Part shown: in pieces, positions 1-64,000 of the stretch | How the letters are laid out: the number at the start of each line of letters is the position of its first letter | Position numbering within the stretch: position 1 is the stretch's first letter | DNA from: Eubacterium sp. | GTDB taxonomy: Bacteria > Bacillota > Clostridia > Lachnospirales > Lachnospiraceae | DNA length: 64,000 bases | Direction of reading: 5' to 3' | NCBI GenBank assembly: GCA_017480495.1 | Contig: JAFVAQ010000036.1 | Span: 81,840 to 145,839 of the forward strand | Made by a program: the position numbers and the translations under genes | The notes under the pieces: model-generated | The model's input: only the letters and a program-made list of their open reading frames with translations | Database searches by the model: none | What the model was told of the DNA's origin: nothing

Positions 1-1602
1 GTTAGATTTAACGATGTCTGCTACCTTCTCGCCGTATACGTTATTAAGCTGCGAATAGGACTGAACTACCATGTTGAACCAGATTTTTCTGGAACGACCT
101 ACTGTGATCATCTTATCGAATTTCTCGATCTTAGGCATGTTACCAAACTCATCCAAAATGAAGTATACATTTCTTGGAAGAGATAGGTCCTCTCTTGCCG
201 ATGCAACCTTGATAAGTGCTTTATACATACAGAGAATGAACACAGCCGCGAGTCCGTGACGTGTATCCTTCTCGTCTGGTATCTTCATGAAGAGGGCAGT
301 TGGCTGGTCTGCGAACTTCTCTGCCTGGACGTCAGTTGCAGAGGTCAGACCACATAGTCCTCTATCATTAAACATATTTAGCTTGTCGAATGTAATCGAC
401 ATATATGATGAAAGTGTAGTATCTGCTGCTGACATAACCTGACGTGACAGTGTGTATGCCTGTGACAGCTTACTACGTTCCTCGAAATATTCCTTAAGAG
501 TCGCGAATTCATCCTCTGAATTCGTAAGTGCCTTATTAATATTGAAGAAATTGAATTTATCCTTAGTCATCTCGAGACGTTCATCCTCTGAATCCTCAAG
601 CATGGCAAGACAGGTTGACATAATAATTGATCTTGCACCCTTCTCCCAAACAGGATCCTTCTCGTTTTCGATAGGACATATAACAGATATCAGATCATTT
701 AAGTCCTCATACATTTCATCATAAAACTTCTGTCTGGTAACAGATACGTCATCCTGGCAATGACTCAGATCGGCGTAAGCATTTCCATGCCATTCCGCCC
801 ATGGCTTACCAGGCTCTCCCTCTCCGTCCATTCTCTTAAGGTCCGGATAGTTGGACATATCATCCTTGTGGAACTTGATACCCTTACCAGCCTCCACGTA
901 CTCCTGATACATATCCCAGATGCCATCAAGTGGATTCCATCTTGATGAAGAGTAGGTATCACGGAGATCAAGCAGAAGAACCTTATATCCTCTGGATACA
1001 AGATACTTTGAATGTAGATCAAAAAGCTCACCCTTAGGGTCTGTCATGATCATGGAGCTTCCAGCTGCTGTTGAAGCAAGAAGCTGAATCATAGGGTTAA
1101 TAAATGTGGTTGTTTTACCAGAACCAGTAGCACCGATAATCAGTGAGTGTGCACCTGGCAGGAAGTTAACCTGAAGATTGTTCTTCTTATCTAGCACTGC
1201 TCTTACAGGGATACCGTCCTTCTTAACATGGCTAAGCTGGTTATAGGTATGTCCAGGGAAATACTTATCTCTCTCAATATCTGTTAGGAAACGGCTGTTC
1301 TCGAGCGAACCCTCGACTACATCAACCTTACCCTTCTTACCTAGGAGACCCTTGGTAGATCCAAATATGTATCTATCCATGTTATTTCCTGACAGCAGGA
1401 ATATAAGACTGGCAAAAAATGCACCAATCGCACCTATAGCCCATGTCTGCCAATTAAGTAGCAGGGACCAATCTATTTTATAACCGCTTCCTTCCTCTAG
1501 CTGTTGAGGGGCCGTTATGAAGGACTGCACCACAAATCCGAGAAATCCGGCTATTATAATAAATAAAAATAGATAAATAAGTATTTTGTGAACTGTTTTC
1601 AT
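1..1602 (-). CDS. VirD4/TraG-type conjugative coupling ATPase (C-terminus outside window)
   Basis: This is the type IV coupling protein that docks relaxase-bound DNA onto a conjugation channel at the inner membrane. The 534 visible residues show two N-terminal membrane helices (about residues 7-29 and 52-71), a Walker A GATGSGKT at about 157-164, an MTDPKGEL segment soon after, and a Walker B region FILDEFGNMPKIEKFD near the cut end. This is the VirD4/TraG/TraD pattern. The start at 1602 is preceded by GGGGTGAATAA. The gene lies 130 bp downstream of a VirB2-like pilin on the same strand, which together suggest an integrative conjugative element continuing to the left. The stop codon is beyond position 1, so the length is unknown. 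Confidence 0.93.
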   Translation of the reverse strand, partial: MKTVHKILIYLFLFIIIAGFLGFVVQSFITAPQQLEEGSGYKIDWSLLLNWQTWAIGAIGAFFASLIFLLSGNNMDRYIFGSTKGLLGKKGKVDVVEGSLENSRFLTDIERDKYFPGHTYNQLSHVKKDGIPVRAVLDKKNNLQVNFLPGAHSLIIGATGSGKTTTFINPMIQLLASTAAGSSMIMTDPKGELFDLHSKYLVSRGYKVLLLDLRDTYSSSRWNPLDGIWDMYQEYVEAGKGIKFHKDDMSNYPDLKRMDGEGEPGKPWAEWHGNAYADLSHCQDDVSVTRQKFYDEMYEDLNDLISVICPIENEKDPVWEKGARSIIMSTCLAMLEDSEDERLEMTKDKFNFFNINKALTNSEDEFATLKEYFEERSKLSQAYTLSRQVMSAADTTLSSYMSITFDKLNMFNDRGLCGLTSATDVQAEKFADQPTALFMKIPDEKDTRHGLAAVFILCMYKALIKVASAREDLSLPRNVYFILDEFGNMPKIEKFDKMITVGRSRKIWFNMVVQSYSQLNNVYGEKVADIVKSN

Positions 1603-1677
1603 TTATTCACCCCGATTCAATATCAGAAATCGCTCTCCTGCGACTTACGAAAATCAAATTAATCTTATAACAGAATT

Positions 1678-1702
1678 GGGGATATAGGCTTACTATATCC
1701 CC
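1678..1702 (-). other. Intercistronic hairpin between pilin and coupling-protein genes
   Basis: The 130-bp gap holds a perfect 10-bp stem (GGGGATATAG / CTATATCCCC) with a 5-nt loop. Read on the minus strand it has no U-tract, so it is not a standard terminator in that direction. It could protect the 3' end of an abundant pilin message, or attenuate transcription into the ATPase gene. On the plus strand it is followed by a T-rich stretch, so termination of opposing transcription is also possible. Confidence 0.55.
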
Positions 1703-1732
1703 TAATCATTTTATTTTTATACTACTCTAGCA

Positions 1733-2176
1733 TTAATCCTGTGTTTGTTCAGCTGCTGGTGCTGATGTTGTCTTAGATGATGACTCCATCCACTTTGTAA
1801 GTGGGTCGATTGAAAGTCTAAGTGCAACTACCAGTATAAAGATAAGCAGGTATCCAATGATAGCTGTCTTGAGTGACTGCTTACGCTTCTCTCTCTCCTG
1901 TGGCTCCTCTGCCATAGCATACTTAACACCAAGCATGATACAGAAGATTGCACCACCTGCACCTACAATAAGTAGGATTGGTCTAATCAAGCTATTAAGC
2001 AGTGTCACGATTGGGTTTGCAACGCTTGAGAAGTCCGGACCACTTGCGAATACTCCAGTTGTATAAGCTACTGCTGCAAATACAGCTACAAGAGCAGCTG
2101 ATCCCATTTTAATAGCGATAACTGCCTTCTTGTTTGATGACACCTTCTTGATCATCTCTTTCATACTTGTCTTCAT
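1733..2176 (-). CDS. VirB2/TrbC-like pilin of the type IV secretion system
   Basis: A 147-residue small membrane protein. A charged N-terminus is followed by a helix (about 22-44) ending in VFASG, which looks like a signal-peptide cleavage region. Two hydrophobic helices follow (about 62-85 and 108-124), separated by a short charged loop (EEPQEREKRKQ). This two-helix, signal-peptide layout is that of VirB2/TrbC-type pilins, which form the conjugative pilus or channel. The start is preceded by AAGGAGGATGAAAG. It lies directly upstream of the coupling ATPase and has its own promoter with tandem 11-bp repeats. Assignment is from topology and context rather than a strong catalytic motif. Confidence 0.75.
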   Translation of the reverse strand: MKTSMKEMIKKVSSNKKAVIAIKMGSAALVAVFAAVAYTTGVFASGPDFSSVANPIVTLLNSLIRPILLIVGAGGAIFCIMLGVKYAMAEEPQEREKRKQSLKTAIIGYLLIFILVVALRLSIDPLTKWMESSSKTTSAPAAEQTQD

Positions 2177-2244
2177 TCTTTCATCCTCCTTGGAAAATAT
2201 GATATTTGTTGATAATTCTGCCTGATTAATTATCTTATGGACAC

Positions 2245-2280
2245 ATTATATCAGTAAAAGGGTAACAAAAGCGCAACAAA
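2245..2280 (-). promoter_or_regulatory. Pilin promoter with 11-bp tandem regulator repeats
   Basis: On the minus strand TTTGTTGCGCT and TTTGTTACCCT stand head to tail (9 of 11 positions equal). They are followed by exactly 8 bp and a perfect TATAAT at 2250-2245; no consensus -35 is seen. The same layout occurs at 6288-6323 before the SleB operon. Direct repeats with an 11-bp period placed just upstream of the -10 are how OmpR/SARP-type winged-helix activators work, and such regulators (4256-5059, 6385-7203) lie next to it. Confidence 0.72.
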
Positions 2281-2296
2281 TATTATATTTATTTTG

Positions 2297-3547
2297 TTAT
2301 TTTTGTTTATTCGGCTGAACAGCCATCATTTCAGGTATTTTAATGATGGAGTCTGTGCCCTCTGGAGACTTATTGATACTAAGCTCTCCCTTGCACATAA
2401 TGCTGAGTCTGGTCTTAACATTCTTGGTTCCAACGCTCTTATGCTTCTTCTGTGTTGCCAGCTTAGTCTGCTTACCATGTCCGCCATCAGATACCGCGAT
2501 TATTATAAATCCACCCTCTCTTCTGGTAGAGATTCGGATGTCATCTCCCTCTGTACTCATGCCTATGCCGTAATAAATGGCATTTTCTACTAATGGCTGT
2601 ACCGTAAGTGCAGGCAGATAGAAGTCGGTCACCTCAAAATCCTTATGCACGTGGAAATTCCTGGATGGTAGGATTTCGGCGAGTTCAATATATGTATCTA
2701 CATGCTCCATCTCCTGTTCAAATGGAATCATTCCATCATTCGTAAGAGATTCGAAGTTCTTCCTCAGGTAACCTGAGAAGCTGAATATTGCATTCTTGAC
2801 AGAGCCTGGATCCTCATCACACAGCAGTGCAATCTGCTGAAGTGAATTATATATAAAGTGTGGATGAATCTGTTCCATTAGGAGTGAAACCTTGTTCTCT
2901 GACAGCTCAACCTGACTGGTCAGTAGATCCTTCTCTGTATCCATCTGATATCCGAAAAAAACAGTCAGTAGGAATAGGATTAGTCCAAAACCAGCCAGCT
3001 CGAAGCGGGAATCCCCTATCCCGACCAGTGAAGTACTTATGGGGGCTATCAAGCCTGTGATAAATCCTAGACTCGCCTTGATACTCTTGGAGGATATCAT
3101 AAGCATTACCATCACGACTATATACTGTATCAGGAAGAATATATTGGCCAGGAAACGGCTTCCGCCGTAAACCGAGAAGCCTATAACCAGTACCGCAATC
3201 AGACACTGGAAGATGGTCCAGAAATATCCGTCCCATTCCTGTCCCTCTGAACGCTCTGTTTCTATGAAATAGAGTCCGAACAGTGGTGCCACAAATGCAT
3301 ACATGACCCAGGAGGCTATTACGTACTTGCTTCCTGTATATTGCTCGGATGACATAGACTGAAGCTGGAATGCTAGTCCTCCCATATTGACACAGACTGC
3401 CGCTATAAACCAGCCCATTCTACGACTGTGATTCTTCATCTGTATAGATACCAGCAGCACTACTATTGTCAGAATCATGGATACAAGTACGAATATTATA
3501 TTGGTTAATGTGTAATAATCTGAATACTGCTCAAATATTCTATCCAT
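2297..3547 (-). CDS. LytS/YesM-type sensor histidine kinase
   Basis: A 416-residue membrane histidine kinase. Several helices fill residues 15-200, with no obvious large extracellular domain, followed by a short linker. The His_kinase motif IHPHFIYNSLQQ puts the phospho-acceptor at about H230. A HATPase domain follows, with the N-box LTVQPLVENAIYYG and a glycine-rich VSDGGHGK. It is the last gene of SleB - response regulator - membrane protein - kinase; the gap to the membrane protein is 3 nt. Its likely partner is the regulator at 4256-5059. A second kinase at 7237-8478 is similar in layout. The signal sensed cannot be told from sequence. Confidence 0.9.
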   Translation of the reverse strand: MDRIFEQYSDYYTLTNIIFVLVSMILTIVVLLVSIQMKNHSRRMGWFIAAVCVNMGGLAFQLQSMSSEQYTGSKYVIASWVMYAFVAPLFGLYFIETERSEGQEWDGYFWTIFQCLIAVLVIGFSVYGGSRFLANIFFLIQYIVVMVMLMISSKSIKASLGFITGLIAPISTSLVGIGDSRFELAGFGLILFLLTVFFGYQMDTEKDLLTSQVELSENKVSLLMEQIHPHFIYNSLQQIALLCDEDPGSVKNAIFSFSGYLRKNFESLTNDGMIPFEQEMEHVDTYIELAEILPSRNFHVHKDFEVTDFYLPALTVQPLVENAIYYGIGMSTEGDDIRISTRREGGFIIIAVSDGGHGKQTKLATQKKHKSVGTKNVKTRLSIMCKGELSINKSPEGTDSIIKIPEMMAVQPNKQK

Positions 3548-3550
3548 CTA

Positions 3551-4246
3551 TTATATCTCTCCCGAATTGTATCTATACATGTAGTAGTCGTAGCAGAAAT
3601 TCTTGGTCTTAACGTATACCATAATAATTACTGTTACATAATAGATTACGACTGAGAGAAATAGCATTATACTTAGCTGTACAATTGGTCCCTTAGCCAG
3701 AACTATAATTGGAAGAAGTATAACTGAGAATACTAGAAATATAAGATGCGCTATGAGCCACAGCTTCTCCTGTTTCCTAGTTTCCTCCTCTAATTTCTTC
3801 TTCTCCATTTTCTTATATATATTAGTCATTCCTCTAAGCATATAGAAGATTGCCAGTAGAACTCCTATTCCAGGAGTAAGTCTTAGTACCGCAGCAAGTA
3901 TATCCATCGGTGTAGTCATTATTAAACTGTCCAACCACTTCGCAAATGCATATATGAGCTCTCCAAGCATATAGGTAAGTGCTGAATAATAGGCTATTCT
4001 AAACCACCTATTGATACCAAACATCCTGTACAGGCAGGTGGCTATGGCGCATATTATCAAGTATTCTATAACATTAAATGTCATGGATATCTCACTGGTG
4101 GATTCCAGGAGGCTACTCATCTCAGCGTAATTCCCCAGCATCAATATGAGGCACAATGCAACCATGGATATAATGGAGCCAACGAACAGTGCTAATATAA
4201 AATATGGAAATATTCTAAGAGTTTTTAAATCAACCTTGTTATTCAT
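3551..4246 (-). CDS. Polytopic membrane protein of the two-component operon
   Basis: A 231-residue protein with about six hydrophobic segments (around 12-34, 47-66, 75-98, 112-138, 165-187 and 189-212) and a charged loop KKMEKKKLEEETRKQEK between the fourth and fifth. I do not recognise a family. It lies 9 nt after the response regulator and 3 nt before the kinase, so the three are surely co-expressed. An accessory sensor or modulator of the kinase is a reasonable guess from position only. Nothing suggests enzymatic activity. Confidence 0.7.
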   Translation of the reverse strand: MNNKVDLKTLRIFPYFILALFVGSIISMVALCLILMLGNYAEMSSLLESTSEISMTFNVIEYLIICAIATCLYRMFGINRWFRIAYYSALTYMLGELIYAFAKWLDSLIMTTPMDILAAVLRLTPGIGVLLAIFYMLRGMTNIYKKMEKKKLEEETRKQEKLWLIAHLIFLVFSVILLPIIVLAKGPIVQLSIMLFLSVVIYYVTVIIMVYVKTKNFCYDYYMYRYNSGEI

Positions 4247-4255
4247 TCTAGGCTC

Positions 4256-5059
4256 CTACAGTGAATCCGGCTTCATAATAAGCTCACCCAGCGTCATCTC
4301 TGCCCATGAATATTGATTCATATATTCACCCATGAATGAGTTGATTGCCTGACTGTCACCCTTTAAGTAATTCAGGTAATCACAATCTACCGCAGAACAG
4401 TCGACACCGTATGCATTCCATCCCTTAACCAGGACCTTCTCTGCACCATTCTTAGAGAGATCATCCCTCAGAGCTGACAGGAAGACTCTAAGCTGCTTCT
4501 TCAGACTCTTGTCCTCTTCTCTATCCTCGAAGAGTGCCGCACACAGTTCTCCAATTGAGCAGAGCGCCCCTCTTCGATCTATCAGATAAGCAAGGATTTC
4601 CTTGCTTCTACTTCTCTTGAATTTAATCGGCTGATCATCCTTATCAAATACCTCGAAGTTACCGAAGCATTGAATTCGGAGTAAACCAGTTTTCTTAATC
4701 TCGACAGGATTTCGAAGGTTCTCCAGTTCTCTCTTAAGAGCATCGATTGTAGCAGGCTTGAGAATAAATCCACTTGCATGAAGCTGGAAGGACTGATATG
4801 CGAATTTCTCATGTCCTGTTACGAATATGATATTGGTATTTGGGGAGAGCTTCTTGATTTCCATCGATAGCTCCAGTCCTGAGATACCTGGCATCTCTAC
4901 ATCTAGCCAAGCTACATCAGGATTCTCCTCTCCTACATATTCCAGTGCTTTGTCTGCATCTGAGAATGGTACGTGCTCTCCATCCGGATCAAGCTCGTAC
5001 ATCATCTCAGCTATTTCCTGAGCTACATTTAACTGGTCGTCAACTGATACTGTTATCAT
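4256..5059 (-). CDS. Response regulator, receiver plus SARP-like winged helix
   Basis: A 267-residue regulator. The receiver domain fills residues 1-118, with acidic D7/D8, phospho-acceptor D53 (AWLDVEMPG), T80 and K102 (ILKPA). From about 125 a winged-helix domain of OmpR/SARP type begins (IQCFGNFEVF..., KRSRSKEILAYLIDRRG), followed by a short helical tail containing GEYMNQYSWAE. The regulator at 6385-7203 has the same layout and tail. SARP-type domains bind direct repeats with an 11-bp period, and such repeats precede both its own operon (6302-6323) and the pilin gene (2259-2280). The gap to SleB upstream is 26 nt. Confidence 0.9.
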   Translation of the reverse strand: MITVSVDDQLNVAQEIAEMMYELDPDGEHVPFSDADKALEYVGEENPDVAWLDVEMPGISGLELSMEIKKLSPNTNIIFVTGHEKFAYQSFQLHASGFILKPATIDALKRELENLRNPVEIKKTGLLRIQCFGNFEVFDKDDQPIKFKRSRSKEILAYLIDRRGALCSIGELCAALFEDREEDKSLKKQLRVFLSALRDDLSKNGAEKVLVKGWNAYGVDCSAVDCDYLNYLKGDSQAINSFMGEYMNQYSWAEMTLGELIMKPDSL

Positions 5060-5085
5060 TAGATATTCCTTTCTACTCTAATGTA

Positions 5086-6249
5086 CTAATGGAAGACATT
5101 TCCGCCTATGTTAACTCCTTCGATTCCGTACTGCTCGGCATACCATGCTGCCTTGAAGTAATAATTCGGTACATTTCTCTTGCCATCCAACACCTCCTGC
5201 GCCACCTGATAGCATGAAGTAGCCGGACCTCTCGCGAGAATTACAGCTAGTATACCTGTTTCGGCTGGTTCAAACTGATATGGTGCATAAACCACACCCT
5301 CAATAGTATTGGCGAAGTTGGGACTCTCAACCCGGTTCATAACTACGCTTCCTACAGCAACCATACCCTCATAGCTTACACTACCTGCCTCAGCCTCGAT
5401 TATGCCTGCCAAAAGTGTCAGCTCATAATCGTCATATGGATATGGAGTCGAATAATAGAATTCAGTTCCATCTCCTGAAAATGAGATTCCACTGGATGTC
5501 CCATCATATCCACGTGCACCTAGTATTTCTCTCTGCGCCGCTTCAAGCGCCAGAACCTCCGTTTTCAGCTGTTCAGCGAAGGCTTCTGCACTCTCTGCTC
5601 TCTCCTTTGCTTCCTCCATAAGAGAGCTAAGCTCATCCATTTGCTTAGACAGTTCCTTACGCTGTCCCTCCAGATTCTCAAGAGCGAGCTCCTTGTCATC
5701 CTTAAGCGATTTAAGAGCCTCTGTCTGAGTAGTCTCTGAATTCATAATCGTTTCGAGTTCAGATATCTTGGAATTGATATAAGCACTATAGGAATCTACA
5801 TATTCATCCTGATTAATCAGATCATCTAAGTCATCAGCATTTAGCATCATTGCTAGTGAATTATCCGTATTCATGGATTCATACATCTCACTGAGAGCAT
5901 TTCCCATCTCGGTACGTGCCACAGAAATCTTATCCTCTATCTCAATAAGGTTATTATTGGATATCTCGATTTCTTTATCTATCTCATCAATCTCGTCATT
6001 AGTGCGCTCTATTTCCTGAGATAGCTCAGCGATGCCACTATTGACTTCCTTAATTTCCTCTACCAGCTCTGCCGCTGTATTCTTATTTGCCTCTGCGGTC
6101 TCCTGCTGATCCTCGTAGTCCTTCCTCTTATCCTCGAGGGACTGGGCATTTACTGGAAATGCACTGAGAATGCAGGCTATAATCAGTAGAAGACAGAGTA
6201 CTGTATTCTTCTTAATGATTATCAATTTATTTTTCCTCACTGTCTGCAT
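5086..6249 (-). CDS. Secreted coiled-coil cell-wall hydrolase, SleB family
   Basis: A 387-residue exported protein. A signal peptide (KKNTVLCLLLIIACILSAFPVNA, split here as residues 14 to 35) precedes a long coiled coil (about 37-240), as in PcsB-type hydrolases. The C-terminal third is a SleB/CwlJ hydrolase domain: LLAGIIEAEAGS..YEGMVAVGSVVMNRV, with the conserved Glu in EAEAG, then YQFEP and the terminal ..NYYFKAAWY. Such enzymes cut peptidoglycan. As the first gene of an operon with a two-component system beside conjugation genes, a role in opening the wall for the transfer machine is likely. Spore germination, the classic SleB role, is the alternative. Confidence 0.85.
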   Translation of the reverse strand: MQTVRKNKLIIIKKNTVLCLLLIIACILSAFPVNAQSLEDKRKDYEDQQETAEANKNTAAELVEEIKEVNSGIAELSQEIERTNDEIDEIDKEIEISNNNLIEIEDKISVARTEMGNALSEMYESMNTDNSLAMMLNADDLDDLINQDEYVDSYSAYINSKISELETIMNSETTQTEALKSLKDDKELALENLEGQRKELSKQMDELSSLMEEAKERAESAEAFAEQLKTEVLALEAAQREILGARGYDGTSSGISFSGDGTEFYYSTPYPYDDYELTLLAGIIEAEAGSVSYEGMVAVGSVVMNRVESPNFANTIEGVVYAPYQFEPAETGILAVILARGPATSCYQVAQEVLDGKRNVPNYYFKAAWYAEQYGIEGVNIGGNVFH

Positions 6250-6287
6250 GGGTGCAGAATTATACCCACTTCTCGGTATACATCATC

Positions 6288-6323
6288 ATTTTACATAATG
6301 TTGTCCAACAAATGTCCAACAAA
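6288..6323 (-). promoter_or_regulatory. SleB operon promoter with perfect 11-bp tandem repeats
   Basis: On the minus strand TTTGTTGGACA occurs twice head to tail (6323-6302), then 8 bp, then TAAAAT as the -10 (6293-6288). There is no good -35. The half-site start TTTGTT, the 11-bp period and the 8-bp gap are the same as at the pilin promoter. Autoregulation by the response regulator encoded in this operon is the simplest reading. Confidence 0.72.
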
Positions 6324-6348
6324 AAAGAGGCTAGTATTTTAGCCTCTT
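6319..6348 (-). terminator. Rho-independent terminator after the second regulator gene
   Basis: A 9-bp perfect stem (AAGAGGCTA / TAGCCTCTT, 6325-6333 with 6340-6348) with a 6-nt loop and, on the minus strand, a run of six T. It ends the kinase/regulator pair lying to its right and abuts the tandem repeats of the SleB promoter. Confidence 0.85.
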
Positions 6349-6384
6349 CTAGAAGTTTTATTCTCTACATTTTGTCTGATGTGA

Positions 6385-7203
6385 TTAGTCGAAGCTTCTA
6401 TTTAGAAGTGAATTCGTGATATATCCCTCTGTGATGCTCGCCCAGGAATACGAATTCATATACTCGCCTCGATACCTGTTAATTACCTCGACGTCACCAT
6501 TCAAGAATCTATAGAGGTCGCAATCGATAAGCTCCGGAACAATCATCATATTTCCGCGTTCCACTCTTACTATATCGCTTATGCCATACTCCTTCAGTGT
6601 GTCTCTGAGGCTTCGTATGATTACATCCATCTGCTTCTGCATGGTTCTATCATATGTAGCGTCCTCCCAGAGTATATGGAATGCATCAGCTCTTGTCACG
6701 CTTCCTCCCTGTCTGTCTACAAGGTACGCCAGTAGCTCCTTCGCCCTGGCACGTCTGAATGTAATAGCCTTGCCATCCACATATACATCGAACTCTCCGA
6801 AGGTTCTCACCTCTATATGTGAGGTAGCCAGGATTCCAGTATTCGCACTCTGTGTTATGGCATACTTAACCTCTTCCTCTAGTCTATCCTTCGAGATTGG
6901 CTTCATTAGATAGCCTGAAGCATGAAGCTTGAATGCGTCCAAGGCATATTCCGAGAAGCCTGTTATGAATATAATAGAGGCTCCAGCGTACTTCTGCTTA
7001 ATTAGCGCCGCCAGAGCTATACCACTCATTTCGGGCATATCTATATCGAGAAATGCTATATCGATTGGATGATGCTCCATCCATTTTAGTGCCTCGGTAA
7101 TATCAGTGAAGCCCTTCACCTCATCAATCTGGCTGAGTTGTTCGCACATGGACACGGTCATATTAAGAATTAATTCTTCGTCATCAATGCATATTGCTCT
7201 CAT
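6385..7203 (-). CDS. Second response regulator, receiver plus SARP-like winged helix
   Basis: A 272-residue paralogue of the regulator at 4256-5059. The receiver has D7/D8, phospho-acceptor D53 (AFLDIDMPE), T80 (FITGF) and K102 (LMKPI). A winged-helix domain starts at about 128 (VRTFGEFDVYVDG, TFRRARAKELLAYLVDRQGG) and the tail ends with RGEYMNSYSWA. It lies 33 nt after its kinase (7237-8478) and ahead of a terminator. DNA targets are not evident next to this gene: I found no 11-bp tandem repeat upstream of the pair. Confidence 0.9.
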   Translation of the reverse strand: MRAICIDDEELILNMTVSMCEQLSQIDEVKGFTDITEALKWMEHHPIDIAFLDIDMPEMSGIALAALIKQKYAGASIIFITGFSEYALDAFKLHASGYLMKPISKDRLEEEVKYAITQSANTGILATSHIEVRTFGEFDVYVDGKAITFRRARAKELLAYLVDRQGGSVTRADAFHILWEDATYDRTMQKQMDVIIRSLRDTLKEYGISDIVRVERGNMMIVPELIDCDLYRFLNGDVEVINRYRGEYMNSYSWASITEGYITNSLLNRSFD

Positions 7204-7236
7204 ACTTTAATCCTCTCGCGATAAATCCTGATCTTA

Positions 7237-8355
7237 TTAATCCTCGATTGGTATGTGTATGGTAATCGTCGTTCCTTCATCCAGCTTGCTATCGATTGTA
7301 AGTGTACCATCACACAGCTTCTCTATTCTCTCCTTAACATTTCTTATTCCAATATGTGAGCTGTCAGCGGTACGTAGCGAATCTACATCGAAGCCCTTGC
7401 CGTTATCCTGAACAATAATTTCATGGTAGTCATCATATTTACGCGAAATGACCCTTACAACTCCCGATTTTCGAATACGAACACCGTGTCTGATGGCATT
7501 TTCTACCAATGGCTGTATGCTGAGGGCCGGGATATCAAATTCCGTATCCTCTGTATCATAATCTATTCTTATGTTAGGAAAACGAACCATCTCGATTTCA
7601 GCATAGGTTTCCGTATGCTCCAGCTCCTTCTCAAATGGTATTAAGTCTGAGTGGCTGAGGGATTCGATATTCTGTCTTAGATAGCTTCCGAATTTACCTG
7701 TTGTCTCCGATGCCAGCTCTGGGTCATTTAGACAGAGTGCTTGAATTGTCGAAAGCGTGTTATACATAAAGTGTGGCTGAATCTGGGACATCATTATTTT
7801 GATTCTCTGCTGTGCCTTCAGATCCTCCTCGTGTTCACGCACAAATTGCAGATGGAGCCAGATGTAGAAAGTAACACAGCTGGTAACCATTGTTACTAGT
7901 AGCAATCCCACTCTATAATCTGTCATGAAGAATGAGTCTATTATTGCAGACACCATTATTGCGATCACTATCAGAAATGGCATAATCATAATGAAGTTCT
8001 TCTTATGTTTATACCTGACTATTACCTGGCACAAAAGCCATATCAGAAGTACGAAGCTGATAAGATGACAGGTAAATCCAAGTGGACCACGCACGAAGTT
8101 ATTGTCCTCTGTTATTGTGAATGCAACATTACTAAATAGTGCCGTCAGGAATACCAAGGTATTAAGCGCCACCAGAACCCACGGACGTTTATCCTTATTA
8201 ACTATTTGCATGAAGCACACGATTATGACAGGCCGAATTGTATAATCATATATACTGGTCACGAGTCTGCCTTGAACCATATTCTCATATGCGAAGCACT
8301 CTCCCAGCTCCTGTGTGATGAGAAGCGAAAAAACCAGAAGTATGATTATCATCAT
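7237..8355 (-). CDS. LytS-type sensor histidine kinase, 5' end interrupted by an amber codon
   Basis: The uninterrupted frame gives 372 residues: membrane helices over about 1-170, the motif SQIQPHFMYNTLSTIQ with H195, and a HATPase domain with SIQPLVENAIRHG and VQDNGKGF. The frame stays open upstream apart from one TAG. Read from ATG 8478 it would add 41 residues and give about 413, close to the 416-residue sister kinase at 2297-3547, and would restore the missing first helix. ATG 8355 has no ribosome-binding site. The protein is therefore either made from an internal start, made by readthrough, or the gene is newly inactivated. Cognate regulator: 6385-7203. Confidence 0.85.
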   Translation of the reverse strand: MMIIILLVFSLLITQELGECFAYENMVQGRLVTSIYDYTIRPVIIVCFMQIVNKDKRPWVLVALNTLVFLTALFSNVAFTITEDNNFVRGPLGFTCHLISFVLLIWLLCQVIVRYKHKKNFIMIMPFLIVIAIMVSAIIDSFFMTDYRVGLLLVTMVTSCVTFYIWLHLQFVREHEEDLKAQQRIKIMMSQIQPHFMYNTLSTIQALCLNDPELASETTGKFGSYLRQNIESLSHSDLIPFEKELEHTETYAEIEMVRFPNIRIDYDTEDTEFDIPALSIQPLVENAIRHGVRIRKSGVVRVISRKYDDYHEIIVQDNGKGFDVDSLRTADSSHIGIRNVKERIEKLCDGTLTIDSKLDEGTTITIHIPIED

Positions 8356-8478
8356 TAACTTGCGGTCACGCTTGCCTATGTATGGATCCAGCAGACATGA
8401 AATTAGCGTAAAAAACAGCTACAGGAATAGAGCCACATATAGGGCTATTATATTTTGTGTATATAGAGAATCAAACAT
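8356..8478 (-). other. Missing 5' coding part of the kinase gene with in-frame TAG
   Basis: From ATG 8478 the frame reads MFDSLYTQNIIALYVALFL, stop (TAG at 8421-8419, codon 20), then LFFTLISCLLDPYIGKRDRK and on into the kinase at 8355. The hydrophobic helix spans the stop. The start lies 32 nt after dus and has a weak purine-rich stretch (GAAGAAAGCGAG) in front. Confidence 0.75.
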
Positions 8479-8510
8479 ATAGGTCTCGCTTTCTTCGAAA
8501 TCAACACCTA

Positions 8511-9614
8511 TTATATCATAACAAGGGCATTTTTGTATTCATCCAGATTTCGGGATTTGTGAATTTCCTTGAGGAGCTTCCTGTCTAAGCCGAGGCCAGG
8601 AGCGAAGTAAGTCCAGAGCTCCTTCATCTTCATTACCACCTGCTTATCGCCTGACATTTCCTCGCGGTAGTTCTCCATTATCTCTGTTATGAAGGCTTTA
8701 AAGGTTTTGTCCCATTCGAGTCCTGCGATATCACTACTATCCTGCTCTGGGTGCTCCTCGTGATACTTTATAGCTCTAGCTAGATTTGGATTCATGATGA
8801 GGCCACGGCCAATCATGATACTTTGTTTATTATCTTCTTGGTTTGAATGTGTGTCATAGGAATCATAGTAATTTGCATATTGATTAAAGTAGGCTGACCC
8901 CGTATCTCTTAGTTTACATAATGTGTCGTCATAGGATTCTATGTCAGTTATATTTCCATTGTAGCATAGCGGAATATGGTTCTTATACCTTGTCTCGTAT
9001 TTAGCCATATACTCTACTGCTCTGACATATTTATCTATGTGAGGTTCGCCGGAATAGAATTCGTTACGTAGTCGAGGATGAACAATCAGCTCCTTAATTG
9101 GATACTTTATGTAAACCCTGAGTATATCATCCCACTCTGATAGGAATTCCATACCTAATCTGGTTTTAATAGATACACTCATAGCATTTGATTCCGAGCC
9201 ATTGCCAGCTGGAGTTATGTTAACTATGCTATGAAATATTTTATCCAAAAATCTATCCAGATCCTCTACTCTATCCAGGAAGCCTGCACCTCTACCCTTG
9301 GATACAACTGTTCCTGATGGACAGCCAAGATTTAGATTCACTTCTGAGTAGCCAAGCTCTGCAAGCTGACGGGCAATTTCCAGAAATAAATCTGCGTCAT
9401 TAGTAAGAATTTGAGGGACTACGTCTAGTCCCTCATTATTCTCTGGCAGAACATCTCTCTTCTCTCTTCCCTTCAAATGACTAGCAGTAAGAAAAGGGGT
9501 ATAGTATCTGTCTATACCCCCATAGTATTTTGCTATTGCACGTCTAAAGATATATGTAGTTATTCCTTCCATTGGAGCAAGGTATATCCTTGGCTCGCAG
9601 CCTTGCTTTTCCAT
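8511..9614 (-). CDS. dus: tRNA-dihydrouridine synthase
   Basis: A 367-residue FMN enzyme that reduces uridine to dihydrouridine in tRNA D-loops. The N-terminal IYLAPMEGIT is the classic Dus opening, and VNLNLGCPSGTVVSKGRGAGFL carries the catalytic cysteine in the NxxCP motif. SVSIKTRLGM, IVHPRLR, YNGNI and IMIGRGLIMNP are the later TIM-barrel flavin and phosphate motifs. It is longer than the usual 320 residues. The gene lies 28 nt after pncC on the same strand. Which uridine it modifies cannot be told here. The same strand continues with the second kinase/regulator pair, with TATAAT overlapping its stop codon. Confidence 0.93.
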   Translation of the reverse strand: MEKQGCEPRIYLAPMEGITTYIFRRAIAKYYGGIDRYYTPFLTASHLKGREKRDVLPENNEGLDVVPQILTNDADLFLEIARQLAELGYSEVNLNLGCPSGTVVSKGRGAGFLDRVEDLDRFLDKIFHSIVNITPAGNGSESNAMSVSIKTRLGMEFLSEWDDILRVYIKYPIKELIVHPRLRNEFYSGEPHIDKYVRAVEYMAKYETRYKNHIPLCYNGNITDIESYDDTLCKLRDTGSAYFNQYANYYDSYDTHSNQEDNKQSIMIGRGLIMNPNLARAIKYHEEHPEQDSSDIAGLEWDKTFKAFITEIMENYREEMSGDKQVVMKMKELWTYFAPGLGLDRKLLKEIHKSRNLDEYKNALVMI

Positions 9615-9642
9615 CTTATTTACTTTCTTGATTTCCTCTTAT

Positions 9643-10179
9643 TTAATCTTCTAAATCTTCACTCAGTAATTCAATTAATTGATGGTAGCAGAATTCTACA
9701 CTTTCTTCCCTTACTTCATTTCTGCCAATATCTCCAAATTGCTGAGTATATGTGTGAGTCTTGCCGTTTATACAGAATCCAAAGCAAACCATTCCGATAG
9801 GCTTATCTGCAGTACCACCAGTTGGTCCGGCTATTCCTGATATTCCAACACCAACCTCAGCACCCATGGCTGCCGCTGCTCCCGCTGCCATCTCTCCAGC
9901 AACCTGCTCACTGACTACGCCATACTTTTCTATACTTTCTTCACTTACTCCGACATACTTTACCTTTGCCTCATTAGCATAGGTAACGAAGCTTACATCT
10001 AGTACACTCGAGGCATCTGGTACATTTACCAGCTTACCTGCTGCTAGACCTGCCGTACAGGACTCGGCAAAGGTTATATGATAACCCAATTCCATCAGAA
10101 GATGAACTGCAGCATATTCTATCCCTAACTCGATTCTTCCTTGTTCTATTATTTCCTGTTCTCCAATTTTCTTATTCAT
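9643..10179 (-). CDS. pncC: Nicotinamide-nucleotide amidohydrolase, CinA C-terminal type
   Basis: A 178-residue stand-alone CinA C-terminal domain. TFAESCTAGLAAGKLVNVPDAS contains the conserved Ser-Cys-Thr of the active site, and GISGIAGPTGGTADKPIGMV is the family signature. PncC deamidates NMN to nicotinic acid mononucleotide in pyridine-nucleotide salvage. Length fits the stand-alone form (about 160-180). Gaps of 28 nt to dus and 53 nt from the carboxypeptidase suggest loose co-transcription. Confidence 0.92.
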   Translation of the reverse strand: MNKKIGEQEIIEQGRIELGIEYAAVHLLMELGYHITFAESCTAGLAAGKLVNVPDASSVLDVSFVTYANEAKVKYVGVSEESIEKYGVVSEQVAGEMAAGAAAAMGAEVGVGISGIAGPTGGTADKPIGMVCFGFCINGKTHTYTQQFGDIGRNEVREESVEFCYHQLIELLSEDLED

Positions 10180-10232
10180 CTTTATTCTCCAACAGTCTTC
10201 TTTATCGAGCAGTCTTCGCGAGTCAATATGAC

Positions 10233-11495
10233 CTAATCCGTAAGGGATCTATAAATTGCGACATGGTCATAGATTGCTCTCCACGAGCTAAAGGAATTAG
10301 CTGTTACGCATATATAACGCTTGCCATTATCAGCTTCGTAGTAGCTGGCGGCACAGCAGCCAGACTGTTTAACGAATCCTGTCTTAGCAGCGATAACATC
10401 GCCATCCATTTCCTTATCTTCTATTCTTCTAAGGAACCAATTTGATACTGGTATGCCATCTGGCATATCAAGTTCCTCATAGGTGGTTGATGTAGTATAG
10501 GTTCTAGCTGAAAGAACATCTCTCAGCAGATCGTCCTGCACCGCAACTCCAAGCACTATTGCTATATCCTTAACGGTACAATGAAGGTCTTCATTATATA
10601 CGCCTACTGGATTTGTAAAATGCGCATTCTCGGAAAGTCCAAGTTCTGCTGCCTTTCTATTCATTTCTTCAACAAACTTCTCTTCAGAACCACAGCAATA
10701 CTCAGCAAGTCCCATAGCCGCATCTGCTCCTGAAGGAAGAATAGTTCCGTATAGAAGGTCTCTTACTGTAACCTCATCTCCTGGAAGGAATCCAACCGCG
10801 CTACAGTCATTATCTGACCAATAGTCTGCTATCTCTTGAGTGATAGTAAATGTGTCATCAAGAGTCGTCTCATCTATAAAATCTCTAGCTGTAACTACAG
10901 TAAGTATCTTGGTCATTGAGGCAGGACTGATAACCGTTTCGTAGCCTCTCTCCGCAACTATGCTATCATTATCTACATCAACAAGTATCATATATGTACT
11001 TACCAGCTCCTGAGTCTTGACGGGATCTCCTGGAGTACTGTAATTAATAGAACCTTCAACAGAATTAAGCGTTAATGTAACGGAGTCCCAAGCACTTCCA
11101 CCTTCTTCATCCTCGGCTGCAGCTGCATTTTCCTCCGCACTAGCCTCTATGATGGCCTGGAAAGAAGACATATCCGCCTGAGGCAGATGAATAGTGGATT
11201 CTGTAGGAGAAGGATTATATATCTTAAGCCCTGTCATCCAGGTTTCCTGCTCTGCGCCTGCTGCATCACCATTGGCAACAGGTTCTTCCTCCTCAGCCTC
11301 ATCAGCGGTCGCATTAGTGGAGCTAGCAATAAGGTTATCTATTGGCTCCTTTTTATCCTCCGCCTTCTTACTTGTTTTATTCATAAGTCCAAAGAATATA
11401 AGGGCAAAAATAAATATAAGAGCCAGCACTACAAATACTACTAACACTCTTAAGAATATCACGAGTCCCTTTTTTGAATCTGAATGTTCACTCAT
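10233..11495 (-). CDS. Membrane-anchored D-alanyl-D-alanine carboxypeptidase, S11 family
   Basis: A penicillin-binding protein that trims D-Ala from peptidoglycan stem peptides outside the membrane. I set the start at 11495 (MSEHSDSKKG), 7-8 nt after GAGGTG; a longer frame to 11522 would place that Shine-Dalgarno inside the gene. One N-terminal helix (about 14-38), then a low-complexity acidic linker to about 145, then the catalytic domain. The nucleophile motif is PASMTKI (SxxK) and the third motif AKTG (KTG). The second motif reads SGA where SxN is usual, so activity should not be taken for granted. About 420 residues, normal for the family plus linker. Confidence 0.9.
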   Translation of the reverse strand: MSEHSDSKKGLVIFLRVLVVFVVLALIFIFALIFFGLMNKTSKKAEDKKEPIDNLIASSTNATADEAEEEEPVANGDAAGAEQETWMTGLKIYNPSPTESTIHLPQADMSSFQAIIEASAEENAAAAEDEEGGSAWDSVTLTLNSVEGSINYSTPGDPVKTQELVSTYMILVDVDNDSIVAERGYETVISPASMTKILTVVTARDFIDETTLDDTFTITQEIADYWSDNDCSAVGFLPGDEVTVRDLLYGTILPSGADAAMGLAEYCCGSEEKFVEEMNRKAAELGLSENAHFTNPVGVYNEDLHCTVKDIAIVLGVAVQDDLLRDVLSARTYTTSTTYEELDMPDGIPVSNWFLRRIEDKEMDGDVIAAKTGFVKQSGCCAASYYEADNGKRYICVTANSFSSWRAIYDHVAIYRSLTD

Positions 11496-11580
11496 TTTAA
11501 AACACCTCACAAAACTGTTCATTATTTTATCATAGTATCCTGATATTTTAAATATGATTCTTGAAGATAGATAAGTAATA

Positions 11581-13314
11581 ATGTATATTTTAGCTATGGA
11601 TATAAAGGCTTATATAAAATCAAAATTCCCTGAGGGATATACTCCTCTATATATAGCTAAGGACATTTTATCGGGCGTAATCGTCGCCCTTATTTCTATA
11701 CCTATTTCTATGGGCTATGCTCAAATAGCAGGTCTTCCGATGATCTACGGACTCTATGGTTCACTATTCCCAATACTAATATTTGGACTGATAACAACCT
11801 CCTACGATTTTGTCTTCGGAGTAGATGCTGCACCTGCTGCACTTACAGGAGCTTCTATCGCAGCTCTCGGTATTGCCTCCGGTTCTGAAGAGGCAGTCAG
11901 AGCTGTTCCGGTACTTACAATTCTTGTTTCCCTATGGCTGCTCCTATTCTATTTCCTAAATGCTGGCAGGGCCGTAAAGTATATCTCTGTTCCAGTTATG
12001 GGTGGCTTCATCACAGGCATTTGCCTAGAAATCATATCCATGCAGATTCCTAAGCTCTGGGGCGGAAATCCAGGAACTGGAGAACTCCCTGAGCTTATAA
12101 TTCATATGATAAAGGAGCTCTCCTCCTTTAATGCACTTTCTCTAATACTTGGGTTAGTCACGATTGCTATAATCCTTGTCTTCAGAAGACTAATTCCCAA
12201 ACTTCCAATGTCTGTTATCATGCTGATTATTGGCGGAATCCTAAATGTCAGATTTCACTTAGATGCTCATGGAGTAAAGCTTCTTCCAGAGGCCGCATCA
12301 GGACTTCCGCTTCCAAAGCTTCTTCATATAGATTACACTATACTTCCAGAGCTAAGCTTCTCCGCCCTCACTATCGCGCTGGTTATAATGTCTGAAACTC
12401 TTCTGGCCTCTCGTTCAAATGCTATTGAGGATGGCTATGATCTAAAGCCCAAAAGAGAAGTACTTGCATACTCACTAGCTAACTTTGTGGCAGGAGTTTT
12501 CGGATGCTGCCCAGTAAATGCCAGCGTATCTAGAACTACAATAGTTAGACAGTTTGGTGGCCGTTCTCAGATAATGAGTATCTTTGCCAGCATATCAATG
12601 ATATTTATACTTATTTTCTGTACCAGCTTTATTCCACTACTACCTGTTCCTATCCTGACCGCGATTATAATTTCTGCACTCATATCAGCGTGTGAATTTG
12701 AGCTCGCTCATAGATTAAAAAATAGCAGCCGGTCAGACTTTATAATTTTCATGTCTGCCTGTGTAGGAGTACTTCTATTCGGCACAGTATATGGAGTTGT
12801 GATAGGTGTTCTGCTCTCCTTCTTCGCGGTAATAAGAGAAGCTGTAAATCCCCCTCGAACATTTGTAGGCGTTAGACCGGGACACGAGGGAATATATTCT
12901 CTAAAGGCGCATAAGGATGCCAGACCTATCCAGGGAACTGTTATCTACAGATTCGGCGGCAATCTATTCTTTGCAAATATAGATACCTTCGTAAATGATA
13001 TCGAGAAGGAAATAGATGAACACACCCGAGTTGTTATCATTTATGCGAGCGGAATAAATAATGTGGATATAACCGCCACGGATAGAGTTATGGCTCTATA
13101 TAAGAATCTTCGCAAGAAGGATATACTCTTCTACATCGCTGAAAATGATGAAATCGTAAATGATGAGCTGAGGAGATATGGTGCCGGCGAGCTGATTGAT
13201 GAGGGTGTGGTACAAAATGATATCGAGAAGATATTTGAAATGATAAAACTGAAAAACCCATATCCTCTTGCAGAGGAGAATCCATATTTTCAAAATAGAG
13301 AAAAAGAATCTTAG
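11581..13314 (+). CDS. SulP-family anion transporter with STAS domain
   Basis: A 577-residue permease. Residues 20-430 are highly hydrophobic, with the SulP opening ILSGVIVALISIPISMGYAQIAGLP and the GVFGCCPVNASVSRTTI loop. A C-terminal STAS domain covers about 455-555 (GTVIYRFGGNLFFANID, VVIIYASGINNVDITATD). SulP proteins carry sulfate, bicarbonate or dicarboxylates; the substrate cannot be read from sequence. The start at 11581 has only a weak purine stretch upstream, and ATG 11596 is a possible alternative. It is divergent from the carboxypeptidase and lies 30 nt ahead of rlmH. Confidence 0.92.
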   Translation: MYILAMDIKAYIKSKFPEGYTPLYIAKDILSGVIVALISIPISMGYAQIAGLPMIYGLYGSLFPILIFGLITTSYDFVFGVDAAPAALTGASIAALGIASGSEEAVRAVPVLTILVSLWLLLFYFLNAGRAVKYISVPVMGGFITGICLEIISMQIPKLWGGNPGTGELPELIIHMIKELSSFNALSLILGLVTIAIILVFRRLIPKLPMSVIMLIIGGILNVRFHLDAHGVKLLPEAASGLPLPKLLHIDYTILPELSFSALTIALVIMSETLLASRSNAIEDGYDLKPKREVLAYSLANFVAGVFGCCPVNASVSRTTIVRQFGGRSQIMSIFASISMIFILIFCTSFIPLLPVPILTAIIISALISACEFELAHRLKNSSRSDFIIFMSACVGVLLFGTVYGVVIGVLLSFFAVIREAVNPPRTFVGVRPGHEGIYSLKAHKDARPIQGTVIYRFGGNLFFANIDTFVNDIEKEIDEHTRVVIIYASGINNVDITATDRVMALYKNLRKKDILFYIAENDEIVNDELRRYGAGELIDEGVVQNDIEKIFEMIKLKNPYPLAEENPYFQNREKES

Positions 13315-13344
13315 AATATCAGTATCATAAAAAAGGATTACAAA

Positions 13345-13842
13345 ATGAAAATAGACATACTATGTGTAGGTAAGATAAAAGAAAAATTCTATAGAGAGGC
13401 GCTGGCCGAGTATTCCAAGAGACTCAGCCGCTACTGCTCACTGAATATTATAGAGGTTGCTGATGAGAAGACTCCGGATAATGCAAGTGAAACCGCGGTG
13501 GAGCAGATACTTGCCAAAGAAGCTGAAAGACTCAGTAAATATATACCTGAAAGTACCGGAGCAGGAACAGATACCTACGTAATAACTCTTGAAATAAAAG
13601 GAAAAAGGCTCACCAGCGAAGCGCTGGCAAGCCATATAGAGTCCCTAGGAATCGATGGGATAAGTCATTTAATTTTTATAATAGGCGGTTCATTAGGTTT
13701 ACATAATTCCATTACATCCAGATCAAACTTTAAGCTAAGCTTCTCTGATATGACATTTCCACACCAACTGATGCGGGTTATTCTGTCGGAGCAGATCTAC
13801 CGTTCCTACAGAATCATTTATAACGAACCTTACCATAAATAA
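13345..13842 (+). CDS. rlmH: 23S rRNA (pseudouridine1915-N3)-methyltransferase
   Basis: A 165-residue SPOUT methyltransferase acting on helix 69 of 23S rRNA. MKIDILCVGKIKEKFYREALAEYSKRLSRY is the canonical N-terminus (residues 1-29, shown in two runs of fewer than 20: MKIDILCVGKIKEKF and YREALAEYSKRLSRY). LIFIIGGSLGLHNSI is the SAM-binding glycine loop, and SFSDMTFPHQLMRVILSEQIYRS the C-terminal knot. Length matches the family (about 159). Ribosome-binding site AAAAAGGATTACAAA precedes the start. Confidence 0.95.
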   Translation: MKIDILCVGKIKEKFYREALAEYSKRLSRYCSLNIIEVADEKTPDNASETAVEQILAKEAERLSKYIPESTGAGTDTYVITLEIKGKRLTSEALASHIESLGIDGISHLIFIIGGSLGLHNSITSRSNFKLSFSDMTFPHQLMRVILSEQIYRSYRIIYNEPYHK

Positions 13843-13884
13843 TTCCTATCTTCTAAGGTTAGGATTCTTCTTTACTCAAATATT

Positions 13885-15303
13885 CTATTCTCTACCATCC
13901 CAACAGTAAGTACAGAGGTTTTCTCTATCTATACCTGTTGCGGCAATCATATCATCCAGACGATTGAACTTAAGGGATGTAAAGTTCAGCTTCTGTCTGA
14001 TCTTTTCAAGCATCTTGTGATATCTATCTGAATCAGGATTTGCATAGTCATCAAGGATTGTTCTATCAACCTGCTCTCCTTCTTCTTCAGCTATAACACG
14101 TCTCGCAATGAGCTCCATCTCGCTATTTGATCTGGAGAAGTTTATATACTTACATCCAAACAAAAGTGGTGGGCAGGCAGGTCTGATATGAACCTCTTTA
14201 GCTCCACTATCATACAGGAACTCTGTTGTTTCACGAAGCTGTGTACCACGTACGATGGAATCATCTATAAGCAGAAGCTTCTTGCCATCTATTAACTCAT
14301 GAACAGGAATCAGCTTCATCTTTGCGATGAGATTTCTCTTATTCTGATGCGTTGGCATGAAGGAACGTGGCCAGGTAGGTGTATACTTTACAAATGGTCT
14401 AGAGAATGGAACTCCTGACTCATTAGCATATCCCATAGCATGTGCCGTACCAGAATCAGGTACACCTGCAACCGCATCTATATCCGCCTTAGTATATCCA
14501 TCACGTCTAGCGAGCGCTTCACCGCACTTATATCTCATTTCCTCTACAGACACTCCCTCGTAACGAGAGGATGGATATCCGTAGTATACCCAAAGGAAGG
14601 TACATATACGAAGCTTCTCTCCTGGCTTAACCATTACAGTTACAGCCTCTGGAGTCATAACGTCTATCTCTCCAGGTCCGAGTTCCTTAAAATCCTTATA
14701 TCCAAGATTCAGATATGAGAAGGATTCAAATGCAGCACAGAAGCCTTCGTCTTCTTTATATCCAATAACAACAGGTGTACGACCATACTTGTCTCTTGCG
14801 AGATAAACAGCATCCTGGGTAAGTAGGAGCATTGTCATAGAACCATCTATAACATCCTGAGCATATTTGATACCTTCTATTAAGTTATCCTTCTGGTTTA
14901 TAAGCGCTGCAGTAAGCTCAGTCTTGTTAACCTCACCACTACTCATCATCTGGAAGTGTGATCCGCCGTTCTTAAAAACCTCAGCAATAAGCTCATCAGA
15001 ATTGTTTATCTTTCCAACACAGGCAAGTGCATAGGTTCCGTGATGTGAACGAACAAGAAGTGGCTGTGGATCATAGTCTGAGATACATCCTATACCCAGA
15101 TTACCTTCCATCTCATGAACATCCTTACCAAACTTACTTCTGAATGGAGCATTTTCAATATTGTGAATAGCTCTGTTAAAGCCTTCTCTTCCATGAACAA
15201 CCATTCCTGCACGTCTGGTACCCAGATGTGAATGATAATCAGTTCCATAGAACAGATCAAAAACTGAATCTCCTTTTAATGCTGTCGCAAAAAATCCACC
15301 CAT
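13885..15303 (-). CDS. PurF-like amidophosphoribosyltransferase lacking the N-terminal cysteine
   Basis: A 472-residue protein of the glutamine-PRPP amidotransferase family, which makes phosphoribosylamine in purine synthesis. The C-terminal half has the PRPP loop LLLIDDSIVRGTQLRETTE and cysteines arranged as for the Bacillus-type iron-sulfur cluster (PACPPLLFGCKY and the terminal CTYCWDG). The N-terminal class-II glutaminase fold is present (FYGTDYHSHLGTRRAGMVVHG), but the protein begins MGGFFATAL. Normal PurF exposes Cys at this place (CGIFG). Without it the glutaminase should be dead, so it may use free ammonia or have another role. A regular purF is expected elsewhere in the genome. Confidence 0.85.
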   Translation of the reverse strand: MGGFFATALKGDSVFDLFYGTDYHSHLGTRRAGMVVHGREGFNRAIHNIENAPFRSKFGKDVHEMEGNLGIGCISDYDPQPLLVRSHHGTYALACVGKINNSDELIAEVFKNGGSHFQMMSSGEVNKTELTAALINQKDNLIEGIKYAQDVIDGSMTMLLLTQDAVYLARDKYGRTPVVIGYKEDEGFCAAFESFSYLNLGYKDFKELGPGEIDVMTPEAVTVMVKPGEKLRICTFLWVYYGYPSSRYEGVSVEEMRYKCGEALARRDGYTKADIDAVAGVPDSGTAHAMGYANESGVPFSRPFVKYTPTWPRSFMPTHQNKRNLIAKMKLIPVHELIDGKKLLLIDDSIVRGTQLRETTEFLYDSGAKEVHIRPACPPLLFGCKYINFSRSNSEMELIARRVIAEEEGEQVDRTILDDYANPDSDRYHKMLEKIRQKLNFTSLKFNRLDDMIAATGIDRENLCTYCWDGRE

Positions 15304-15465
15304 TTTTAGAATCTCCTACTTGTTATTATCATAATATTTCTCTAGTTCAGCTATTTTACGAAAAAACAAAAATATAGTAACACAAATTATTTTAATAATA
15401 AAGTATAAATGAAAGACAATTTTATCACTATATTTGGTTACTTTTACTGTAAAGTAGCCCCTCTT

Positions 15466-15511
15466 AAAATAATAAAGAAAACCCTGTCAGGAATCCTTCT
15501 CCCGACAGGGT
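15466..15511 (-). terminator. Terminator after the flavodiiron protein gene
   Basis: An 8-bp perfect stem (ACCCTGTC 15481-15488 with GACAGGGT 15504-15511), with inner G/C pairs possible. On the minus strand it is followed by a T-rich tract (TTTTCTTTATTATTT). It lies 12 bp after the stop of the flavodiiron gene. The rest of 15304-15480 is AT-rich and holds the purF-like gene's leader; I see no further element in it. Confidence 0.85.
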
Positions 15512-15522
15512 CTAACTTTCAA

Positions 15523-16707
15523 TTATTTACCTGCAGCTACTACAGCCTCTGCAAGGGCTTCGATATTTGGAATATCCGAATCCTTCATAGTACTCTTAAT
15601 TGTAACTACTGGCTCCAGAACCTCTACATTCTTCCAGCCCTCTGCTATACCCTTTACAGTTCTAGCAGCACTTGGTGCCCAGGAACCATTCTCAAGTATG
15701 AAGAGCTTACGGTTCTGATAGGTCTTCACTGTAAGGTGATTCAGGAAGTCATGCATAGGAAGGAATACTCCAGCATCGTAGCTGGCAGCACAGATAACCA
15801 TGCGGTCATATCTAAATGCATCTTCAACGCACTCTGCCATATCTTCTCTACAAATATCTGAGATAGCCACCTTCTCGCCTCTAGCCTCCAGCATTTCAGC
15901 CAGCTTCTTAGCGGCCTTTGCTGTATTTCCATGGATAGAAGCATAAGCTACGAATACACCATGAGTCTCTGGCTCATAGCTGCTCCATGTATTATATGTA
16001 TCGATATAATATCCGATTTCATCTCCTGGCATAGGAAGTACTGGTCCATGAAGTGGAAGTATCTTCTGTATATCAAGTCCAGCCGCCTTCTTCAGAAGTG
16101 TCTGAACCATTGAACCATACTTTCCAACTATTCCGAAGTAATATCTTCTAGCTTCGCAAGCCCATCCCTCAGGATCATCGAAGTCCAGTGCGCCGAACTT
16201 ACCAAATGCATCTGCTGAGAAAAGGATATTCTCGCTCTGCTCATAAGTCATCATTACCTCCGGCCAGTGGATCATTGGCGCCATAATAAACTGAAGAGTA
16301 TGTGTTCCAAGAGAGATAGTATCCCCCTCTTTAACCTCTATAGCTCTTTCTCCAAGATCAAGTCCATCAAAGAACTGTCCCATCAGCTGGAAGGCCTTAG
16401 TTGTAGCTACCACCTGTGCCTCTGGAAATGTCTCTACAACAGTTCCGAAGCTTCCTGAATGATCTGGCTCCATATGCTGTATAACAATATAATCCAGCTT
16501 TCTGTCTCCCAGAGCTTCCTTTACATTTGCTATCCACTCATCTGTCTTAGTAGCATCAACGCTATCCATAAGCGCTGTCTTCTCATCTAAAATAACGTAT
16601 GAATTGTATGACATTCCTTCTGGTACATCATACTGACTCTCGAAAAGATCTATATCATGATCATCTACACCTACATACTTTATTGTATCTGAAACACTTG
16701 TAACCAT
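15523..16707 (-). CDS. fprA: A-type flavodiiron protein (oxygen or NO reductase)
   Basis: A 394-residue cytosolic enzyme reducing O2 to water or NO to N2O in anaerobes. The metallo-beta-lactamase domain (about 1-250) keeps the diiron ligands: HMEPDHSGSF (H-x-E-x-D-H), MIHWPEVM, SADAFG and LPLHGPVL. The flavodoxin domain (about 255-392) begins FVAYASIHGNTAKAAKK, which is the FMN phosphate loop. No rubredoxin domain is fused, so electrons come from a separate carrier. AGGAGG lies 5 nt before the start. A 19-bp inverted repeat in the leader may be an operator. Confidence 0.95.
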   Translation of the reverse strand: MVTSVSDTIKYVGVDDHDIDLFESQYDVPEGMSYNSYVILDEKTALMDSVDATKTDEWIANVKEALGDRKLDYIVIQHMEPDHSGSFGTVVETFPEAQVVATTKAFQLMGQFFDGLDLGERAIEVKEGDTISLGTHTLQFIMAPMIHWPEVMMTYEQSENILFSADAFGKFGALDFDDPEGWACEARRYYFGIVGKYGSMVQTLLKKAAGLDIQKILPLHGPVLPMPGDEIGYYIDTYNTWSSYEPETHGVFVAYASIHGNTAKAAKKLAEMLEARGEKVAISDICREDMAECVEDAFRYDRMVICAASYDAGVFLPMHDFLNHLTVKTYQNRKLFILENGSWAPSAARTVKGIAEGWKNVEVLEPVVTIKSTMKDSDIPNIEALAEAVVAAGK

Positions 16708-16732
16708 TTTGTCCTCCTAATGTATAATGTTT

Positions 16733-16751
16733 TAGTCTCAAAACGAGACTA
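16733..16751. promoter_or_regulatory. Inverted repeat in the flavodiiron gene leader
   Basis: TAGTCTC - 5 nt - GAGACTA, a perfect 7-bp dyad 25 bp before the start codon and just downstream of an AT-rich -10-like TAGAAT. Its place over the likely transcription start suggests a repressor site. It does not match the Per box, and I do not recognise the regulator. Confidence 0.45.
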
Positions 16752-16839
16752 CATTATTCTAACACATTTTACGATTAATGCATACCCATTCCCTTCACTT
16801 CCGGCTTCTGCATATTTTTACTGGACTGTTGCATACAAG

Positions 16840-17049
16840 CTATTTTATCTCAATCACCTTATAGTCCTTATCCTCTACTGCCTTAGTAAGAACTCCCTCA
16901 TCAACCTCAGCTTCAAGCTTAACAACTGCTGTTCCTTTCTTGTGGCTAGCCTTCGCACTCTTTACTCCCTCTATAGCTTCAAGTGCCTTCTGAACTGTAG
17001 CCTCGCAGTGTTCACACATCATTCCTTCAATAACTATAGTTTTCTTCAT
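16840..17049 (-). CDS. Possible separately translated CopZ-like copper chaperone (in frame inside copA)
   Basis: The last 69 codons of copA encode a complete HMA domain: MKKTIVIEGMMCEHCEATVQ, with CxxC at 12-15. Its ATG is preceded by AGAAGGAGATGACATC, an excellent Shine-Dalgarno with 8-nt spacing and better than that of many genes here. A free chaperone made from the same message would parallel E. coli copA, where one gene yields pump and chaperone by frameshifting. The mechanism here would be internal initiation, which is an inference. Confidence 0.55.
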   Translation of the reverse strand: MKKTIVIEGMMCEHCEATVQKALEAIEGVKSAKASHKKGTAVVKLEAEVDEGVLTKAVEDKDYKVIEIK

Positions 17050-19569
17050 GATGTCATCTCCTTCTTCTGTCTTAATACTTTCTTTTATTTCATTTATAAC
17101 ACTATCAAAATTCCTGCTAAATTCTTTTGATCCCAGTTTAGCTGGTACTCTATCTCTCTTGGTACTACGCAGCTTAACTGTATTCAGTCTCAGTGCATTC
17201 ATACACACAAAGAAGCTTGAAAGCGCCATAGCCGCCGCTCCATACATCGGCTTCATAGCTATACCGTAGAGTCCCATTGCAAGAGGTATACATAGAGCAT
17301 TATAGAAAAATGCCCAGAACAAGTTCTCATGTATATTTCTAATAGTTGCCCTGCTCATTCTGATTGCAGCTGCAACATCTCTTATGCTACTTTTCATAAG
17401 AACTACATCCGCCGCATCTACAGCAACATCTGTTCCCGCACCAATAGCTAGTCCCGTATCCGCACTGGTTAGGGCAACGGCATCATTGATACCATCTCCT
17501 ACCATGGCAACTTTGACACTATTTTTCTTACGTTTGACCGACTTAGAGCCGCCATCCCTTTCCTTCCTTGTTAACATAATATTTTTGAGGGAATTAATCA
17601 CATCACTCTTTCCAGAGGGCATAACGCCAGCAATTACACTATTTACCTTAATCTTTTCAGCTATAGCATCTGCTGTAGCCTGGTTGTCTCCAGTTAACAC
17701 AACTGTTTTGATTCCCATTCCAGCCAGCTCGCTTATAGCTTCTACGCTATCTTCCTTTATCTGATCTGTGACAGCTATTATACCTAGCACTTTATTTTCA
17801 CAAACAAATATAAGTGGTGTCTTGCCCTGTGCAGCTAACTCTGCTATCTGCTTACTTAGCTTTTGCTGTTCCTCTAACTTTGGATCTTTCCCCTCCAAAT
17901 CAGAAATTATGTTAACCGATAAAATGCTTTCAATATATTTACTATTTCCAGCATATAGCTTCTTTCCGTTTAAATCTCTAGCCGTTACACCCGAACCCGC
18001 TACTACTTCAAAATCCTCTATATCAAGAGATATCAGTTCTGGTTTACATAATTTATCTATGTACGTAACCACCGCCCTAGCTAGTGGATGCTCTGAATAT
18101 TTCTCCAGACCATATGCCGTTTTTAATAGCTCGTACTCCTTAACCCCATCAAAAGGCAGTATATCCGTGACCTCTGGCTCTCCCTTTGTAATAGTTCCGG
18201 TCTTATCTAGAACAACTACTCCTACTCTTCCAGCCCCCTCTAGAGCCTCAGCAGTTTTATAAAGTATTCCATGCTTAGCGCCCATTCCATTTCCGACCAT
18301 AATCGCAACTGGAGTTGCAAGTCCTAGCGCACATGGACAGCTTATAACAAGTACAGATATAGCTCTCGCTATGGCAAAACTAATAGTTTCTCCTGCTATC
18401 ATCCAGCCCACAAATGTTATTATCGCAAGCACAATTACGGTAGGTACAAAAACAGCAGACACCTTGTCAGCAATTCTAGCCAGTGGAGCCTTTGTAGCTG
18501 CCGCATCTCCTACCATCTGTATTATCTGAGAAAGAGTTGTATCCTCCCCAACTCTAAGAGCTCTACATTTTAGGAAACCATTTGTATTAATTGTTCCGGC
18601 GGAAACTGTGTCTCCCTCCTGCTTATCTACTGGAACGCTCTCTCCTGTTAGGGCAGCTTCATTTATAGCAGAGCTTCCTTCTACTATATCACCATCTACT
18701 GGCACTATATCTCCTGCACGAAGTATATAGATATCCCCAACCTTTACTTCGTCTATATCTACAGTAACCTCTTCCAACTTGTTACTAGTCTTATTCTCCT
18801 TGCGAGTTTCTTCCTCATCCACTTCTATTCTTCGTAGCACGGTCGCTTTCTTCGGAGCTAGGGACAGCAGACTCTTCAGAGCATCTGTCGTTCTACCCTT
18901 GGACCTTGCCTCAAGAAGCTTACCAACTGTTATAAGTGTAGGAATCATTGCCGCCGACTCAAAGTAGAGATTCATGGCATATTTCATAACAGTATCCATA
19001 TCTCCCTTTGAGGAAGCCCTAAACATAATCACAAGTTCCGCTAAACTATATCCAAAGGAAGCCGCACTTCCCAAAGCAACAAGTGTATCCATATTAGGCG
19101 CCCCAGAAAAAAGCGACCTAAAACCACTTATGAAGAATTTCTTATTTATGATCATTACTATTAGAGCCAGTACCATTTCAAGGAGCGCTAGGTTTATGTG
19201 ATTCTCTAGAATTGGGAAAAGAATAGGCCAGCCCCACATCATATGTCCCATAGAGAAGTACATAAGAATAAGAAGCACTACAATTGAACTAATAAGTCTT
19301 CTTCTTAGTCTTGGAGTTTCTTTATCCTCCAGAAGATCCTCCAAGGCATCTATATCAGAATTCACATCATCACCAAAAAGAGACGCGCCATAGCCCGCCT
19401 TCTCAACCGCTTCAATTATATCTTTGTCACTTGCAGTTCCCTCAACTCCCATAGAGTTTGTGAGTAGACTTACTGCACAGCTCTCTACTCCATCAACGGC
19501 ATTTACAGCCTTTTCGACTCTTGCCTGACAGGCAGCACAGCTCATTCCTGTAACTTCAAATTTTCTCAT
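16840..19569 (-). CDS. copA: Copper-exporting P1B-type ATPase with C-terminal chaperone module
   Basis: A 909-residue ATP-driven Cu(I) pump. The N-terminal metal-binding domain has MSCAACQ (CxxC at about 10-13). About eight membrane helices frame the CPC motif (SCPCALGLATP), the actuator TGES, the phosphorylation site DKTGTIT, and GDGINDAVALTSAD. Normal CopA ends after the last helix pair. Here the tail carries a second HMA domain (GMMCEHCEAT) that looks like a whole CopZ. An internal ribosome-binding site and ATG (17049) sit at its start, so the module may also be made alone. No CsoR or CopY gene is beside it. Confidence 0.95.
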   Translation of the reverse strand: MRKFEVTGMSCAACQARVEKAVNAVDGVESCAVSLLTNSMGVEGTASDKDIIEAVEKAGYGASLFGDDVNSDIDALEDLLEDKETPRLRRRLISSIVVLLILMYFSMGHMMWGWPILFPILENHINLALLEMVLALIVMIINKKFFISGFRSLFSGAPNMDTLVALGSAASFGYSLAELVIMFRASSKGDMDTVMKYAMNLYFESAAMIPTLITVGKLLEARSKGRTTDALKSLLSLAPKKATVLRRIEVDEEETRKENKTSNKLEEVTVDIDEVKVGDIYILRAGDIVPVDGDIVEGSSAINEAALTGESVPVDKQEGDTVSAGTINTNGFLKCRALRVGEDTTLSQIIQMVGDAAATKAPLARIADKVSAVFVPTVIVLAIITFVGWMIAGETISFAIARAISVLVISCPCALGLATPVAIMVGNGMGAKHGILYKTAEALEGAGRVGVVVLDKTGTITKGEPEVTDILPFDGVKEYELLKTAYGLEKYSEHPLARAVVTYIDKLCKPELISLDIEDFEVVAGSGVTARDLNGKKLYAGNSKYIESILSVNIISDLEGKDPKLEEQQKLSKQIAELAAQGKTPLIFVCENKVLGIIAVTDQIKEDSVEAISELAGMGIKTVVLTGDNQATADAIAEKIKVNSVIAGVMPSGKSDVINSLKNIMLTRKERDGGSKSVKRKKNSVKVAMVGDGINDAVALTSADTGLAIGAGTDVAVDAADVVLMKSSIRDVAAAIRMSRATIRNIHENLFWAFFYNALCIPLAMGLYGIAMKPMYGAAAMALSSFFVCMNALRLNTVKLRSTKRDRVPAKLGSKEFSRNFDSVINEIKESIKTEEGDDIMKKTIVIEGMMCEHCEATVQKALEAIEGVKSAKASHKKGTAVVKLEAEVDEGVLTKAVEDKDYKVIEIK

Positions 19570-19610
19570 ATTTCCGCCTCAGTTAATATTATCTAACTCA
19601 GTATAAGCTC

Positions 19611-19649
19611 AAAACAAAAAAGTGTCAACCGCGTGAGCAGTTGACACTT
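19611..19649 (-). terminator. Terminator after the lipid kinase gene
   Basis: A 10-bp perfect stem (AAGTGTCAAC 19620-19629 with GTTGACACTT 19640-19649) followed on the minus strand by TTTTTGTTTTG. It separates the lipid kinase from copA, so copA must have its own promoter in the 50 bp before its start. Confidence 0.88.
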
Positions 19650-19674
19650 GGGAGGGATATTAATATCAGCATAT

Positions 19675-20613
19675 TTATATCAACACATTCAAAATGCCTC
19701 TCAGCACCTTCATCTCTATATGCTTCTCATCACCAAGGTATTCTCCATCTCCGTGAAGCACCATCGGTCTATCAGCATCGAAGACCAGATACTCCACATC
19801 CTGAAGCATGAAGCCCTTTTTACCTACATGCTTTGACTTCATTAGTACAGGAAGCATCAGAAATGTTCTCCACTTTGGTATTCCTGAAACAGCACATATA
19901 GAAAGCAGTCCGTCGTCGTACTTTGCCATTGGATTCATAGGAACTCCACCCCCCTCAGCAGGGAAGTTCATCGCTGCAAGGAATATGAGATCCTTGAAGC
20001 TAAGTGACTGCTCAGAATCCTTTCCATTGCTCAGCTTCATCCAAACCTTAACCTTATAGGTTTCCATGCTGAACAAGGTACTTATAGTGAGTAATATATA
20101 AGCCACATGTCCTATACGGAATCTATTAAGAATATTCTTCGTCTTAGATGATAGCATCTTCTTACAAACGATAGCATCAAGGCCGATTCCAGAGCTTATA
20201 CCAAAGATTCTCTTATATCCATTTTCTGTTGTAACTTCGCCCAGATCTATATCCACGCCTCTAGTAGCAGAAAGCAGCATATCAAGCGCCGCATCAGTAT
20301 CCTTAGGAATGCCCATACCTCTGGCGAAATCATTTCCGGAACCTGTAGGAATAAGTCCGAAACGAATTCTGCTAAAATCTGTTATTCCATTAAGAACTTC
20401 GTTGATAGTACCGTCTCCACCTACTACCACGAGACGAATATCTTCTTCCTCAAGCTCTGATATTCTCTTAGCTAGTTCAGTAGCATGTCCTGTATATTTA
20501 GTTACATATGCTTTGTAGTTTATCCCCTTCTGCTTCAGAAGGAAATGCACTCTGTCCCAGGTTTTCTTAGCCTTACCGCTACCACCTGTATAATTTACTA
20601 TAAAGTAATACAT
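19675..20613 (-). CDS. Diacylglycerol kinase-like lipid kinase (YegS/DgkB family)
   Basis: A 312-residue soluble kinase of the DAGK catalytic fold. Motifs: the N-terminal IVNYTGGSGKAKKTW, VVVGGDGTINEVLNG (the GGDGT nucleotide site), and LIPTGSGNDFARGMGIP. The C-terminal beta-sandwich ends with VLHGDGEYLG. DgkB recycles diacylglycerol to phosphatidic acid in Gram-positives; related proteins phosphorylate other lipids, so the exact substrate is open. Length fits the family (about 300). Confidence 0.9.
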   Translation of the reverse strand: MYYFIVNYTGGSGKAKKTWDRVHFLLKQKGINYKAYVTKYTGHATELAKRISELEEEDIRLVVVGGDGTINEVLNGITDFSRIRFGLIPTGSGNDFARGMGIPKDTDAALDMLLSATRGVDIDLGEVTTENGYKRIFGISSGIGLDAIVCKKMLSSKTKNILNRFRIGHVAYILLTISTLFSMETYKVKVWMKLSNGKDSEQSLSFKDLIFLAAMNFPAEGGGVPMNPMAKYDDGLLSICAVSGIPKWRTFLMLPVLMKSKHVGKKGFMLQDVEYLVFDADRPMVLHGDGEYLGDEKHIEMKVLRGILNVLI

Positions 20614-20671
20614 AAGGTACCCCTTAGTTATATTTTACTACCCCAAAATCTTTATTGAGTAATCAAGAAAT

Positions 20672-21025
20672 CTATGCATAATAATCAAGATTATATAATT
20701 TTCTCAGATGCATCAGATACTCTGAGATATTATTAAATGCAACCTCTAGTCCCTCTGATACAAATAGTTCAGGAAGGTCTCCCTCTGCATAAAACTCTGG
20801 GAAAATATTAGTCAGATCAACAAGTGCTGTAGTTGATTCACTGCTATCAAAATCCTTAAGCGAATCATCAAACTTCTGAACCAGTTTATAGTAATCAGAA
20901 TGTCTAACAGCTCTATTTCCCTTAATAATCTTGTGATAATACTTTACGCCTTCTGTATATCCCTTTTTCTCGGAATACATTTCCACCGCACGATTTAAAT
21001 CAAATAATTCTGTATTTTCTGCCAT
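20672..21025 (-). CDS. Hypothetical soluble 117-residue protein
   Basis: I do not recognise a family. The protein is acidic and probably all-helical, with tyrosines and hydrophobics spaced as in a small helical bundle (FDLNRAVEMYSEKKGY, YKLVQKFDDSLKDFD, ISEYLMHLRKLYNLDYYA). There is no signal peptide, membrane helix or cysteine pair. A good ribosome-binding site (AGGAGAG) supports it as real. It lies 58 bp upstream of the lipid kinase on the same strand and may share its message. Confidence 0.75.
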   Translation of the reverse strand: MAENTELFDLNRAVEMYSEKKGYTEGVKYYHKIIKGNRAVRHSDYYKLVQKFDDSLKDFDSSESTTALVDLTNIFPEFYAEGDLPELFVSEGLEVAFNNISEYLMHLRKLYNLDYYA

Positions 21026-21096
21026 GTCTCAACTCTCCTGTTAATTAATGATAATAATATGATAATTCAAAAATTCCTTTTTTACAATAGCTAAAG

Positions 21097-21125
21097 TGGA
21101 CATTATTTTAGTTATATAATATAAT
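21097..21125 (+). promoter_or_regulatory. Sigma-A-type promoter of the DUF975 gene
   Basis: TGGACA at 21097-21102, 17-bp spacer, TATAAT at 21120-21125. The start codon follows 30 bp later. Confidence 0.7.
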
Positions 21126-21154
21126 GAATTATCTTATTTTTTGTGGAGGTAAAT

Positions 21155-22330
21155 ATGTTAGATCGTGGTTATTTAAAAAGCAGGGGTAATGCAGCCTACA
21201 AGAGAAATTACTGGCTGTGCGTTGTAGTTGCATTTATTCTTGCATGGGCAGCAGGAACTAGTGCCGGTTCCGGTGGTTCCAGCAGCTTTAGAAATTTTGG
21301 TAACAACTCTTCTTATAATAGTAGTTACGACAGTGACAGTTACTACGAAAGCTTCAATGATGACAATTTTGATCTGAATGAAATAATTGAGGATACTCAC
21401 GGGGATAATGGTTATAATACACGTGAGTTTAGACAGTTCCTTGCAATCTTCGGTGGAATTTTCCTAGTAGTATTTATAGTAGTATTAATATTCTCACTGG
21501 CGCTTAGTATATTTGTTAGGAATCCTTTAGCGGTCGGGTGTAAACGCTTCTTTGTGGTGAACTCCTTCGAAAATGCCAAATTTAATGAAGTTGGCTTCGG
21601 TTTCAAAAAGGGACAGTATATGAACATAGTTAAGGTTGAGTTCATGAAGAAGCTTTTCCTCTTCCTGTGGTTACTACCAGCTCTTGCTTCACTAATCCTT
21701 GGATTTGTACTAGCTTATACAACTGATACTATAGGACTACTCTTCCTATTTATGTTTATTTATTTAGGACTACTTTTCTTACCTATTTACAAGCAGTACG
21801 AATACTACATGGTAGACTATATCTTGTCAGAGGATCCAACTATCGGATATAAAGATGCAATTCAGCAAAGTAAAAATATGATGAATGGTTACAAATGGGC
21901 CACCTTCGTTTTAGAGCTTTCTTTCATAGGATGGATTATTCTTGGAGTCTTTACCTGTGGCTTACTAAATATCTTCATGGTTAGCCCATATATGAATGCA
22001 ACCTTTGCAGAGTTATTCCTGGAACTAAGATCAAAGCATTTTGGTCCAAATGTTCAGCCATATTATATACCAGCTACAGTAGGTGGATATGGCGGATATC
22101 CTCAGCAGGGTAATCCACAGCAGGGATATGGTCAGCAGCCAGCAGGTCAGCAGGGGTATGATAATCAGTACTACATGCCAAGCTATCCTTCTACACCATA
22201 TGATCCAAGAAATAATTATGATTCAAATGAATCTAATTCAAGTGAAACTAATTCATATAATTCTAACGAACCATATAATCCGGATCAGACGATTGGTGGT
22301 TCAGATAATAATGATCCTTACGGAATGTAA
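21155..22330 (+). CDS. DUF975 family membrane protein
   Basis: A 391-residue protein. The start is ATG 21155 (MLDRGYLKSRGNAAYKRNYW), with GGAGG 7 nt upstream; GTG 21143 is in frame but overlaps that site. The N-terminal KxxGxxxxKxNYW motif and helices at about 18-35, 105-135, 172-220 and 250-285 fit DUF975. An acidic Ser/Asn-rich loop follows the first helix. The tail (about 310-391) is disordered: GYGQQ/PQQG repeats, then SNESNSSETNS-type sequence. Function is unknown; these proteins occur widely in Firmicutes. A strong terminator follows. Confidence 0.85.
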   Translation: MLDRGYLKSRGNAAYKRNYWLCVVVAFILAWAAGTSAGSGGSSSFRNFGNNSSYNSSYDSDSYYESFNDDNFDLNEIIEDTHGDNGYNTREFRQFLAIFGGIFLVVFIVVLIFSLALSIFVRNPLAVGCKRFFVVNSFENAKFNEVGFGFKKGQYMNIVKVEFMKKLFLFLWLLPALASLILGFVLAYTTDTIGLLFLFMFIYLGLLFLPIYKQYEYYMVDYILSEDPTIGYKDAIQQSKNMMNGYKWATFVLELSFIGWIILGVFTCGLLNIFMVSPYMNATFAELFLELRSKHFGPNVQPYYIPATVGGYGGYPQQGNPQQGYGQQPAGQQGYDNQYYMPSYPSTPYDPRNNYDSNESNSSETNSYNSNEPYNPDQTIGGSDNNDPYGM

Positions 22331-22350
22331 AGGTTAAGAACCAAACAAAT

Positions 22351-22390
22351 AAATGGTTGTGAAACAAACGTTTCACAACCATTTTTTTTT
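22351..22390. terminator. Bidirectional terminator between DUF975 gene and upp
   Basis: A 15-bp perfect stem (22351-22365 with 22370-22384, core TGGTTGTGAAAC / GTTTCACAACCA) and a 4-nt loop. It is followed by a run of T on the plus strand and by T-rich sequence on the minus strand. It serves the two convergent genes. Confidence 0.92.
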
Positions 22391-22400
22391 ATAATCCATG

Positions 22401-23042
22401 TTATTTTGTACCGAATATTCTGTCTCCAGCATCTCCTAGTCCTGGGCAGATATATGCATCATCATTTAACTCTCTATCAACATTTCCGACATATATCTCT
22501 ATATCAGGATGTGCCTCAGCCAGCTTCTTTAATCCCTCAGGCGCTGCAATTATACAAAGGAACTTGATGTGGTTACCCCCACTCTTCTTTATATAATCAA
22601 CAGCAGCTATAGCTGAACCTCCTGTTGCCAGCATTGGATCAAGAACAGCAATGAGACGCTGATCTATTGGATCAGGAAGCTTACAATAATATTCATGAGG
22701 CTCATGAGTTTCTGGATCTCTATATAGTCCCACATGACCAACCTTAGCTGTAGGAACAAGAGCAGTTATACCATTTACCATTCCCAGTCCTGCTCTAAGT
22801 ATTGGTACAATAGCCAGCTTCTTGCCGTCTATCATAGGAGACATACACTTCTCTATAGGAGTTTCAACCTCAACATCCTTAAGAGGAAGATCACGGAATG
22901 CTTCGAAAGCCTCAAGCATTGCTATCTCTTCTACCAGTTTGCGAAATTCATTTGTACCCGTATCCTTATTTCTTAGAAGTGATATCTTGTGCTTAATAAG
23001 CGGATGAGTCATCACTTCAACATTAGCATAGTTCTCGTACAT
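22401..23042 (-). CDS. upp: Uracil phosphoribosyltransferase
   Basis: A 213-residue salvage enzyme making UMP from uracil and PRPP. It shows [17 protein letters not shown] at the N-terminus, [12 protein letters not shown], the PRPP loop [19 protein letters not shown], and the uracil-binding C-terminus [17 protein letters not shown]. Length and motifs are canonical. It lies 30 nt after the STAS gene with AGAGGTG before its start, so the two are probably one message from the promoter at 23405-23433. Confidence 0.96.
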
Positions 23043-23072
23043 AATGCACCTCTACAAATATTTACTTTATAA

Positions 23073-23372
23073 CTACTGAATATTAATAATGTCTATAAAA
23101 CCAGTGATTTCAAATACTTCAAGAACATCATCTGAGGCATTCTTGATTGACATCTCTCCCTGTTTATTCATTATCTTCTGAGCTGAGAGCATTACTCTAA
23201 GTCCAGCACTTGATATATATTCAAGCTTCTCAAAATCAAAGACAAGATTCTTCACACCGTCCAGATTACTTTTAAGTTCAGCTTCAAAATCAGGAGATGT
23301 TGTTGTATCAAGACGTCCATCAAGACTTACAGTAAGTGTATCACCCTGTAGATCTTTATCAACATTTAACAT
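23073..23372 (-). CDS. STAS-domain anti-sigma-factor antagonist
   Basis: A 99-residue single STAS domain like SpoIIAA/RsbV. The phosphorylation site is in LEYISSAGLRVMLSAQK (Ser about 55). Such proteins are switched by an RsbW-type kinase and a PP2C phosphatase. Both partner activities sit in the fusion protein encoded 99 bp upstream (23472-25556). No sigma factor or separate anti-sigma gene is in view. A strong RBS (AAGGAGG) and a promoter precede it, so it can be expressed apart from the phosphatase. Confidence 0.88.
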   Translation of the reverse strand: MLNVDKDLQGDTLTVSLDGRLDTTTSPDFEAELKSNLDGVKNLVFDFEKLEYISSAGLRVMLSAQKIMNKQGEMSIKNASDDVLEVFEITGFIDIINIQ

Positions 23373-23404
23373 AATAATTCCTCCTTAATATGATACCAAT
23401 TTAT

Positions 23405-23433
23405 ATAATACAGCTTTTATCTCAAAATAACAA
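23405..23433 (-). promoter_or_regulatory. Sigma-A-type promoter of STAS gene and upp
   Basis: TTGTTA (23433-23428), 17-bp spacer, TATTAT (23410-23405) on the minus strand, 33 bp before the STAS start codon. Confidence 0.68.
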
Positions 23434-23471
23434 CTTATAATTACATTTAAAACTCTTTATTATATTATTCT

Positions 23472-25556
23472 TTAAAATTTCTTGACGATAGTAAGTATGT
23501 TCTTTCCATCCTCATATTCGTAGGTCATTTCATCCATACTCTTCTTAACCATGTATACTCCAAGACCACCTATCTGTCTCTCCTCTGAGGAAAGGGTTAC
23601 ATCTGGATCTGGTTTCTGAAGAGGATTATATGGTGTACCACTATCCTCAAATACAACTTTGATAGCATTAGGATCCTTGAAAAACTCAACTGTTATAGTT
23701 GCCATACCCTTCTTATCACCATATGCATAGTTTGCGATATTTACAAATATTTCCTCAACGGCTATATCCATAGCAATCTTAATGTTATTTCCACCATGGG
23801 CAGCTAGTCCATTCTCGATAAACTTAGTTACCCTGTCCATATTGTCGAGATCAGCTTCAATAGTTAATTCTCTCTTGTGCTCGCCTAGCTTCTTAGATAG
23901 ATTTGCTCCAAAATAACTGAAGCTCATCATAGTAGTATCATCAAACTGCTCTGCACCAGCAACAAATTCATTAATGCTATCTGTAACATTTTTCAGAATC
24001 TCAACAGGACTAGCGTTAGGATCCTTATTAAGAGCCTCCAGCAGTCTATCTGTACCATATAGCTCATTATTACTATTTGTTGATTCTGGAACACCATCTG
24101 TATATACAAATAAACTGTCTCCAGGATATATCTGGAATTCATGCTGCTTGAACTTTAGTCCTTCTAATGTTGCAACAGCCATTGAATGACGGTAGGTAAC
24201 TAGTTCGTACTGTCCTCCCTTTCTCCTTAGAACAGGATGCTCGTGTCCAGCATTTGCAGCGACACCCTTACCTGTTGAGATTTCAATTATTGCCATCCAA
24301 ACAGTTACGAATAGTTCTGCATCATTTCCTTCACACAGCTGATCATTTGCATAAGCCAGAACCTCTGAAGGAGAACCTCCCATCAGCGCTCTATTCTTGA
24401 TAAGAGTCTTCGCAATTACCATGAATAGTGCCGCCGGAACGCCCTTACCAGATACATCAGCCATTACCAAACCAATATGATCATCATCGATCATGAAGAA
24501 ATCATAGAAATCTCCACCAACTTCTTTTGCTGGATCCATAGAGGCATAGAGATCAAATTCTTTTCTTTCTGGAAAAGCTGGGAAGATTCTTGGGAGCATA
24601 TCTGCCTGAATCTGAGTAGCGACATTAAGCTCCGCACCTATTCTTTCCTTCTCAGCAGTAACCTTTTTGAGGTTATCCATGTAATCTATCAAACTATGCT
24701 GCATGTACTGAGTTGATTTATATAGATTCTCTATCTCATCGTCCGTCTTAATATCAAGTTCCTGAATCATATCCTTAGAATATGTTTCACTATCAGCAAA
24801 ATTCTCTGCCTCCTGAGTAAGAAGCTCTATTGGCTCTGCAACACCCTTATAAACAGATTTCATAACCATAAATGTAACAAGTATAACAGTTACAAATGCT
24901 GTAGCAGAAACAATAATAAGGAATATTCTGAACTGGTTATATATCTTAGTATTATCCATATCTACAAAGGCAATGGCCACAGCCTCACCGTTTGAGTTAT
25001 AGATTGCACCACCACCAGAACTTAGCCAGCCATAACCAGATAATGTGTTCGTAGGTTCAACGTCCTGATTACCCTTTAGATAATCAAAGCTACTTTCCAG
25101 CTCTTCAGTATGTCCTAGGCTATTATATCTATCAAAGGCCTCCATCAAGTCTATAGATTTACCATTATCAATTACACAAATATATACAAACTCTGTACCC
25201 ATGTTGGCGTTAAAGTCTTCCATGAATTCGATAGTTTCATCATACTCTTTTAGAAGACCCTTCTGATCCAGCCATTCCTTAACCTTATCCTGTTTTTTCT
25301 CTCCCTCCGGCATTTTACGAAGTTCATCAAAATCTTCGCCCTGCTGTGCCTTATACAGGCGCTCTATGAAGTCACCATCTATGCCGTCAGCTACGGTACT
25401 CGCAACTCTTGAAGTATGTTCATCAAATATCTTGGTATACTGAATATAGGTAGCTATAGCACTTCCTACAATCAGAAGAATTGCCAGCAGTGCCAGACCA
25501 GTATTTATCATTCTACCAAGCTTTTTGGTTAACTTAGAGACTTTCTTTTTCTTCAT
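23472..25556 (-). CDS. Membrane SpoIIE/RsbU-type phosphatase fused to RsbW-like ATPase
   Basis: A 694-residue signalling protein. An N-terminal helix (about 15-37) and a second near 210-235 flank an extracellular Cache-like sensor. A HAMP-like segment (240-300, EPIELLTQEAENF...) and a coiled coil lead to the PP2C domain (about 300-550: EVGGDFYDFF, VMADVSGKGVPAALFM, NAGHEHPVL, YTDGVPES). A HATPase_c_2 kinase domain follows (about 560-694: AVEEIFVNIANYAYGD, FEDSGTPYNP, GGLGVYMVKKSMDEM). Phosphatase and antagonist kinase in one chain imply that both switch the same STAS protein, probably the one at 23073-23372. Its start overlaps the preceding MFS gene by 23 nt, so translation is coupled. Confidence 0.9.
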   Translation of the reverse strand: MKKKKVSKLTKKLGRMINTGLALLAILLIVGSAIATYIQYTKIFDEHTSRVASTVADGIDGDFIERLYKAQQGEDFDELRKMPEGEKKQDKVKEWLDQKGLLKEYDETIEFMEDFNANMGTEFVYICVIDNGKSIDLMEAFDRYNSLGHTEELESSFDYLKGNQDVEPTNTLSGYGWLSSGGGAIYNSNGEAVAIAFVDMDNTKIYNQFRIFLIIVSATAFVTVILVTFMVMKSVYKGVAEPIELLTQEAENFADSETYSKDMIQELDIKTDDEIENLYKSTQYMQHSLIDYMDNLKKVTAEKERIGAELNVATQIQADMLPRIFPAFPERKEFDLYASMDPAKEVGGDFYDFFMIDDDHIGLVMADVSGKGVPAALFMVIAKTLIKNRALMGGSPSEVLAYANDQLCEGNDAELFVTVWMAIIEISTGKGVAANAGHEHPVLRRKGGQYELVTYRHSMAVATLEGLKFKQHEFQIYPGDSLFVYTDGVPESTNSNNELYGTDRLLEALNKDPNASPVEILKNVTDSINEFVAGAEQFDDTTMMSFSYFGANLSKKLGEHKRELTIEADLDNMDRVTKFIENGLAAHGGNNIKIAMDIAVEEIFVNIANYAYGDKKGMATITVEFFKDPNAIKVVFEDSGTPYNPLQKPDPDVTLSSEERQIGGLGVYMVKKSMDEMTYEYEDGKNILTIVKKF

Positions 25557-28527
25557 CCTTTACCACCCTTTTTATACTACGACGCTTTGATATACCTAAA
25601 CTAATAAGGAATATTAAACTAAAGGACATAAGCCCTGCAATCATAACAAAGAGTCCCTTACTAACGCCTGACATCAGAACAAGACCGAAAACAAATGAAC
25701 CTAGAGACTGAGCTCCATTTTCAAAGAGACTATATATTCCCATACTTCTATCATATCCATACTCCTCAACCTCATGGAGATCAGTATAATATGCAGATAA
25801 AAGTGGTATTCCAAAGCTATCAGCTATTCCTATTAATACAAGCGCAAGGAACAAGGTTTTAACATTATGATTAAGTGCTATATTAAGGAACGCCTCAGCA
25901 TAAAGTACCGCACTTAAGAATAGACCTAAGCCCTTAGCATTATGCTTAGAGAAGAGCGCTGTCAGCTTAGAACCAAGTATAACTGAGAGCACTCCAGTAA
26001 TTATATAGGAGTAACCAATATGTGTCTCTGAGATTCCCCATCTATCTCCAAGGATAGGATACATATAATAGAGATAATATCCACTTATAAGAAGTGGTGT
26101 CAGCATAAACAAGAAATAGGTTATTACTCTTGGCTTGAAGACAAAGCTAATAGGATTCATCTTCTTCTCACCAGCATCTTCACCTTCTTCTTCTACATAG
26201 TCCATCTTTGCAAGATATTTATTAGATACGTATATAAGTATAATACTTGAAAAGCCAGTTATGAGGAAGAGGAGCTTGTAGTTAACCCACTGAATGAGGA
26301 AACCACCCAGCACAACTCCGGCGTTACATCCTGTAAGAGATGCAATATTTTCCAAAGCGTAGCCTCTATCCTTTTCTTCTTCTGGAAGTGAGGCTATGAA
26401 AACATTTACAAGCAGGAGTTCTACTCCCCATCCCATTCCAAGAAGAATAGAACTTAGAGATAGCACCCAAATATTAGGAATAACTCTCAGAATAAGGCTT
26501 CCTGTGAAAACCATTGAGGACAGCATAACTGATTTTCTAACGCCAAGCTTTCTTATAATCTTACCGCCTATAGCTGAGAATATCGCTCCCGAGAATACCT
26601 CTGCACTGACTGGTATAGCAGCCATTATTTCAGGTGTGAAGAAAGCGAAATTGAATTCTTTAGAAATCTTAGTCGCATAAATAGGAAGTATTGCCGCAGT
26701 GAGATTCGTAAAGAAGAATACCAGGAATATAACATTTCTAAATATCTCTGATGGCAGCTCCTTAGGACTTCCGCCCGCTTCAACTTTTTCTCTATATTTC
26801 TGCTGGCCTTCCACATATGAAACAATTTCAAGTGCCACCATTATAATAACTACTGTCATGGCTATAACGTTAATGAGCAGCTTGAAGAGAAGCGCTCTAT
26901 TCTTCTCGTTGATCGTGGTCATATCAGTTCCGACTTCGACTATACCTATTGTATTACCTTGACCATCAGTAAGTGGTTTCTTGATATATAGGTAGTCACC
27001 CTGGCTAGTTGAACTCTGATATCTCTTAGTTCCGCCCCCATCAATGATATCTTGGTAGTCATCAATAGTTTCTCCAGTTGGATAACATGCATATATATCC
27101 TCAAGAGTATATACAATAACGACCTCTCCGTTTGGTCTGAAGTTATATATCTCACAATATAGATCTTCACCCTCTTTTGTGAAGAATACATCCCTCGCAG
27201 ACTTTCTAATGAGCTTATAGTCCTCCCCCATGAAATCAGAGACCTTGCTGATATTTTCTACCGACTCAGAAGGAAGCTTAGCTATTGTAATTGAGGCCGC
27301 AAGTTCTTCCTTACGGTATAGCTCATCCATATATTGTTCTTGAAAACTTGGGAAAAGACTTCCGAGGAATAAAGCACCAAGAATAACAACACCAATAATT
27401 ATTCCGACTATAAGTCTTATAGACTGATTCTGCTGAGTAAATACAAAGTGAAGTCCCTTTGCAAGCAAAATTATAAATGTCGTAACTACAAACAAACCTG
27501 CCAAATTATATAAAAAGCCTTCTATGAATAAACGATTTCCGTACTTAGCAGAATCTACAAATTCACAGTTATCGCCATCCCATAGACTTATTCCACTCTC
27601 AGAAACGGAACAGATACCACCCATATCTGCATTTACAATAGCGTCCATTTCTCTTTCTTCAATATCCTCTGAAGATCTAAGATATGACTTATATCCAGTA
27701 TTGATTTCGTGCTTGATTATCATTCTTCTACCAATATCAGCTATGTAGAGAAAACCATTTTCGTAGCATATATTCTGTGGCACACTTCCATCTTCCATAT
27801 CAGATGTAAAGATAAGCTCATCGTTCTCACCATCGATATATTTATAAACCTGACCTGAATAGGTGTCATAGAACAGAGTTCCCGTCTCCTGATCAAGAGC
27901 AGTATAGAGGATATTTTCATCAGAGTTCTCTATCCTGTAGAGACTATTTCTCTCATTACCATTCTTGTAAACTCCAACACCTGAGGGTTCATTTATCATA
28001 TATAGAATTCCGTCCTCAGTTGGCTCAAATCCTACCACATGCTGGCGCATAGTACTGTGAGGATTGTCCTTCGTATATATTTCCTCAAGTTGCTCACCAT
28101 CTTCAGATATCTTTACTATTTTTTCTTTATTTATACGAATTCCATTATCGTATTCTATCTCGTAGATATAGATACCTCCATCTCCGCCAACAGTTACCTT
28201 GCTGACGCCTTCAAAGCCCACATCCGCTCCATCCAGTATCCATTCTATCTCCCCGTCACTAAGAACCTTATATATTGAATCTCCAGAATCCGCTACAACT
28301 ATCAGATCTCCATTCTCTAGACGTGACGCATCAACAACATCCTCGAACAGGACTTCCTTAAATGGATTCACCAAAAACCATGACTGTAAGTAGTAAAGGA
28401 GAATGCAACTAACAACAAAAACAACTCCCCACAGTATTTTTAATACTCTTCGGGGAGTTAATAGCTTGCTATTTATCTCCTTGATACTCTTAAAATCATT
28501 AATGTTTTTTATCCTTTTGCTGCCCAT
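25534..28527 (-). CDS. Beta-propeller / Cache / MFS fusion membrane protein
   Basis: A 997-residue protein of unusual build. One helix at about 31-52; an extracellular beta-propeller-like region at 55-330 with repeated GDLIVVADSGDSIYKV and GILYMINE-type blades; two helices at about 340-395; a second extracellular region at 400-545 resembling a Cache domain (GDYLYIKKPLTDGQGNTIGIVEVG); a helix at 550-575; then a twelve-helix MFS domain (600-985) with IIRKLGVRKSVM as the loop-2/3 motif. A sensor-coupled transporter or transporter-like receptor is plausible, but no substrate can be inferred. It lies 10 nt after the DUF2156 gene and overlaps the phosphatase gene by 23 nt. Confidence 0.8.
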   Translation of the reverse strand: MGSKRIKNINDFKSIKEINSKLLTPRRVLKILWGVVFVVSCILLYYLQSWFLVNPFKEVLFEDVVDASRLENGDLIVVADSGDSIYKVLSDGEIEWILDGADVGFEGVSKVTVGGDGGIYIYEIEYDNGIRINKEKIVKISEDGEQLEEIYTKDNPHSTMRQHVVGFEPTEDGILYMINEPSGVGVYKNGNERNSLYRIENSDENILYTALDQETGTLFYDTYSGQVYKYIDGENDELIFTSDMEDGSVPQNICYENGFLYIADIGRRMIIKHEINTGYKSYLRSSEDIEEREMDAIVNADMGGICSVSESGISLWDGDNCEFVDSAKYGNRLFIEGFLYNLAGLFVVTTFIILLAKGLHFVFTQQNQSIRLIVGIIIGVVILGALFLGSLFPSFQEQYMDELYRKEELAASITIAKLPSESVENISKVSDFMGEDYKLIRKSARDVFFTKEGEDLYCEIYNFRPNGEVVIVYTLEDIYACYPTGETIDDYQDIIDGGGTKRYQSSTSQGDYLYIKKPLTDGQGNTIGIVEVGTDMTTINEKNRALLFKLLINVIAMTVVIIMVALEIVSYVEGQQKYREKVEAGGSPKELPSEIFRNVIFLVFFFTNLTAAILPIYATKISKEFNFAFFTPEIMAAIPVSAEVFSGAIFSAIGGKIIRKLGVRKSVMLSSMVFTGSLILRVIPNIWVLSLSSILLGMGWGVELLLVNVFIASLPEEEKDRGYALENIASLTGCNAGVVLGGFLIQWVNYKLLFLITGFSSIILIYVSNKYLAKMDYVEEEGEDAGEKKMNPISFVFKPRVITYFLFMLTPLLISGYYLYYMYPILGDRWGISETHIGYSYIITGVLSVILGSKLTALFSKHNAKGLGLFLSAVLYAEAFLNIALNHNVKTLFLALVLIGIADSFGIPLLSAYYTDLHEVEEYGYDRSMGIYSLFENGAQSLGSFVFGLVLMSGVSKGLFVMIAGLMSFSLIFLISLGISKRRSIKRVVKDEEKESL

Positions 28528-28537
28528 AGCTAACCTC

Positions 28538-29491
28538 TTAAACTTCTAGAATTAGTTTTGACTCTAAGGAATAATGTGGAGCCATATGTTCCTTATATCT
28601 TCTCAGACTCTCTACGCCCATATCCTCAGTATAATTTATCTCTGTCACATCTGACATATATCTATCAAAGCTTTCTCTAAGTAAAAATTCATTTAAGCCC
28701 TTAATATGATTGTTCGCATTCTTATACTGATAAACACCGAGGCCATTTCTAACGCTTACTATAGAAAGGCCAACTGCCTTTCCATCAACTCTTACGAGTA
28801 TACCCTCAACATTAAGAGTATCTATATTTTTCACGATTATATCAATAACATTCTTGAGGCATCCATAGTGACACATATTGCAGTCAGTAAACTCGCACCA
28901 TAGATTCTCCATCATTTCTTCGCATTCGTCTGCTAGCTCAGGAGTCAGTTCAACTACCTCATATTCATTTCGGCGCATGAAATATCTATATCTATATCTG
29001 TCATCCTGCGAATCCATTCCAGCCTCGAAATCTTCTGGTGTGAAGACATAATCCATCTCTTCTCTATTATCAGTTACCTTGAAATGGATTCCTGTAGCTT
29101 CGTAGTATGGAAGCATCCATCTAGAGACGTCATAGATCATCAGCTCCGCTCCAAAGAATTCAAAATCCTCCTCCAGAACCTTCATCGCGTCTATTATCTC
29201 TTCCTCAGTATAATGACCTATAAAAGGTATCGCAGATATATATCCTTCAGTACTATCATAATTAACTGCTATAATCAGATCTTCGAATATCTTGTAGTAG
29301 GTCGGAAAGGTATCATGCCATGCATATAGATTCACAAAACATGTAGAGGAACTCCAATGGTTATTCATCTCGTCATAATACTTATCAAAAACCTTTTGAT
29401 CCTCAGGAGTTACCTTTTTGTAGCCTCTTTCAATTATTTTATTTAATAAATCTTCAGGTATTCTAGAATACTGCTTGCTATCTACCTTCAT
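28538..29491 (-). CDS. DUF2156 protein (GNAT-fold, MprF synthase-like)
   Basis: A 317-residue soluble protein. The opening WSSSTCFVNLYAWHDTFPTYYKIFEDLIIAVNYD (shown in part: CFVNLYAWHDTF) and the C-terminal VDGKAVGLSIVS / INYTEDMGVESLRRYKEHMAPHYS match DUF2156, the fold of the phosphatidylglycerol lysyltransferase half of MprF. Members use aminoacyl-tRNA to modify lipids or peptides, though many have no proven substrate. Its ATG overlaps the stop of the alpha-galactosidase gene (ATGA), and the propeller-MFS gene starts 10 nt later. In MprF the synthase domain is fused to a lipid flippase, so the neighbouring MFS protein may be a functional counterpart; this is inference. Confidence 0.82.
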   Translation of the reverse strand: MKVDSKQYSRIPEDLLNKIIERGYKKVTPEDQKVFDKYYDEMNNHWSSSTCFVNLYAWHDTFPTYYKIFEDLIIAVNYDSTEGYISAIPFIGHYTEEEIIDAMKVLEEDFEFFGAELMIYDVSRWMLPYYEATGIHFKVTDNREEMDYVFTPEDFEAGMDSQDDRYRYRYFMRRNEYEVVELTPELADECEEMMENLWCEFTDCNMCHYGCLKNVIDIIVKNIDTLNVEGILVRVDGKAVGLSIVSVRNGLGVYQYKNANNHIKGLNEFLLRESFDRYMSDVTEINYTEDMGVESLRRYKEHMAPHYSLESKLILEV

Positions 29492-31869
29492 GATATATCT
29501 ACTGCCTCCATATAATAAACTCTTGCGGCAAAGTCCGCAAAAACACGTGTTTTATCATTAAAGCCTGTACCTGCATAAGCCGGAAGTAGTTTAACACCAG
29601 CTCCCATTATAGCACTTCCGAACATATTTAGGCTATCATAATCTCCTCCGAGCTTATATACCTTAGATAGTATGTCCTGCGTTACTGAACCAGGCTTTAT
29701 ATGTACAGGTGAAACTGTGTTCACCAAATCACCAAATTCTTTGATATTTACCTTTATCTCTCTATTATAGAAATGATAATACTTGTCACGGTCGAGTCCA
29801 CGTGGTCTGAAATATTCATAGGACATATTTGGATTCGCAAGTCTCTGAACTATGAGACCTACAGCCTTCTCCTTATCTGGGGAAACCACCGTCCATTCAG
29901 TGACATTTTCATTTCCATATGAATTCCTAAAGGTTCTTCCTCTATACATTTGACCATATTGGAATACCTTGCGGAATTTCTTATATACCTCAACCTGTCT
30001 CTTAACTTCCGCCAGATCGTCCCTACTCATATCACATAAGTTACATTCATAACCCATGCTACCAAAGGCCGCAACTCCGAACCTTGTCTCAAGAGGAGTT
30101 ATTCTAAGCGTCTGATGATTAGGAACTCCGGACACATGAGCGCTCCAGCAGCTCTGAGGATATCCGTAGCTATATCCACTCTGAATATCTGTACGCATTA
30201 TAGCGTCAGTATCATCGCTTCCCCATATCTGAGGGAAGTAGCTGAGAATTCCGAGGTCGAATCTATTACCCCCTGCAGCACATCCTTCAAAGAGGATATG
30301 TGGAAATCTCTCTGTGAGAACCTTCATACATATATATAGGCCAATGATATATCTATGAGTAAGCTCTCCTTGATAATTATATGTATCCGAAAGCCCTGCC
30401 AGATAGCTTGAATAAATATCTGTCAGAGTTCGGTTCATATCCCATTTTACATATTCTATATTTGCAGAGGAGAACACCTTGGACATAGCCTCTATGATGT
30501 AGTCCTGAACTGCTGGATTTGCAAGATCAAGTATTCTCTGATTACGTCCCTCGCTGTGCTCCTTCAGGGGATTCTGAATAGCCCAATCCGGATGCTCTCT
30601 ATATAGATTGGAATTAACACTTACCATCTCTGGCTCAACCCAAAGACCAAAGGATAATCCCAGCTTATTAATCTTATCCGCTAATCCTTTAAGTCCTCCT
30701 GGCAGCTTCTTCTTGTTAGGGTACCAGTCTCCAAGCGAAGATGTGTCATCATTTCTCTCGCCAAACCAGCCATCATCCATAACAAAGAGTTCTATTCCAA
30801 CCTCCTTAGCTGCCTTTGCAAGTTTAAGAAGCTTTCTCTCATTTATATCAAAGTAAGCCGCCTCCCAACTATTAAGAAGAACAGGACGTTCCTTCTTACT
30901 CCATTCACCTCTCGTAACATGTTCTCGAATAAAGCGGTGGAAATTCGTGCTCAGTCCATTAAAACCAGCAAAGGAAAATGTCATTATAGCCTCTGGAGTT
31001 TCGAACTCCTCTCCACTCTCCAGACGCCACTTAAATCCCCTAGGATTTATTCCCCACAGGACTCTGGTCTTATCAAATTCATTTACCTCTACTATCTCCG
31101 CGTGATTACCGCTGTATATAAGATTAAATCCAAAGGCTATTCCATAGTCTTCTGTAGTTGTCTCCCTTGAAAGCATGAATAACGGATTGGCATTACTGGA
31201 AGAAGTACCTGTATAGCTTGAATTGATATGCTTACCGGCCTTTATAGTCACATCCTTACGCCCCATCTCCCTGGCCCACGCTCCGTTAAAGGTTGACATA
31301 ACATAATCGTCGCCATTGATTCCCAGCTGAGCAGACATTAGCTGATGTATAAATACAGCCTTCTTGCCATAATTAACAAGACGTGCTGTTCTAGTTATTA
31401 CATTTTCTTCCTCATAGACATAATAATCCAGGAAGAGCCTCAGTTCATTTGCTTTATCAATGAGGGATATCTGCAGGTGACTACGCTCTCCCTTTAGTCC
31501 ATAGGAGGAAGGCATAGTACTTAGCTCCTCCTTTATATCATCAATCTCAGAGGCCTCAAACAGAAAATCTGAGGTTCTGCTCCCATCAGAATTCTCAACC
31601 ACCGCAAAGGCCTCTCGATTGTCCCCTCTTCCTTCAAAGGATGCCTCCAAAAGAAGATTGTTCAGTGTTAGTTGAGGAAACTCTGCACTATATGCATTAT
31701 TATTTCCTGGAATAAATTCCTGGCGTTCTATAAGACCATCCAGACTATCTACAACACGGATACGTGATCCGTAGTATAAATGCTCCAGATGTCCACTCTT
31801 TGTAATTCTAAAAATATATGAAGTATTATCTGTATTTAATACGAAATAACTCTTTCCATCTATTATCAT
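29488..31869 (-). CDS. GH36 alpha-galactosidase
   Basis: A 793-residue cytosolic enzyme (no signal peptide) that removes alpha-1,6-galactose from melibiose and raffinose oligosaccharides. The N-terminal beta-sandwich covers about 1-320. The catalytic barrel has ELFVMDDGWFGERNDD, the nucleophile in YVKWDMNR, FEGCAAGGNRFD, and the acid/base Asp in WGSDDTDA. The Cys-Gly substrate loop and length fit clostridial GH36. It lies 39 nt after the GPH symporter (RBS AAGGAC) and is coupled to the DUF2156 gene by a 4-nt overlap. Confidence 0.95.
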   Translation of the reverse strand: MIIDGKSYFVLNTDNTSYIFRITKSGHLEHLYYGSRIRVVDSLDGLIERQEFIPGNNNAYSAEFPQLTLNNLLLEASFEGRGDNREAFAVVENSDGSRTSDFLFEASEIDDIKEELSTMPSSYGLKGERSHLQISLIDKANELRLFLDYYVYEEENVITRTARLVNYGKKAVFIHQLMSAQLGINGDDYVMSTFNGAWAREMGRKDVTIKAGKHINSSYTGTSSSNANPLFMLSRETTTEDYGIAFGFNLIYSGNHAEIVEVNEFDKTRVLWGINPRGFKWRLESGEEFETPEAIMTFSFAGFNGLSTNFHRFIREHVTRGEWSKKERPVLLNSWEAAYFDINERKLLKLAKAAKEVGIELFVMDDGWFGERNDDTSSLGDWYPNKKKLPGGLKGLADKINKLGLSFGLWVEPEMVSVNSNLYREHPDWAIQNPLKEHSEGRNQRILDLANPAVQDYIIEAMSKVFSSANIEYVKWDMNRTLTDIYSSYLAGLSDTYNYQGELTHRYIIGLYICMKVLTERFPHILFEGCAAGGNRFDLGILSYFPQIWGSDDTDAIMRTDIQSGYSYGYPQSCWSAHVSGVPNHQTLRITPLETRFGVAAFGSMGYECNLCDMSRDDLAEVKRQVEVYKKFRKVFQYGQMYRGRTFRNSYGNENVTEWTVVSPDKEKAVGLIVQRLANPNMSYEYFRPRGLDRDKYYHFYNREIKVNIKEFGDLVNTVSPVHIKPGSVTQDILSKVYKLGGDYDSLNMFGSAIMGAGVKLLPAYAGTGFNDKTRVFADFAARVYYMEAVDIS

Positions 31870-31908
31870 TTGTAAGTCCTTTTTAAATGCTCTCTTATTC
31901 TACTCCAC

Positions 31909-33360
31909 CTATTCACTTACTTCATTTAACGCTGCAGAACTGGCATCGCGTACTTTCAGTTCTTCTGTAATCTCCTTCATCTTGTCTTCCGTTAAGATGA
32001 ACTTTTTCTTAAATACTATTATGGCTATAAAAAGACCTATGATTGGAATAATCGTCATAGTCATTCTAAGTCCCAGCTTAGCGGCTGCTGATACATCTGC
32101 AGAGAAATCATGAAGCAGATCCGCTGCTCCTTCAGTATCATCACTCAGATTATTAACCTGCAGACATATTGAGGCAACAAGCGCTGCAATACCGGATGCA
32201 AGCTTAACTACAAAGGTCTGCATAGAGAAGATAACCGATTCATCTCTTCTACTATTTTTGAGATCCCCGTAGTCTACTGTATTCGCCAAGAATACTGTTG
32301 TCAGTACCTGAAGTACTCCATTCGCAGCAAAGATAAAGAAGCCTGGGATAAAGAGTATGAATACATTTGACATATTTATAAATGCTATTGCAAGAAGAAC
32401 TCCGTATCCTATTATTGCACTAGCAAGACAGATATAGAATACTTTGATATTGCTAGCGAACTTACGAAGGACTGGATAGAAAATCATCATTGAAAGTATC
32501 TGAATAGCACCACCAAACATGTTGAAATATGTGAAGCTGCCCTTCCAGCCCGCTCCACCAAAATCATATTTGAAGAAATATATAACAAGGTTTGATGTGA
32601 TATATATCGATGTATTGATAAGTACAATTGCAAGAACTATTGTCATCGCCTGATCATTTGTGATAAGAGCCTTGAACATCTGTCCTACAGATGGTGACTC
32701 CATATCAACCGTTGCCTGCTCTTTTATATTCACACAGGTGATAATGATGAATACGATAAAGAGAATAGCTATGATAAGTGCAAACCACTTAAAGCCGGCT
32801 ATTTCAACAGCTTTTGCAGAAGCATTTGAACCTGCTATAAGCTTTCCAATCTTGCTAACAATTGCAACTGTGAAGATAGTAACTAATGCTGAACCTACAC
32901 CTGCACAGGAACGAGCGAGAGTTGTCAGATTCTCTCTATCCTTACCCGAATCAGTAAAAGCAGGTATCATTGACCAATAAGGAATATCCATCATTGTATA
33001 GGTTACTCCCCATAGAATATAAGTAACTGCTGCATAGGCTACAAGTCCCTTGCCATCTAAACTAGGTGGGCAGGCAAACATCAGAAACAGTATAATGGCA
33101 TTTGTTATAGTTCCAATCATCAGCCAAGGTCTGAACTTACCCCATTTAGTCTTGGTCTTCGCAACAATAACTCCCATGATAGGATCATTAAATGCATCGA
33201 ATACTCTTGCTGCCATAAGAATGATACCCATTGCTATAGCATTTACTCCAAGAACATTTTGAAAATAGTAAAGCACATAACTTGCTGAGAGCATGTAAAC
33301 CATGTCTTTACCTACAGCTCCCAGTCCATAAGAAATCTTTTCTGTTAATCCTAGCTTCAT
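31909..33360 (-). CDS. GPH-family galactoside:cation symporter
   Basis: A 483-residue twelve-helix permease of the glycoside-pentoside-hexuronide family (MelB-like). N-terminal KISYGLGAVGKDMVYMLSASYVLYYF, the cation-site region VFDAFNDPIMG, and KTKWGKFRPWLMIG are family hallmarks. Between GH2 and GH36 genes it probably imports galactosides driven by Na+ or H+. RBS AGGAGAAGG precedes the start; the gap to GH2 is 31 nt. Confidence 0.95.
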   Translation of the reverse strand: MKLGLTEKISYGLGAVGKDMVYMLSASYVLYYFQNVLGVNAIAMGIILMAARVFDAFNDPIMGVIVAKTKTKWGKFRPWLMIGTITNAIILFLMFACPPSLDGKGLVAYAAVTYILWGVTYTMMDIPYWSMIPAFTDSGKDRENLTTLARSCAGVGSALVTIFTVAIVSKIGKLIAGSNASAKAVEIAGFKWFALIIAILFIVFIIITCVNIKEQATVDMESPSVGQMFKALITNDQAMTIVLAIVLINTSIYITSNLVIYFFKYDFGGAGWKGSFTYFNMFGGAIQILSMMIFYPVLRKFASNIKVFYICLASAIIGYGVLLAIAFINMSNVFILFIPGFFIFAANGVLQVLTTVFLANTVDYGDLKNSRRDESVIFSMQTFVVKLASGIAALVASICLQVNNLSDDTEGAADLLHDFSADVSAAAKLGLRMTMTIIPIIGLFIAIIVFKKKFILTEDKMKEITEELKVRDASSAALNEVSE

Positions 33361-33391
33361 ACGCCTTCTCCTTTTTTTATTTCTTACTTCG

Positions 33392-35845
33392 CTACTTAAT
33401 TATAAAATCTACAGTTGTTGTTTCCCCATTTTGTGTTGTTATACTAAGCTTTGCTGTTCCTGTCTTGCCAGTGGTCTTAATATATGTACCACCCATACCA
33501 CCCTGGAGAGATATAACTGATGGACCAATCAGTTCAATAGGTCCTTCAACAGTAAAGCTTAATGGATCATTTGAAAATGGAAGTACATTTCCATATTCAT
33601 CCCTATCCTCTATTCTTATAGCTGCAACATCATAGGAACTCTCTTCCTTTAGTTCAGTATGATCGACATCTATAAATAGTTTTCTCTTTGTCATAGGAGC
33701 AAGTGTTACAGTCTTAACAACCTCACCGTCCTTAATAGCTTCAAATCGGTAGGTAGTAGACTCACTTCCCCAATCTCCTACATATTTATTGAAATAAGCA
33801 ACTGCGTCAGTCATGCTCATTCTGTATTTAACACTTACAAATCCAGCCTTAGCCATCATCTTTTTAGACATGCCATAGAGACCAACTCTTGCAACTTCAT
33901 TCAAGAGTACCTTCAGGTCCTCTGCCTGCTTCTCAGACATACCTGGTTCACCCTCTAGAATGGCATCTCCTATATAATCATCTACCTTGATAGGTCCATG
34001 ACTTAGATTCTTCCATTCACTATCTGCAGTGAAATACTCCTTTATAAATCTATCATTCTTGTACATCTTCACGCTGTCAGCATTTGTGAGAATATAAACA
34101 TCGCCTCTGTTGCTTCCAGGATGCTCGCCGATATCCATCGAGGAGCTAACCTTAAGTACAGGAGTATCCTCCTGCTGAATGCTATAAACTGCTGCAGCCA
34201 GCTTAGGATTACGGAACATATCCATAACTCCGTGATAGCATATACGGTCTCCACTTCCGAAGTCCTTATGAGTATTATAATCAAACATACACCAGCCAAA
34301 AGAACCTGCTATATCTGTCTGATTAGCAACCTCATCTATAACATTTGCATGCCTAAGCATATGCTCCATTCTGTGTTCTTCCCAATCGAAGGCCTTAGTA
34401 GGATACATATGTCCATTGTATTCACTTACAAGATATGGCTTGTCGACATTCGAAGTAACATCTGATTTCTTCTCTACGCCCTTGTTGCCACCGGTATGAG
34501 AGAAATCATTGTAGGTATAAACATCCTCCAGCATGCTACCCTTCTTGTAGCAACGAACTCCACCTGTCTGACGGGATGGATCAAGCTCTCTGCAAAGCTC
34601 ATTAGTTCTGGTGTAGAAATCATCATCGTCTACGGACTCATTTATTCTTACGCCCCAGAGAATAATGGATGGATGATTCCTATACTGTGTAACCATCTCG
34701 CGTACATTCTCTACCGCCTGATCCTTCCAGTCTGCATCACCTATATGCTGCCAGCCTGGGAATTCAGTAAATACAAGAAGCCCCAGCTCGTCGCATTTAT
34801 CTATAAAATACTGACTCTGAGGATAATGTGAAGTACGAACTGCATTTAGTCCCAGCTCATATTTGAGTATATTTGCATCCCGCTCCTGCATAGATTTCGG
34901 CATCGCATATCCAACATAAGGATAGCTTTGATGACGGTTTAGTCCACGAATCTTAACCTTACGTCCGTTGAGGAAGAAACCACTCACCTTGAACTGTGCC
35001 CTGCGGAATCCTATTTTAACTTCTTTTTCATCAAGGACCTTGTCCTTAGTATTCTTTCTGTTTGGATCAGCCTTCTTGATAAGCTCGGTCTTAACCTCGT
35101 ATCTGACAGGATTCTCGATATCCCACAGTTCTACCTCTCCTGTCATGGCTGGAATATCTGAGAGGACATTTCCCTCTCCTTCTATATTCTGGCAGATAAG
35201 CTCCTGGTATTCTGTCTCGCCACACCTTCTGATAGACTGTCTAATTGCTAGCCCCTCGCTCATTTCATTTAGCTCTATCCTCGAAAGTATCTGAGAGGCT
35301 CCAACCTTCCTGATACCATCTTCTTCAAACTTATCTGCAAGCTTTGTGGTAATAAAAATGTCTTTGATATAGTTCTTCTCTTTGACATCTATATAGACAT
35401 CTCTATATATGCCACCATAAGTCATATAATCTATAACAAAACCAAATGGAGGAATATTTAAACTCTCTCTGCTATCACATTTAACTGCGATAACATTATC
35501 CTCGCCTATTTTAAGTGCTGCAGAGATATCTGCAGTAAATGCTGTATATCCTGTGTGATGCTCTGCAACCCTGACACTGTTAACGTATACAGTTGCATCA
35601 TGAGCAACTCCTTCAAAGGTCAGAAGTATCTTCTTACCCTCCCACTTCTTAGGAGCCTTCAGAATTCTTCTATAACCACTAACCATCTGGTAATCCTTCT
35701 CATCACAATAATGATAAGGTAATTCCTTTACAGTATGTGGTATACGTACATCCTTCATAGATGAATCTGTATAATCTCTACCTAGAATATCCTCACTGAA
35801 ATTCTCGCTGAATTTCCAGTCGTTATTTAAGTATATCCTCTCCAT
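33392..35845 (-). CDS. GH2 beta-galactosidase-like glycosidase
   Basis: An 817-residue cytosolic GH2 enzyme. The jelly-roll N-domain (about 1-190: LNNDWKF, FEGVAHDATVYVN), an immunoglobulin-like domain, then the barrel (about 300-600: IRGLNRHQSYPYVGYAMP, NAVRTSHYPQS). The acid/base is the Glu of WGVRINES and the nucleophile the Glu of YLVSEYNGH. A C-terminal extension after 650 carries an Ig-like sandwich, as in many gut GH2s. Beta-galactosidase is the likeliest activity given GPH and GH36 neighbours; GH2 also includes mannosidases and glucuronidases. RBS AAGGAGGG; 20 nt after the TetR gene. Confidence 0.9.
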   Translation of the reverse strand: MERIYLNNDWKFSENFSEDILGRDYTDSSMKDVRIPHTVKELPYHYCDEKDYQMVSGYRRILKAPKKWEGKKILLTFEGVAHDATVYVNSVRVAEHHTGYTAFTADISAALKIGEDNVIAVKCDSRESLNIPPFGFVIDYMTYGGIYRDVYIDVKEKNYIKDIFITTKLADKFEEDGIRKVGASQILSRIELNEMSEGLAIRQSIRRCGETEYQELICQNIEGEGNVLSDIPAMTGEVELWDIENPVRYEVKTELIKKADPNRKNTKDKVLDEKEVKIGFRRAQFKVSGFFLNGRKVKIRGLNRHQSYPYVGYAMPKSMQERDANILKYELGLNAVRTSHYPQSQYFIDKCDELGLLVFTEFPGWQHIGDADWKDQAVENVREMVTQYRNHPSIILWGVRINESVDDDDFYTRTNELCRELDPSRQTGGVRCYKKGSMLEDVYTYNDFSHTGGNKGVEKKSDVTSNVDKPYLVSEYNGHMYPTKAFDWEEHRMEHMLRHANVIDEVANQTDIAGSFGWCMFDYNTHKDFGSGDRICYHGVMDMFRNPKLAAAVYSIQQEDTPVLKVSSSMDIGEHPGSNRGDVYILTNADSVKMYKNDRFIKEYFTADSEWKNLSHGPIKVDDYIGDAILEGEPGMSEKQAEDLKVLLNEVARVGLYGMSKKMMAKAGFVSVKYRMSMTDAVAYFNKYVGDWGSESTTYRFEAIKDGEVVKTVTLAPMTKRKLFIDVDHTELKEESSYDVAAIRIEDRDEYGNVLPFSNDPLSFTVEGPIELIGPSVISLQGGMGGTYIKTTGKTGTAKLSITTQNGETTTVDFIIK

Positions 35846-35865
35846 TGTAACCCTCCTTGTAAGTA

Positions 35866-36426
35866 CTATGTATTTAGTATTCCATCGACCAGAATCTCGA
35901 CTACCTCATCAAGCCCCTCTTGATATGAGATTCTATTCTCGATAAGTATGTCTCTCATGAAAAATTGTTCCAGAGATGCTTCCAGCATCATCTTGAGAAT
36001 AGGAATCTTGATTGGTCTAATTACGCCCTCTTCTATCCCCTGCTCTATTAATGCTATGGTGTTCTCCCAACCATTCTCTAGTCTATGCTCAACTTGCTGA
36101 TATACTGATGGATACTTGTCCTTCAGTACATATAGCTGTCGCAAATCCAGTTCACGGTAGCTGACAGGCATAACACCCAGAATCTTACGTATCTTCTCAA
36201 CCGTAGACAGACTGTCATCATCAAGTACTCTCTGCTCCGCTTCCTTGATTCCATCAAACAGATAATCAACCAGTGCGAGAAACATCTCTTCCTTGGTTCT
36301 AAAAACCGTATATATAGTTTTCTTACTGATTCCAAGGGAGTGTGCCACATCATCCATTGTGAACTTAAGTCCCTTGTAATTGAATACCTGAAGAGTCCCC
36401 TCAAGTAGCTGTTGTCGTAATTCCAT
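35866..36426 (-). CDS. TetR-family regulator of the galactoside operon
   Basis: A 186-residue repressor. I choose ATG 36426 (MELRQQLLEGTL); the open frame continues to a TTG at 36513 but that lies in the promoter. The helix-turn-helix is FTMDDVAHSLGISKKTIYTVF (about 22-42), followed by KEEMFLALVDYLFDG as helix 4. The C-terminal ligand domain has no recognisable ligand signature. The gene is first of the array TetR-GH2-GPH-GH36 and its promoter is flanked by two matching 28-bp dyads, so autorepression is expected. Confidence 0.9.
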   Translation of the reverse strand: MELRQQLLEGTLQVFNYKGLKFTMDDVAHSLGISKKTIYTVFRTKEEMFLALVDYLFDGIKEAEQRVLDDDSLSTVEKIRKILGVMPVSYRELDLRQLYVLKDKYPSVYQQVEHRLENGWENTIALIEQGIEEGVIRPIKIPILKMMLEASLEQFFMRDILIENRISYQEGLDEVVEILVDGILNT

Positions 36427-36464
36427 AATATATACCCTAAAATCAGAAAAACTTTGGTGGTTTT

Positions 36465-36492
36465 GGAAACTATTTTGATATTTTCCGTTTCC
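36465..36492. promoter_or_regulatory. Operator copy A at the TetR promoter
   Basis: GGAAAC - 16 bp - GTTTCC, a perfect 6-bp dyad that starts 3 bp past the -10 and so covers the transcription start. The spacer begins TATTTTGATA. Confidence 0.7.
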
Positions 36493-36495
36493 TTG

Positions 36496-36524
36496 ATTGT
36501 AACATATGTACAAGTATTTGTAAA
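36496..36524 (-). promoter_or_regulatory. Promoter of the TetR-galactoside operon
   Basis: TTTACA (36524-36519), 17-bp spacer, TACAAT (36501-36496) on the minus strand. It lies exactly between operator copies A and B. Confidence 0.7.
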
Positions 36525-36551
36525 GAAACTATTTTTATTTATTCAGTTTCC
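36524..36551. promoter_or_regulatory. Operator copy B at the TetR promoter
   Basis: AGAAAC - 16 bp - GTTTCC, the same spacing as copy A with a closely similar spacer (starting TATTTTTATT). It touches the -35 box. Start-to-start distance of the copies is 59 bp. Confidence 0.68.
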
Positions 36552-36584
36552 TATTATAGAACCAACTGCCTGGAATTCTCTTAA

Positions 36585-36612
36585 ATAAAAATGCCACGGG
36601 CCGAGACCCGTG
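36585..36612 (-). terminator. Terminator after the zinc-ribbon gene
   Basis: CACGGG - 6 nt - CCCGTG (36595-36612), followed on the minus strand by ATTTTTATTT. It separates the small zinc-ribbon gene from the TetR promoter. Confidence 0.72.
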
Positions 36613-36617
36613 ACACT

Positions 36618-36764
36618 CTATTTCTTAGCTTTAATTTTTGATTCCTTGCCACAGTTTAGACATACATAAACCATGACACCCATCTTACCTGCCAGGCCAC
36701 CTGCCTGTTTTACAGGTTCTATTCTATTAGATCCACATTTTGGACATTTAATCAGTGCTGCCAT
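36618..36764 (-). CDS. Small zinc-ribbon protein, 48 residues
   Basis: The frame encodes MAALIKCPKCGSNRIEPV, a Gly/Val-rich middle, then YVCLNCGKESKIKAKK. Two CxxC pairs (7-10 and 35-38) form a zinc ribbon. AGGAAGG lies 9 nt before ATG 36764; an in-frame ATG at 36770 is too close to that site. Terminator directly after. Function unknown; such ribbons often bind nucleic acid or ribosomes. Confidence 0.8.
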   Translation of the reverse strand: MAALIKCPKCGSNRIEPVKQAGGLAGKMGVMVYVCLNCGKESKIKAKK

Positions 36765-36864
36765 ACGCATCCCCCTTCCTCGTATGAGCTCTACATGATA
36801 TTACTATACATTTAATTCAATTATAACTTCTATAGAGTTCATTCGCAAGGGACAAAATAGAAAA

Positions 36865-36904
36865 TATAAAAAAGAAGAAACTGTGACCACGTATGTAGCC
36901 ACAG
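36865..36904 (-). terminator. Terminator after the CvpA-like fragment
   Basis: A 10-bp stem with two G-U pairs on the minus strand (36904-36895 with 36890-36881, core CTGTGG / TCACAG) and a 4-nt loop, followed by TTTCTTCTTTTTT. The rest of 36765-37050 holds only a small GC hairpin (TGCCC / GGGCA near 36943-36956) and no convincing gene. Confidence 0.75.
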
Positions 36905-37050
36905 CTTTTTCGAATATCACATATTTCCCCCATATACATAAGTGCCCTAAGGGGCATATTGGGATTAACCTAATGACATTGGTCTTGGGGACCTTCCTTT
37001 CTATAGTCTGCATAACATTATATCGGTTAAATCTCTGACATACAATGAAG

Positions 37051-37530
37051 TTAATTTCCAGCCATTCCTGCTAAGCTGCTACAATATTCCTTCTCATCTC
37101 TCTCAAGGAGCACTCTGCTTGCCATCATAAATACAGCAATATATGTTATTACGATAATGATTCGGCTGGCACAGTACTTGCCTACATAATCATAGAAGTT
37201 ATCAGCCTCAATTTTGTCCATATTGACTTCCTTCATATTTAGTACAATTACGTCTGTCACAACCTGAGGCAATCCTGCATTCCTAATGAAGTTGACCTCA
37301 TCACTTACATTCGGATCATAGGTATAAATCTTATCCATAAGCTGGGTAAGTAATGCCTCATCATCTCCTACCTCTTCACCGGTTGCTACCATATAATCTC
37401 GTCTTGCCTTCTCCTCTATATCTCGCTCAACCAGATAGCTTATTCCCTTCTGCAATAACCCATAGTCGAAATTATTTACCAGGAATGTACTTATCTTTGG
37501 AGCAACCAGGTGACAACAAATGAGCAACAA
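37051..37530 (-). pseudogene. CvpA-like membrane protein gene fragment, truncated at both ends
   Basis: The open frame gives about 159 residues: a hydrophobic start, APKISTFLVNNFDYGLLQKG, a charged region, GLPQVVTDVIVLNM, then NFYDYVGKYCASRIIIVITYIAVFMMASRVLL and a quick stop. This follows the order of CvpA-family proteins from the second helix to the third, but the first helix and the C-terminal helix pair are missing. No ATG or ribosome-binding site lies at the front; the frame runs back through the V-ATPase terminator to the ntpD stop. I read it as a remnant. Confidence 0.55.
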
Positions 37531-37560
37531 AAAAACTTCTGACCGAAGCCAGAAGTTTTT
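37526..37560 (-). terminator. Terminator of the V-ATPase operon
   Basis: An 11-bp perfect stem (AAAAACTTCTG 37531-37541 with CAGAAGTTTTT 37550-37560) and an 8-nt loop. It is 4 bp after the ntpD stop and is followed by TTTTTTTGTTG on the minus strand. Confidence 0.9.
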
Positions 37561-37563
37561 AAT

Positions 37564-38220
37564 CTACTTATCCTTATAATGATGTGCCTCTTCAAGCATC
37601 ATCGACTTAACCTTCATTAGACGCACCTGTGTACTACGCTCATTCTCATCTAACTTCATGGTTATATACTTTATACTCTCCTGCGTCTCAGGAATGATTA
37701 CATGCTCCAGAGCATTAACACGTCGTCTGGTCTTCTCTATCTCAGCAGCCATAAGCTGGCAGGACTTCTCAACCTCTGCAAGCTTCAGCATGTCTGGGAA
37801 GACAGCCGCAAGTGAATCAACAGCTCCGTCCAGATCACCAGAAGTAAATGCAAAACCATATGAGTATATATCATTCTCATCCGGAGTTCTGGTCTTGAAA
37901 TCAAATACAGGAATATCAACACTCATAACATTTTTCTTATCCTGAACAAGAGATACTTCCTGCTTAGGTGCCATAAGCGCTGTTCTCAGAGTCTGTTCAG
38001 ACATTCCTGCTTTTGCAAGGACGAAGTTCTTGTTGGCAGCGTCTATACCCTTCTCAACCTTTTCACGAAGTTCCATGTTGACCTTAACGAGATCGAGAAA
38101 CTCGCGCATCAGTTCGTCGCGCTTATCCTTCAGGAGGCGATGACCCTTGACGGCAGTATTAAGTTTTTTCTTTAGCCTGGTTAATTCCATTCGTGTTGGA
38201 ATTACAGTTTGTGTTGCCAT
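37564..38220 (-). CDS. ntpD: V-type ATPase subunit D (central stalk)
   Basis: A 218-residue coiled-coil rotor shaft subunit. The start is ATG 38220 (MATQTVIPTRMELTRLKKKL) with AAGGA upstream; an in-frame upstream ATG (38274) falls inside the palindromic element. Two long helices (about 10-75 and 150-210) frame the globular middle, with RTRRRVNALEHVIIPE-like sequence (RRRVNALEHVIIP) as the family signature. Last gene of the operon, 235 bp after ntpB because of the inserted palindrome. Confidence 0.93.
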   Translation of the reverse strand: MATQTVIPTRMELTRLKKKLNTAVKGHRLLKDKRDELMREFLDLVKVNMELREKVEKGIDAANKNFVLAKAGMSEQTLRTALMAPKQEVSLVQDKKNVMSVDIPVFDFKTRTPDENDIYSYGFAFTSGDLDGAVDSLAAVFPDMLKLAEVEKSCQLMAAEIEKTRRRVNALEHVIIPETQESIKYITMKLDENERSTQVRLMKVKSMMLEEAHHYKDK

Positions 38221-38240
38221 AGTTTTTTCCTTATTGTTGT

Positions 38241-38428
38241 ATTCTCCACGGTGAGATACCAAGTGACCAAGCACATGTTCTCGAGTGGACGCTTTCGCTC
38301 CCGTTCGGGCACCCCTAGGCTCACTAAGCTCTCACTGCGCTCCGCTTGTGAATCGCTAAGTGAACAGGCCCGAAAGGGCCACGAGAACATATGCTTGGTC
38401 ACTTATAGTATCTCACTCGCGGGGAGAA
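38241..38428. repeat. Large palindromic repeat element inside the V-ATPase operon
   Basis: About 188 bp of nested inverted repeat. Outer arms GTGAGATAC / GTATCTCAC (38251-38259, 38408-38416), then AAGTGACCAAGCA / TGCTTGGTCACTT (38261-38273, 38392-38404) and ATGTTCTCG / CGAGAACAT (38275-38283, 38382-38390). TTCTCC / GGAGAA lie further out. The centre is GC-rich with its own hairpins (GGCCC-GAAA-GGGCC). No open frame. It looks like a non-autonomous mobile or REP-type element. It could fold in the message between ntpB and ntpD. Confidence 0.7.
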
Positions 38429-38455
38429 ATATTAATATGTAACAATTAATAGTTT

Positions 38456-39820
38456 TTAATAATATTGGTCGAGGAACTTGTCATTAATACGTTTCAGTTC
38501 GGAACGAGGAAGTATACGAAGAAGTTCCCATCCGATATCAAGAGTTTCCTGAATGTCTCGATCAGCCTGGTAACCCTGGGATACATACTTCTTCTCGAAT
38601 TCTTCAGCGAATTTAGCGTAGAGAAGGTCGATGTCTGTGAGGGCTGCCTCACCGAGGATTACCATGAGTTCCTTAGCTTCTTTACCACGTGCGTAAGCTG
38701 AGAACAGCTGGTTCATTGTTGCAGCATGGTCAGCTCTTGTCTTACCTTCGCCGATACCTTTATCCTTCAGACGTGAAAGTGAAGGGAGTACGTCGATAGG
38801 TGGTGTGATACCCTTTCTGTAAAGCTCACGGGAAAGGATAATCTGTCCCTCTGTGATATATCCTGTAAGGTCAGGGATAGGATGTGTCTTATCATCCTCT
38901 GGCATAGTAAGAATAGGAATCATTGTTATAGAACCATTCTTACCACGCTGACGTCCTGCTCTTTCATACATAGTTGCAAGGTCAGTGTACATGTATCCAG
39001 GATATCCACGACGTCCAGGAACCTCTTTACGAGCAGCACTAATCTCACGAAGTGCATCTGCGTAGTTTGTAATATCTGTCATTATAACAAGGACATGCAT
39101 ACCCTTTTCGAATGCCAGATACTCAGCTGCAGTAAGAGCCATACGAGGTGTAGATATACGCTCTACGGCAGGGTCATTTGCGAGGTTTCTGAAGAGAACT
39201 GTTCTATCGATAGCTCCACTCTCACGGAAGGACTCTTCGAAGAAGTGAGCTTCCTCAAATGTAATACCCATAGCTGCAAATACTACGGCGAATTCATCAT
39301 CTGTTCCCTTAACCTTTGCCTGACGTGCTATCTGAGCAGCCAACTGTGCATGTGGAAGACCTGAAGCTGAGAATATAGGAAGCTTCTGTCCACGCACTAG
39401 TGTGTTCAGACCATCGATAGCGGATACACCTGTCTCGATAAACTCTTCTGGATATGCTCTAGCAGCAGGGTTCATAGGAAGACCATTTATATCCATTCTT
39501 GCCTCAGGAAGAATCTCAGGGCCTCCATCAACTGTACGTCCAAGTCCATCGAATACTCGACCAAGCATGTCGCCTGACACACCAAGCTCAAGTGAACGAC
39601 CGAGGAACTTAACCTTACTACTCTCAAGGTTGATACCTGTTGCACTATCGAAGAGCTGAACTAATGCATTGCTGCCATCTATTTCAAGAACCTTACAACG
39701 ACGCTTCTCGCCAGTTGCAAGTTCTATCTCACCCAGCTCGTCATACTTTACATTTTCTACATCCTTTACCAGCATAAGTGGGCCGGCAACTTCTTGTATA
39801 GTACGATACTCTTTTGGCAT
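38456..39820 (-). CDS. ntpB: V-type ATPase subunit B
   Basis: A 454-residue regulatory, non-catalytic subunit of the V1 head. It shows [14 protein letters not shown] at the start, [47 protein letters not shown], and [22 protein letters not shown]-loop is absent, as normal for B subunits. Its ATG overlaps the last base of the ntpA stop region (39820 shared), so the two are coupled. Confidence 0.96.
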
Positions 39821-41592
39821 TAGTCTTCCTCCTTTCCGATAAGTCCGGATACTTCTCTGATAAGTGCATCATGAACTTCCTTGTATCTTTCTTCTATCTT
39901 ATCTTCTACTGTATATTTGTAACGACCGATGTCCTCACGTACTTCCATCGCTACGATATCATTTATATTTGCACCTTCTTTAAGGGCCTTTGAGCTCTCC
40001 TCATAGAAGAGGTAAACCAGCTTCTGCATATAGAACTGCTTCTGCATAGATGTATATGTATCGATCTCATCGAAGGAGTTCTGATGTAGGAAGTCCTCAC
40101 GAATAGAACGAGCAGCTTCCATCTTCAGTCTATCCTGTGGTGACAGCGCATCCATACCTACCATCTTAACGATTTCGTTCAGAGATGCTTCTTCCTGAAG
40201 AAGTCCCATCAGTTCCTGTCTAAGCTTCATCCAATCTTCATCGACATTTTTATCGAACCAGCCTTTGATCTCATCGAGATATAGGCTATAGCTGTTCAGC
40301 CAGTTAATAGCTGGGAAATGTCTCTGATATGCAAGCTGTGCATCCAGTGACCAGAACACCTTAACTATACGAAGTGTAGCCTGTGATACTGGCTCAGAGA
40401 TATCACCACCTGGAGGAGATACGGCTCCGATAGCTGAAAGCGCTCCTTCTCTTCCATCACTACCAAGACATACAACGTGTCCAGCTCTCTCATAGAACTG
40501 AGCAAGACGGGATGCAAGGTATGCAGGATAACCTTCCTCACCTGGCATTTCCTCAAGACGTCCTGACATCTCACGAAGAGCCTCTGCCCATCTTGAAGTT
40601 GAGTCTGCCATAAGGGCTACTGAATAACCCATATCACGGAAGTACTCTGCAAGAGTGATACCTGTATAGATAGATGCCTCACGGGCAGCAACCGGCATAT
40701 CTGATGTATTTGCGATCAGGATGGTTCTCTTCATAAGTGACTCACCTGTACGAGGATCCTTAAGTTCTGGGAACTCGTTCAGAACGTCGGTCATCTCATT
40801 TCCACGCTCTCCACATCCGATATATACTACTATCTCAGCATCTGCCCATTTAGCAAGCTGATGCTGGATAACTGTCTTACCTGAACCAAATGGTCCAGGA
40901 ACTGCAGCAACACCACCCTTAGCTATAGGGAAGAATGTATCTACAACTCTCTGTCCTGTAATCAGCGGCTGACGAGGTGGAAGCTTCTTCTGATATGGAC
41001 GGCCCTTACGAACTGGCCATTTCTGCATCATCATTACATCCTTATCGCCATCTTTTGTTTCAACTACAGCTACTGTTTCAGTTACTGTGAAGGATCCACT
41101 GTTTATAGACTTGATAGTTCCTTCAACTCCATAAGGAATCATAATCTTTTGAGTAACTACCTCTGTCTCCTGAACTGTACCGATGATATCACCCGCCTGA
41201 ACCTTATCGCCAACCTTTGCAGTTGCTACAAAGTCCCATTTCTTTTCTCTATCCAGAGAAGGAACTTCAACTCCTCGCTCCAGCAGATTTCCACCGGTAA
41301 CCTCCATAATCTTTGTAAGAGGTCTCTGGATACCATCATAGATAGAACCCATAAGTCCAGGTCCAAGTTCAACTGATAGAGGAACTTCTGTTGATTCAAC
41401 AGGCTCGCCAGGTCCAAGACCAGCGGTTTCCTCATATACCTGGATTGATGCCTCATCACCGTGCATCTCTATTATTTCACCGATAAGTCTCTCGTTACTA
41501 ACACGCACAACGTCGAACATATCTGCATCACGCATGCCTGTGGCAATAACAAGAGGTCCGGCAACCTTCTTAATCTTACCTACTACTCCCAT
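39820..41592 (-). CDS. ntpA: V-type ATPase catalytic subunit A
   Basis: A 590-residue catalytic subunit. The P-loop is [14 protein letters not shown] (about 235-242), with the A-type non-homologous insert before it (about 115-190), [12 protein letters not shown], and [18 protein letters not shown]. Length fits archaeal/bacterial A subunits. It forms the A3B3 head with ntpB. Confidence 0.97.
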
Positions 41593-41631
41593 GGAGTGTA
41601 TCTCCTTTCTTCCAAAATGAGTATATTGGGT

Positions 41632-41955
41632 TTATTCGCCGAATAGGATGTCGCTTCCGACTGCCTGTTCTACTGAACGGCGAACAGCCATTATTCCGTC
41701 TCCGGTATTCCCCTTAACACCTGGTATCTGAATGATTGCAGGTGTCATCTCTTCTTTATATTTCTGTATCTGTTTAGCAGTTACAGCAGCAAGTTCTTCT
41801 GTAATATATATGATTCCATATCCGCTGCTTGCCAGATTTTTTAGTGTTTTGACTGCATCTTCTTCGCCATCAACTGGAAATGTACTTAGTCCAAGGGAAG
41901 CAAAACCATAGATGCTATCATAATCGCCTATTACAGCTATTCTATTCTCATCCAT
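41632..41955 (-). CDS. ntpF: V-type ATPase subunit F
   Basis: A 107-residue central-stalk subunit with Rossmann-like fold: RIAVIGDYDSIYGFASLGL, GYGIIYITEELA and IIQIPGVKGNTGDGI. Length and motifs are canonical. It starts 8 nt before the ntpC stop and lies 39 nt before ntpA. Confidence 0.94.
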   Translation of the reverse strand: MDENRIAVIGDYDSIYGFASLGLSTFPVDGEEDAVKTLKNLASSGYGIIYITEELAAVTAKQIQKYKEEMTPAIIQIPGVKGNTGDGIMAVRRSVEQAVGSDILFGE

Positions 41956-42919
41956 ACATTTTCCTTACCCTTTCCGAGATAACGTCCTCACCGAATCCAT
42001 TAGCCTTTGCAGTCATAATGATTCTAGCAGTTCTTATCTCGTTTTGTTTAGCCAAGAAGAATGCAACTATTGGTCCACTGGACTGAATATTTGTCTTCTG
42101 ATTCATAAGTGTACCCATCACATAATCGTCACACCATTTCTCAAAGCTGGAGAAGGAATCCTTAAGTGCTTCAACTGCATCATGGTATCCAACTCTCTCC
42201 AGGAATTCGTAAACAGAATCACGATTAGTTGCAGCTGCCACTGCAAGCTTCTTAGTATCAAGCTTACCAACTGGTGCAAGAGCCTCTTCTATAACGCTGA
42301 GAGGTCTTCTAGTATCAGCGGCTCTGACTGCTATCTTGATATCCGCCATTAGAACCTTTGTCTCTGCATACTCAATAAGGAATCTATCCTTTGTCAGCTT
42401 TGCAGATTCAATTGTCGCATCTAGACAAGCTCTATCTATCATCATATCAAGTCTCTGGCCATCTCTAGTGGTTAACATAAAATCAAGAGCTTCTTCTGCG
42501 ATTTTTCTCATATATTCAGGAAGCTTCTCAAAATCCTTATCTCTTATAATGCTAAGCATCTGATCTTTGCCATACTTGTCATGATCATAGAAGGCCATTC
42601 CATCATCAAGACCAGTACATACTTCCTTAATAGCAGCTTTAAGATTGTGATAGAGTTCCTGTATAAATAGAACATCTATTATCTCGGAATTAACTCCAAG
42701 TGTTCTCAGTAGACGCATCTGTGCTTCTTCTTCAGTCGCAAGTACAGTTTCCATATCGCTTCCAACTGAACCGTCGCCCCATCCCTTCTCAGTTAGGTAT
42801 GATAGAACTTCTTTTTCACTCTTCATTCCTACCATCGATTGAATGTCAGCATCAGTCAGTAAGGTTTTCTCTTTGGCGCGAATACATGCAACTGCATAGA
42901 TATAATCCGCATCTCTCAT
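41948..42919 (-). CDS. ntpC: V-type ATPase subunit C (AC39-like)
   Basis: A 323-residue helical subunit linking the central stalk to the membrane ring. It opens with DADYIYAVACIRAKEKTLLTDADIQSM (ADYIYAVACIRAKEK), contains FEKWCDDYVMG and ends ARIIMTAKANGFGEDVISERVRKMYG (VISERVRKMYG), all typical of V-ATPase C. It follows ntpE by 18 nt. Confidence 0.93.
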   Translation of the reverse strand: MRDADYIYAVACIRAKEKTLLTDADIQSMVGMKSEKEVLSYLTEKGWGDGSVGSDMETVLATEEEAQMRLLRTLGVNSEIIDVLFIQELYHNLKAAIKEVCTGLDDGMAFYDHDKYGKDQMLSIIRDKDFEKLPEYMRKIAEEALDFMLTTRDGQRLDMMIDRACLDATIESAKLTKDRFLIEYAETKVLMADIKIAVRAADTRRPLSVIEEALAPVGKLDTKKLAVAAATNRDSVYEFLERVGYHDAVEALKDSFSSFEKWCDDYVMGTLMNQKTNIQSSGPIVAFFLAKQNEIRTARIIMTAKANGFGEDVISERVRKMYG

Positions 42920-42937
42920 TTACTGTCTACTCCAATC

Positions 42938-43528
42938 TTACCAAAGTAAATTATTTACTATATCTGTCAATTCTTCTTTATTCTCATCAAAAAGTGCATC
43001 GAAAGATGAATTAATCTCGATGTTTCCATATTTAAGAATAAATCCACCATCTATATCTACAGTGTCCTGAGATATATCTATCATGCCACCTTTTTTGGTA
43101 GCTACCTGATTAACCTTTTCACTGAAATCAGAAGGCATTCTATCCAGATCCTTCTTATTCAGAAGAAGAACGCCCTTCTCTGACTGAGCCTGCTTCTCAA
43201 GAAGCTTCAGAAGATTATCAAAATATTCTTCCTTCTAAAGAATGAGAAGCTTCGCCTTAGCCTTAACGATCATGCTGTCTATTATTTCCTGCTTTGTCTC
43301 GAGGAGGATTAGTCTCTCTGCCTGCTCACACTGTGAAACAGTCTTCTTGTTCTCCCCTGCAAGCTTCTTATCTAGTCTATCATTTGCGGCCGCTAAGAAA
43401 CTATCACAGTCCTGACTAGCTTTATCAATCAGTTTATTGGCAGATTCTTCTGCAGCTGATATTATGCCTGCTGATTCCTTATCAGCATCTGCAAGTATCG
43501 CGCTGGTTATTTTCTCTATCCCTGCCAT
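42938..43528 (-). pseudogene. ntpE: V-type ATPase subunit E interrupted by one in-frame amber codon
   Basis: Peripheral-stalk subunit. Codons 1-97 (43528-43238) give the coiled-coil N-terminus MAGIEKITSAILADADKESA to KAKAKLLIL; codon 98 is TAG (43237-43235). The same frame continues KEEYFDNLLKLLEKQAQSEKG...LDRMPSDF...IDGGFILKYGNIEINSSFDAL to the normal C-terminus, total about 196 residues, the usual E length. No frameshift is needed. The rest of the operon is intact, so either the TAG is read through, or the change is recent or a base-call error. An ATG at 43138 could start only the last 66 residues. Confidence 0.85.
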
Positions 43529-43590
43529 GCCTTGTTCCTTTCTTATTATTTATTACAATGTTATTTTAACGTTAATTCGGAAATGCTCTA

Positions 43591-46078
<2,488 letters not shown>

Positions 46079-46100
46079 TACTTTATCCGCCTTTCTATAT

Positions 46101-46409
46101 TTATATTAACTTATCTATAATAGCATCTATAGCTTCGTTTTCTTTTTCCTTAGCTGTCTTACGCATCTTGTCAGCTTCAACATTTGCTGCTTCTCTAGTC
46201 TTCTCGATCTGCTGCTGTCTATCAGCTTCGAGTTCCTCGAGTCTGGACTTCTCATTCTCCTTAGCCTTAGCCTCAGCATCCTTCTTCATCTGCTCAATTT
46301 TAGCTTCTGAATCTTTTCGGATTTTGTCAGCCTCAGCCTTCGCAGCCTGAAGTTTTTCTGCAGCTGTATCTTCCGCTGTTTTAACAGCCTTCATAGCATC
46401 TTCTATCAC
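46101..46409 (-). CDS. ntpH: V-type ATPase peripheral stalk subunit G/H
   Basis: A 102-residue, almost fully coiled-coil protein rich in Lys, Glu and Ala (AEDTAAEKLQAAKAEADKIRKDSEAKIEQ and on to EAIDAIIDKLI). This composition, the length and its place as first gene before ntpI identify the H/G stalk partner of subunit E. Promoter upstream at 46462-46490. Confidence 0.88.
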   Translation of the reverse strand: MIEDAMKAVKTAEDTAAEKLQAAKAEADKIRKDSEAKIEQMKKDAEAKAKENEKSRLEELEADRQQQIEKTREAANVEADKMRKTAKEKENEAIDAIIDKLI

Positions 46410-46461
46410 TGCTACTCTCCTTTAAAATTATTAGTGAATCCATTAAAAACCCACGCTGTCT

Positions 46462-46490
46462 ATTATACTAATTTTAGTGCTTTAAAGCAA
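46462..46490 (-). promoter_or_regulatory. Promoter of the V-ATPase operon
   Basis: TTGCTT (46490-46485), 17-bp spacer, perfect TATAAT (46467-46462) on the minus strand, 53 bp before ntpH. Confidence 0.6.
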
Positions 46491-46508
46491 CCAAACATTA
46501 AAGAATTA

Positions 46509-46537
46509 TTGAAAAAAAATATTCCTTCAAGTATAAT
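46509..46537 (+). promoter_or_regulatory. Promoter of the DUF624-AraC pair
   Basis: TTGAAA (46509-46514), 17-bp spacer, TATAAT (46532-46537). A dyad CCTTCAA (46524-46530) / TTGAAGG (46553-46559) spans the -10 and could be an operator. Confidence 0.68.
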
Positions 46538-46575
46538 ATTTTAAGAATTTTTTTGAAGGTTAAGAGGAAACATAA

Positions 46576-47256
46576 ATGTCTGACTCAAATATACAAAAAA
46601 TAGACAAAGAAGAAGAGGAACAGGAGCAAGAATTAACCATTGCCCAGAAGTTCTGGAGAATCTTCGAAAAACTCGGCGATCTCTTCTTTCTAAATATATT
46701 TTTTACAATTTCATGTATACCAATCGTAACAATAGGCACAGCCTTTACAGCTATGTATACTGTTACAAATAAAATGGTAAATAATGAAGACGGACCAATC
46801 AGTAAAGAATACTGGAAGGCCTTTAAATCAAACTTTAAACAGGGAATACTAATTTGGATAATAGATTTAATATACCTGGCTTCAATGGCCTTCGAATATT
46901 TATATGTTATTCAGAATGATAACCAGTTATCCAAGAATTTATTTATTGTAGTATCAGTGGAATTCTTCCTTTTTGCATTTGCATTTCCGCTTCAGTTTCC
47001 ACTACTTGCTAGATATGAGAATACAACAGGAAGAATAATTCTTAATTCCTTACTACTTGCTATTTCGAATCTAGGAACATGGTTTAAAATGTTCTTTATA
47101 TGGGCTCTGCCCTTTGTACTATATTATTTCAACTTAAAAGTAAGACTATATACATGGTATCTATGGGGATTAGTACTTACAGCAATATTCACATATGTAT
47201 GTTCTATTTTTTTGGTACCATTCTATGAAAAACTAGAGAATGTTGAAGCCGAGTAG
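46576..47256 (+). CDS. DUF624 (YesL-like) membrane protein
   Basis: A 226-residue protein with helices at about 38-65, 90-112, 120-148, 155-180 and 190-215 and the DUF624 opening KLGDLFFLNIFFTISCIPIVTIG with GTAFTAMYTVTNKM. DUF624 genes accompany sugar ABC transporters in Firmicutes, but their role is unproven. Here it precedes an AraC regulator and a sugar ABC operon. RBS AGAGGAAAC is modest. Confidence 0.88.
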   Translation: MSDSNIQKIDKEEEEQEQELTIAQKFWRIFEKLGDLFFLNIFFTISCIPIVTIGTAFTAMYTVTNKMVNNEDGPISKEYWKAFKSNFKQGILIWIIDLIYLASMAFEYLYVIQNDNQLSKNLFIVVSVEFFLFAFAFPLQFPLLARYENTTGRIILNSLLLAISNLGTWFKMFFIWALPFVLYYFNLKVRLYTWYLWGLVLTAIFTYVCSIFLVPFYEKLENVEAE

Positions 47257-47291
47257 TATTTAAAGCGTTACATTTTTATGGGGTGTAATAT

Positions 47292-48236
47292 ATGGTCGAA
47301 AATAATATTAGAGAAGTACCTGAGAAGTATAAACAGCCGGACTTAACCGAACCATCTTTTTCAAGAGTGGTTCGTAACAGTAAGGAACAAGTTAAATATA
47401 CTTCTTCGTCACACGTTAGAATATGGTATAACAATCAGACAGATGGCTATGACATACATTCACATGAAGCCTTTGAAGTATGTATCTGCATACAGAATAG
47501 TTATGAGATTCATGTAAACAACAAGGAGTATGTACTGAAGGAAGGGGATATACTCATCATCCCACCTCATACTCTTCATGAATATATCAATGATCATTAC
47601 GGAATAAGATTCATATATCTGATAGAAATGAATCAATTCTTCCAGTCACATGATTATAAAACTATTGAGCCCCTGCTCTTCGATGCATTCCTAGCAAATG
47701 AACAAACCTGCCCAGATATATATGACACTATATACAAGCTGTTCATGGATATGAACTCTGTATATTTCACAAATACAAACTTCTGGGAAACAACAGTTTA
47801 TACAAAAATGTACCAGGTATTTATAGAGCTGGCTAAGCATTCTGAAAATGCAGTTAAAGAGGAAACTAATAACCTGTCTCAGTCCATCACTAGAATTAAT
47901 ACTCTTCTGAGATATGTTGATATTAACTATGCTGAAGATATATCAACGGAGCAGGCTGCGGAATATACTGGTTTTTCAAAGTATCATTTCCTTAGACTAT
48001 TCAAGCTTCAGACGGGATATACCTTCCATGATTATCTAACACTTAAACGAATAAGAATAGCTCAGGATCTTCTGATGACAGACACACCTATAACAGATAT
48101 TGCCTTCCAAAGTGGATTCAATACTCTGCCATCCTTCTGTAGAGCATTCAAGAAATATACTAAATACTCTCCTAGTGATTACAAGAAGCTTAGACTAACA
48201 ACGCTTGAAAATAATGAAGGCGAAAGCATCAAGTAA
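47292..48236 (+). CDS. AraC-family regulator with cupin sensor domain
   Basis: A 314-residue activator. The N-terminal cupin (about 35-110: HSHEAFEVCICIQNSYEIHV, LKEGDILIIPPHTLHEY) should bind the inducing sugar. The C-terminal double helix-turn-helix (about 205-300) has TEQAAEYTGFSKYHFLRLFK and ITDIAFQSGFNTLPSFCRAFKKY. It lies convergent to the ABC transporter operon. Two 21-bp-spaced direct repeats before the ABC and GH3 operons are the expected kind of site for this protein. RBS GGGGTG. Confidence 0.92.
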   Translation: MVENNIREVPEKYKQPDLTEPSFSRVVRNSKEQVKYTSSSHVRIWYNNQTDGYDIHSHEAFEVCICIQNSYEIHVNNKEYVLKEGDILIIPPHTLHEYINDHYGIRFIYLIEMNQFFQSHDYKTIEPLLFDAFLANEQTCPDIYDTIYKLFMDMNSVYFTNTNFWETTVYTKMYQVFIELAKHSENAVKEETNNLSQSITRINTLLRYVDINYAEDISTEQAAEYTGFSKYHFLRLFKLQTGYTFHDYLTLKRIRIAQDLLMTDTPITDIAFQSGFNTLPSFCRAFKKYTKYSPSDYKKLRLTTLENNEGESIK

Positions 48237-48286
48237 ATCACTCAGAAATAGTAGTTCACTTAATAAATAATTATATCGACTAATTG

Positions 48287-48317
48287 AAAAAGCTTACCCG
48301 AATCCGGGTAAGCTTTT
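48287..48317. terminator. Bidirectional terminator between araC-type gene and ABC permease
   Basis: A 13-bp perfect stem (AAAAGCTTACCCG, ending 48300, with CGGGTAAGCTTTT 48305-48317) and a 4-nt loop, with A-rich and T-rich flanks on the two sides. Serves the two convergent genes. Confidence 0.9.
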
Positions 48318-48363
48318 CCTTTAACCTTCACTAACTACGACCTGATCTGTCGTTTTCAATTAT

Positions 48364-49248
48364 TTAGCTCTTAACACCGCCAAGTGCTACACCGGCGATA
48401 ATGTATTTTGAAAGAATCAAATACATTATGATAAGAGGTAATACGGTAAGAGTCAGTCCCATGTATACCGAACCATATTCGGTCTTGTAAATGTCTCCAC
48501 GAAGGAGGCTGACCATAATAGGCATTGTGTATTTCTTACTATCTGTAAGAAGTACAAGTGGTGTAAATAAGTTGTTCCAGCTATTAACGAAACAGAATAT
48601 AGCCTGTGTAGCTATCGCCGGCTTCATAATAGGAAGAACGATAGTGTTAAATATTCTAAACTCACCAGCACCATCTATACGTGCAGCCTGTACAATCTCC
48701 ATTGATAATGTAGGGTACAGATACTGTCTCATGAAGAACACCGTTGCAGGTGCTGCTATCGCTGGAAGAATCAGCATTGATAAATGGTTTGTCATTCCGA
48801 TTTTGTAAACCATCTGATAGAAACCTATCATTGTACACTGTGCAGGTATCATCATGACACCGACAATGAACTTGAAGAATGCATCTCTTAACTTCCACTC
48901 GTAAGCAACAAGTGCGTACGCTGTAAGTGATGAGAAATATACTGTAAGGAGGGTTGAACCTACAGATATAATCAATGAGTTTGTCAGACCAACCAGAGGA
49001 TTGAACGACTTACCTGTCAGAATCTTAAAGTTCTGAACCATGTGTGACGATGGAATCAGCGATAAAGCATGTTGCTGTATCTGTGTCGTCGATCTGGTCG
49101 AGTTAACGATCATAACCCAAAAAGGTAATATACTTAAAATCGCAAGTATGAACAATACGATGTGTATTCCAATTTGATTTGCGGCATAAGATTTTGGTCT
49201 GTTCTGTTTAGGGACATCTGCATAGGACATTGTTTTTGATTGAGCCAT
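48364..49248 (-). CDS. Sugar ABC transporter permease, MalG type
   Basis: A 294-residue six-helix permease. The EAA loop reads EIVQAARIDGAGEFRIFNTIVLPIMKPA (EIVQAARIDGAGEF), which docks the ATPase. Family CUT1 (oligosaccharides). Its start overlaps the stop of the partner permease. No ATPase subunit is encoded here, so a shared MsmK-type ATPase elsewhere is expected. Confidence 0.94.
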   Translation of the reverse strand: MAQSKTMSYADVPKQNRPKSYAANQIGIHIVLFILAILSILPFWVMIVNSTRSTTQIQQHALSLIPSSHMVQNFKILTGKSFNPLVGLTNSLIISVGSTLLTVYFSSLTAYALVAYEWKLRDAFFKFIVGVMMIPAQCTMIGFYQMVYKIGMTNHLSMLILPAIAAPATVFFMRQYLYPTLSMEIVQAARIDGAGEFRIFNTIVLPIMKPAIATQAIFCFVNSWNNLFTPLVLLTDSKKYTMPIMVSLLRGDIYKTEYGSVYMGLTLTVLPLIIMYLILSKYIIAGVALGGVKS

Positions 49249-50234
49249 TATGCTACACCTCCCTTTCTCTTAGCCAGTTTGGCTTGTTTTTTAAGCTTTT
49301 TACTTTCTGCTACGCCATAACCGTCTGCATCCTTCTCTCTAAGTAGGAAGAAGAGAATTGACGAGAAGAACATAATGATAACAAACATTATCATACTAGC
49401 CGCAGCTGCTCTGTTATACATGTAACTTCCACTGAAGGCCTGATTGTAGATGAATACGCTAGTTGTTGTTGTAGCGTTATCAGGTCCACCCAGAAGGAAT
49501 AGCTTAGGTATATCGAACATGTTCAGACCACCTATCAAACTGGTTACTAATGTAAACAGAAGAATTGTTTTAATATTAGGTATTGTAACGAGCCAGAATG
49601 TCTGGAATCTATTAGCCCCATCAACTTCTGCTGCATCAAATATTTCAGGATTTATACCTAAAACACCGGAAATAAGGATCAGCATTGTGTAACCATACCA
49701 CATCCAGAACTGAATAAATGCTACGATTCCTCTAGACCAAGACTTACTTACCGGAAAATTAAATGCCTTATCTACAATTCCAATTTTCATGAGAATATCA
49801 TTCATCGGACTTACTGGATAATCAAACAGTGATTTAAACAAAATTGCTATTGTAGCAGCCGTAATGATATTAGGCATGTATATAAGTACCTTATATATTC
49901 CCTGTCCCTTAATTTTCCATCTTCTATCCGTAAACCACGCTGTCAACAGAAGCGCCAGTCCCAGCTGAGGGATGAAGTTAACTATCCAGATAAAGAATGT
50001 ATTCTTAAGTGCATTCTGGAAAGAAGGGCTACTTAATACCTGTTGAAAGTTCTCGAATGGATTGTCCAAAATGTGTACATCAGGACATACAACACCTTTG
50101 AGGTTTGTAAATCCAATAATCAGTGTATACAGAATTGGATAAAGCTGAAATATAAGGAAGGCAATAACAAAAGGAAGACTGAATATATAACCATATTTGG
50201 CATATCTGACCTCTTGGCCCTTCTTCTTTTTCAT
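49248..50234 (-). CDS. Sugar ABC transporter permease, MalF type
   Basis: A 328-residue permease. Start ATG 50234 (MKKKKGQEVRYAKYGYIF) has GGAGG 6 nt upstream; the in-frame GTG at 50246 contains that site. Six helices, EAA loop EIFDAAEVDGANRFQTFWLVTIP. It pairs with the MalG-type permease to form a CUT1 channel, probably for xylo-oligosaccharides judging by the flanking genes. Confidence 0.94.
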   Translation of the reverse strand: MKKKKGQEVRYAKYGYIFSLPFVIAFLIFQLYPILYTLIIGFTNLKGVVCPDVHILDNPFENFQQVLSSPSFQNALKNTFFIWIVNFIPQLGLALLLTAWFTDRRWKIKGQGIYKVLIYMPNIITAATIAILFKSLFDYPVSPMNDILMKIGIVDKAFNFPVSKSWSRGIVAFIQFWMWYGYTMLILISGVLGINPEIFDAAEVDGANRFQTFWLVTIPNIKTILLFTLVTSLIGGLNMFDIPKLFLLGGPDNATTTTSVFIYNQAFSGSYMYNRAAAASMIMFVIIMFFSSILFFLLREKDADGYGVAESKKLKKQAKLAKRKGGVA

Positions 50235-50339
50235 ATCTACCTCCACGAAAAATAGTGATTTGTCTTATAATATGGGACGATGGACCTTAGTCCACCGCCC
50301 CGATTTTTATGTGCACTAGTAATCTATCTAAGTATTATA

Positions 50340-51773
50340 TTACTCTACAGTTACTGCAAGGTTGTCAGCTACCTGCTGCTTGAAGTCAGCGATTGCAGCA
50401 TCTCTATCCTTCTCACCAGCTGTGTACTGACGAACCTGATCTCTCCAGTATGAGTTGATTGTCTCATCATACTGTGTAAGGTTCTTTCCACTTGCTGCAG
50501 CGTTAGCATCACCGAATACGTCGAACATATCCTGTCCGCCAAGGAAATCAAGTGTACCATCTGACATATCCATTACTGTAGCTGAAGCTACGCAGTCCTT
50601 AGTACCACCTTCACCATTGTATGTACCGTTAGCCCACATATACTGAAGACCATCTTCTGTACAATCAAGTGTGATCCACTCGATGATATCCTTAAGAGCT
50701 TCCTTCTTCTCTGAATCCTTGTTAGCTAAGAGGTATGTACCACCCCAAGAGAATCCGATAGGTGACTGGCAAATAGCCCAATCTCCGTATGTTCCTTCTC
50801 CTGCTTTCTCGCCACCACAGTTAGGAGCGAGTGTGTAGTTGATAAGCCAAGCTGGTCCAAAGTAACCGAAGATTGGCTTCTCGCCTTCATCCTTCATGTC
50901 AGCGAACCAAGCATCTGACCAGTCCTGAGTATCATTGTGATATCCGTTATCCTTAAGCTTCTTTGACTCATCAAGGAAAGCTTCTCTCTTAGGATCGATT
51001 GTGAGCTTGTCATCAACGATCCATCCCTGATCTGAGCTGTTCTCGATTGCATGCCAGAGATCACCATCACCAGATACGATTCCGTATCCCTTACCCTTAA
51101 GTGTCTCAGCTGCTTCCCAGAACTTATCAAGGTTACCTGATCCACCACCGATAATATCCTTAATCTCTGCTGGATCATCTGTACCAAACGCATCCTTAGC
51201 GATTGAACGTCTGTAGATAAATGCACCACCTGTTGCCTGATATCCAAGACCTACAACCTTACCATCTGGATTTGTTCCTACATCAACAGTATACTGAGCG
51301 ATCTTTGCTTCATCAATCTTTGCCTGTGTGTCGATACCAAGATCGTCATAAGGGCAAGCGTATGAAGACATATCTCCCTGTGTATACTTAAGTACGAAAG
51401 CTGCCTCACATGCATAGATGTCAGGAGCATCTGCACCACCAGCTGCAAGAGCCTGGTCAAGTGCTGGCTGATAAGCACCATCTGTTGTAGCAATGATTGT
51501 TGTATTGATCTCATACTTGAAATCAGGATGTGTCTCCTTATACTTCTCAATCATTCCTGGAACTTCATCTGTGAAAGCCCATACATTGATAACTTCGCCA
51601 TCAGCGGCAGCGCCATCATCCTTGCCAGCGTCATCTCCTGAAGCTGCTTCTGTTGTAGCAGTATCATCACCACTACTTGTGTCTTTGTCATCACTGCTTC
51701 CGCAGCCTGTGACCATTGATGCTACCATACATGCACTAAGTGCAAATGCCATAGCACGCTTAAATTTTCTCAT
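50340..51773 (-). CDS. Extracellular sugar-binding lipoprotein of the ABC transporter
   Basis: A 477-residue solute-binding protein, start ATG 51773 (MRKFKRAMAFALSACM) with AAGGAGG upstream. The signal peptide ends in a lipobox VTGC, then an acidic Ser/Asp-rich linker (about 25-60), then a type-1 binding fold (VINVWAFTDEVPGMIEKYKE-like start). It captures the oligosaccharide for the two permeases downstream. Its own activator-type promoter lies at 51866-51930; a 105-bp gap to the next gene. Confidence 0.93.
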   Translation of the reverse strand: MRKFKRAMAFALSACMVASMVTGCGSSDDKDTSSGDDTATTEAASGDDAGKDDGAAADGEVINVWAFTDEVPGMIEKYKETHPDFKYEINTTIIATTDGAYQPALDQALAAGGADAPDIYACEAAFVLKYTQGDMSSYACPYDDLGIDTQAKIDEAKIAQYTVDVGTNPDGKVVGLGYQATGGAFIYRRSIAKDAFGTDDPAEIKDIIGGGSGNLDKFWEAAETLKGKGYGIVSGDGDLWHAIENSSDQGWIVDDKLTIDPKREAFLDESKKLKDNGYHNDTQDWSDAWFADMKDEGEKPIFGYFGPAWLINYTLAPNCGGEKAGEGTYGDWAICQSPIGFSWGGTYLLANKDSEKKEALKDIIEWITLDCTEDGLQYMWANGTYNGEGGTKDCVASATVMDMSDGTLDFLGGQDMFDVFGDANAAASGKNLTQYDETINSYWRDQVRQYTAGEKDRDAAIADFKQQVADNLAVTVE

Positions 51774-51865
51774 TCTTAAAATCCTCCTTAATACTTTGAA
51801 AACGTCCTCACCATGTGCACACATTGAACATAAGAAACCCGTTCTTACGTTCACTGACTATACAC

Positions 51866-51927
51866 ATTATACAAAAACAGTTCGCAATTTACTTATCATA
51901 AATTGCGAACTATTTAACAAATGTTGC
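51866..51927 (-). promoter_or_regulatory. AraC-type activator promoter of the ABC transporter operon
   Basis: On the minus strand: distal half-site GCAACATTTG (51927-51918), proximal GCAATTTATG (51906-51897), 21 bp apart; -35 AAGTAA (51894-51889), 17-bp spacer, TATAAT (51871-51866). The poor -35 next to a half-site is the class-II activator layout known from araBAD. The GH3 promoter has the same spacing at every step. Confidence 0.75.
51873..51910 (-). terminator. Terminator after galM overlapping the next promoter
   Basis: A 12-bp perfect stem (GTTCGCAATTTA 51880-51891 with TAAATTGCGAAC 51899-51910), 7-nt loop, then TGTTTTTG on the minus strand. The proximal activator half-site and the -35 lie inside the hairpin. 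Confidence 0.75.
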
Positions 51928-51950
51928 TCATATTATTTTAACATTTTTTG

Positions 51951-53006
51951 CTATTTTACCGAGAATTTGTAAACACTTTCTGAATGATAATGTTCATCAA
52001 TATCAAAGATTGGTGAATCGATATCCCCTTCAGGTATGAAATTCATTGCATTTGGTACATATTGAGGTTCTAGGCACATTCCGCTTCTGTTGGAATACTC
52101 AAAGTTTCCCTTTCCGGTTTGTTTACCAATAAAGTTTCCAGAATAGAACTGAGTACCAGTTTGATCAGAATATAAATCCATGCATATTCCGCTTTCTTTA
52201 GAGTACATTGTAGCAAAATGCCTAAAAATGCCGCTATCACCATTTATCACGTAATTGTGATCATAACCACCAACATACTTCAGCTGAATCTCATCTGCTT
52301 CGATATCCTGTCCCACTCTCTTAGGGGTTCTAAAGTCAAATACAGTTCCAGCAACAGGTGCATATTCTTCAGTAGGGATTGACTTAGAATCAACAACCGG
52401 ATTATAGGTATCTGCGTTAATTGTAAGTATATGATCCTCAATACTTCCCTTATAATGTCCATTCAGATTGAAGTACATATGACTTGTCAGATTGATAACA
52501 GTCTTCTTATCAGATGTAGCATCATATGCTATCTTGAATTCGTTATCATCACTGATAGAATATGTAACAGTAATTGTCACACCACCAGGTAGACCCTGCT
52601 CCATATCATTTGACTTGCACATCATAGTAACACTGTCATCACCATCATGTGGAAGCACTGTCCAAACCTTCTTATCAACTCCCGCTAAACCACTATGAAG
52701 ATTATTTTCATTATCATTTTGGTCCATCTGATAAGTAACACCATCAATAACTACCTTGCCATCCTTAACTCGATTGGCATTTCGTCCGATGATTGTTCCG
52801 AAGAAGGTCCCCCCTTCTTCATAGTCTTTAATGTCATCATAGCCCAGCTGAACATCTCTCAGTTCACCATCCTTATCAGGTACCAAAAGCTTAGTTACTG
52901 TAGCACCGTAGCTGATTATTGTAGCTGTCATACCTGCAGCATTTTTGATGGTGTATGATTTTACAACCTCTCCCCCTTTGGTCTTACCAAAATCATTAAT
53001 AATCAC
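51951..53006 (-). CDS. galM: Aldose 1-epimerase
   Basis: A 351-residue mutarotase. VTLLVPDKDG-like strand start, FGTIIGRNANRVKDGK, the catalytic His/Glu region NLTSHMYFNLNGH and CLEPQYVPNAMN match GalM. It interconverts alpha and beta anomers of aldoses such as glucose, galactose or xylose. In this operon it likely feeds the isomerase. RBS AGGTAATTATC is moderate; 92 bp after xylB. Confidence 0.95.
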   Translation of the reverse strand: MIINDFGKTKGGEVVKSYTIKNAAGMTATIISYGATVTKLLVPDKDGELRDVQLGYDDIKDYEEGGTFFGTIIGRNANRVKDGKVVIDGVTYQMDQNDNENNLHSGLAGVDKKVWTVLPHDGDDSVTMMCKSNDMEQGLPGGVTITVTYSISDDNEFKIAYDATSDKKTVINLTSHMYFNLNGHYKGSIEDHILTINADTYNPVVDSKSIPTEEYAPVAGTVFDFRTPKRVGQDIEADEIQLKYVGGYDHNYVINGDSGIFRHFATMYSKESGICMDLYSDQTGTQFYSGNFIGKQTGKGNFEYSNRSGMCLEPQYVPNAMNFIPEGDIDSPIFDIDEHYHSESVYKFSVK

Positions 53007-53067
53007 TGATAATTACCTCCATACATAAAATACTTTTAAAACCCCAATTAATACATTCCTTTACTTA

Positions 53068-53119
53068 CTTAGTTATATAATCTCTTTACTAATTTAGCTT
53101 AGCTATATAATCCCTTCAC
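53068..53119. repeat. 22-bp direct repeat duplicating the xylB 3' end
   Basis: Copies at 53068-53089 and 53098-53119 share 19 of 22 bases (core TATATAATC), period 30 bp. The second overlaps the last seven codons of xylB. Confidence 0.6.
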
Positions 53120-54556
53120 TGTAGGATAAAGCTTCTTAAATACTTGATACTTTTCTTCGTACTTAGCAACAAGCTCTGGATCTGGTTCAACAACATCTAC
53201 TACCTTTACTAGCTGTTCTGCGGCTTCCTTCACATCCTTATACTTTCCGCATCCTACCGCTGCAAGTATAGCTCCTCCAAGTGCAGGACCTTCATCATTT
53301 GCCTGTATCTCAAGCTTGATATTCATGATATTTGCTATTATTTTTCTCCACAGTGGACTCTTGGCACCACCACCGCAGATATTAGAAACTTGTATATCAA
53401 CCCCCAGATCTCTAGCAACCTCAAGGCTGTCTCTAAGTCCAAAGGATACTCCCTCAAGTACTGCCTGAACCATATCCTCTCTAGTTGTATCCATGCTCAT
53501 TCCAAGGAAACCTGCTCTTACAAGAGGATCATTATGTGGTGATCTTTCACCCATAAGATATGGAAGGAAGAATACATTATTCTCACCAAGCTTTGTGATG
53601 CCTTCCTGATTTCCTGCATAATCCTTATCTCTCAGTATCTCATCCATCCACCACTTATTACAGGAGGCTGCTGAAAGCATGCAACCCATGAGGTGGAATC
53701 CACCATCTGCATGTGCAAACGAATGAAGTGAATTCTTATCATCAACTGAGAATTTATCATTTGAAATAAAGATTGTTCCAGAGGTTCCAAGAGACAGGTT
53801 ACATCTTCCTGCTCCAACTGTTCCAGTTCCGATAGCTGCTGCTGCATTATCTCCCGCACCTGCAACAACCTTAAGAGTTCCTTCTATTCCTAGCTGTTCA
53901 CTAATCTCTGGCTTAACGTCACCAACTACATCGAAGCTCTCGTGAAGCTCTGGCATCTCAACATGAGATATACCACAGATCTCAAGCATTTCCTTTGACC
54001 AACATTTATTCTTAACATCCATAAGGAGCATACCAGAAGCATCTGAATAATCAGATACATAAGAACCTGTCAGCTTATATACTATATAATCCTTAGGAAG
54101 CATTAATTTCTTAATCTTTGCAAAGTTCTCTGGCTCATTTTCCTTAACCCACAGAACTTTTGGTGCTGTAAATCCAGCAAAGGCTATATTACCTGTATAC
54201 TCAGACAGCTTATCCTGTCCAATAACTGTATTCAGATAATCTGTTTCTTTGGTGGTTCTTCCATCATTCCAAAGAATAGCCGGTCTGATAACTTCATCGT
54301 TCTCATCTAGGATTACAAGGCCATGCATCTGGCCACCAACACCTATACCTTCTACTACCTTGTCATTTAATCCCTCGAGAAGCTTTCCTATTCCTTCAAG
54401 TGTACCCTTGTACCAATCCTCAGGATTTTGCTCTGACCATCCGGACTGTGGGAAACTAATAGGATACTCAACGGAAACTGTTTTTAATATCTCTCCTTCA
54501 CTACTCATTGCAAGTAGCTTTACTGCAGATGTACCTAAATCTACGCCTATATACAT
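53099..54556 (-). CDS. xylB: Xylulokinase
   Basis: A 485-residue FGGY kinase converting D-xylulose to xylulose 5-phosphate. MYIGVDLGTSAVKLLAM is the first phosphate loop; GVGGQMHGLVILD carries the XylB-specific MHG substrate motif; LSLGTSGTIF and ICGGGAKSPLWRKIIANI complete the ATP site. Length canonical. It lies next to the sugar isomerase with a stable hairpin between them. Confidence 0.95.
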   Translation of the reverse strand: MYIGVDLGTSAVKLLAMSSEGEILKTVSVEYPISFPQSGWSEQNPEDWYKGTLEGIGKLLEGLNDKVVEGIGVGGQMHGLVILDENDEVIRPAILWNDGRTTKETDYLNTVIGQDKLSEYTGNIAFAGFTAPKVLWVKENEPENFAKIKKLMLPKDYIVYKLTGSYVSDYSDASGMLLMDVKNKCWSKEMLEICGISHVEMPELHESFDVVGDVKPEISEQLGIEGTLKVVAGAGDNAAAAIGTGTVGAGRCNLSLGTSGTIFISNDKFSVDDKNSLHSFAHADGGFHLMGCMLSAASCNKWWMDEILRDKDYAGNQEGITKLGENNVFFLPYLMGERSPHNDPLVRAGFLGMSMDTTREDMVQAVLEGVSFGLRDSLEVARDLGVDIQVSNICGGGAKSPLWRKIIANIMNIKLEIQANDEGPALGGAILAAVGCGKYKDVKEAAEQLVKVVDVVEPDPELVAKYEEKYQVFKKLYPTVKGLYS

Positions 54557-54615
54557 TTTAACCTCCTTATTTATACGAGCAAAAAATAACTAGCTCAAAG
54601 ATTTTTATAACAAGA

Positions 54616-54648
54616 GGCAGGCCATATCAAAAAATAATATGACCTGCC
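54616..54648 (-). other. Intercistronic hairpin between isomerase and xylB
   Basis: A 12-bp stem (54616-54627 with 54637-54648, core GGCAGG / CCTGCC, one G-U pair on the minus strand) with a 9-nt loop. No proper U-tract follows, so it may stabilise or process the message, or weakly attenuate. Confidence 0.5.
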
Positions 54649-54686
54649 CCCATCCCCTGTTTTACTTTATACACTATCACGCTGTC

Positions 54687-56168
54687 TTAAGCGAAAGGGT
54701 TCTCTGATTTATATCTAACTCCTGCTGGATGGTTATAATCAATCTCATCGAACCTTACTCCGAGGAACTTGAATACATCATATAGAAGCTTTCCATTGTG
54801 ATGGAATGTGATAGCTGCATGATGTGGATAGTTCTTCTGAACAAGTACGTGACGATAGAAACGTCCCATCTCAGGAATAGCAAATATTCCGATTGCACCG
54901 AAGGATCTTGTTCTTACTGGAAGAATCTCACCCTCTGCTACGTAAGCACGAAGCTTTCCATCAGATGTGCTCTGAAGTCTGAAGATTGTAGCCTCACCTG
55001 GAATAAGATCTCCTTCAAGTGTTCCGTTTGTAACCTCTTCAGGAAGTGTACGAGCCATGATCTTCTGGTTCTTCATCTCACAGAATGCAAGCTTGTCTGT
55101 AGCTGTATTTCCGCAGTGGAAGCCCATAAATGTATCTGTAAGCTTGTAATCATATGAGAACTTACCCTTGATCTCATCATTATACATATCCTTTGGAACT
55201 GTATTATTGATATCAAGAAGTGTTACTGTATCTTCGCTTACAAGCTCGCCGATGTACTCTGAAAGAGCACCATAGATATCAACCTCACAAGAAACAGGAA
55301 TTCCATCCTTAGCAAGACGGCTGTTTACATAGCAAGGAACACACTTAAACTGTGTCTGGAATGCAGGCCAGCACTTACCAGCAATTATAACATTACTTCT
55401 GCTGCCCTTGTGAGCCTCAATCCAATCACGAAGTGTGAGCTCGTACTGAGCAAGTCTTGAAAGAATCTCAGGCTTCTTATTACCAGCACCAAGCTCCTTA
55501 GCCATGTCATCAACAACTGAAGGAATTCTCTCATCCCCCTCATGATTATTGAAGGCTTCGAAGAGGTCAAGCTCTGAGTTCTCTTCTATCTCAACGCCAA
55601 GATTGTAGAGCTGCTTGATTGGAGCATTACATGCAAGGAAATCCTGTGGTCTAGGACCAAAGCTTATAATCTTAAGATCGCTGAGGGCGATTCTTACTCT
55701 TGCAACTGATACGAAATCTTTGATCATGTCTGCACATTCTTCAGCATCACCAACAGGGAACTCTGGAATGTATGCTCTTACATTACGAAGCTTGAGGTTG
55801 TAGCTTGCATTAAGCATACCACAATAAGCATCTCCTCTATCATCGAGAAGGCTATCTCCTGACTCCTCAGCGGCTGCGATAACTGCTGCAGGTCCCTGGA
55901 ACTCCTTAACAAGAAGAATCTCACTTGATTCTGGTCCGAAGTTTCCAAGATATACTACAAGAGCATTTACTCCAGCTGCATTTACATCAGCAAGTGCCTT
56001 TCTCATATCTACTTCATTTTCAACTGTTACAGGACACTCATAAATGTCACCGTACTTCTCTGTATAAGCAGCAACTACTGCCTTTCTTCTTCTTTCTGAA
56101 AGACTCATAGGGAAGCAGTCTCTACTAACTGCTACAATACCTATTTTTACCTCTGGCATATTCTGCAT
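54687..56168 (-). CDS. FucI/AraA-fold sugar isomerase, probable xylose isomerase
   Basis: A 493-residue member of the L-fucose/L-arabinose isomerase superfamily. The Rossmann N-domain (KIGIVAVSRDCFPMSLSERRR) precedes a central region with FGPRPQDFLACN, and metal-ligand candidates lie in CEVDIYGALSEY and in GFHCGNTA. YPHHAAITFHHNGKLLYDVFKFLG holds C-terminal His residues. It is not the classic TIM-barrel XylA. Between xylulokinase, transketolase and xylosidase genes its substrate is probably D-xylose; a comparable enzyme has been proposed as a second xylose isomerase type in clostridia, from memory. L-arabinose is the alternative. RBS GGGAGG. Confidence 0.82.
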   Translation of the reverse strand: MQNMPEVKIGIVAVSRDCFPMSLSERRRKAVVAAYTEKYGDIYECPVTVENEVDMRKALADVNAAGVNALVVYLGNFGPESSEILLVKEFQGPAAVIAAAEESGDSLLDDRGDAYCGMLNASYNLKLRNVRAYIPEFPVGDAEECADMIKDFVSVARVRIALSDLKIISFGPRPQDFLACNAPIKQLYNLGVEIEENSELDLFEAFNNHEGDERIPSVVDDMAKELGAGNKKPEILSRLAQYELTLRDWIEAHKGSRSNVIIAGKCWPAFQTQFKCVPCYVNSRLAKDGIPVSCEVDIYGALSEYIGELVSEDTVTLLDINNTVPKDMYNDEIKGKFSYDYKLTDTFMGFHCGNTATDKLAFCEMKNQKIMARTLPEEVTNGTLEGDLIPGEATIFRLQSTSDGKLRAYVAEGEILPVRTRSFGAIGIFAIPEMGRFYRHVLVQKNYPHHAAITFHHNGKLLYDVFKFLGVRFDEIDYNHPAGVRYKSENPFA

Positions 56169-56202
56169 GATTTGTAACCTCCCAATAAATTATACTCTTT
56201 AA

Positions 56203-57141
56203 TTAAATGTTTGCTTTGATCTGCTCATAGATACCTTCAGCATCAAGCTTGTACTTATGAAGCAGTTCAACTGCAGGGCCTGACTCACCAAATGTATCTC
56301 TTACACCGATTCTGTAAAGTGGTGATGGACTTTCCTCAGCAAGAACCTCTGCTACTGCACTTCCAAGTCCACCAATTATTGAATGCTCCTCAACAGTGAA
56401 GAGTTTCTTAGTTTCCTTAGAAGCCTTAACAACTATATCCTTATCAATTGGCTTGATAGTATGAATATTGATAACTCTTACAGACACGCCCTCAGCCTCA
56501 AGCTTCTCAGCAGCTGCAAGTGACTCACCAACTTCAAGACCAGTAGCCAGGATAGTAATATCACTTCCGTCCTTAAGCAGTACTCCCTTTCCAACCTCGA
56601 ACTTGTAATCAGGATTATCATTTATAACTGGAACTGCAAGACGTCCAAATCTCATATATACAGGTCCATCTATCTCGTATGCTGCCATAACTGCAGCCTT
56701 TGCTTCGATATCATCTGCAGGATTGATAATAGTCATTCCTGGGATAGTTCTCATAAGTGCTATATCTTCATTACACTGATGTGAAGCACCATCCTCACCA
56801 ACTGATATACCAGCATGTGTTGCGCCAATCTTTACATTAAGATGTGGGTAACCAATTGAGTTTCTAACCTGCTCAAAGGCTCTTCCTGCTGCAAACATAG
56901 CAAATGTACTAGCGTAAGGAACCTTACCACAAGTTGAAAGACCTGCAGCTATTCCCATCATATTTGCTTCTGCGATACCGCAGTCTATATGTCTCTCAGG
57001 AAATGCTTTCTTAAATGTTGCTGTTTTTGTAGCGGCAGCGAGATCTGCATCAAGTACTACTACATCGTCATGTGCCTGTCCTAATTCTACAAGCGCATTA
57101 CCATAACTATCTCTTGTTGCTATCTTCTTTACTTCTGACAT
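56203..57141 (-). CDS. Transketolase, C-terminal subunit
   Basis: A 312-residue split-transketolase half with pyrimidine-binding and C-terminal domains. ATRDSYGNALVELGQAHDDVVVLDADL, DCGIAEANMMGIAAGLS (the Glu that activates thiamine), and FTVEEHSIIGGLGSAVAEVL are family motifs. Its ATG overlaps the stop of the N-terminal half by one base, ensuring equal expression. Confidence 0.95.
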   Translation of the reverse strand: MSEVKKIATRDSYGNALVELGQAHDDVVVLDADLAAATKTATFKKAFPERHIDCGIAEANMMGIAAGLSTCGKVPYASTFAMFAAGRAFEQVRNSIGYPHLNVKIGATHAGISVGEDGASHQCNEDIALMRTIPGMTIINPADDIEAKAAVMAAYEIDGPVYMRFGRLAVPVINDNPDYKFEVGKGVLLKDGSDITILATGLEVGESLAAAEKLEAEGVSVRVINIHTIKPIDKDIVVKASKETKKLFTVEEHSIIGGLGSAVAEVLAEESPSPLYRIGVRDTFGESGPAVELLHKYKLDAEGIYEQIKANI

Positions 57142-57968
57142 TACTCGCTCACCTCCAAATCCTTAAGTGCTATTTCAAACTCTTCATCATTTGGAGCTTT
57201 ACCATGCCAACCACACTGATTCTCCATGAAGGATACGCCCTTACCTTTAACTGTATTTGCTACAATAGCAGTAGGCTTACCCTTAACTGTCTTAGCTGCC
57301 TCGAATGCAGCTTCGATCTCATCGAAATCATGACCATTTATCTTAATTACATTAAAGCCAAATGCCTCAAACTTCTCTGGGATAGGATATGGAGAACATA
57401 CTTCATCGATTGCACCATCTATCTGAAGGTTATTGTTATCTACAACAACGCACAGATTATCAAGCTTTCTAAATGAAGCAAACATAGCTGCTTCCCAAAT
57501 CTGTCCTTCTTCTATCTCGCCATCTCCACACATTGCATATACACGATAATCCTTGTTATCAAGCTTAGCTGCAAGTGCCATTCCGACAGCTGCTGAAAGA
57601 CCCTGTCCAAGTGATCCTGAAGACATATCAACACCAGGAATATGTTTCTTATCAGGATGTCCCTGCAGGTAAGAACCTGTGTGACGAAGTGTTGTCAGAT
57701 CTTCAACTGGGAAGAATCCTTTCAGTGCAAGCACTGAATAAAGTGCTGGGGCAATGTGTCCCTTTGATAGCACGAATCTGTCTCTATCATCCTTATCAGG
57801 ATTCTGAGGATCAACATTCATCTCGTTGAAGTAGAGGTAAGTCATAATATCTGCAGCTGAAAGTGATCCACCTGGATGACCAGACTTTGCACTATGTACA
57901 GCTGTCACAATACCCTTTCTTACTTCCCTTGCTTTTGTTTCAAGTTCAAGTTTTGTTTCTGGATTCAT
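57141..57968 (-). CDS. Transketolase, N-terminal subunit
   Basis: A 275-residue ThDP-binding half. SAKSGHPGGSLSAADIMTYLY, DRDRFVLSKGHIAPALYSVLA, and CGDGEIEEGQIWEAAMFAS (the GDG...N-type ThDP motif, continued by VVDNNNLQIDG). With its partner it moves two-carbon units between sugar phosphates, joining xylulose 5-phosphate to glycolysis. Confidence 0.95.
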   Translation of the reverse strand: MNPETKLELETKAREVRKGIVTAVHSAKSGHPGGSLSAADIMTYLYFNEMNVDPQNPDKDDRDRFVLSKGHIAPALYSVLALKGFFPVEDLTTLRHTGSYLQGHPDKKHIPGVDMSSGSLGQGLSAAVGMALAAKLDNKDYRVYAMCGDGEIEEGQIWEAAMFASFRKLDNLCVVVDNNNLQIDGAIDEVCSPYPIPEKFEAFGFNVIKINGHDFDEIEAAFEAAKTVKGKPTAIVANTVKGKGVSFMENQCGWHGKAPNDEEFEIALKDLEVSE

Positions 57969-58027
57969 TTTTCTTTTCCTTCTTCTTTATAATGTGATCA
58001 GTTGCATGTAACATTCTATCACATTTT

Positions 58028-58681
58028 TTAGTCACCGAAAACCTTACGATAATCTTCCTGGAACTTTACGATACCCTGATCTGTAAGAGGATGCTTTGTC
58101 ATCTGCTCAATTACAGCGTAAGGAACTGTAGCTATATCAGCACCAGCAAGTGCACACTCTGTAACATGTACTGTATTTCTGATACTTGCTGCGATTATCT
58201 CTGTATCGATATCATAGTTACTAAAGATCTGAACGATGTCTTCGATAAGCTCAATACCAGGTGAGCTGATATCATCAAGTCTTCCAAGGAATGGTGATAC
58301 ATAAGTAGCTCCTGCTCTAGCAGCAAGAAGCGCCTGGTTAGCTGAGAAGATAAGAGTAACATTTGTCTTGATTCCTTCAGCTGAAAGAACCTTAACTGCC
58401 TTAAGACCTTCAACTGTCATAGGAATCTTAACTATCATGTTTGGATGGATAGCAGCGATTTCTCTACCTTCCTTGATCATGCCTTCAGCATCAACAGTTG
58501 TAGCCTTAACCTCACCACTGATAGGTCCATCTACGATAGATGTGATTTCCTTGATAACCTCGTTGAAATCTCTTCCTTCCTTAGCAATAAGAGATGGGTT
58601 TGTAGTAACACCACAGATAACACCCATGTCATTTGCTTTTCTTATGTCGTCAACATTTGCAGTATCAATAAAGAACTTCAT
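58028..58681 (-). CDS. Transaldolase-like protein, FSA/TalC type
   Basis: A 217-residue short transaldolase. [35 protein letters not shown]-like sequence ([13 protein letters not shown]), the Schiff-base Lys in MIVKIPMT, and [16 protein letters not shown] are hallmarks. It either exchanges dihydroxyacetone units (transaldolase) or cleaves fructose 6-phosphate; with transketolase beside it, transaldolase is likelier. Own promoter upstream. Confidence 0.93.
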
Positions 58682-58703
58682 TGTTTATATCCTCCACTCT
58701 TAC

Positions 58704-58734
58704 GTATTTGTCCTTATATGACAAATACATTATA
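58704..58734 (-). promoter_or_regulatory. -10 box with adjoining inverted repeat before the transaldolase gene
   Basis: TATAAT (58734-58729, minus strand) is followed at once by GTATTTGTC - 7 nt - GACAAATAC (58728-58704), a perfect 9-bp dyad covering the expected start of transcription. No good -35. It could be a repressor operator, or a leader hairpin ahead of the RBS. Confidence 0.55.
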
Positions 58735-58810
58735 TTATTATTCTCTAAAAAATGATTTACACTTTTTTAAGAACTATTTTTGATATTTTACTAATGTTAT
58801 TTGAAATGAC

Positions 58811-60973
58811 CTATATAGTCATCTCTCCCTCCAGGCATTTCTTTCCTGTAAGGTCTGTACTTCTTGTATCAGGCTGCTGACCACCTACATATAGGTGATA
58901 GCTTCCGCGAAGCTTAACTCTTCTTCCATCTTCAAGAACTGTATCAAACGCTCTCTCACCCAATTTAAACGTTACTGTTCCTGACTCTCCTGGAGCAAGT
59001 GTTATTCTCTCAAATCCTTCCAGACTATATTTTGGCTGGTTAGCAGGATCAAGTGCTTCGCTTAGTCCATCAACTTCAGTATTAAGATTATTTGACAGCT
59101 TTTCAGCTGGCATATTATCGATATATAATTCTGCAACTTCGTCAGCTTTTACATTTCCTACATTCTTAATAGTAACGCTTACGCTAACTCCTGAAGCAGC
59201 TTCTGTGTCATTTTCATTTATCTGAACATCACTATACTCGAAGCTTGAATAAGATAGTCCATATCCAAATGGATAAAGTGGCTCGCCTTCGAAATATCTA
59301 TATGTTCTATTCTTCATGCTATAATCTTCGATAGGTGGCTGTGTTCCATCCTTATAGAAGGTAACTGGAAGCTTTCCACCTGGAACAGCCTCGCCAAACA
59401 TTATATCTGCTACTGCCTGTCCACCTGCCTGTCCGCTGTACCAGCTCTGGATAATAGCATTTGCATGCTCCTCTTCGAAGCTGAAATCAATAGCACTACC
59501 TGTATTACAAACAACGATAACCGGCTTGCCAGTAGAAACCACTCTTTCTATCATCTTTCTCTGAGACTCTGGAAGGAAGAGTGAAGTCTTATCACCAGCT
59601 GCGAAGGCATTTCCTGTATCGCCCTCTTCTCCTTCGATGGTTGAATCAAGTCCAACATAGAGAATAACTACATCACTTGCTCTAGCAACTGTCTCCGCCT
59701 CACTGAGTCTGTCATCCTCAAGAGCGAGGTTCTGAACTCGATCGTTGAAGAGGTGAGCGCCCTCAGAATAAAGAACTCTTGTTCCTGGATTAACAGCATT
59801 TCTTATTCCCTGAAGATTACTAATGTATCTAGAAGAGGTTCCGTTATAGTTTCCTTCAAGTACAGCTATAGAAGTTGCTGTTGGTCCGATAACTGCAATA
59901 GTATTTATATCATCCTTATTAAGAGGAAGTATTCCATCATTCTTGAGAAGTACTGTTGAGTTAATACTTGCCTTGTAAGAAAGCTCAGCTGACTCATCAG
60001 TATCGAGATCCTTGATGCTGATCTTGTCATATTCACAATCATCAGAGAACATACCTAGTGCAGCTCTTATTGTATAAGCATTTACTGCAGCTGTTCTAAT
60101 CTCTTCTTCTGTAACCAGTCCCTGGTTGTAAGCATCCATTATCTCTCTATAGACATAACCAGCATTTACATCACAGGTAGACTTAAGTGCAAGAGCTCCT
60201 GACTCAACGGCATTCTTTGTAATATGATGATTCTTATGAATATCCATAAGAGCAAGGAAGTCAGAAACGATATATCCATCGAATCCCCAATCCTGTCTGA
60301 GTCTCTTAACAAGAAGTTCCTGGCTGGCACAAGCTGCCTCACCGTTTACTCTGTTATAAGCACCCATAACGCCGGATACGTTGCCTTCCTTTATACAAGC
60401 ATAAAAGGCTGGTGTATATGTTTCTTCTAAGTCCTTTGCACTAGCCTTAGCGTCAAAGCCATGTCTAAGTGCCTCGGGTCCTGAATGAACTGCAAAATGC
60501 TTAGCACACGCTGAAGTCTTCAGATACTTTCCATCTCCCTGAAGTCCCTTTACAAATGCAACTCCGAGTGCGCCTGTCAGATATGGATCCTCGCCATATG
60601 TCTCCTGGCCTCTTCCCCATCTTGCATCTCTGAAGATATTTACATTTGGAGACCACATTGTGATTCCTTTATAGAGATCTCTGTCTCCGTATTTAGTGGA
60701 CTCATTATACTTAGCTCTAGCTTCTGTAGCTATAACATCTCCAATCTTCTGGAGCATTTCCTTATCAAACATAGCAGCAAGTGCAATTGCCTGAGGAAAT
60801 ACTGTTGCAGTACCTGCTCTAGCTAGTCCATGAAGTCCTTCATTCCACCAGTTATAGGCAGGAATCCCCTGAGACTCAACAGCTGGGCTGTCATATCTGA
60901 TCTGGGATGCAGCTTCTTCCAGTGTCATGGAATCAATGAGCTTCTGTGCAATTTCTTTAAATTCTTTTTTCAT
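58811..60973 (-). CDS. GH3 beta-xylosidase-type glycosidase
   Basis: A 720-residue cytosolic enzyme without signal peptide. The N-terminal YNWWNEGLHGLARAGTATVFPQAIALAA (shown in part: WNEGLHGLARAGTATVFP) is the mark of the GH3 xylosidase/arabinosidase branch. The nucleophile Asp lies in GYIVSDFLALMDIHK. The C-terminal GH3 domain and fibronectin-like domain follow (YPFGYGLSYSSFEY). It splits xylo-oligosaccharides brought in by the ABC system. Activator-type promoter at 61085-61146. It lies 129 bp before the transaldolase gene. Confidence 0.92.
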   Translation of the reverse strand: MKKEFKEIAQKLIDSMTLEEAASQIRYDSPAVESQGIPAYNWWNEGLHGLARAGTATVFPQAIALAAMFDKEMLQKIGDVIATEARAKYNESTKYGDRDLYKGITMWSPNVNIFRDARWGRGQETYGEDPYLTGALGVAFVKGLQGDGKYLKTSACAKHFAVHSGPEALRHGFDAKASAKDLEETYTPAFYACIKEGNVSGVMGAYNRVNGEAACASQELLVKRLRQDWGFDGYIVSDFLALMDIHKNHHITKNAVESGALALKSTCDVNAGYVYREIMDAYNQGLVTEEEIRTAAVNAYTIRAALGMFSDDCEYDKISIKDLDTDESAELSYKASINSTVLLKNDGILPLNKDDINTIAVIGPTATSIAVLEGNYNGTSSRYISNLQGIRNAVNPGTRVLYSEGAHLFNDRVQNLALEDDRLSEAETVARASDVVILYVGLDSTIEGEEGDTGNAFAAGDKTSLFLPESQRKMIERVVSTGKPVIVVCNTGSAIDFSFEEEHANAIIQSWYSGQAGGQAVADIMFGEAVPGGKLPVTFYKDGTQPPIEDYSMKNRTYRYFEGEPLYPFGYGLSYSSFEYSDVQINENDTEAASGVSVSVTIKNVGNVKADEVAELYIDNMPAEKLSNNLNTEVDGLSEALDPANQPKYSLEGFERITLAPGESGTVTFKLGERAFDTVLEDGRRVKLRGSYHLYVGGQQPDTRSTDLTGKKCLEGEMTI

Positions 60974-61007
60974 ATCAAGTCCCCTAAATGTTCTCCCCTA
61001 TAAATAC

Positions 61008-61063
61008 CTTTAACCTTCACTAATTAAATACTTTAACCTTCACTAAGAATACTTAACCTTCAC
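61008..61063 (-). repeat. Three direct repeats in the GH3 gene leader
   Basis: AACCTTCAC with T-rich lead-in occurs three times on the plus strand (starting at 61008, 61031 and 61052); on the message this reads GTGAAGGTTAA. They lie between the promoter and the start codon. A further copy is at 48318-48334 beside the ABC-operon terminator, and a weaker GAAGGTTAA is in the DUF624 leader. Confidence 0.6.
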
Positions 61064-61084
61064 ATTAGTACCCTATACCGTTTC

Positions 61085-61146
61085 ATAGTAACACACAAGA
61101 TTTTTAATTACTTTTCAAATGTTGCGCAAAGTTTATCGAATGTTGC
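61085..61146 (-). promoter_or_regulatory. AraC-type activator promoter of the GH3-pentose operon
   Basis: Minus strand: GCAACATTCG (61146-61137), GCAACATTTG (61125-61116), 21 bp apart; -35 AAGTAA (61113-61108), 17-bp spacer, TACTAT (61090-61085). From proximal half-site to -35 the spacing is identical to the ABC-operon promoter, and the -35 hexamer is the same. Confidence 0.75.
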
Positions 61147-61169
61147 TAAATAAAGTCACCAGAATATAA

Positions 61170-61199
61170 AAGAGCTCAGATACGAGAATCTGAGCTCTT
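61170..61199 (-). terminator. Terminator after the zinc-ribbon surface protein gene
   Basis: A 12-bp perfect stem (AAGAGCTCAGAT 61170-61181 with ATCTGAGCTCTT 61188-61199), 6-nt loop, followed on the minus strand by TTTTATATTCT. Confidence 0.88.
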
Positions 61200-61236
61200 A
61201 ATTGAACGTGTTGCATATTGAGTTATATATAAAACA

Positions 61237-62904
61237 CTAAGGCCTAAGCAGAAAGACCTCCGCTGTTTCGCCACTTTGTACTGTCATGGTTCCTACTGCG
61301 TACTGACCGTATCCATCTTCATAGAAGCCTTTAAGTGTGAAGTTCATTCCTTCTTCATCAAAGGTGACTGAACCGTCTTCTGCCATAGTGCCGTTGAAGG
61401 TAGAATTTTCATCATCTTTAGATTCCCACTCTCCGTCTTCACCCCAAAGAGCCTCATCATAATCAAAAGTAAGGCTTAGATTATTTCCATCAAAGCTTGT
61501 GGTGGCAGATATTGTTTCTTTGCCATAGCAATCCATCTCATTGTTTCTATCCCAGAGTAGGAAGCATCTCCAGCCTCCGTTTAGCCTGGCAGTAGATGTA
61601 ACTATCTTTCCTCCAAAATCCGTTCCTTGTGGATTGTCTGTCGCCCAATCAAAGTATTCTTCATAAGAATTTGCATTTGTAGAAAAGAACTCGCTTGCAA
61701 TCTCATCTGTGAGTGGAACTGCATAATCGCTTATCTTATAGAAATCTCTCTCTTCTGGCCCGAATATTTCGCCATCTTCATTTGCTTCAAATATTTTTCT
61801 TAGTTCAGTTGATTCTTTTGGTTTTTCTTCCTCAGCGTCTGTCTCTGTGGAATACTTAGCCATAATCACATCTTCTGCAAATTTGCTGGAAACATCAGAA
61901 TTTAACTCTCCAAGCATTATTCCGTCGTAGTTTTCTGGAACTTCAAAAACATAGATCTTTTTATCATTAAAGCTTGAACTATACAGAGTTCCTCCATCTA
62001 CCTCTTCTGAACTATCTTTCATTTCATCAACATTCGTTTTGTACTGTGTTACTATTTTTACATTTATTTCTTCACCAAACTTATCGAACTTAGTCTCCGC
62101 ATGTTCAACATCCTCATCAAGCAGTCCATATTTTTCAGCTGGTGAATTCAAAACATAACCAGTATAATAATCTACAACTTGAGGAGAATAATGAACATTT
62201 TCATAATACCAACGATAATCATCACTCGTAACAAGTGCTGATAATTCTCCCGCCACAGTACATTCAACGTAATATTTTACCATACCATTCTCGTCTGGTT
62301 CTGATACTGCTACTCTTCCAAATTCAAAAGAATAAGGTGAACCCTTAATATCAATTTCCTCTGGATGAATAATTTCAAGATTTTCATCAAGCAACACAGT
62401 TGATGAGTTAGCCTCAATCTTGTAACCTTGATCAACTAAATGGCATCCCATTTCTTCGGCATATGGAACAGGCTCCGGTTCAGGTTCTTCAGGTGTTGCC
62501 TCTGCTACAGTGGTTGGTTCCTCTGTGGTCACCTCCTCTGTAGTTACCTCTTCTACCACTTCCTTCTCCTCAGGCTTCCTGGTTAGAAGAACTACTATTA
62601 GTACGATTAGTCCTATCAGCACTAATGCGCCTATGACTATACCTGCAATTATTAGCGGCTTATTATTCTTGCCACCCTCATCCCCCCCTGGCTGTACAGG
62701 CTGACCGGCATATGCAGGTTGTATCGGCTGAGCTGACTTATTCTGTTGAATAGGCTGATTTAGCTGCCCAGTTTGTGGCTGCTGCACTGGCTGGTTTAGC
62801 TGCCCAGTCTGTGGCTGCTGCACCGGCTGCATCTGCTTTGCCCCACAATACTCGCAGAATAGCGATCCATCAGCGATCTGATTACCACATTTACTACAAA
62901 ACAT
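61237..62904 (-). CDS. Zinc-ribbon membrane protein with extracellular domain
   Basis: A 555-residue protein. The cytoplasmic N-terminus is a zinc ribbon (MFCSKCGNQI..FCEYCGAKQ; CxxC pairs at 3-6 and 17-20). A Pro/Gln linker with two 12-residue copies of PVQQPQTGQLNQ follows, then one membrane helix (about 85-108). A Thr/Glu-rich spacer (EEVTTEEVTTEEPTT) leads to a large extracellular C-terminal region (about 150-555) of unknown fold, ending with a beta-rich domain (NGTMAEDGSVTFDEEGMNFTLKGFYEDG). No enzyme motif seen. Such ribbon-linker-helix proteins are common in Lachnospiraceae. Envelope sensing is only a guess. Confidence 0.85.
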   Translation of the reverse strand: MFCSKCGNQIADGSLFCEYCGAKQMQPVQQPQTGQLNQPVQQPQTGQLNQPIQQNKSAQPIQPAYAGQPVQPGGDEGGKNNKPLIIAGIVIGALVLIGLIVLIVVLLTRKPEEKEVVEEVTTEEVTTEEPTTVAEATPEEPEPEPVPYAEEMGCHLVDQGYKIEANSSTVLLDENLEIIHPEEIDIKGSPYSFEFGRVAVSEPDENGMVKYYVECTVAGELSALVTSDDYRWYYENVHYSPQVVDYYTGYVLNSPAEKYGLLDEDVEHAETKFDKFGEEINVKIVTQYKTNVDEMKDSSEEVDGGTLYSSSFNDKKIYVFEVPENYDGIMLGELNSDVSSKFAEDVIMAKYSTETDAEEEKPKESTELRKIFEANEDGEIFGPEERDFYKISDYAVPLTDEIASEFFSTNANSYEEYFDWATDNPQGTDFGGKIVTSTARLNGGWRCFLLWDRNNEMDCYGKETISATTSFDGNNLSLTFDYDEALWGEDGEWESKDDENSTFNGTMAEDGSVTFDEEGMNFTLKGFYEDGYGQYAVGTMTVQSGETAEVFLLRP

Positions 62905-63061
62905 TGCTTTATACCCCCTTTCAATGTTTATAGTAATATTTTAACTTATATCCATAAATAATCCCACTACTTTTCTTGACATTTTCTAATTTTTATCAAA
63001 GTTCACAATAAAGACTCATCATCTATAAAATGACATTTTTTGCAATTACTCTTTGACATCA

Positions 63062-63208
63062 TCAATTTTTCAATGATATATTTGGGGACGAAATAAATAC
63101 TGATGCGAGGAAATCCTTTAGTTCCTGGTCATCTATGGTTACATTAAATGTCTGTACTTCTAAATGTCCACCATCTATATCAGCATAAAGAGTTGCATCT
63201 GCTGGAGC
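63062..63208 (-). pseudogene. C-terminal fragment of an unknown protein
   Basis: After an in-frame TAA the minus strand reads APADATLYADIDGGHLEVQ, then FNVTIDDQELKDFLASVFI and a stop at 63062. It is open but has no start codon or RBS. It may be the 3' half of the gene whose 5' half lies at 63675-63836, split by the palindrome/ATPase segment; I cannot prove the link. The AT-rich stretch 62905-63061 has no feature I can name. Confidence 0.35.
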
Positions 63209-63256
63209 CTCTTACTTTCCTTGTTGAAAAATCATTTTGTATGAAATAGGATTAAG

Positions 63257-63312
63257 AAAATGTTGATGCATCAACATTTTAGGCACTCAAAATGTTGATA
63301 TATCAACATTTT
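63257..63312. repeat. Twin perfect 24-bp palindromes
   Basis: 63257-63280 and 63289-63312 are each fully self-complementary, AAAATGTTGAT plus a 2-bp centre (GC or AT) plus ATCAACATTTT. They are 32 bp apart centre to centre, about three helical turns. They stand 24 bp before the AAA ATPase remnant start and look like a cooperative operator pair or mobile-unit ends. Confidence 0.7.
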
Positions 63313-63335
63313 CTGTATTTTCGGAGGTGTTTTTT

Positions 63336-63585
63336 ATGCTTAAACGAAAAATAATTAATCAATTAATAGTTTGGAAGAATACTAAGAATAAAAAATGTCT
63401 TCTCATTCAGAGAGCCAGACAGACGGGGAAAACTTATGCGGAAAACGAGAGCCAACTCTCTCAAGTGGCTGAAAAAACGTAATCCTGAAATTAAATATAT
63501 GATCAAGCTGGTTGATGGTAATACTGGTATTAGCGAAGATGGCATAATTACATTACCACTTTACATGGCAATGTTTATAAAATAG
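63336..63585 (+). pseudogene. AAA ATPase (DUF4143 type) remnant with internal deletion
   Basis: ATG 63336 with GGAGG upstream starts MLKRKIINQLIVWKNTKN, then KKCLLIQRARQTGKTY, the P-loop opening of the AAA-14/DUF4143 ATPases. It runs out of frame and stops at 63482. In another frame ANSLKWLKKRNPEIKYMIKL and IITLPLYMAMFIK end at 63585, matching the family's C-terminus. Nearly 350 central residues are missing. A dead gene with intact 5' signals. Confidence 0.65.
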
Positions 63586-63674
63586 GCAAATACGTAATTA
63601 GGGAGCAGTAAATCTGCTCCGTAGGTACGCTCTGTAGTTTCCTCATCAGAAGCGGCAGCCTCAGTGGTCGTTTC

Positions 63675-63836
63675 TTAGCCAAAGACTAGCCCCCAGGTGA
63701 TAACAAGAACGCCACTAAGTATAATAGAGATTGAACTACGAAAAACAACGAACTGATAACAACTGAATAAAACAATGATGATTATCGATATAAGAAATAA
63801 GAAGATACTTCTCTTTGTACGTTTAGTAATTAACAA
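63675..63836 (-). pseudogene. N-terminal membrane fragment of a broken gene
   Basis: From TTG 63836 (GGAGAG upstream) the frame gives about 53 residues with two hydrophobic stretches (RSIFLFLISIIIIVLFSCYQ and SIILSGVLVITWGLVFG), then TAA. Past the stop the frame continues ETTTEAAASDEETTERT, a linker like that of the zinc-ribbon protein at 61237-62904. So a related membrane protein probably once lay here. Low certainty. Confidence 0.4.
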
Positions 63837-63952
63837 TACTTCTCTCCAATTAATTCTACTTGTAAATGATACTATAAAAATGTCGTAAAAGTGGAAAATA
63901 AAAATGTATGTTTCCGCTAAGAGTGATATCCTTTTCCGTGGAGGTATAAACC

Positions 63953-64000
63953 ATGGAACAGAAACTTATCACTCAGCTAAAAATACTTAAATTGAGCAAT
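63953..64000 (+). CDS. Start of an unidentified gene cut by the window end
   Basis: ATG 63953 is preceded by GGAGG with 7-8 nt spacing. The 16 visible residues are MEQKLITQLKILKLSN. The pattern resembles the N-terminus of IstB-like ATPases of IS21 elements, but too little is seen to assign it. Confidence 0.45.
   Translation, partial: MEQKLITQLKILKLSN

What the first reader, a model, noticed from the sequence alone, without database searches (positions are those of the whole stretch)
23073..29491. Candidate new sensing system: propeller-Cache-MFS protein, DUF2156 enzyme, phosphatase-kinase fusion, STAS
Four tightly packed genes. DUF2156 to propeller-MFS gap 10 nt; propeller-MFS to phosphatase overlap 23 nt. 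The 997-residue protein joins two extracellular sensor regions to a full MFS domain. The 694-residue protein joins Cache-like sensor, PP2C and RsbW-like kinase, so one chain can both phosphorylate and dephosphorylate the STAS switch. DUF2156 is the fold of the MprF lipid aminoacyl synthase, whose flippase partner is usually fused; the MFS could take that role. Together they suggest envelope or nutrient sensing linked to lipid modification through partner switching, with no sigma factor in view.
Basis: partly seen in the sequence, partly recalled or inferred. Interest (0 to 1): 0.82.

Follow-up and report, generated by a model that had tools for sequence, protein, structure and literature searches.

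The report
Sensor-transporter wired to phosphatase switch
In this Lachnospiraceae bacterium, four packed genes encode a membrane protein that looks like a receptor and a transporter in one, a small enzyme of an amino-acid-transferring family and a phosphatase/kinase/switch-protein relay; relatives of the set recur in related bacteria, at times beside injection machines or bacteriocin exporters, which hints at a chemical signalling system not yet described.

Summary
In detail: coordinates, 10-nt gap and 23-nt overlap are exact. The 997-aa protein has a family-supported NHL-type beta-propeller, a Cache-like region (weak) and a NorA-type MFS domain; the 694-aa protein is SpoIIE-type phosphatase plus RsbW-type kinase; STAS keeps its switch serine. 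It is not a one-off: 20 of 250 sampled family genomes, own included, carry such a sensor-MFS (14 full length). In 11 of 15 other carriers examined a SpoIIE-type gene lies within 8 kb (0.24 expected). The exact four-gene set was not seen elsewhere; the fusion was seen only in this species, and STAS was near in 6 of 58 loci. Relatives sit by contractile-injection (6/58) or NHLM-type export genes (9/58). DUF2156 lies near propeller-bearing forms only (12/28 versus 0/30). Other loci carry ATP-grasp, formyltransferase, GH3 or NRPS enzymes. The MprF lipid idea is weakly supported. Best reading: a receptor-transporter, paired with a synthase of an amino-acid conjugate, feeding a partner switch; conjugate and output are inferred. 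Ten literature searches listed no description.

The parts
28538..29491 (-). free-standing DUF2156/LPG_synthase_C enzyme (317 aa), predicted aminoacyl-tRNA-dependent transferase of GNAT fold
   Evidence: Pfam PF09924 6.5e-19; only copy found in the 65.6% complete genome; profile matches PDB 2hqy 8.4e-36; aminoacyl transfer is inferred from the family
25534..28527 (-). propeller-Cache-MFS receptor-transporter (997 aa)
   Evidence: ORF; full-length relatives; TM map
27508..28380 (-). extracellular NHL-type beta-propeller, residues 50-340
   Evidence: family profile A8 vs PDB: Pizza7H 3.6e-22, PknD 5.4e-11
26803..27345 (-). extracellular Cache-like region with its TM, residues 395-575
   Evidence: family profile A7 vs PDB: DcuS 7.1e-4, CitA 2.6e-3 to 3.8e-3; dCache_1 0.013 in the single protein
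25573..26760 (-). MFS domain, residues 590-985, closest in the PDB to drug exporter NorA
   Evidence: MFS_1 1.5e-26; A1 profile vs NorA 1.3e-13 over positions 594-983
23472..25556 (-). phosphatase-kinase fusion (694 aa)
   Evidence: separate genes in relatives other than L003
24657..25556 (-). N-terminal sensor with TM stretches (residues 12-41 and 207-236) around an extracellular region
   Evidence: hydropathy; no domain named by Pfam
23922..24488 (-). SpoIIE-type PP2C phosphatase domain, residues 357-545
   Evidence: PF07228 1.3e-44; metal-ligand motifs 97-100% conserved in 30 aligned sequences
23481..23861 (-). RsbW-type GHKL kinase domain, residues 566-692
   Evidence: PF13581 4.6e-20; N, G1 and G2 box residues invariant in 14 aligned sequences
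23073..23372 (-). STAS switch protein (99 aa), Ser55 the expected phospho-site
   Evidence: PF01740 1.9e-16; Ser55 invariant in 7 of 7 aligned
29488..31869 (-). context: GH36 alpha-galactosidase, overlaps DUF2156 by 4 nt
   Evidence: Pfam Melibiase 2.2e-145; same order in L003
31909..35845 (-). context: GPH sugar:cation symporter (31909-33360) and GH2 enzyme (33392-35845), same strand
22401..23042 (-). context: uracil phosphoribosyltransferase gene starting 30 nt after STAS; terminator-like hairpin at 22351-22384

Best explanation
The four genes are one member of a conserved signalling cassette of Bacillota. SHOWN by sequence and neighbourhood: a membrane protein with an NHL propeller, a Cache-like region and a complete exporter-like MFS domain is kept near a SpoIIE-type phosphatase, an RsbW-type kinase and at times a STAS protein, and near an enzyme that transfers or ligates an amino-acid-like group. 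INFERRED: the enzyme (here DUF2156, taking an aminoacyl group from tRNA) makes a small conjugate; the MFS domain moves it across the membrane; the propeller/Cache ectodomain reads it or a related ligand outside; the phosphatase-kinase protein shifts the phosphorylation of STAS Ser55, and STAS then frees or binds its target. In relatives the linked hardware may be a contractile injection system or an NHLM-type bacteriocin exporter; in the window species the target is unknown.
For: Recurrence (own genome included): 20 of 250 family genomes, 14 full length; 32 of 392 in the order; 5 of 245 in the class; 8 of 249 in the phylum. Within 8 kb of the MFS gene: phosphatase in 32 of 58 loci, kinase 14, STAS 6. 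In 11 of 15 non-own genomes examined, of 19 such carriers, a SpoIIE-type gene is within 8 kb although 14 of the 15 hold 1-3 such genes and one 11; expected 0.24, at most 5 in a million simulations. Catalytic motifs kept. DUF2156 within 8 kb in 12 of 28 loci with a propeller detected and 0 of 30 without (p=3.4e-5; 10 of 24 versus 0 of 28 after dropping four near-duplicates and two truncated MFS genes, p=1.2e-4), so enzyme type follows ectodomain type. A second family (fam3, unknown) takes its place in 8 of 28, 0 of 30. In the first 34 usable loci 20 have DUF2156, D-Ala-D-Ala-ligase-type ATP-grasp, formyltransferase, GH3 or NRPS genes in the tight MFS operon. None of these families was among the 14 found in two or more of 92 control genes. 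Genomes with sensor-MFS carry CIS13- or NHLM-type hits in 14 of 20 versus 34 of 230 (p=2.6e-7). MFS closest to exporter NorA. GNAT-fold tRNA-dependent enzymes make small natural products (PMC12945691, passages).
Against: No ligand, product or output is shown. 12 of 28 propeller-bearing loci have no phosphatase within 8 kb (some are cut by contig ends) and STAS was near in 6 of 58. The own genome (65.6% complete) has neither CIS13 nor NHLM_ABC2 at the thresholds used. Those thresholds were lax: no CIS13 hit passed the family's cut-off (most cover only about its first 140 positions), and 13 of the 29 NHLM genomes did. GNAT neighbours, 4 of 34 loci, are not above background (6 of 92 control genes). 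The enzyme classes were grouped after seeing the first set: in the second set of 13 loci 6 had one of them (5 formyltransferases, probably one lineage, and one DUF2156), 2 had other amino-acid enzymes (alanine racemase; a saccharopine-dehydrogenase-like gene), 4 none and 1 was cut; in the third set 3 of 9 genomes had one (DUF2156; no Pfam scan made). Loci are related to each other, so p-values are too small. Structures could not be predicted.
Confidence: 0.4

Rival explanations
1. Nutrient sensing: the MFS protein is an uptake or binding sensor for a sugar, amino acid or carboxylate, and the partner switch tunes the galactoside-utilisation operon in which the set lies.
For: GH2-GPH-GH36 lie upstream on the same strand and GH36 overlaps DUF2156 by 4 nt; the Cache region resembles citrate/C4-dicarboxylate sensors; substrate-binding proteins of the Bmp or ABC_sub_bind kind sit beside many relatives; a GH43 gene was among the control genes, which come from the same stretches, and a GH2-like gene lies about 4 kb from the MFS gene in L112.
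Against: Of 65 stretches searched only L003, the same species, has relatives of GH36 and GPH; the operon already has its own GPH symporter; the MFS domain is closest to drug exporters.
Confidence: 0.2
2. Natural-product cassette: the enzyme makes an antibiotic-like conjugate, the MFS protein exports it and gives self-protection, and the switch only times production.
For: NRPS-type genes in L073, L079, L080, NHLM-type export genes in 9 of 58 loci, NorA-like MFS, GNAT-fold tRNA-dependent transferases in antibiotic pathways.
Against: Does not by itself explain why a propeller and Cache are fused to the exporter; many of the operons hold a single recognised enzyme of this sort.
Confidence: 0.2
3. 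One reading: DUF2156 aminoacylates membrane lipids and the MFS acts as flippase, MprF-like, under envelope-stress control.
For: Pfam family LPG_synthase_C; DUF2156 and propeller-MFS stay adjacent in other families (L070, L071, L101, L103, L110, L111).
Against: No TM stretch in DUF2156; profile finds PDB 2hqy only, no MprF structure at E<=10; in other loci unrelated enzymes sit where DUF2156 sits here.
Confidence: 0.12
4. The neighbourhood is loose: DUF2156 and the MFS work together, while phosphatase, kinase and STAS are an independent switch that merely shares an operon.
For: In L021, L022, L070, L071, L101 and L111 DUF2156 and MFS occur with no PP2C within 8 kb of the stretch seen.
Against: 11 of 15 co-location against 0.24 expected; compact sets L078, L087, L100.
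Confidence: 0.08

Closest known systems
Rsb/SpoIIA partner-switching systems (RsbU-RsbW-RsbV, SpoIIE-SpoIIAB-SpoIIAA)
   Same: PP2C phosphatase, GHKL kinase and STAS with the conserved serine; mechanism as described in PMC8256260 (passages)
   Different: phosphatase and kinase fused here; a receptor-transporter and an enzyme ride along; no SigB/F/G-family hit over the curated cut-off in the 65.6% complete genome
Rv1364c (PDB 3ke6), a multi-domain phosphatase protein
   Same: one of five PDB matches of the 694-aa protein (3.7e-5); that it also carries kinase and STAS domains is recalled
   Different: the match covers residues 338-492 only; membrane sensor here, STAS separate
SiaA biofilm phosphatase (NF038263)
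   Same: residues 195-547 matched, 51.6 bits
   Different: far below the cut-off of 700 bits; kinase fused here; SiaC/SiaD context not tested
MprF lysyl-phosphatidylglycerol synthase
   Same: Pfam family of the catalytic domain
   Different: free-standing, no TM, no match to MprF structures
DUF2156 protein of PDB 2hqy
   Same: nearly full-length profile match 8.4e-36
   Different: named only a conserved hypothetical protein
VlmA/DhpH/PacB-type tRNA-dependent GNAT-fold transferases
   Same: predicted aminoacyl transfer from tRNA to a small acceptor (PMC12945691, passages)
   Different: those are FemABX-like; similarity to the window DUF2156 was not tested

Membership tests
Partner-switching system | SpoIIE/PP2C phosphatase with metal-binding motifs | tested here: met
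   PF07228 1.3e-44; motifs 97-100% conserved in 30 sequences, window and L003 included
Partner-switching system | GHKL serine kinase of RsbW/SpoIIAB type | tested here: met
   PF13581 4.6e-20; E, N, DxG, GGxG invariant in 14 sequences
Partner-switching system | STAS protein with phosphorylatable serine | tested here: met
   Ser55 in 7 of 7
Partner-switching system | cognate sigma factor or other target | tested here: inconclusive
   best SigBFG hit 135 bits against cut-off 234, 426-aa frame, plus one weak hit; genome 65.6% complete; not all targets are sigma factors
Partner-switching system | phosphotransfer and reversal | not testable with these tools
   needs biochemistry
MprF | LPG_synthase_C domain | tested here: met
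   PF09924 68.5 bits, cut-off 27.5
MprF | fused N-terminal flippase membrane domain | tested here: not met
   no TM stretch in 317 aa
MprF | profile similarity to solved MprF synthase domains | tested here: not met
   only 2hqy at E<=10
Exporter-type MFS (DHA1, NorA-like) | MFS domain with best similarity to drug exporters | tested here: met
   among MFS structures NorA ranks first, 1.3e-13 over positions 594-983
Exporter-type MFS (DHA1, NorA-like) | antiporter motif C (GP..GG in helix 5; motif recalled) | tested here: inconclusive
   window reads TGCNAGVVLGG: glycines kept, proline absent
NHL beta-propeller | profile match to NHL propeller structures | tested here: met
   Pizza7H 3.6e-22, PknD 5.4e-11
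Cache sensor (CitA/DcuS type) | profile match to Cache structures | tested here: inconclusive
   DcuS 7.1e-4 over 33 of 184 positions, CitA 2.6e-3 over 55
Autoinducer (quorum-sensing) system | dedicated synthase beside its receptor | tested here: inconclusive
   enzyme type tracks ectodomain type; product unknown
Autoinducer (quorum-sensing) system | density-dependent self-produced signal | not testable with these tools
   needs culture work

The most novel reading that the evidence does not exclude
A new class of bacterial chemical signalling: one conserved receptor-transporter scaffold (propeller and/or Cache fused to an exporter-like MFS) is paired, lineage by lineage, with different small-molecule-conjugating synthases (DUF2156, ATP-grasp, formyltransferase, GH3, NRPS, fam3), and the exported conjugate is sensed by the same protein, which through a PP2C/kinase/STAS switch, or by another route where no switch is present, controls contractile injection or bacteriocin export.
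Probability: 0.27. Interest if true: 0.92.

Novelty: new variant of a known kind. Interest (0 to 1): 0.66.

Why it matters
If right, it shows how Lachnospiraceae and their kin may decide when to deploy injection machines and bacteriocins, and it names a synthase-receptor pair that can be tested by metabolomics. It would also put a receptor and a drug-exporter-like transporter in one chain upstream of a partner switch, an arrangement for which I saw no description in the searches listed.

Tried and rejected
GNAT neighbours as part of the enzyme pattern: rejected as evidence, since 6 of 92 control genes were GNATs. fam3 as a divergent DUF2156: rejected, profile comparison probability 0.2 percent; fam3 also has no PDB match and one member no Pfam match. 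A window-specific oddity: rejected. Fused kinase as part of the conserved design: rejected, the fusion was seen only in the window species (and the later tables). Viral contigs as a source of relatives: three scans, none found. Promoter-like sites are near the shuffle mean (49 against 46.5), so no promoter is claimed. Literature: ten searches, of which some were aimed at the enzymes and not at the cassette; nothing describing the cassette was seen in the listings. Papers: passages of PMC12945691, PMC8256260 and PMC4822843 were seen; the others only as search listings. Pfam PF09924 missed the DUF2156 relatives of G180 and G463 at E<=0.001; the one in L019 rests on similarity to the window protein, that in L071 on my own profile and clustering, and L111 was found only by my own profile. 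Control set: the script chose 100 of 148 eligible genes; I passed on 92 and left out 8, most of them cut by the end of a stretch. Some control genes belong to sensor-MFS operons (for example the formyltransferase of L100 and fam3 of L027), which works against my claim.

Full report
1. What is in the window. The window comes from a Lachnospiraceae genome: two named Lachnospiraceae MAG contigs encode the 997-aa protein at 97-98% identity, and one of them (L003) repeats the order GH2, GPH symporter, GH36, DUF2156, MFS protein, phosphatase-kinase; it ends just after the last, so STAS cannot be seen there. GH36 and DUF2156 overlap by 4 nt, and upp starts 30 nt after STAS, followed by a terminator-like hairpin at 22351-22384, so the transcription unit may be longer than four genes.

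2. Domains. Pfam names STAS, SpoIIE, HATPase_c_2, MFS_1 and LPG_synthase_C above their cut-offs. Hydropathy gives TM stretches at 25-54, 333-365, 366-396 and 543-575 ahead of the MFS helices, which would place the propeller and the Cache region outside. With a 28-sequence profile the propeller matches NHL propellers (3.6e-22); the Cache region reaches DcuS and CitA sensors at E 7e-4 to 4e-3 over part of its length, which is weak. Among MFS structures NorA ranks first. In 30 aligned phosphatases, 14 kinases and 7 STAS proteins (window included) the catalytic and switch residues are kept at 97-100%.

3. Is it conserved? With the 997-aa protein alone 15 of 250 family genomes matched; with a 15-sequence profile 20 of 250, of which 14 are full length; 32 of 392 in the order; 5 of 245 in the class; 8 of 249 in the phylum. 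The own genome is counted in each. The tool scores at most two or three candidates a genome in these searches, so these are lower bounds. I fetched stretches around the hits and called genes with my own profiles. In 58 loci (several cut by contig ends; some near-duplicates; L003 stands for the window) PP2C lies within 8 kb in 32, kinase in 14, STAS in 6, DUF2156 in 12, fam3 in 8, CIS genes in 6, NHLM-type genes in 9, and PP2C, CIS or NHLM in 43; so 15 of 58 show none of the three. I counted SpoIIE-type genes in 16 of the 20 carriers: 15 hold 1-3, one 11. In 11 of the 15 that are not the own genome one copy lies within 8 kb; 0.24 is expected and a million simulations never exceeded 5. The four without are G029, G112, G196 and G240. 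Compact examples: MFS-STAS-kinase-phosphatase in L078; STAS-formyltransferase-binding protein-MFS-phosphatase-kinase in L087; STAS-kinase-formyltransferase-phosphatase-peptidase-binding protein-MFS in L100.

4. The partner enzyme. DUF2156 adjoins the MFS gene in L019-L022 and lies two genes away in L023; in other families it adjoins it in L070, L071, L101, L103, L110 and L111. It is within 8 kb of 12 of 28 MFS genes with a propeller detected and 0 of 30 without (p=3.4e-5); two of the 30 (L065, L104) start at a contig end and may have lost theirs. Without these and without four near-duplicates the count is 10 of 24 against 0 of 28 (p=1.2e-4). An undescribed family (fam3) is near in 8 of 28 and 0 of 30; the two were never in one locus. 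Forms without a detected propeller instead have D-Ala-D-Ala-ligase-type ATP-grasp (L032, L075, L076, L086), formyltransferase (L077, under the Pfam cut-off, L087 and the second set), GH3 (L085, L089) or NRPS (L079); exceptions with a propeller are L031 (formyltransferase) and L073/L080 (free-standing condensation and adenylation genes) (L075, L076 and L080 by similarity to the scanned ones). In all, 20 of 34 usable first-set loci have one of these classes, 8 have fam3, 4 (L025, L029, L030, L088) only a GNAT or GNAT-like gene, and 2 (L063, L078) none; a 35th, L065, starts at a contig end and was dropped, and L068 was under the score threshold. Control: of 92 genes four or more genes away, 6 were GNATs, so I discount GNATs; none of the other classes was among the 14 families with two or more members, but 101 of 126 families are not shown, so single members cannot be excluded. 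The control counts single genes, the test looks at several neighbours per locus, and the classes were grouped after seeing the first set. Second set, 13 loci: formyltransferase in five (L092, L095, L096, L097, L100, probably one lineage), DUF2156 in L101, alanine racemase in L091, a gene like the saccharopine-dehydrogenase-like one of L068 in L102, none seen in four (L090, L093, L094, L099), one cut (L098). Third set, 9 genomes: DUF2156 in 3, an alanine-racemase relative in L105, no Pfam scan of the rest; PP2C, NHLM or CIS beside the MFS in 8 by reading the gene tables, where L104 counts by hits that miss the threshold; L105 had none of the three.

5. Linked machines. Sensor-MFS genomes carry CIS13 or NHLM_ABC2 hits in 14 of 20 against 34 of 230 others (p=2.6e-7); full-length forms 9 of 14 against 39 of 236 (p=1.7e-4). 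Caveats: two weak CIS13 hits (G079, G128) were left out; no CIS13 hit passed the curated cut-off and most cover only about the first 140 of 392 positions; I set the NHLM threshold at 1e-150, and 13 of the 29 genomes pass the curated cut-off. That the linked loci are contractile systems is backed by Baseplate_J and Tail_P2_I in L025, Baseplate_J in L063 and a phage sheath in L083. Physical links: the MFS gene directly precedes CIS13 in L023; DUF2156-MFS follows a CIS cluster in L081/L021; STAS, kinase, MFS and phosphatase lie between tail genes and effector-like genes in L025; NHLM-type ABC1-ABC2 directly precede the MFS gene or its DUF2156 in L022, L027, L070, L071, L076 and L101 (the L027 ABC2 scores 690.5 against a cut-off of 709.4). 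In G180 and G208 the CIS13 hit is far away or on another contig. The same kind of ectodomain is also found on HAMP-cyclase proteins in L063 and L064, and a relative lies in the CIS cluster of L107. The own genome shows neither machine at these thresholds, but it is 65.6% complete.

6. Reading. The flow receptor to phosphatase to STAS is supported as a design and untested as chemistry. That the enzyme makes what the MFS moves and the ectodomain senses is my inference; it rests on enzyme type following ectodomain type, on the exporter-like MFS and on precedent for GNAT-fold tRNA-dependent enzymes making small compounds (PMC12945691, passages). The MprF lipid reading fails two of its own marks. 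Relatives of the GH36 and GPH genes were found in only one of 65 stretches, L003, so the galactoside link looks specific to this species.

7. Novelty. Partner switching is a known kind; the receptor-transporter plus exchangeable enzyme in front of it was not seen described in the listings of ten searches of the held library. In the Cache-domain census PMC4822843 a search of the main text found no MFS, major facilitator or transporter. I rate it a new variant of a known kind, with a real chance of more.

Noticed in passing
L028:6414-7805, L024:10793-12118, L026:6541-7950, L067:6884-8023 and others: fam3, an undescribed 300-470 aa protein family with motifs GGPCLFG and PDxSY, in most cases directly upstream of the propeller-MFS gene (four genes away in L027); no PDB match for the profile, no Pfam match for the one member scanned to 0.05.
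   Followed up: partly
L063:5238-7997, L064:7191-9938, L107:15933-18659: The propeller-Cache ectodomain also sits on other cytoplasmic parts: HAMP plus class III cyclase by Pfam in L063 and L064; a relative inside the L107 contractile-injection cluster.
   Followed up: partly
L094:8477-10546 and L099:6135-8210: Beside two short sensor-MFS genes lies a chemoreceptor-like protein; in L094 Pfam shows an Ion_trans channel domain fused to HAMP and MCPsignal; the one in L099 begins alike and was not scanned.
   Followed up: no
L070:11028-11684, L071:10959-11609, L101:320-979: A Leu/Phe-tRNA-protein transferase gene directly follows the propeller-MFS gene in NHLM-type loci (Pfam in L070, similarity in the others), a second tRNA-dependent transferase in the same operon.
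   Followed up: no
L085:16620-18293: A GH3-family enzyme, a family best known from plant hormone conjugation (recalled), overlaps a sensor-MFS gene by 1 nt.
   Followed up: no
L030:4577-5683, L031:6037-7122, L075:9380-10567, L087:4787-6001 and others: Substrate-binding proteins (Bmp or ABC_sub_bind) recur beside sensor-MFS genes.
   Followed up: partly
window 21143-22330: DUF975 membrane protein with Ser/Asn/Gln-rich stretches, on the opposite strand and ending at the shared terminator-like hairpin.
   Followed up: no
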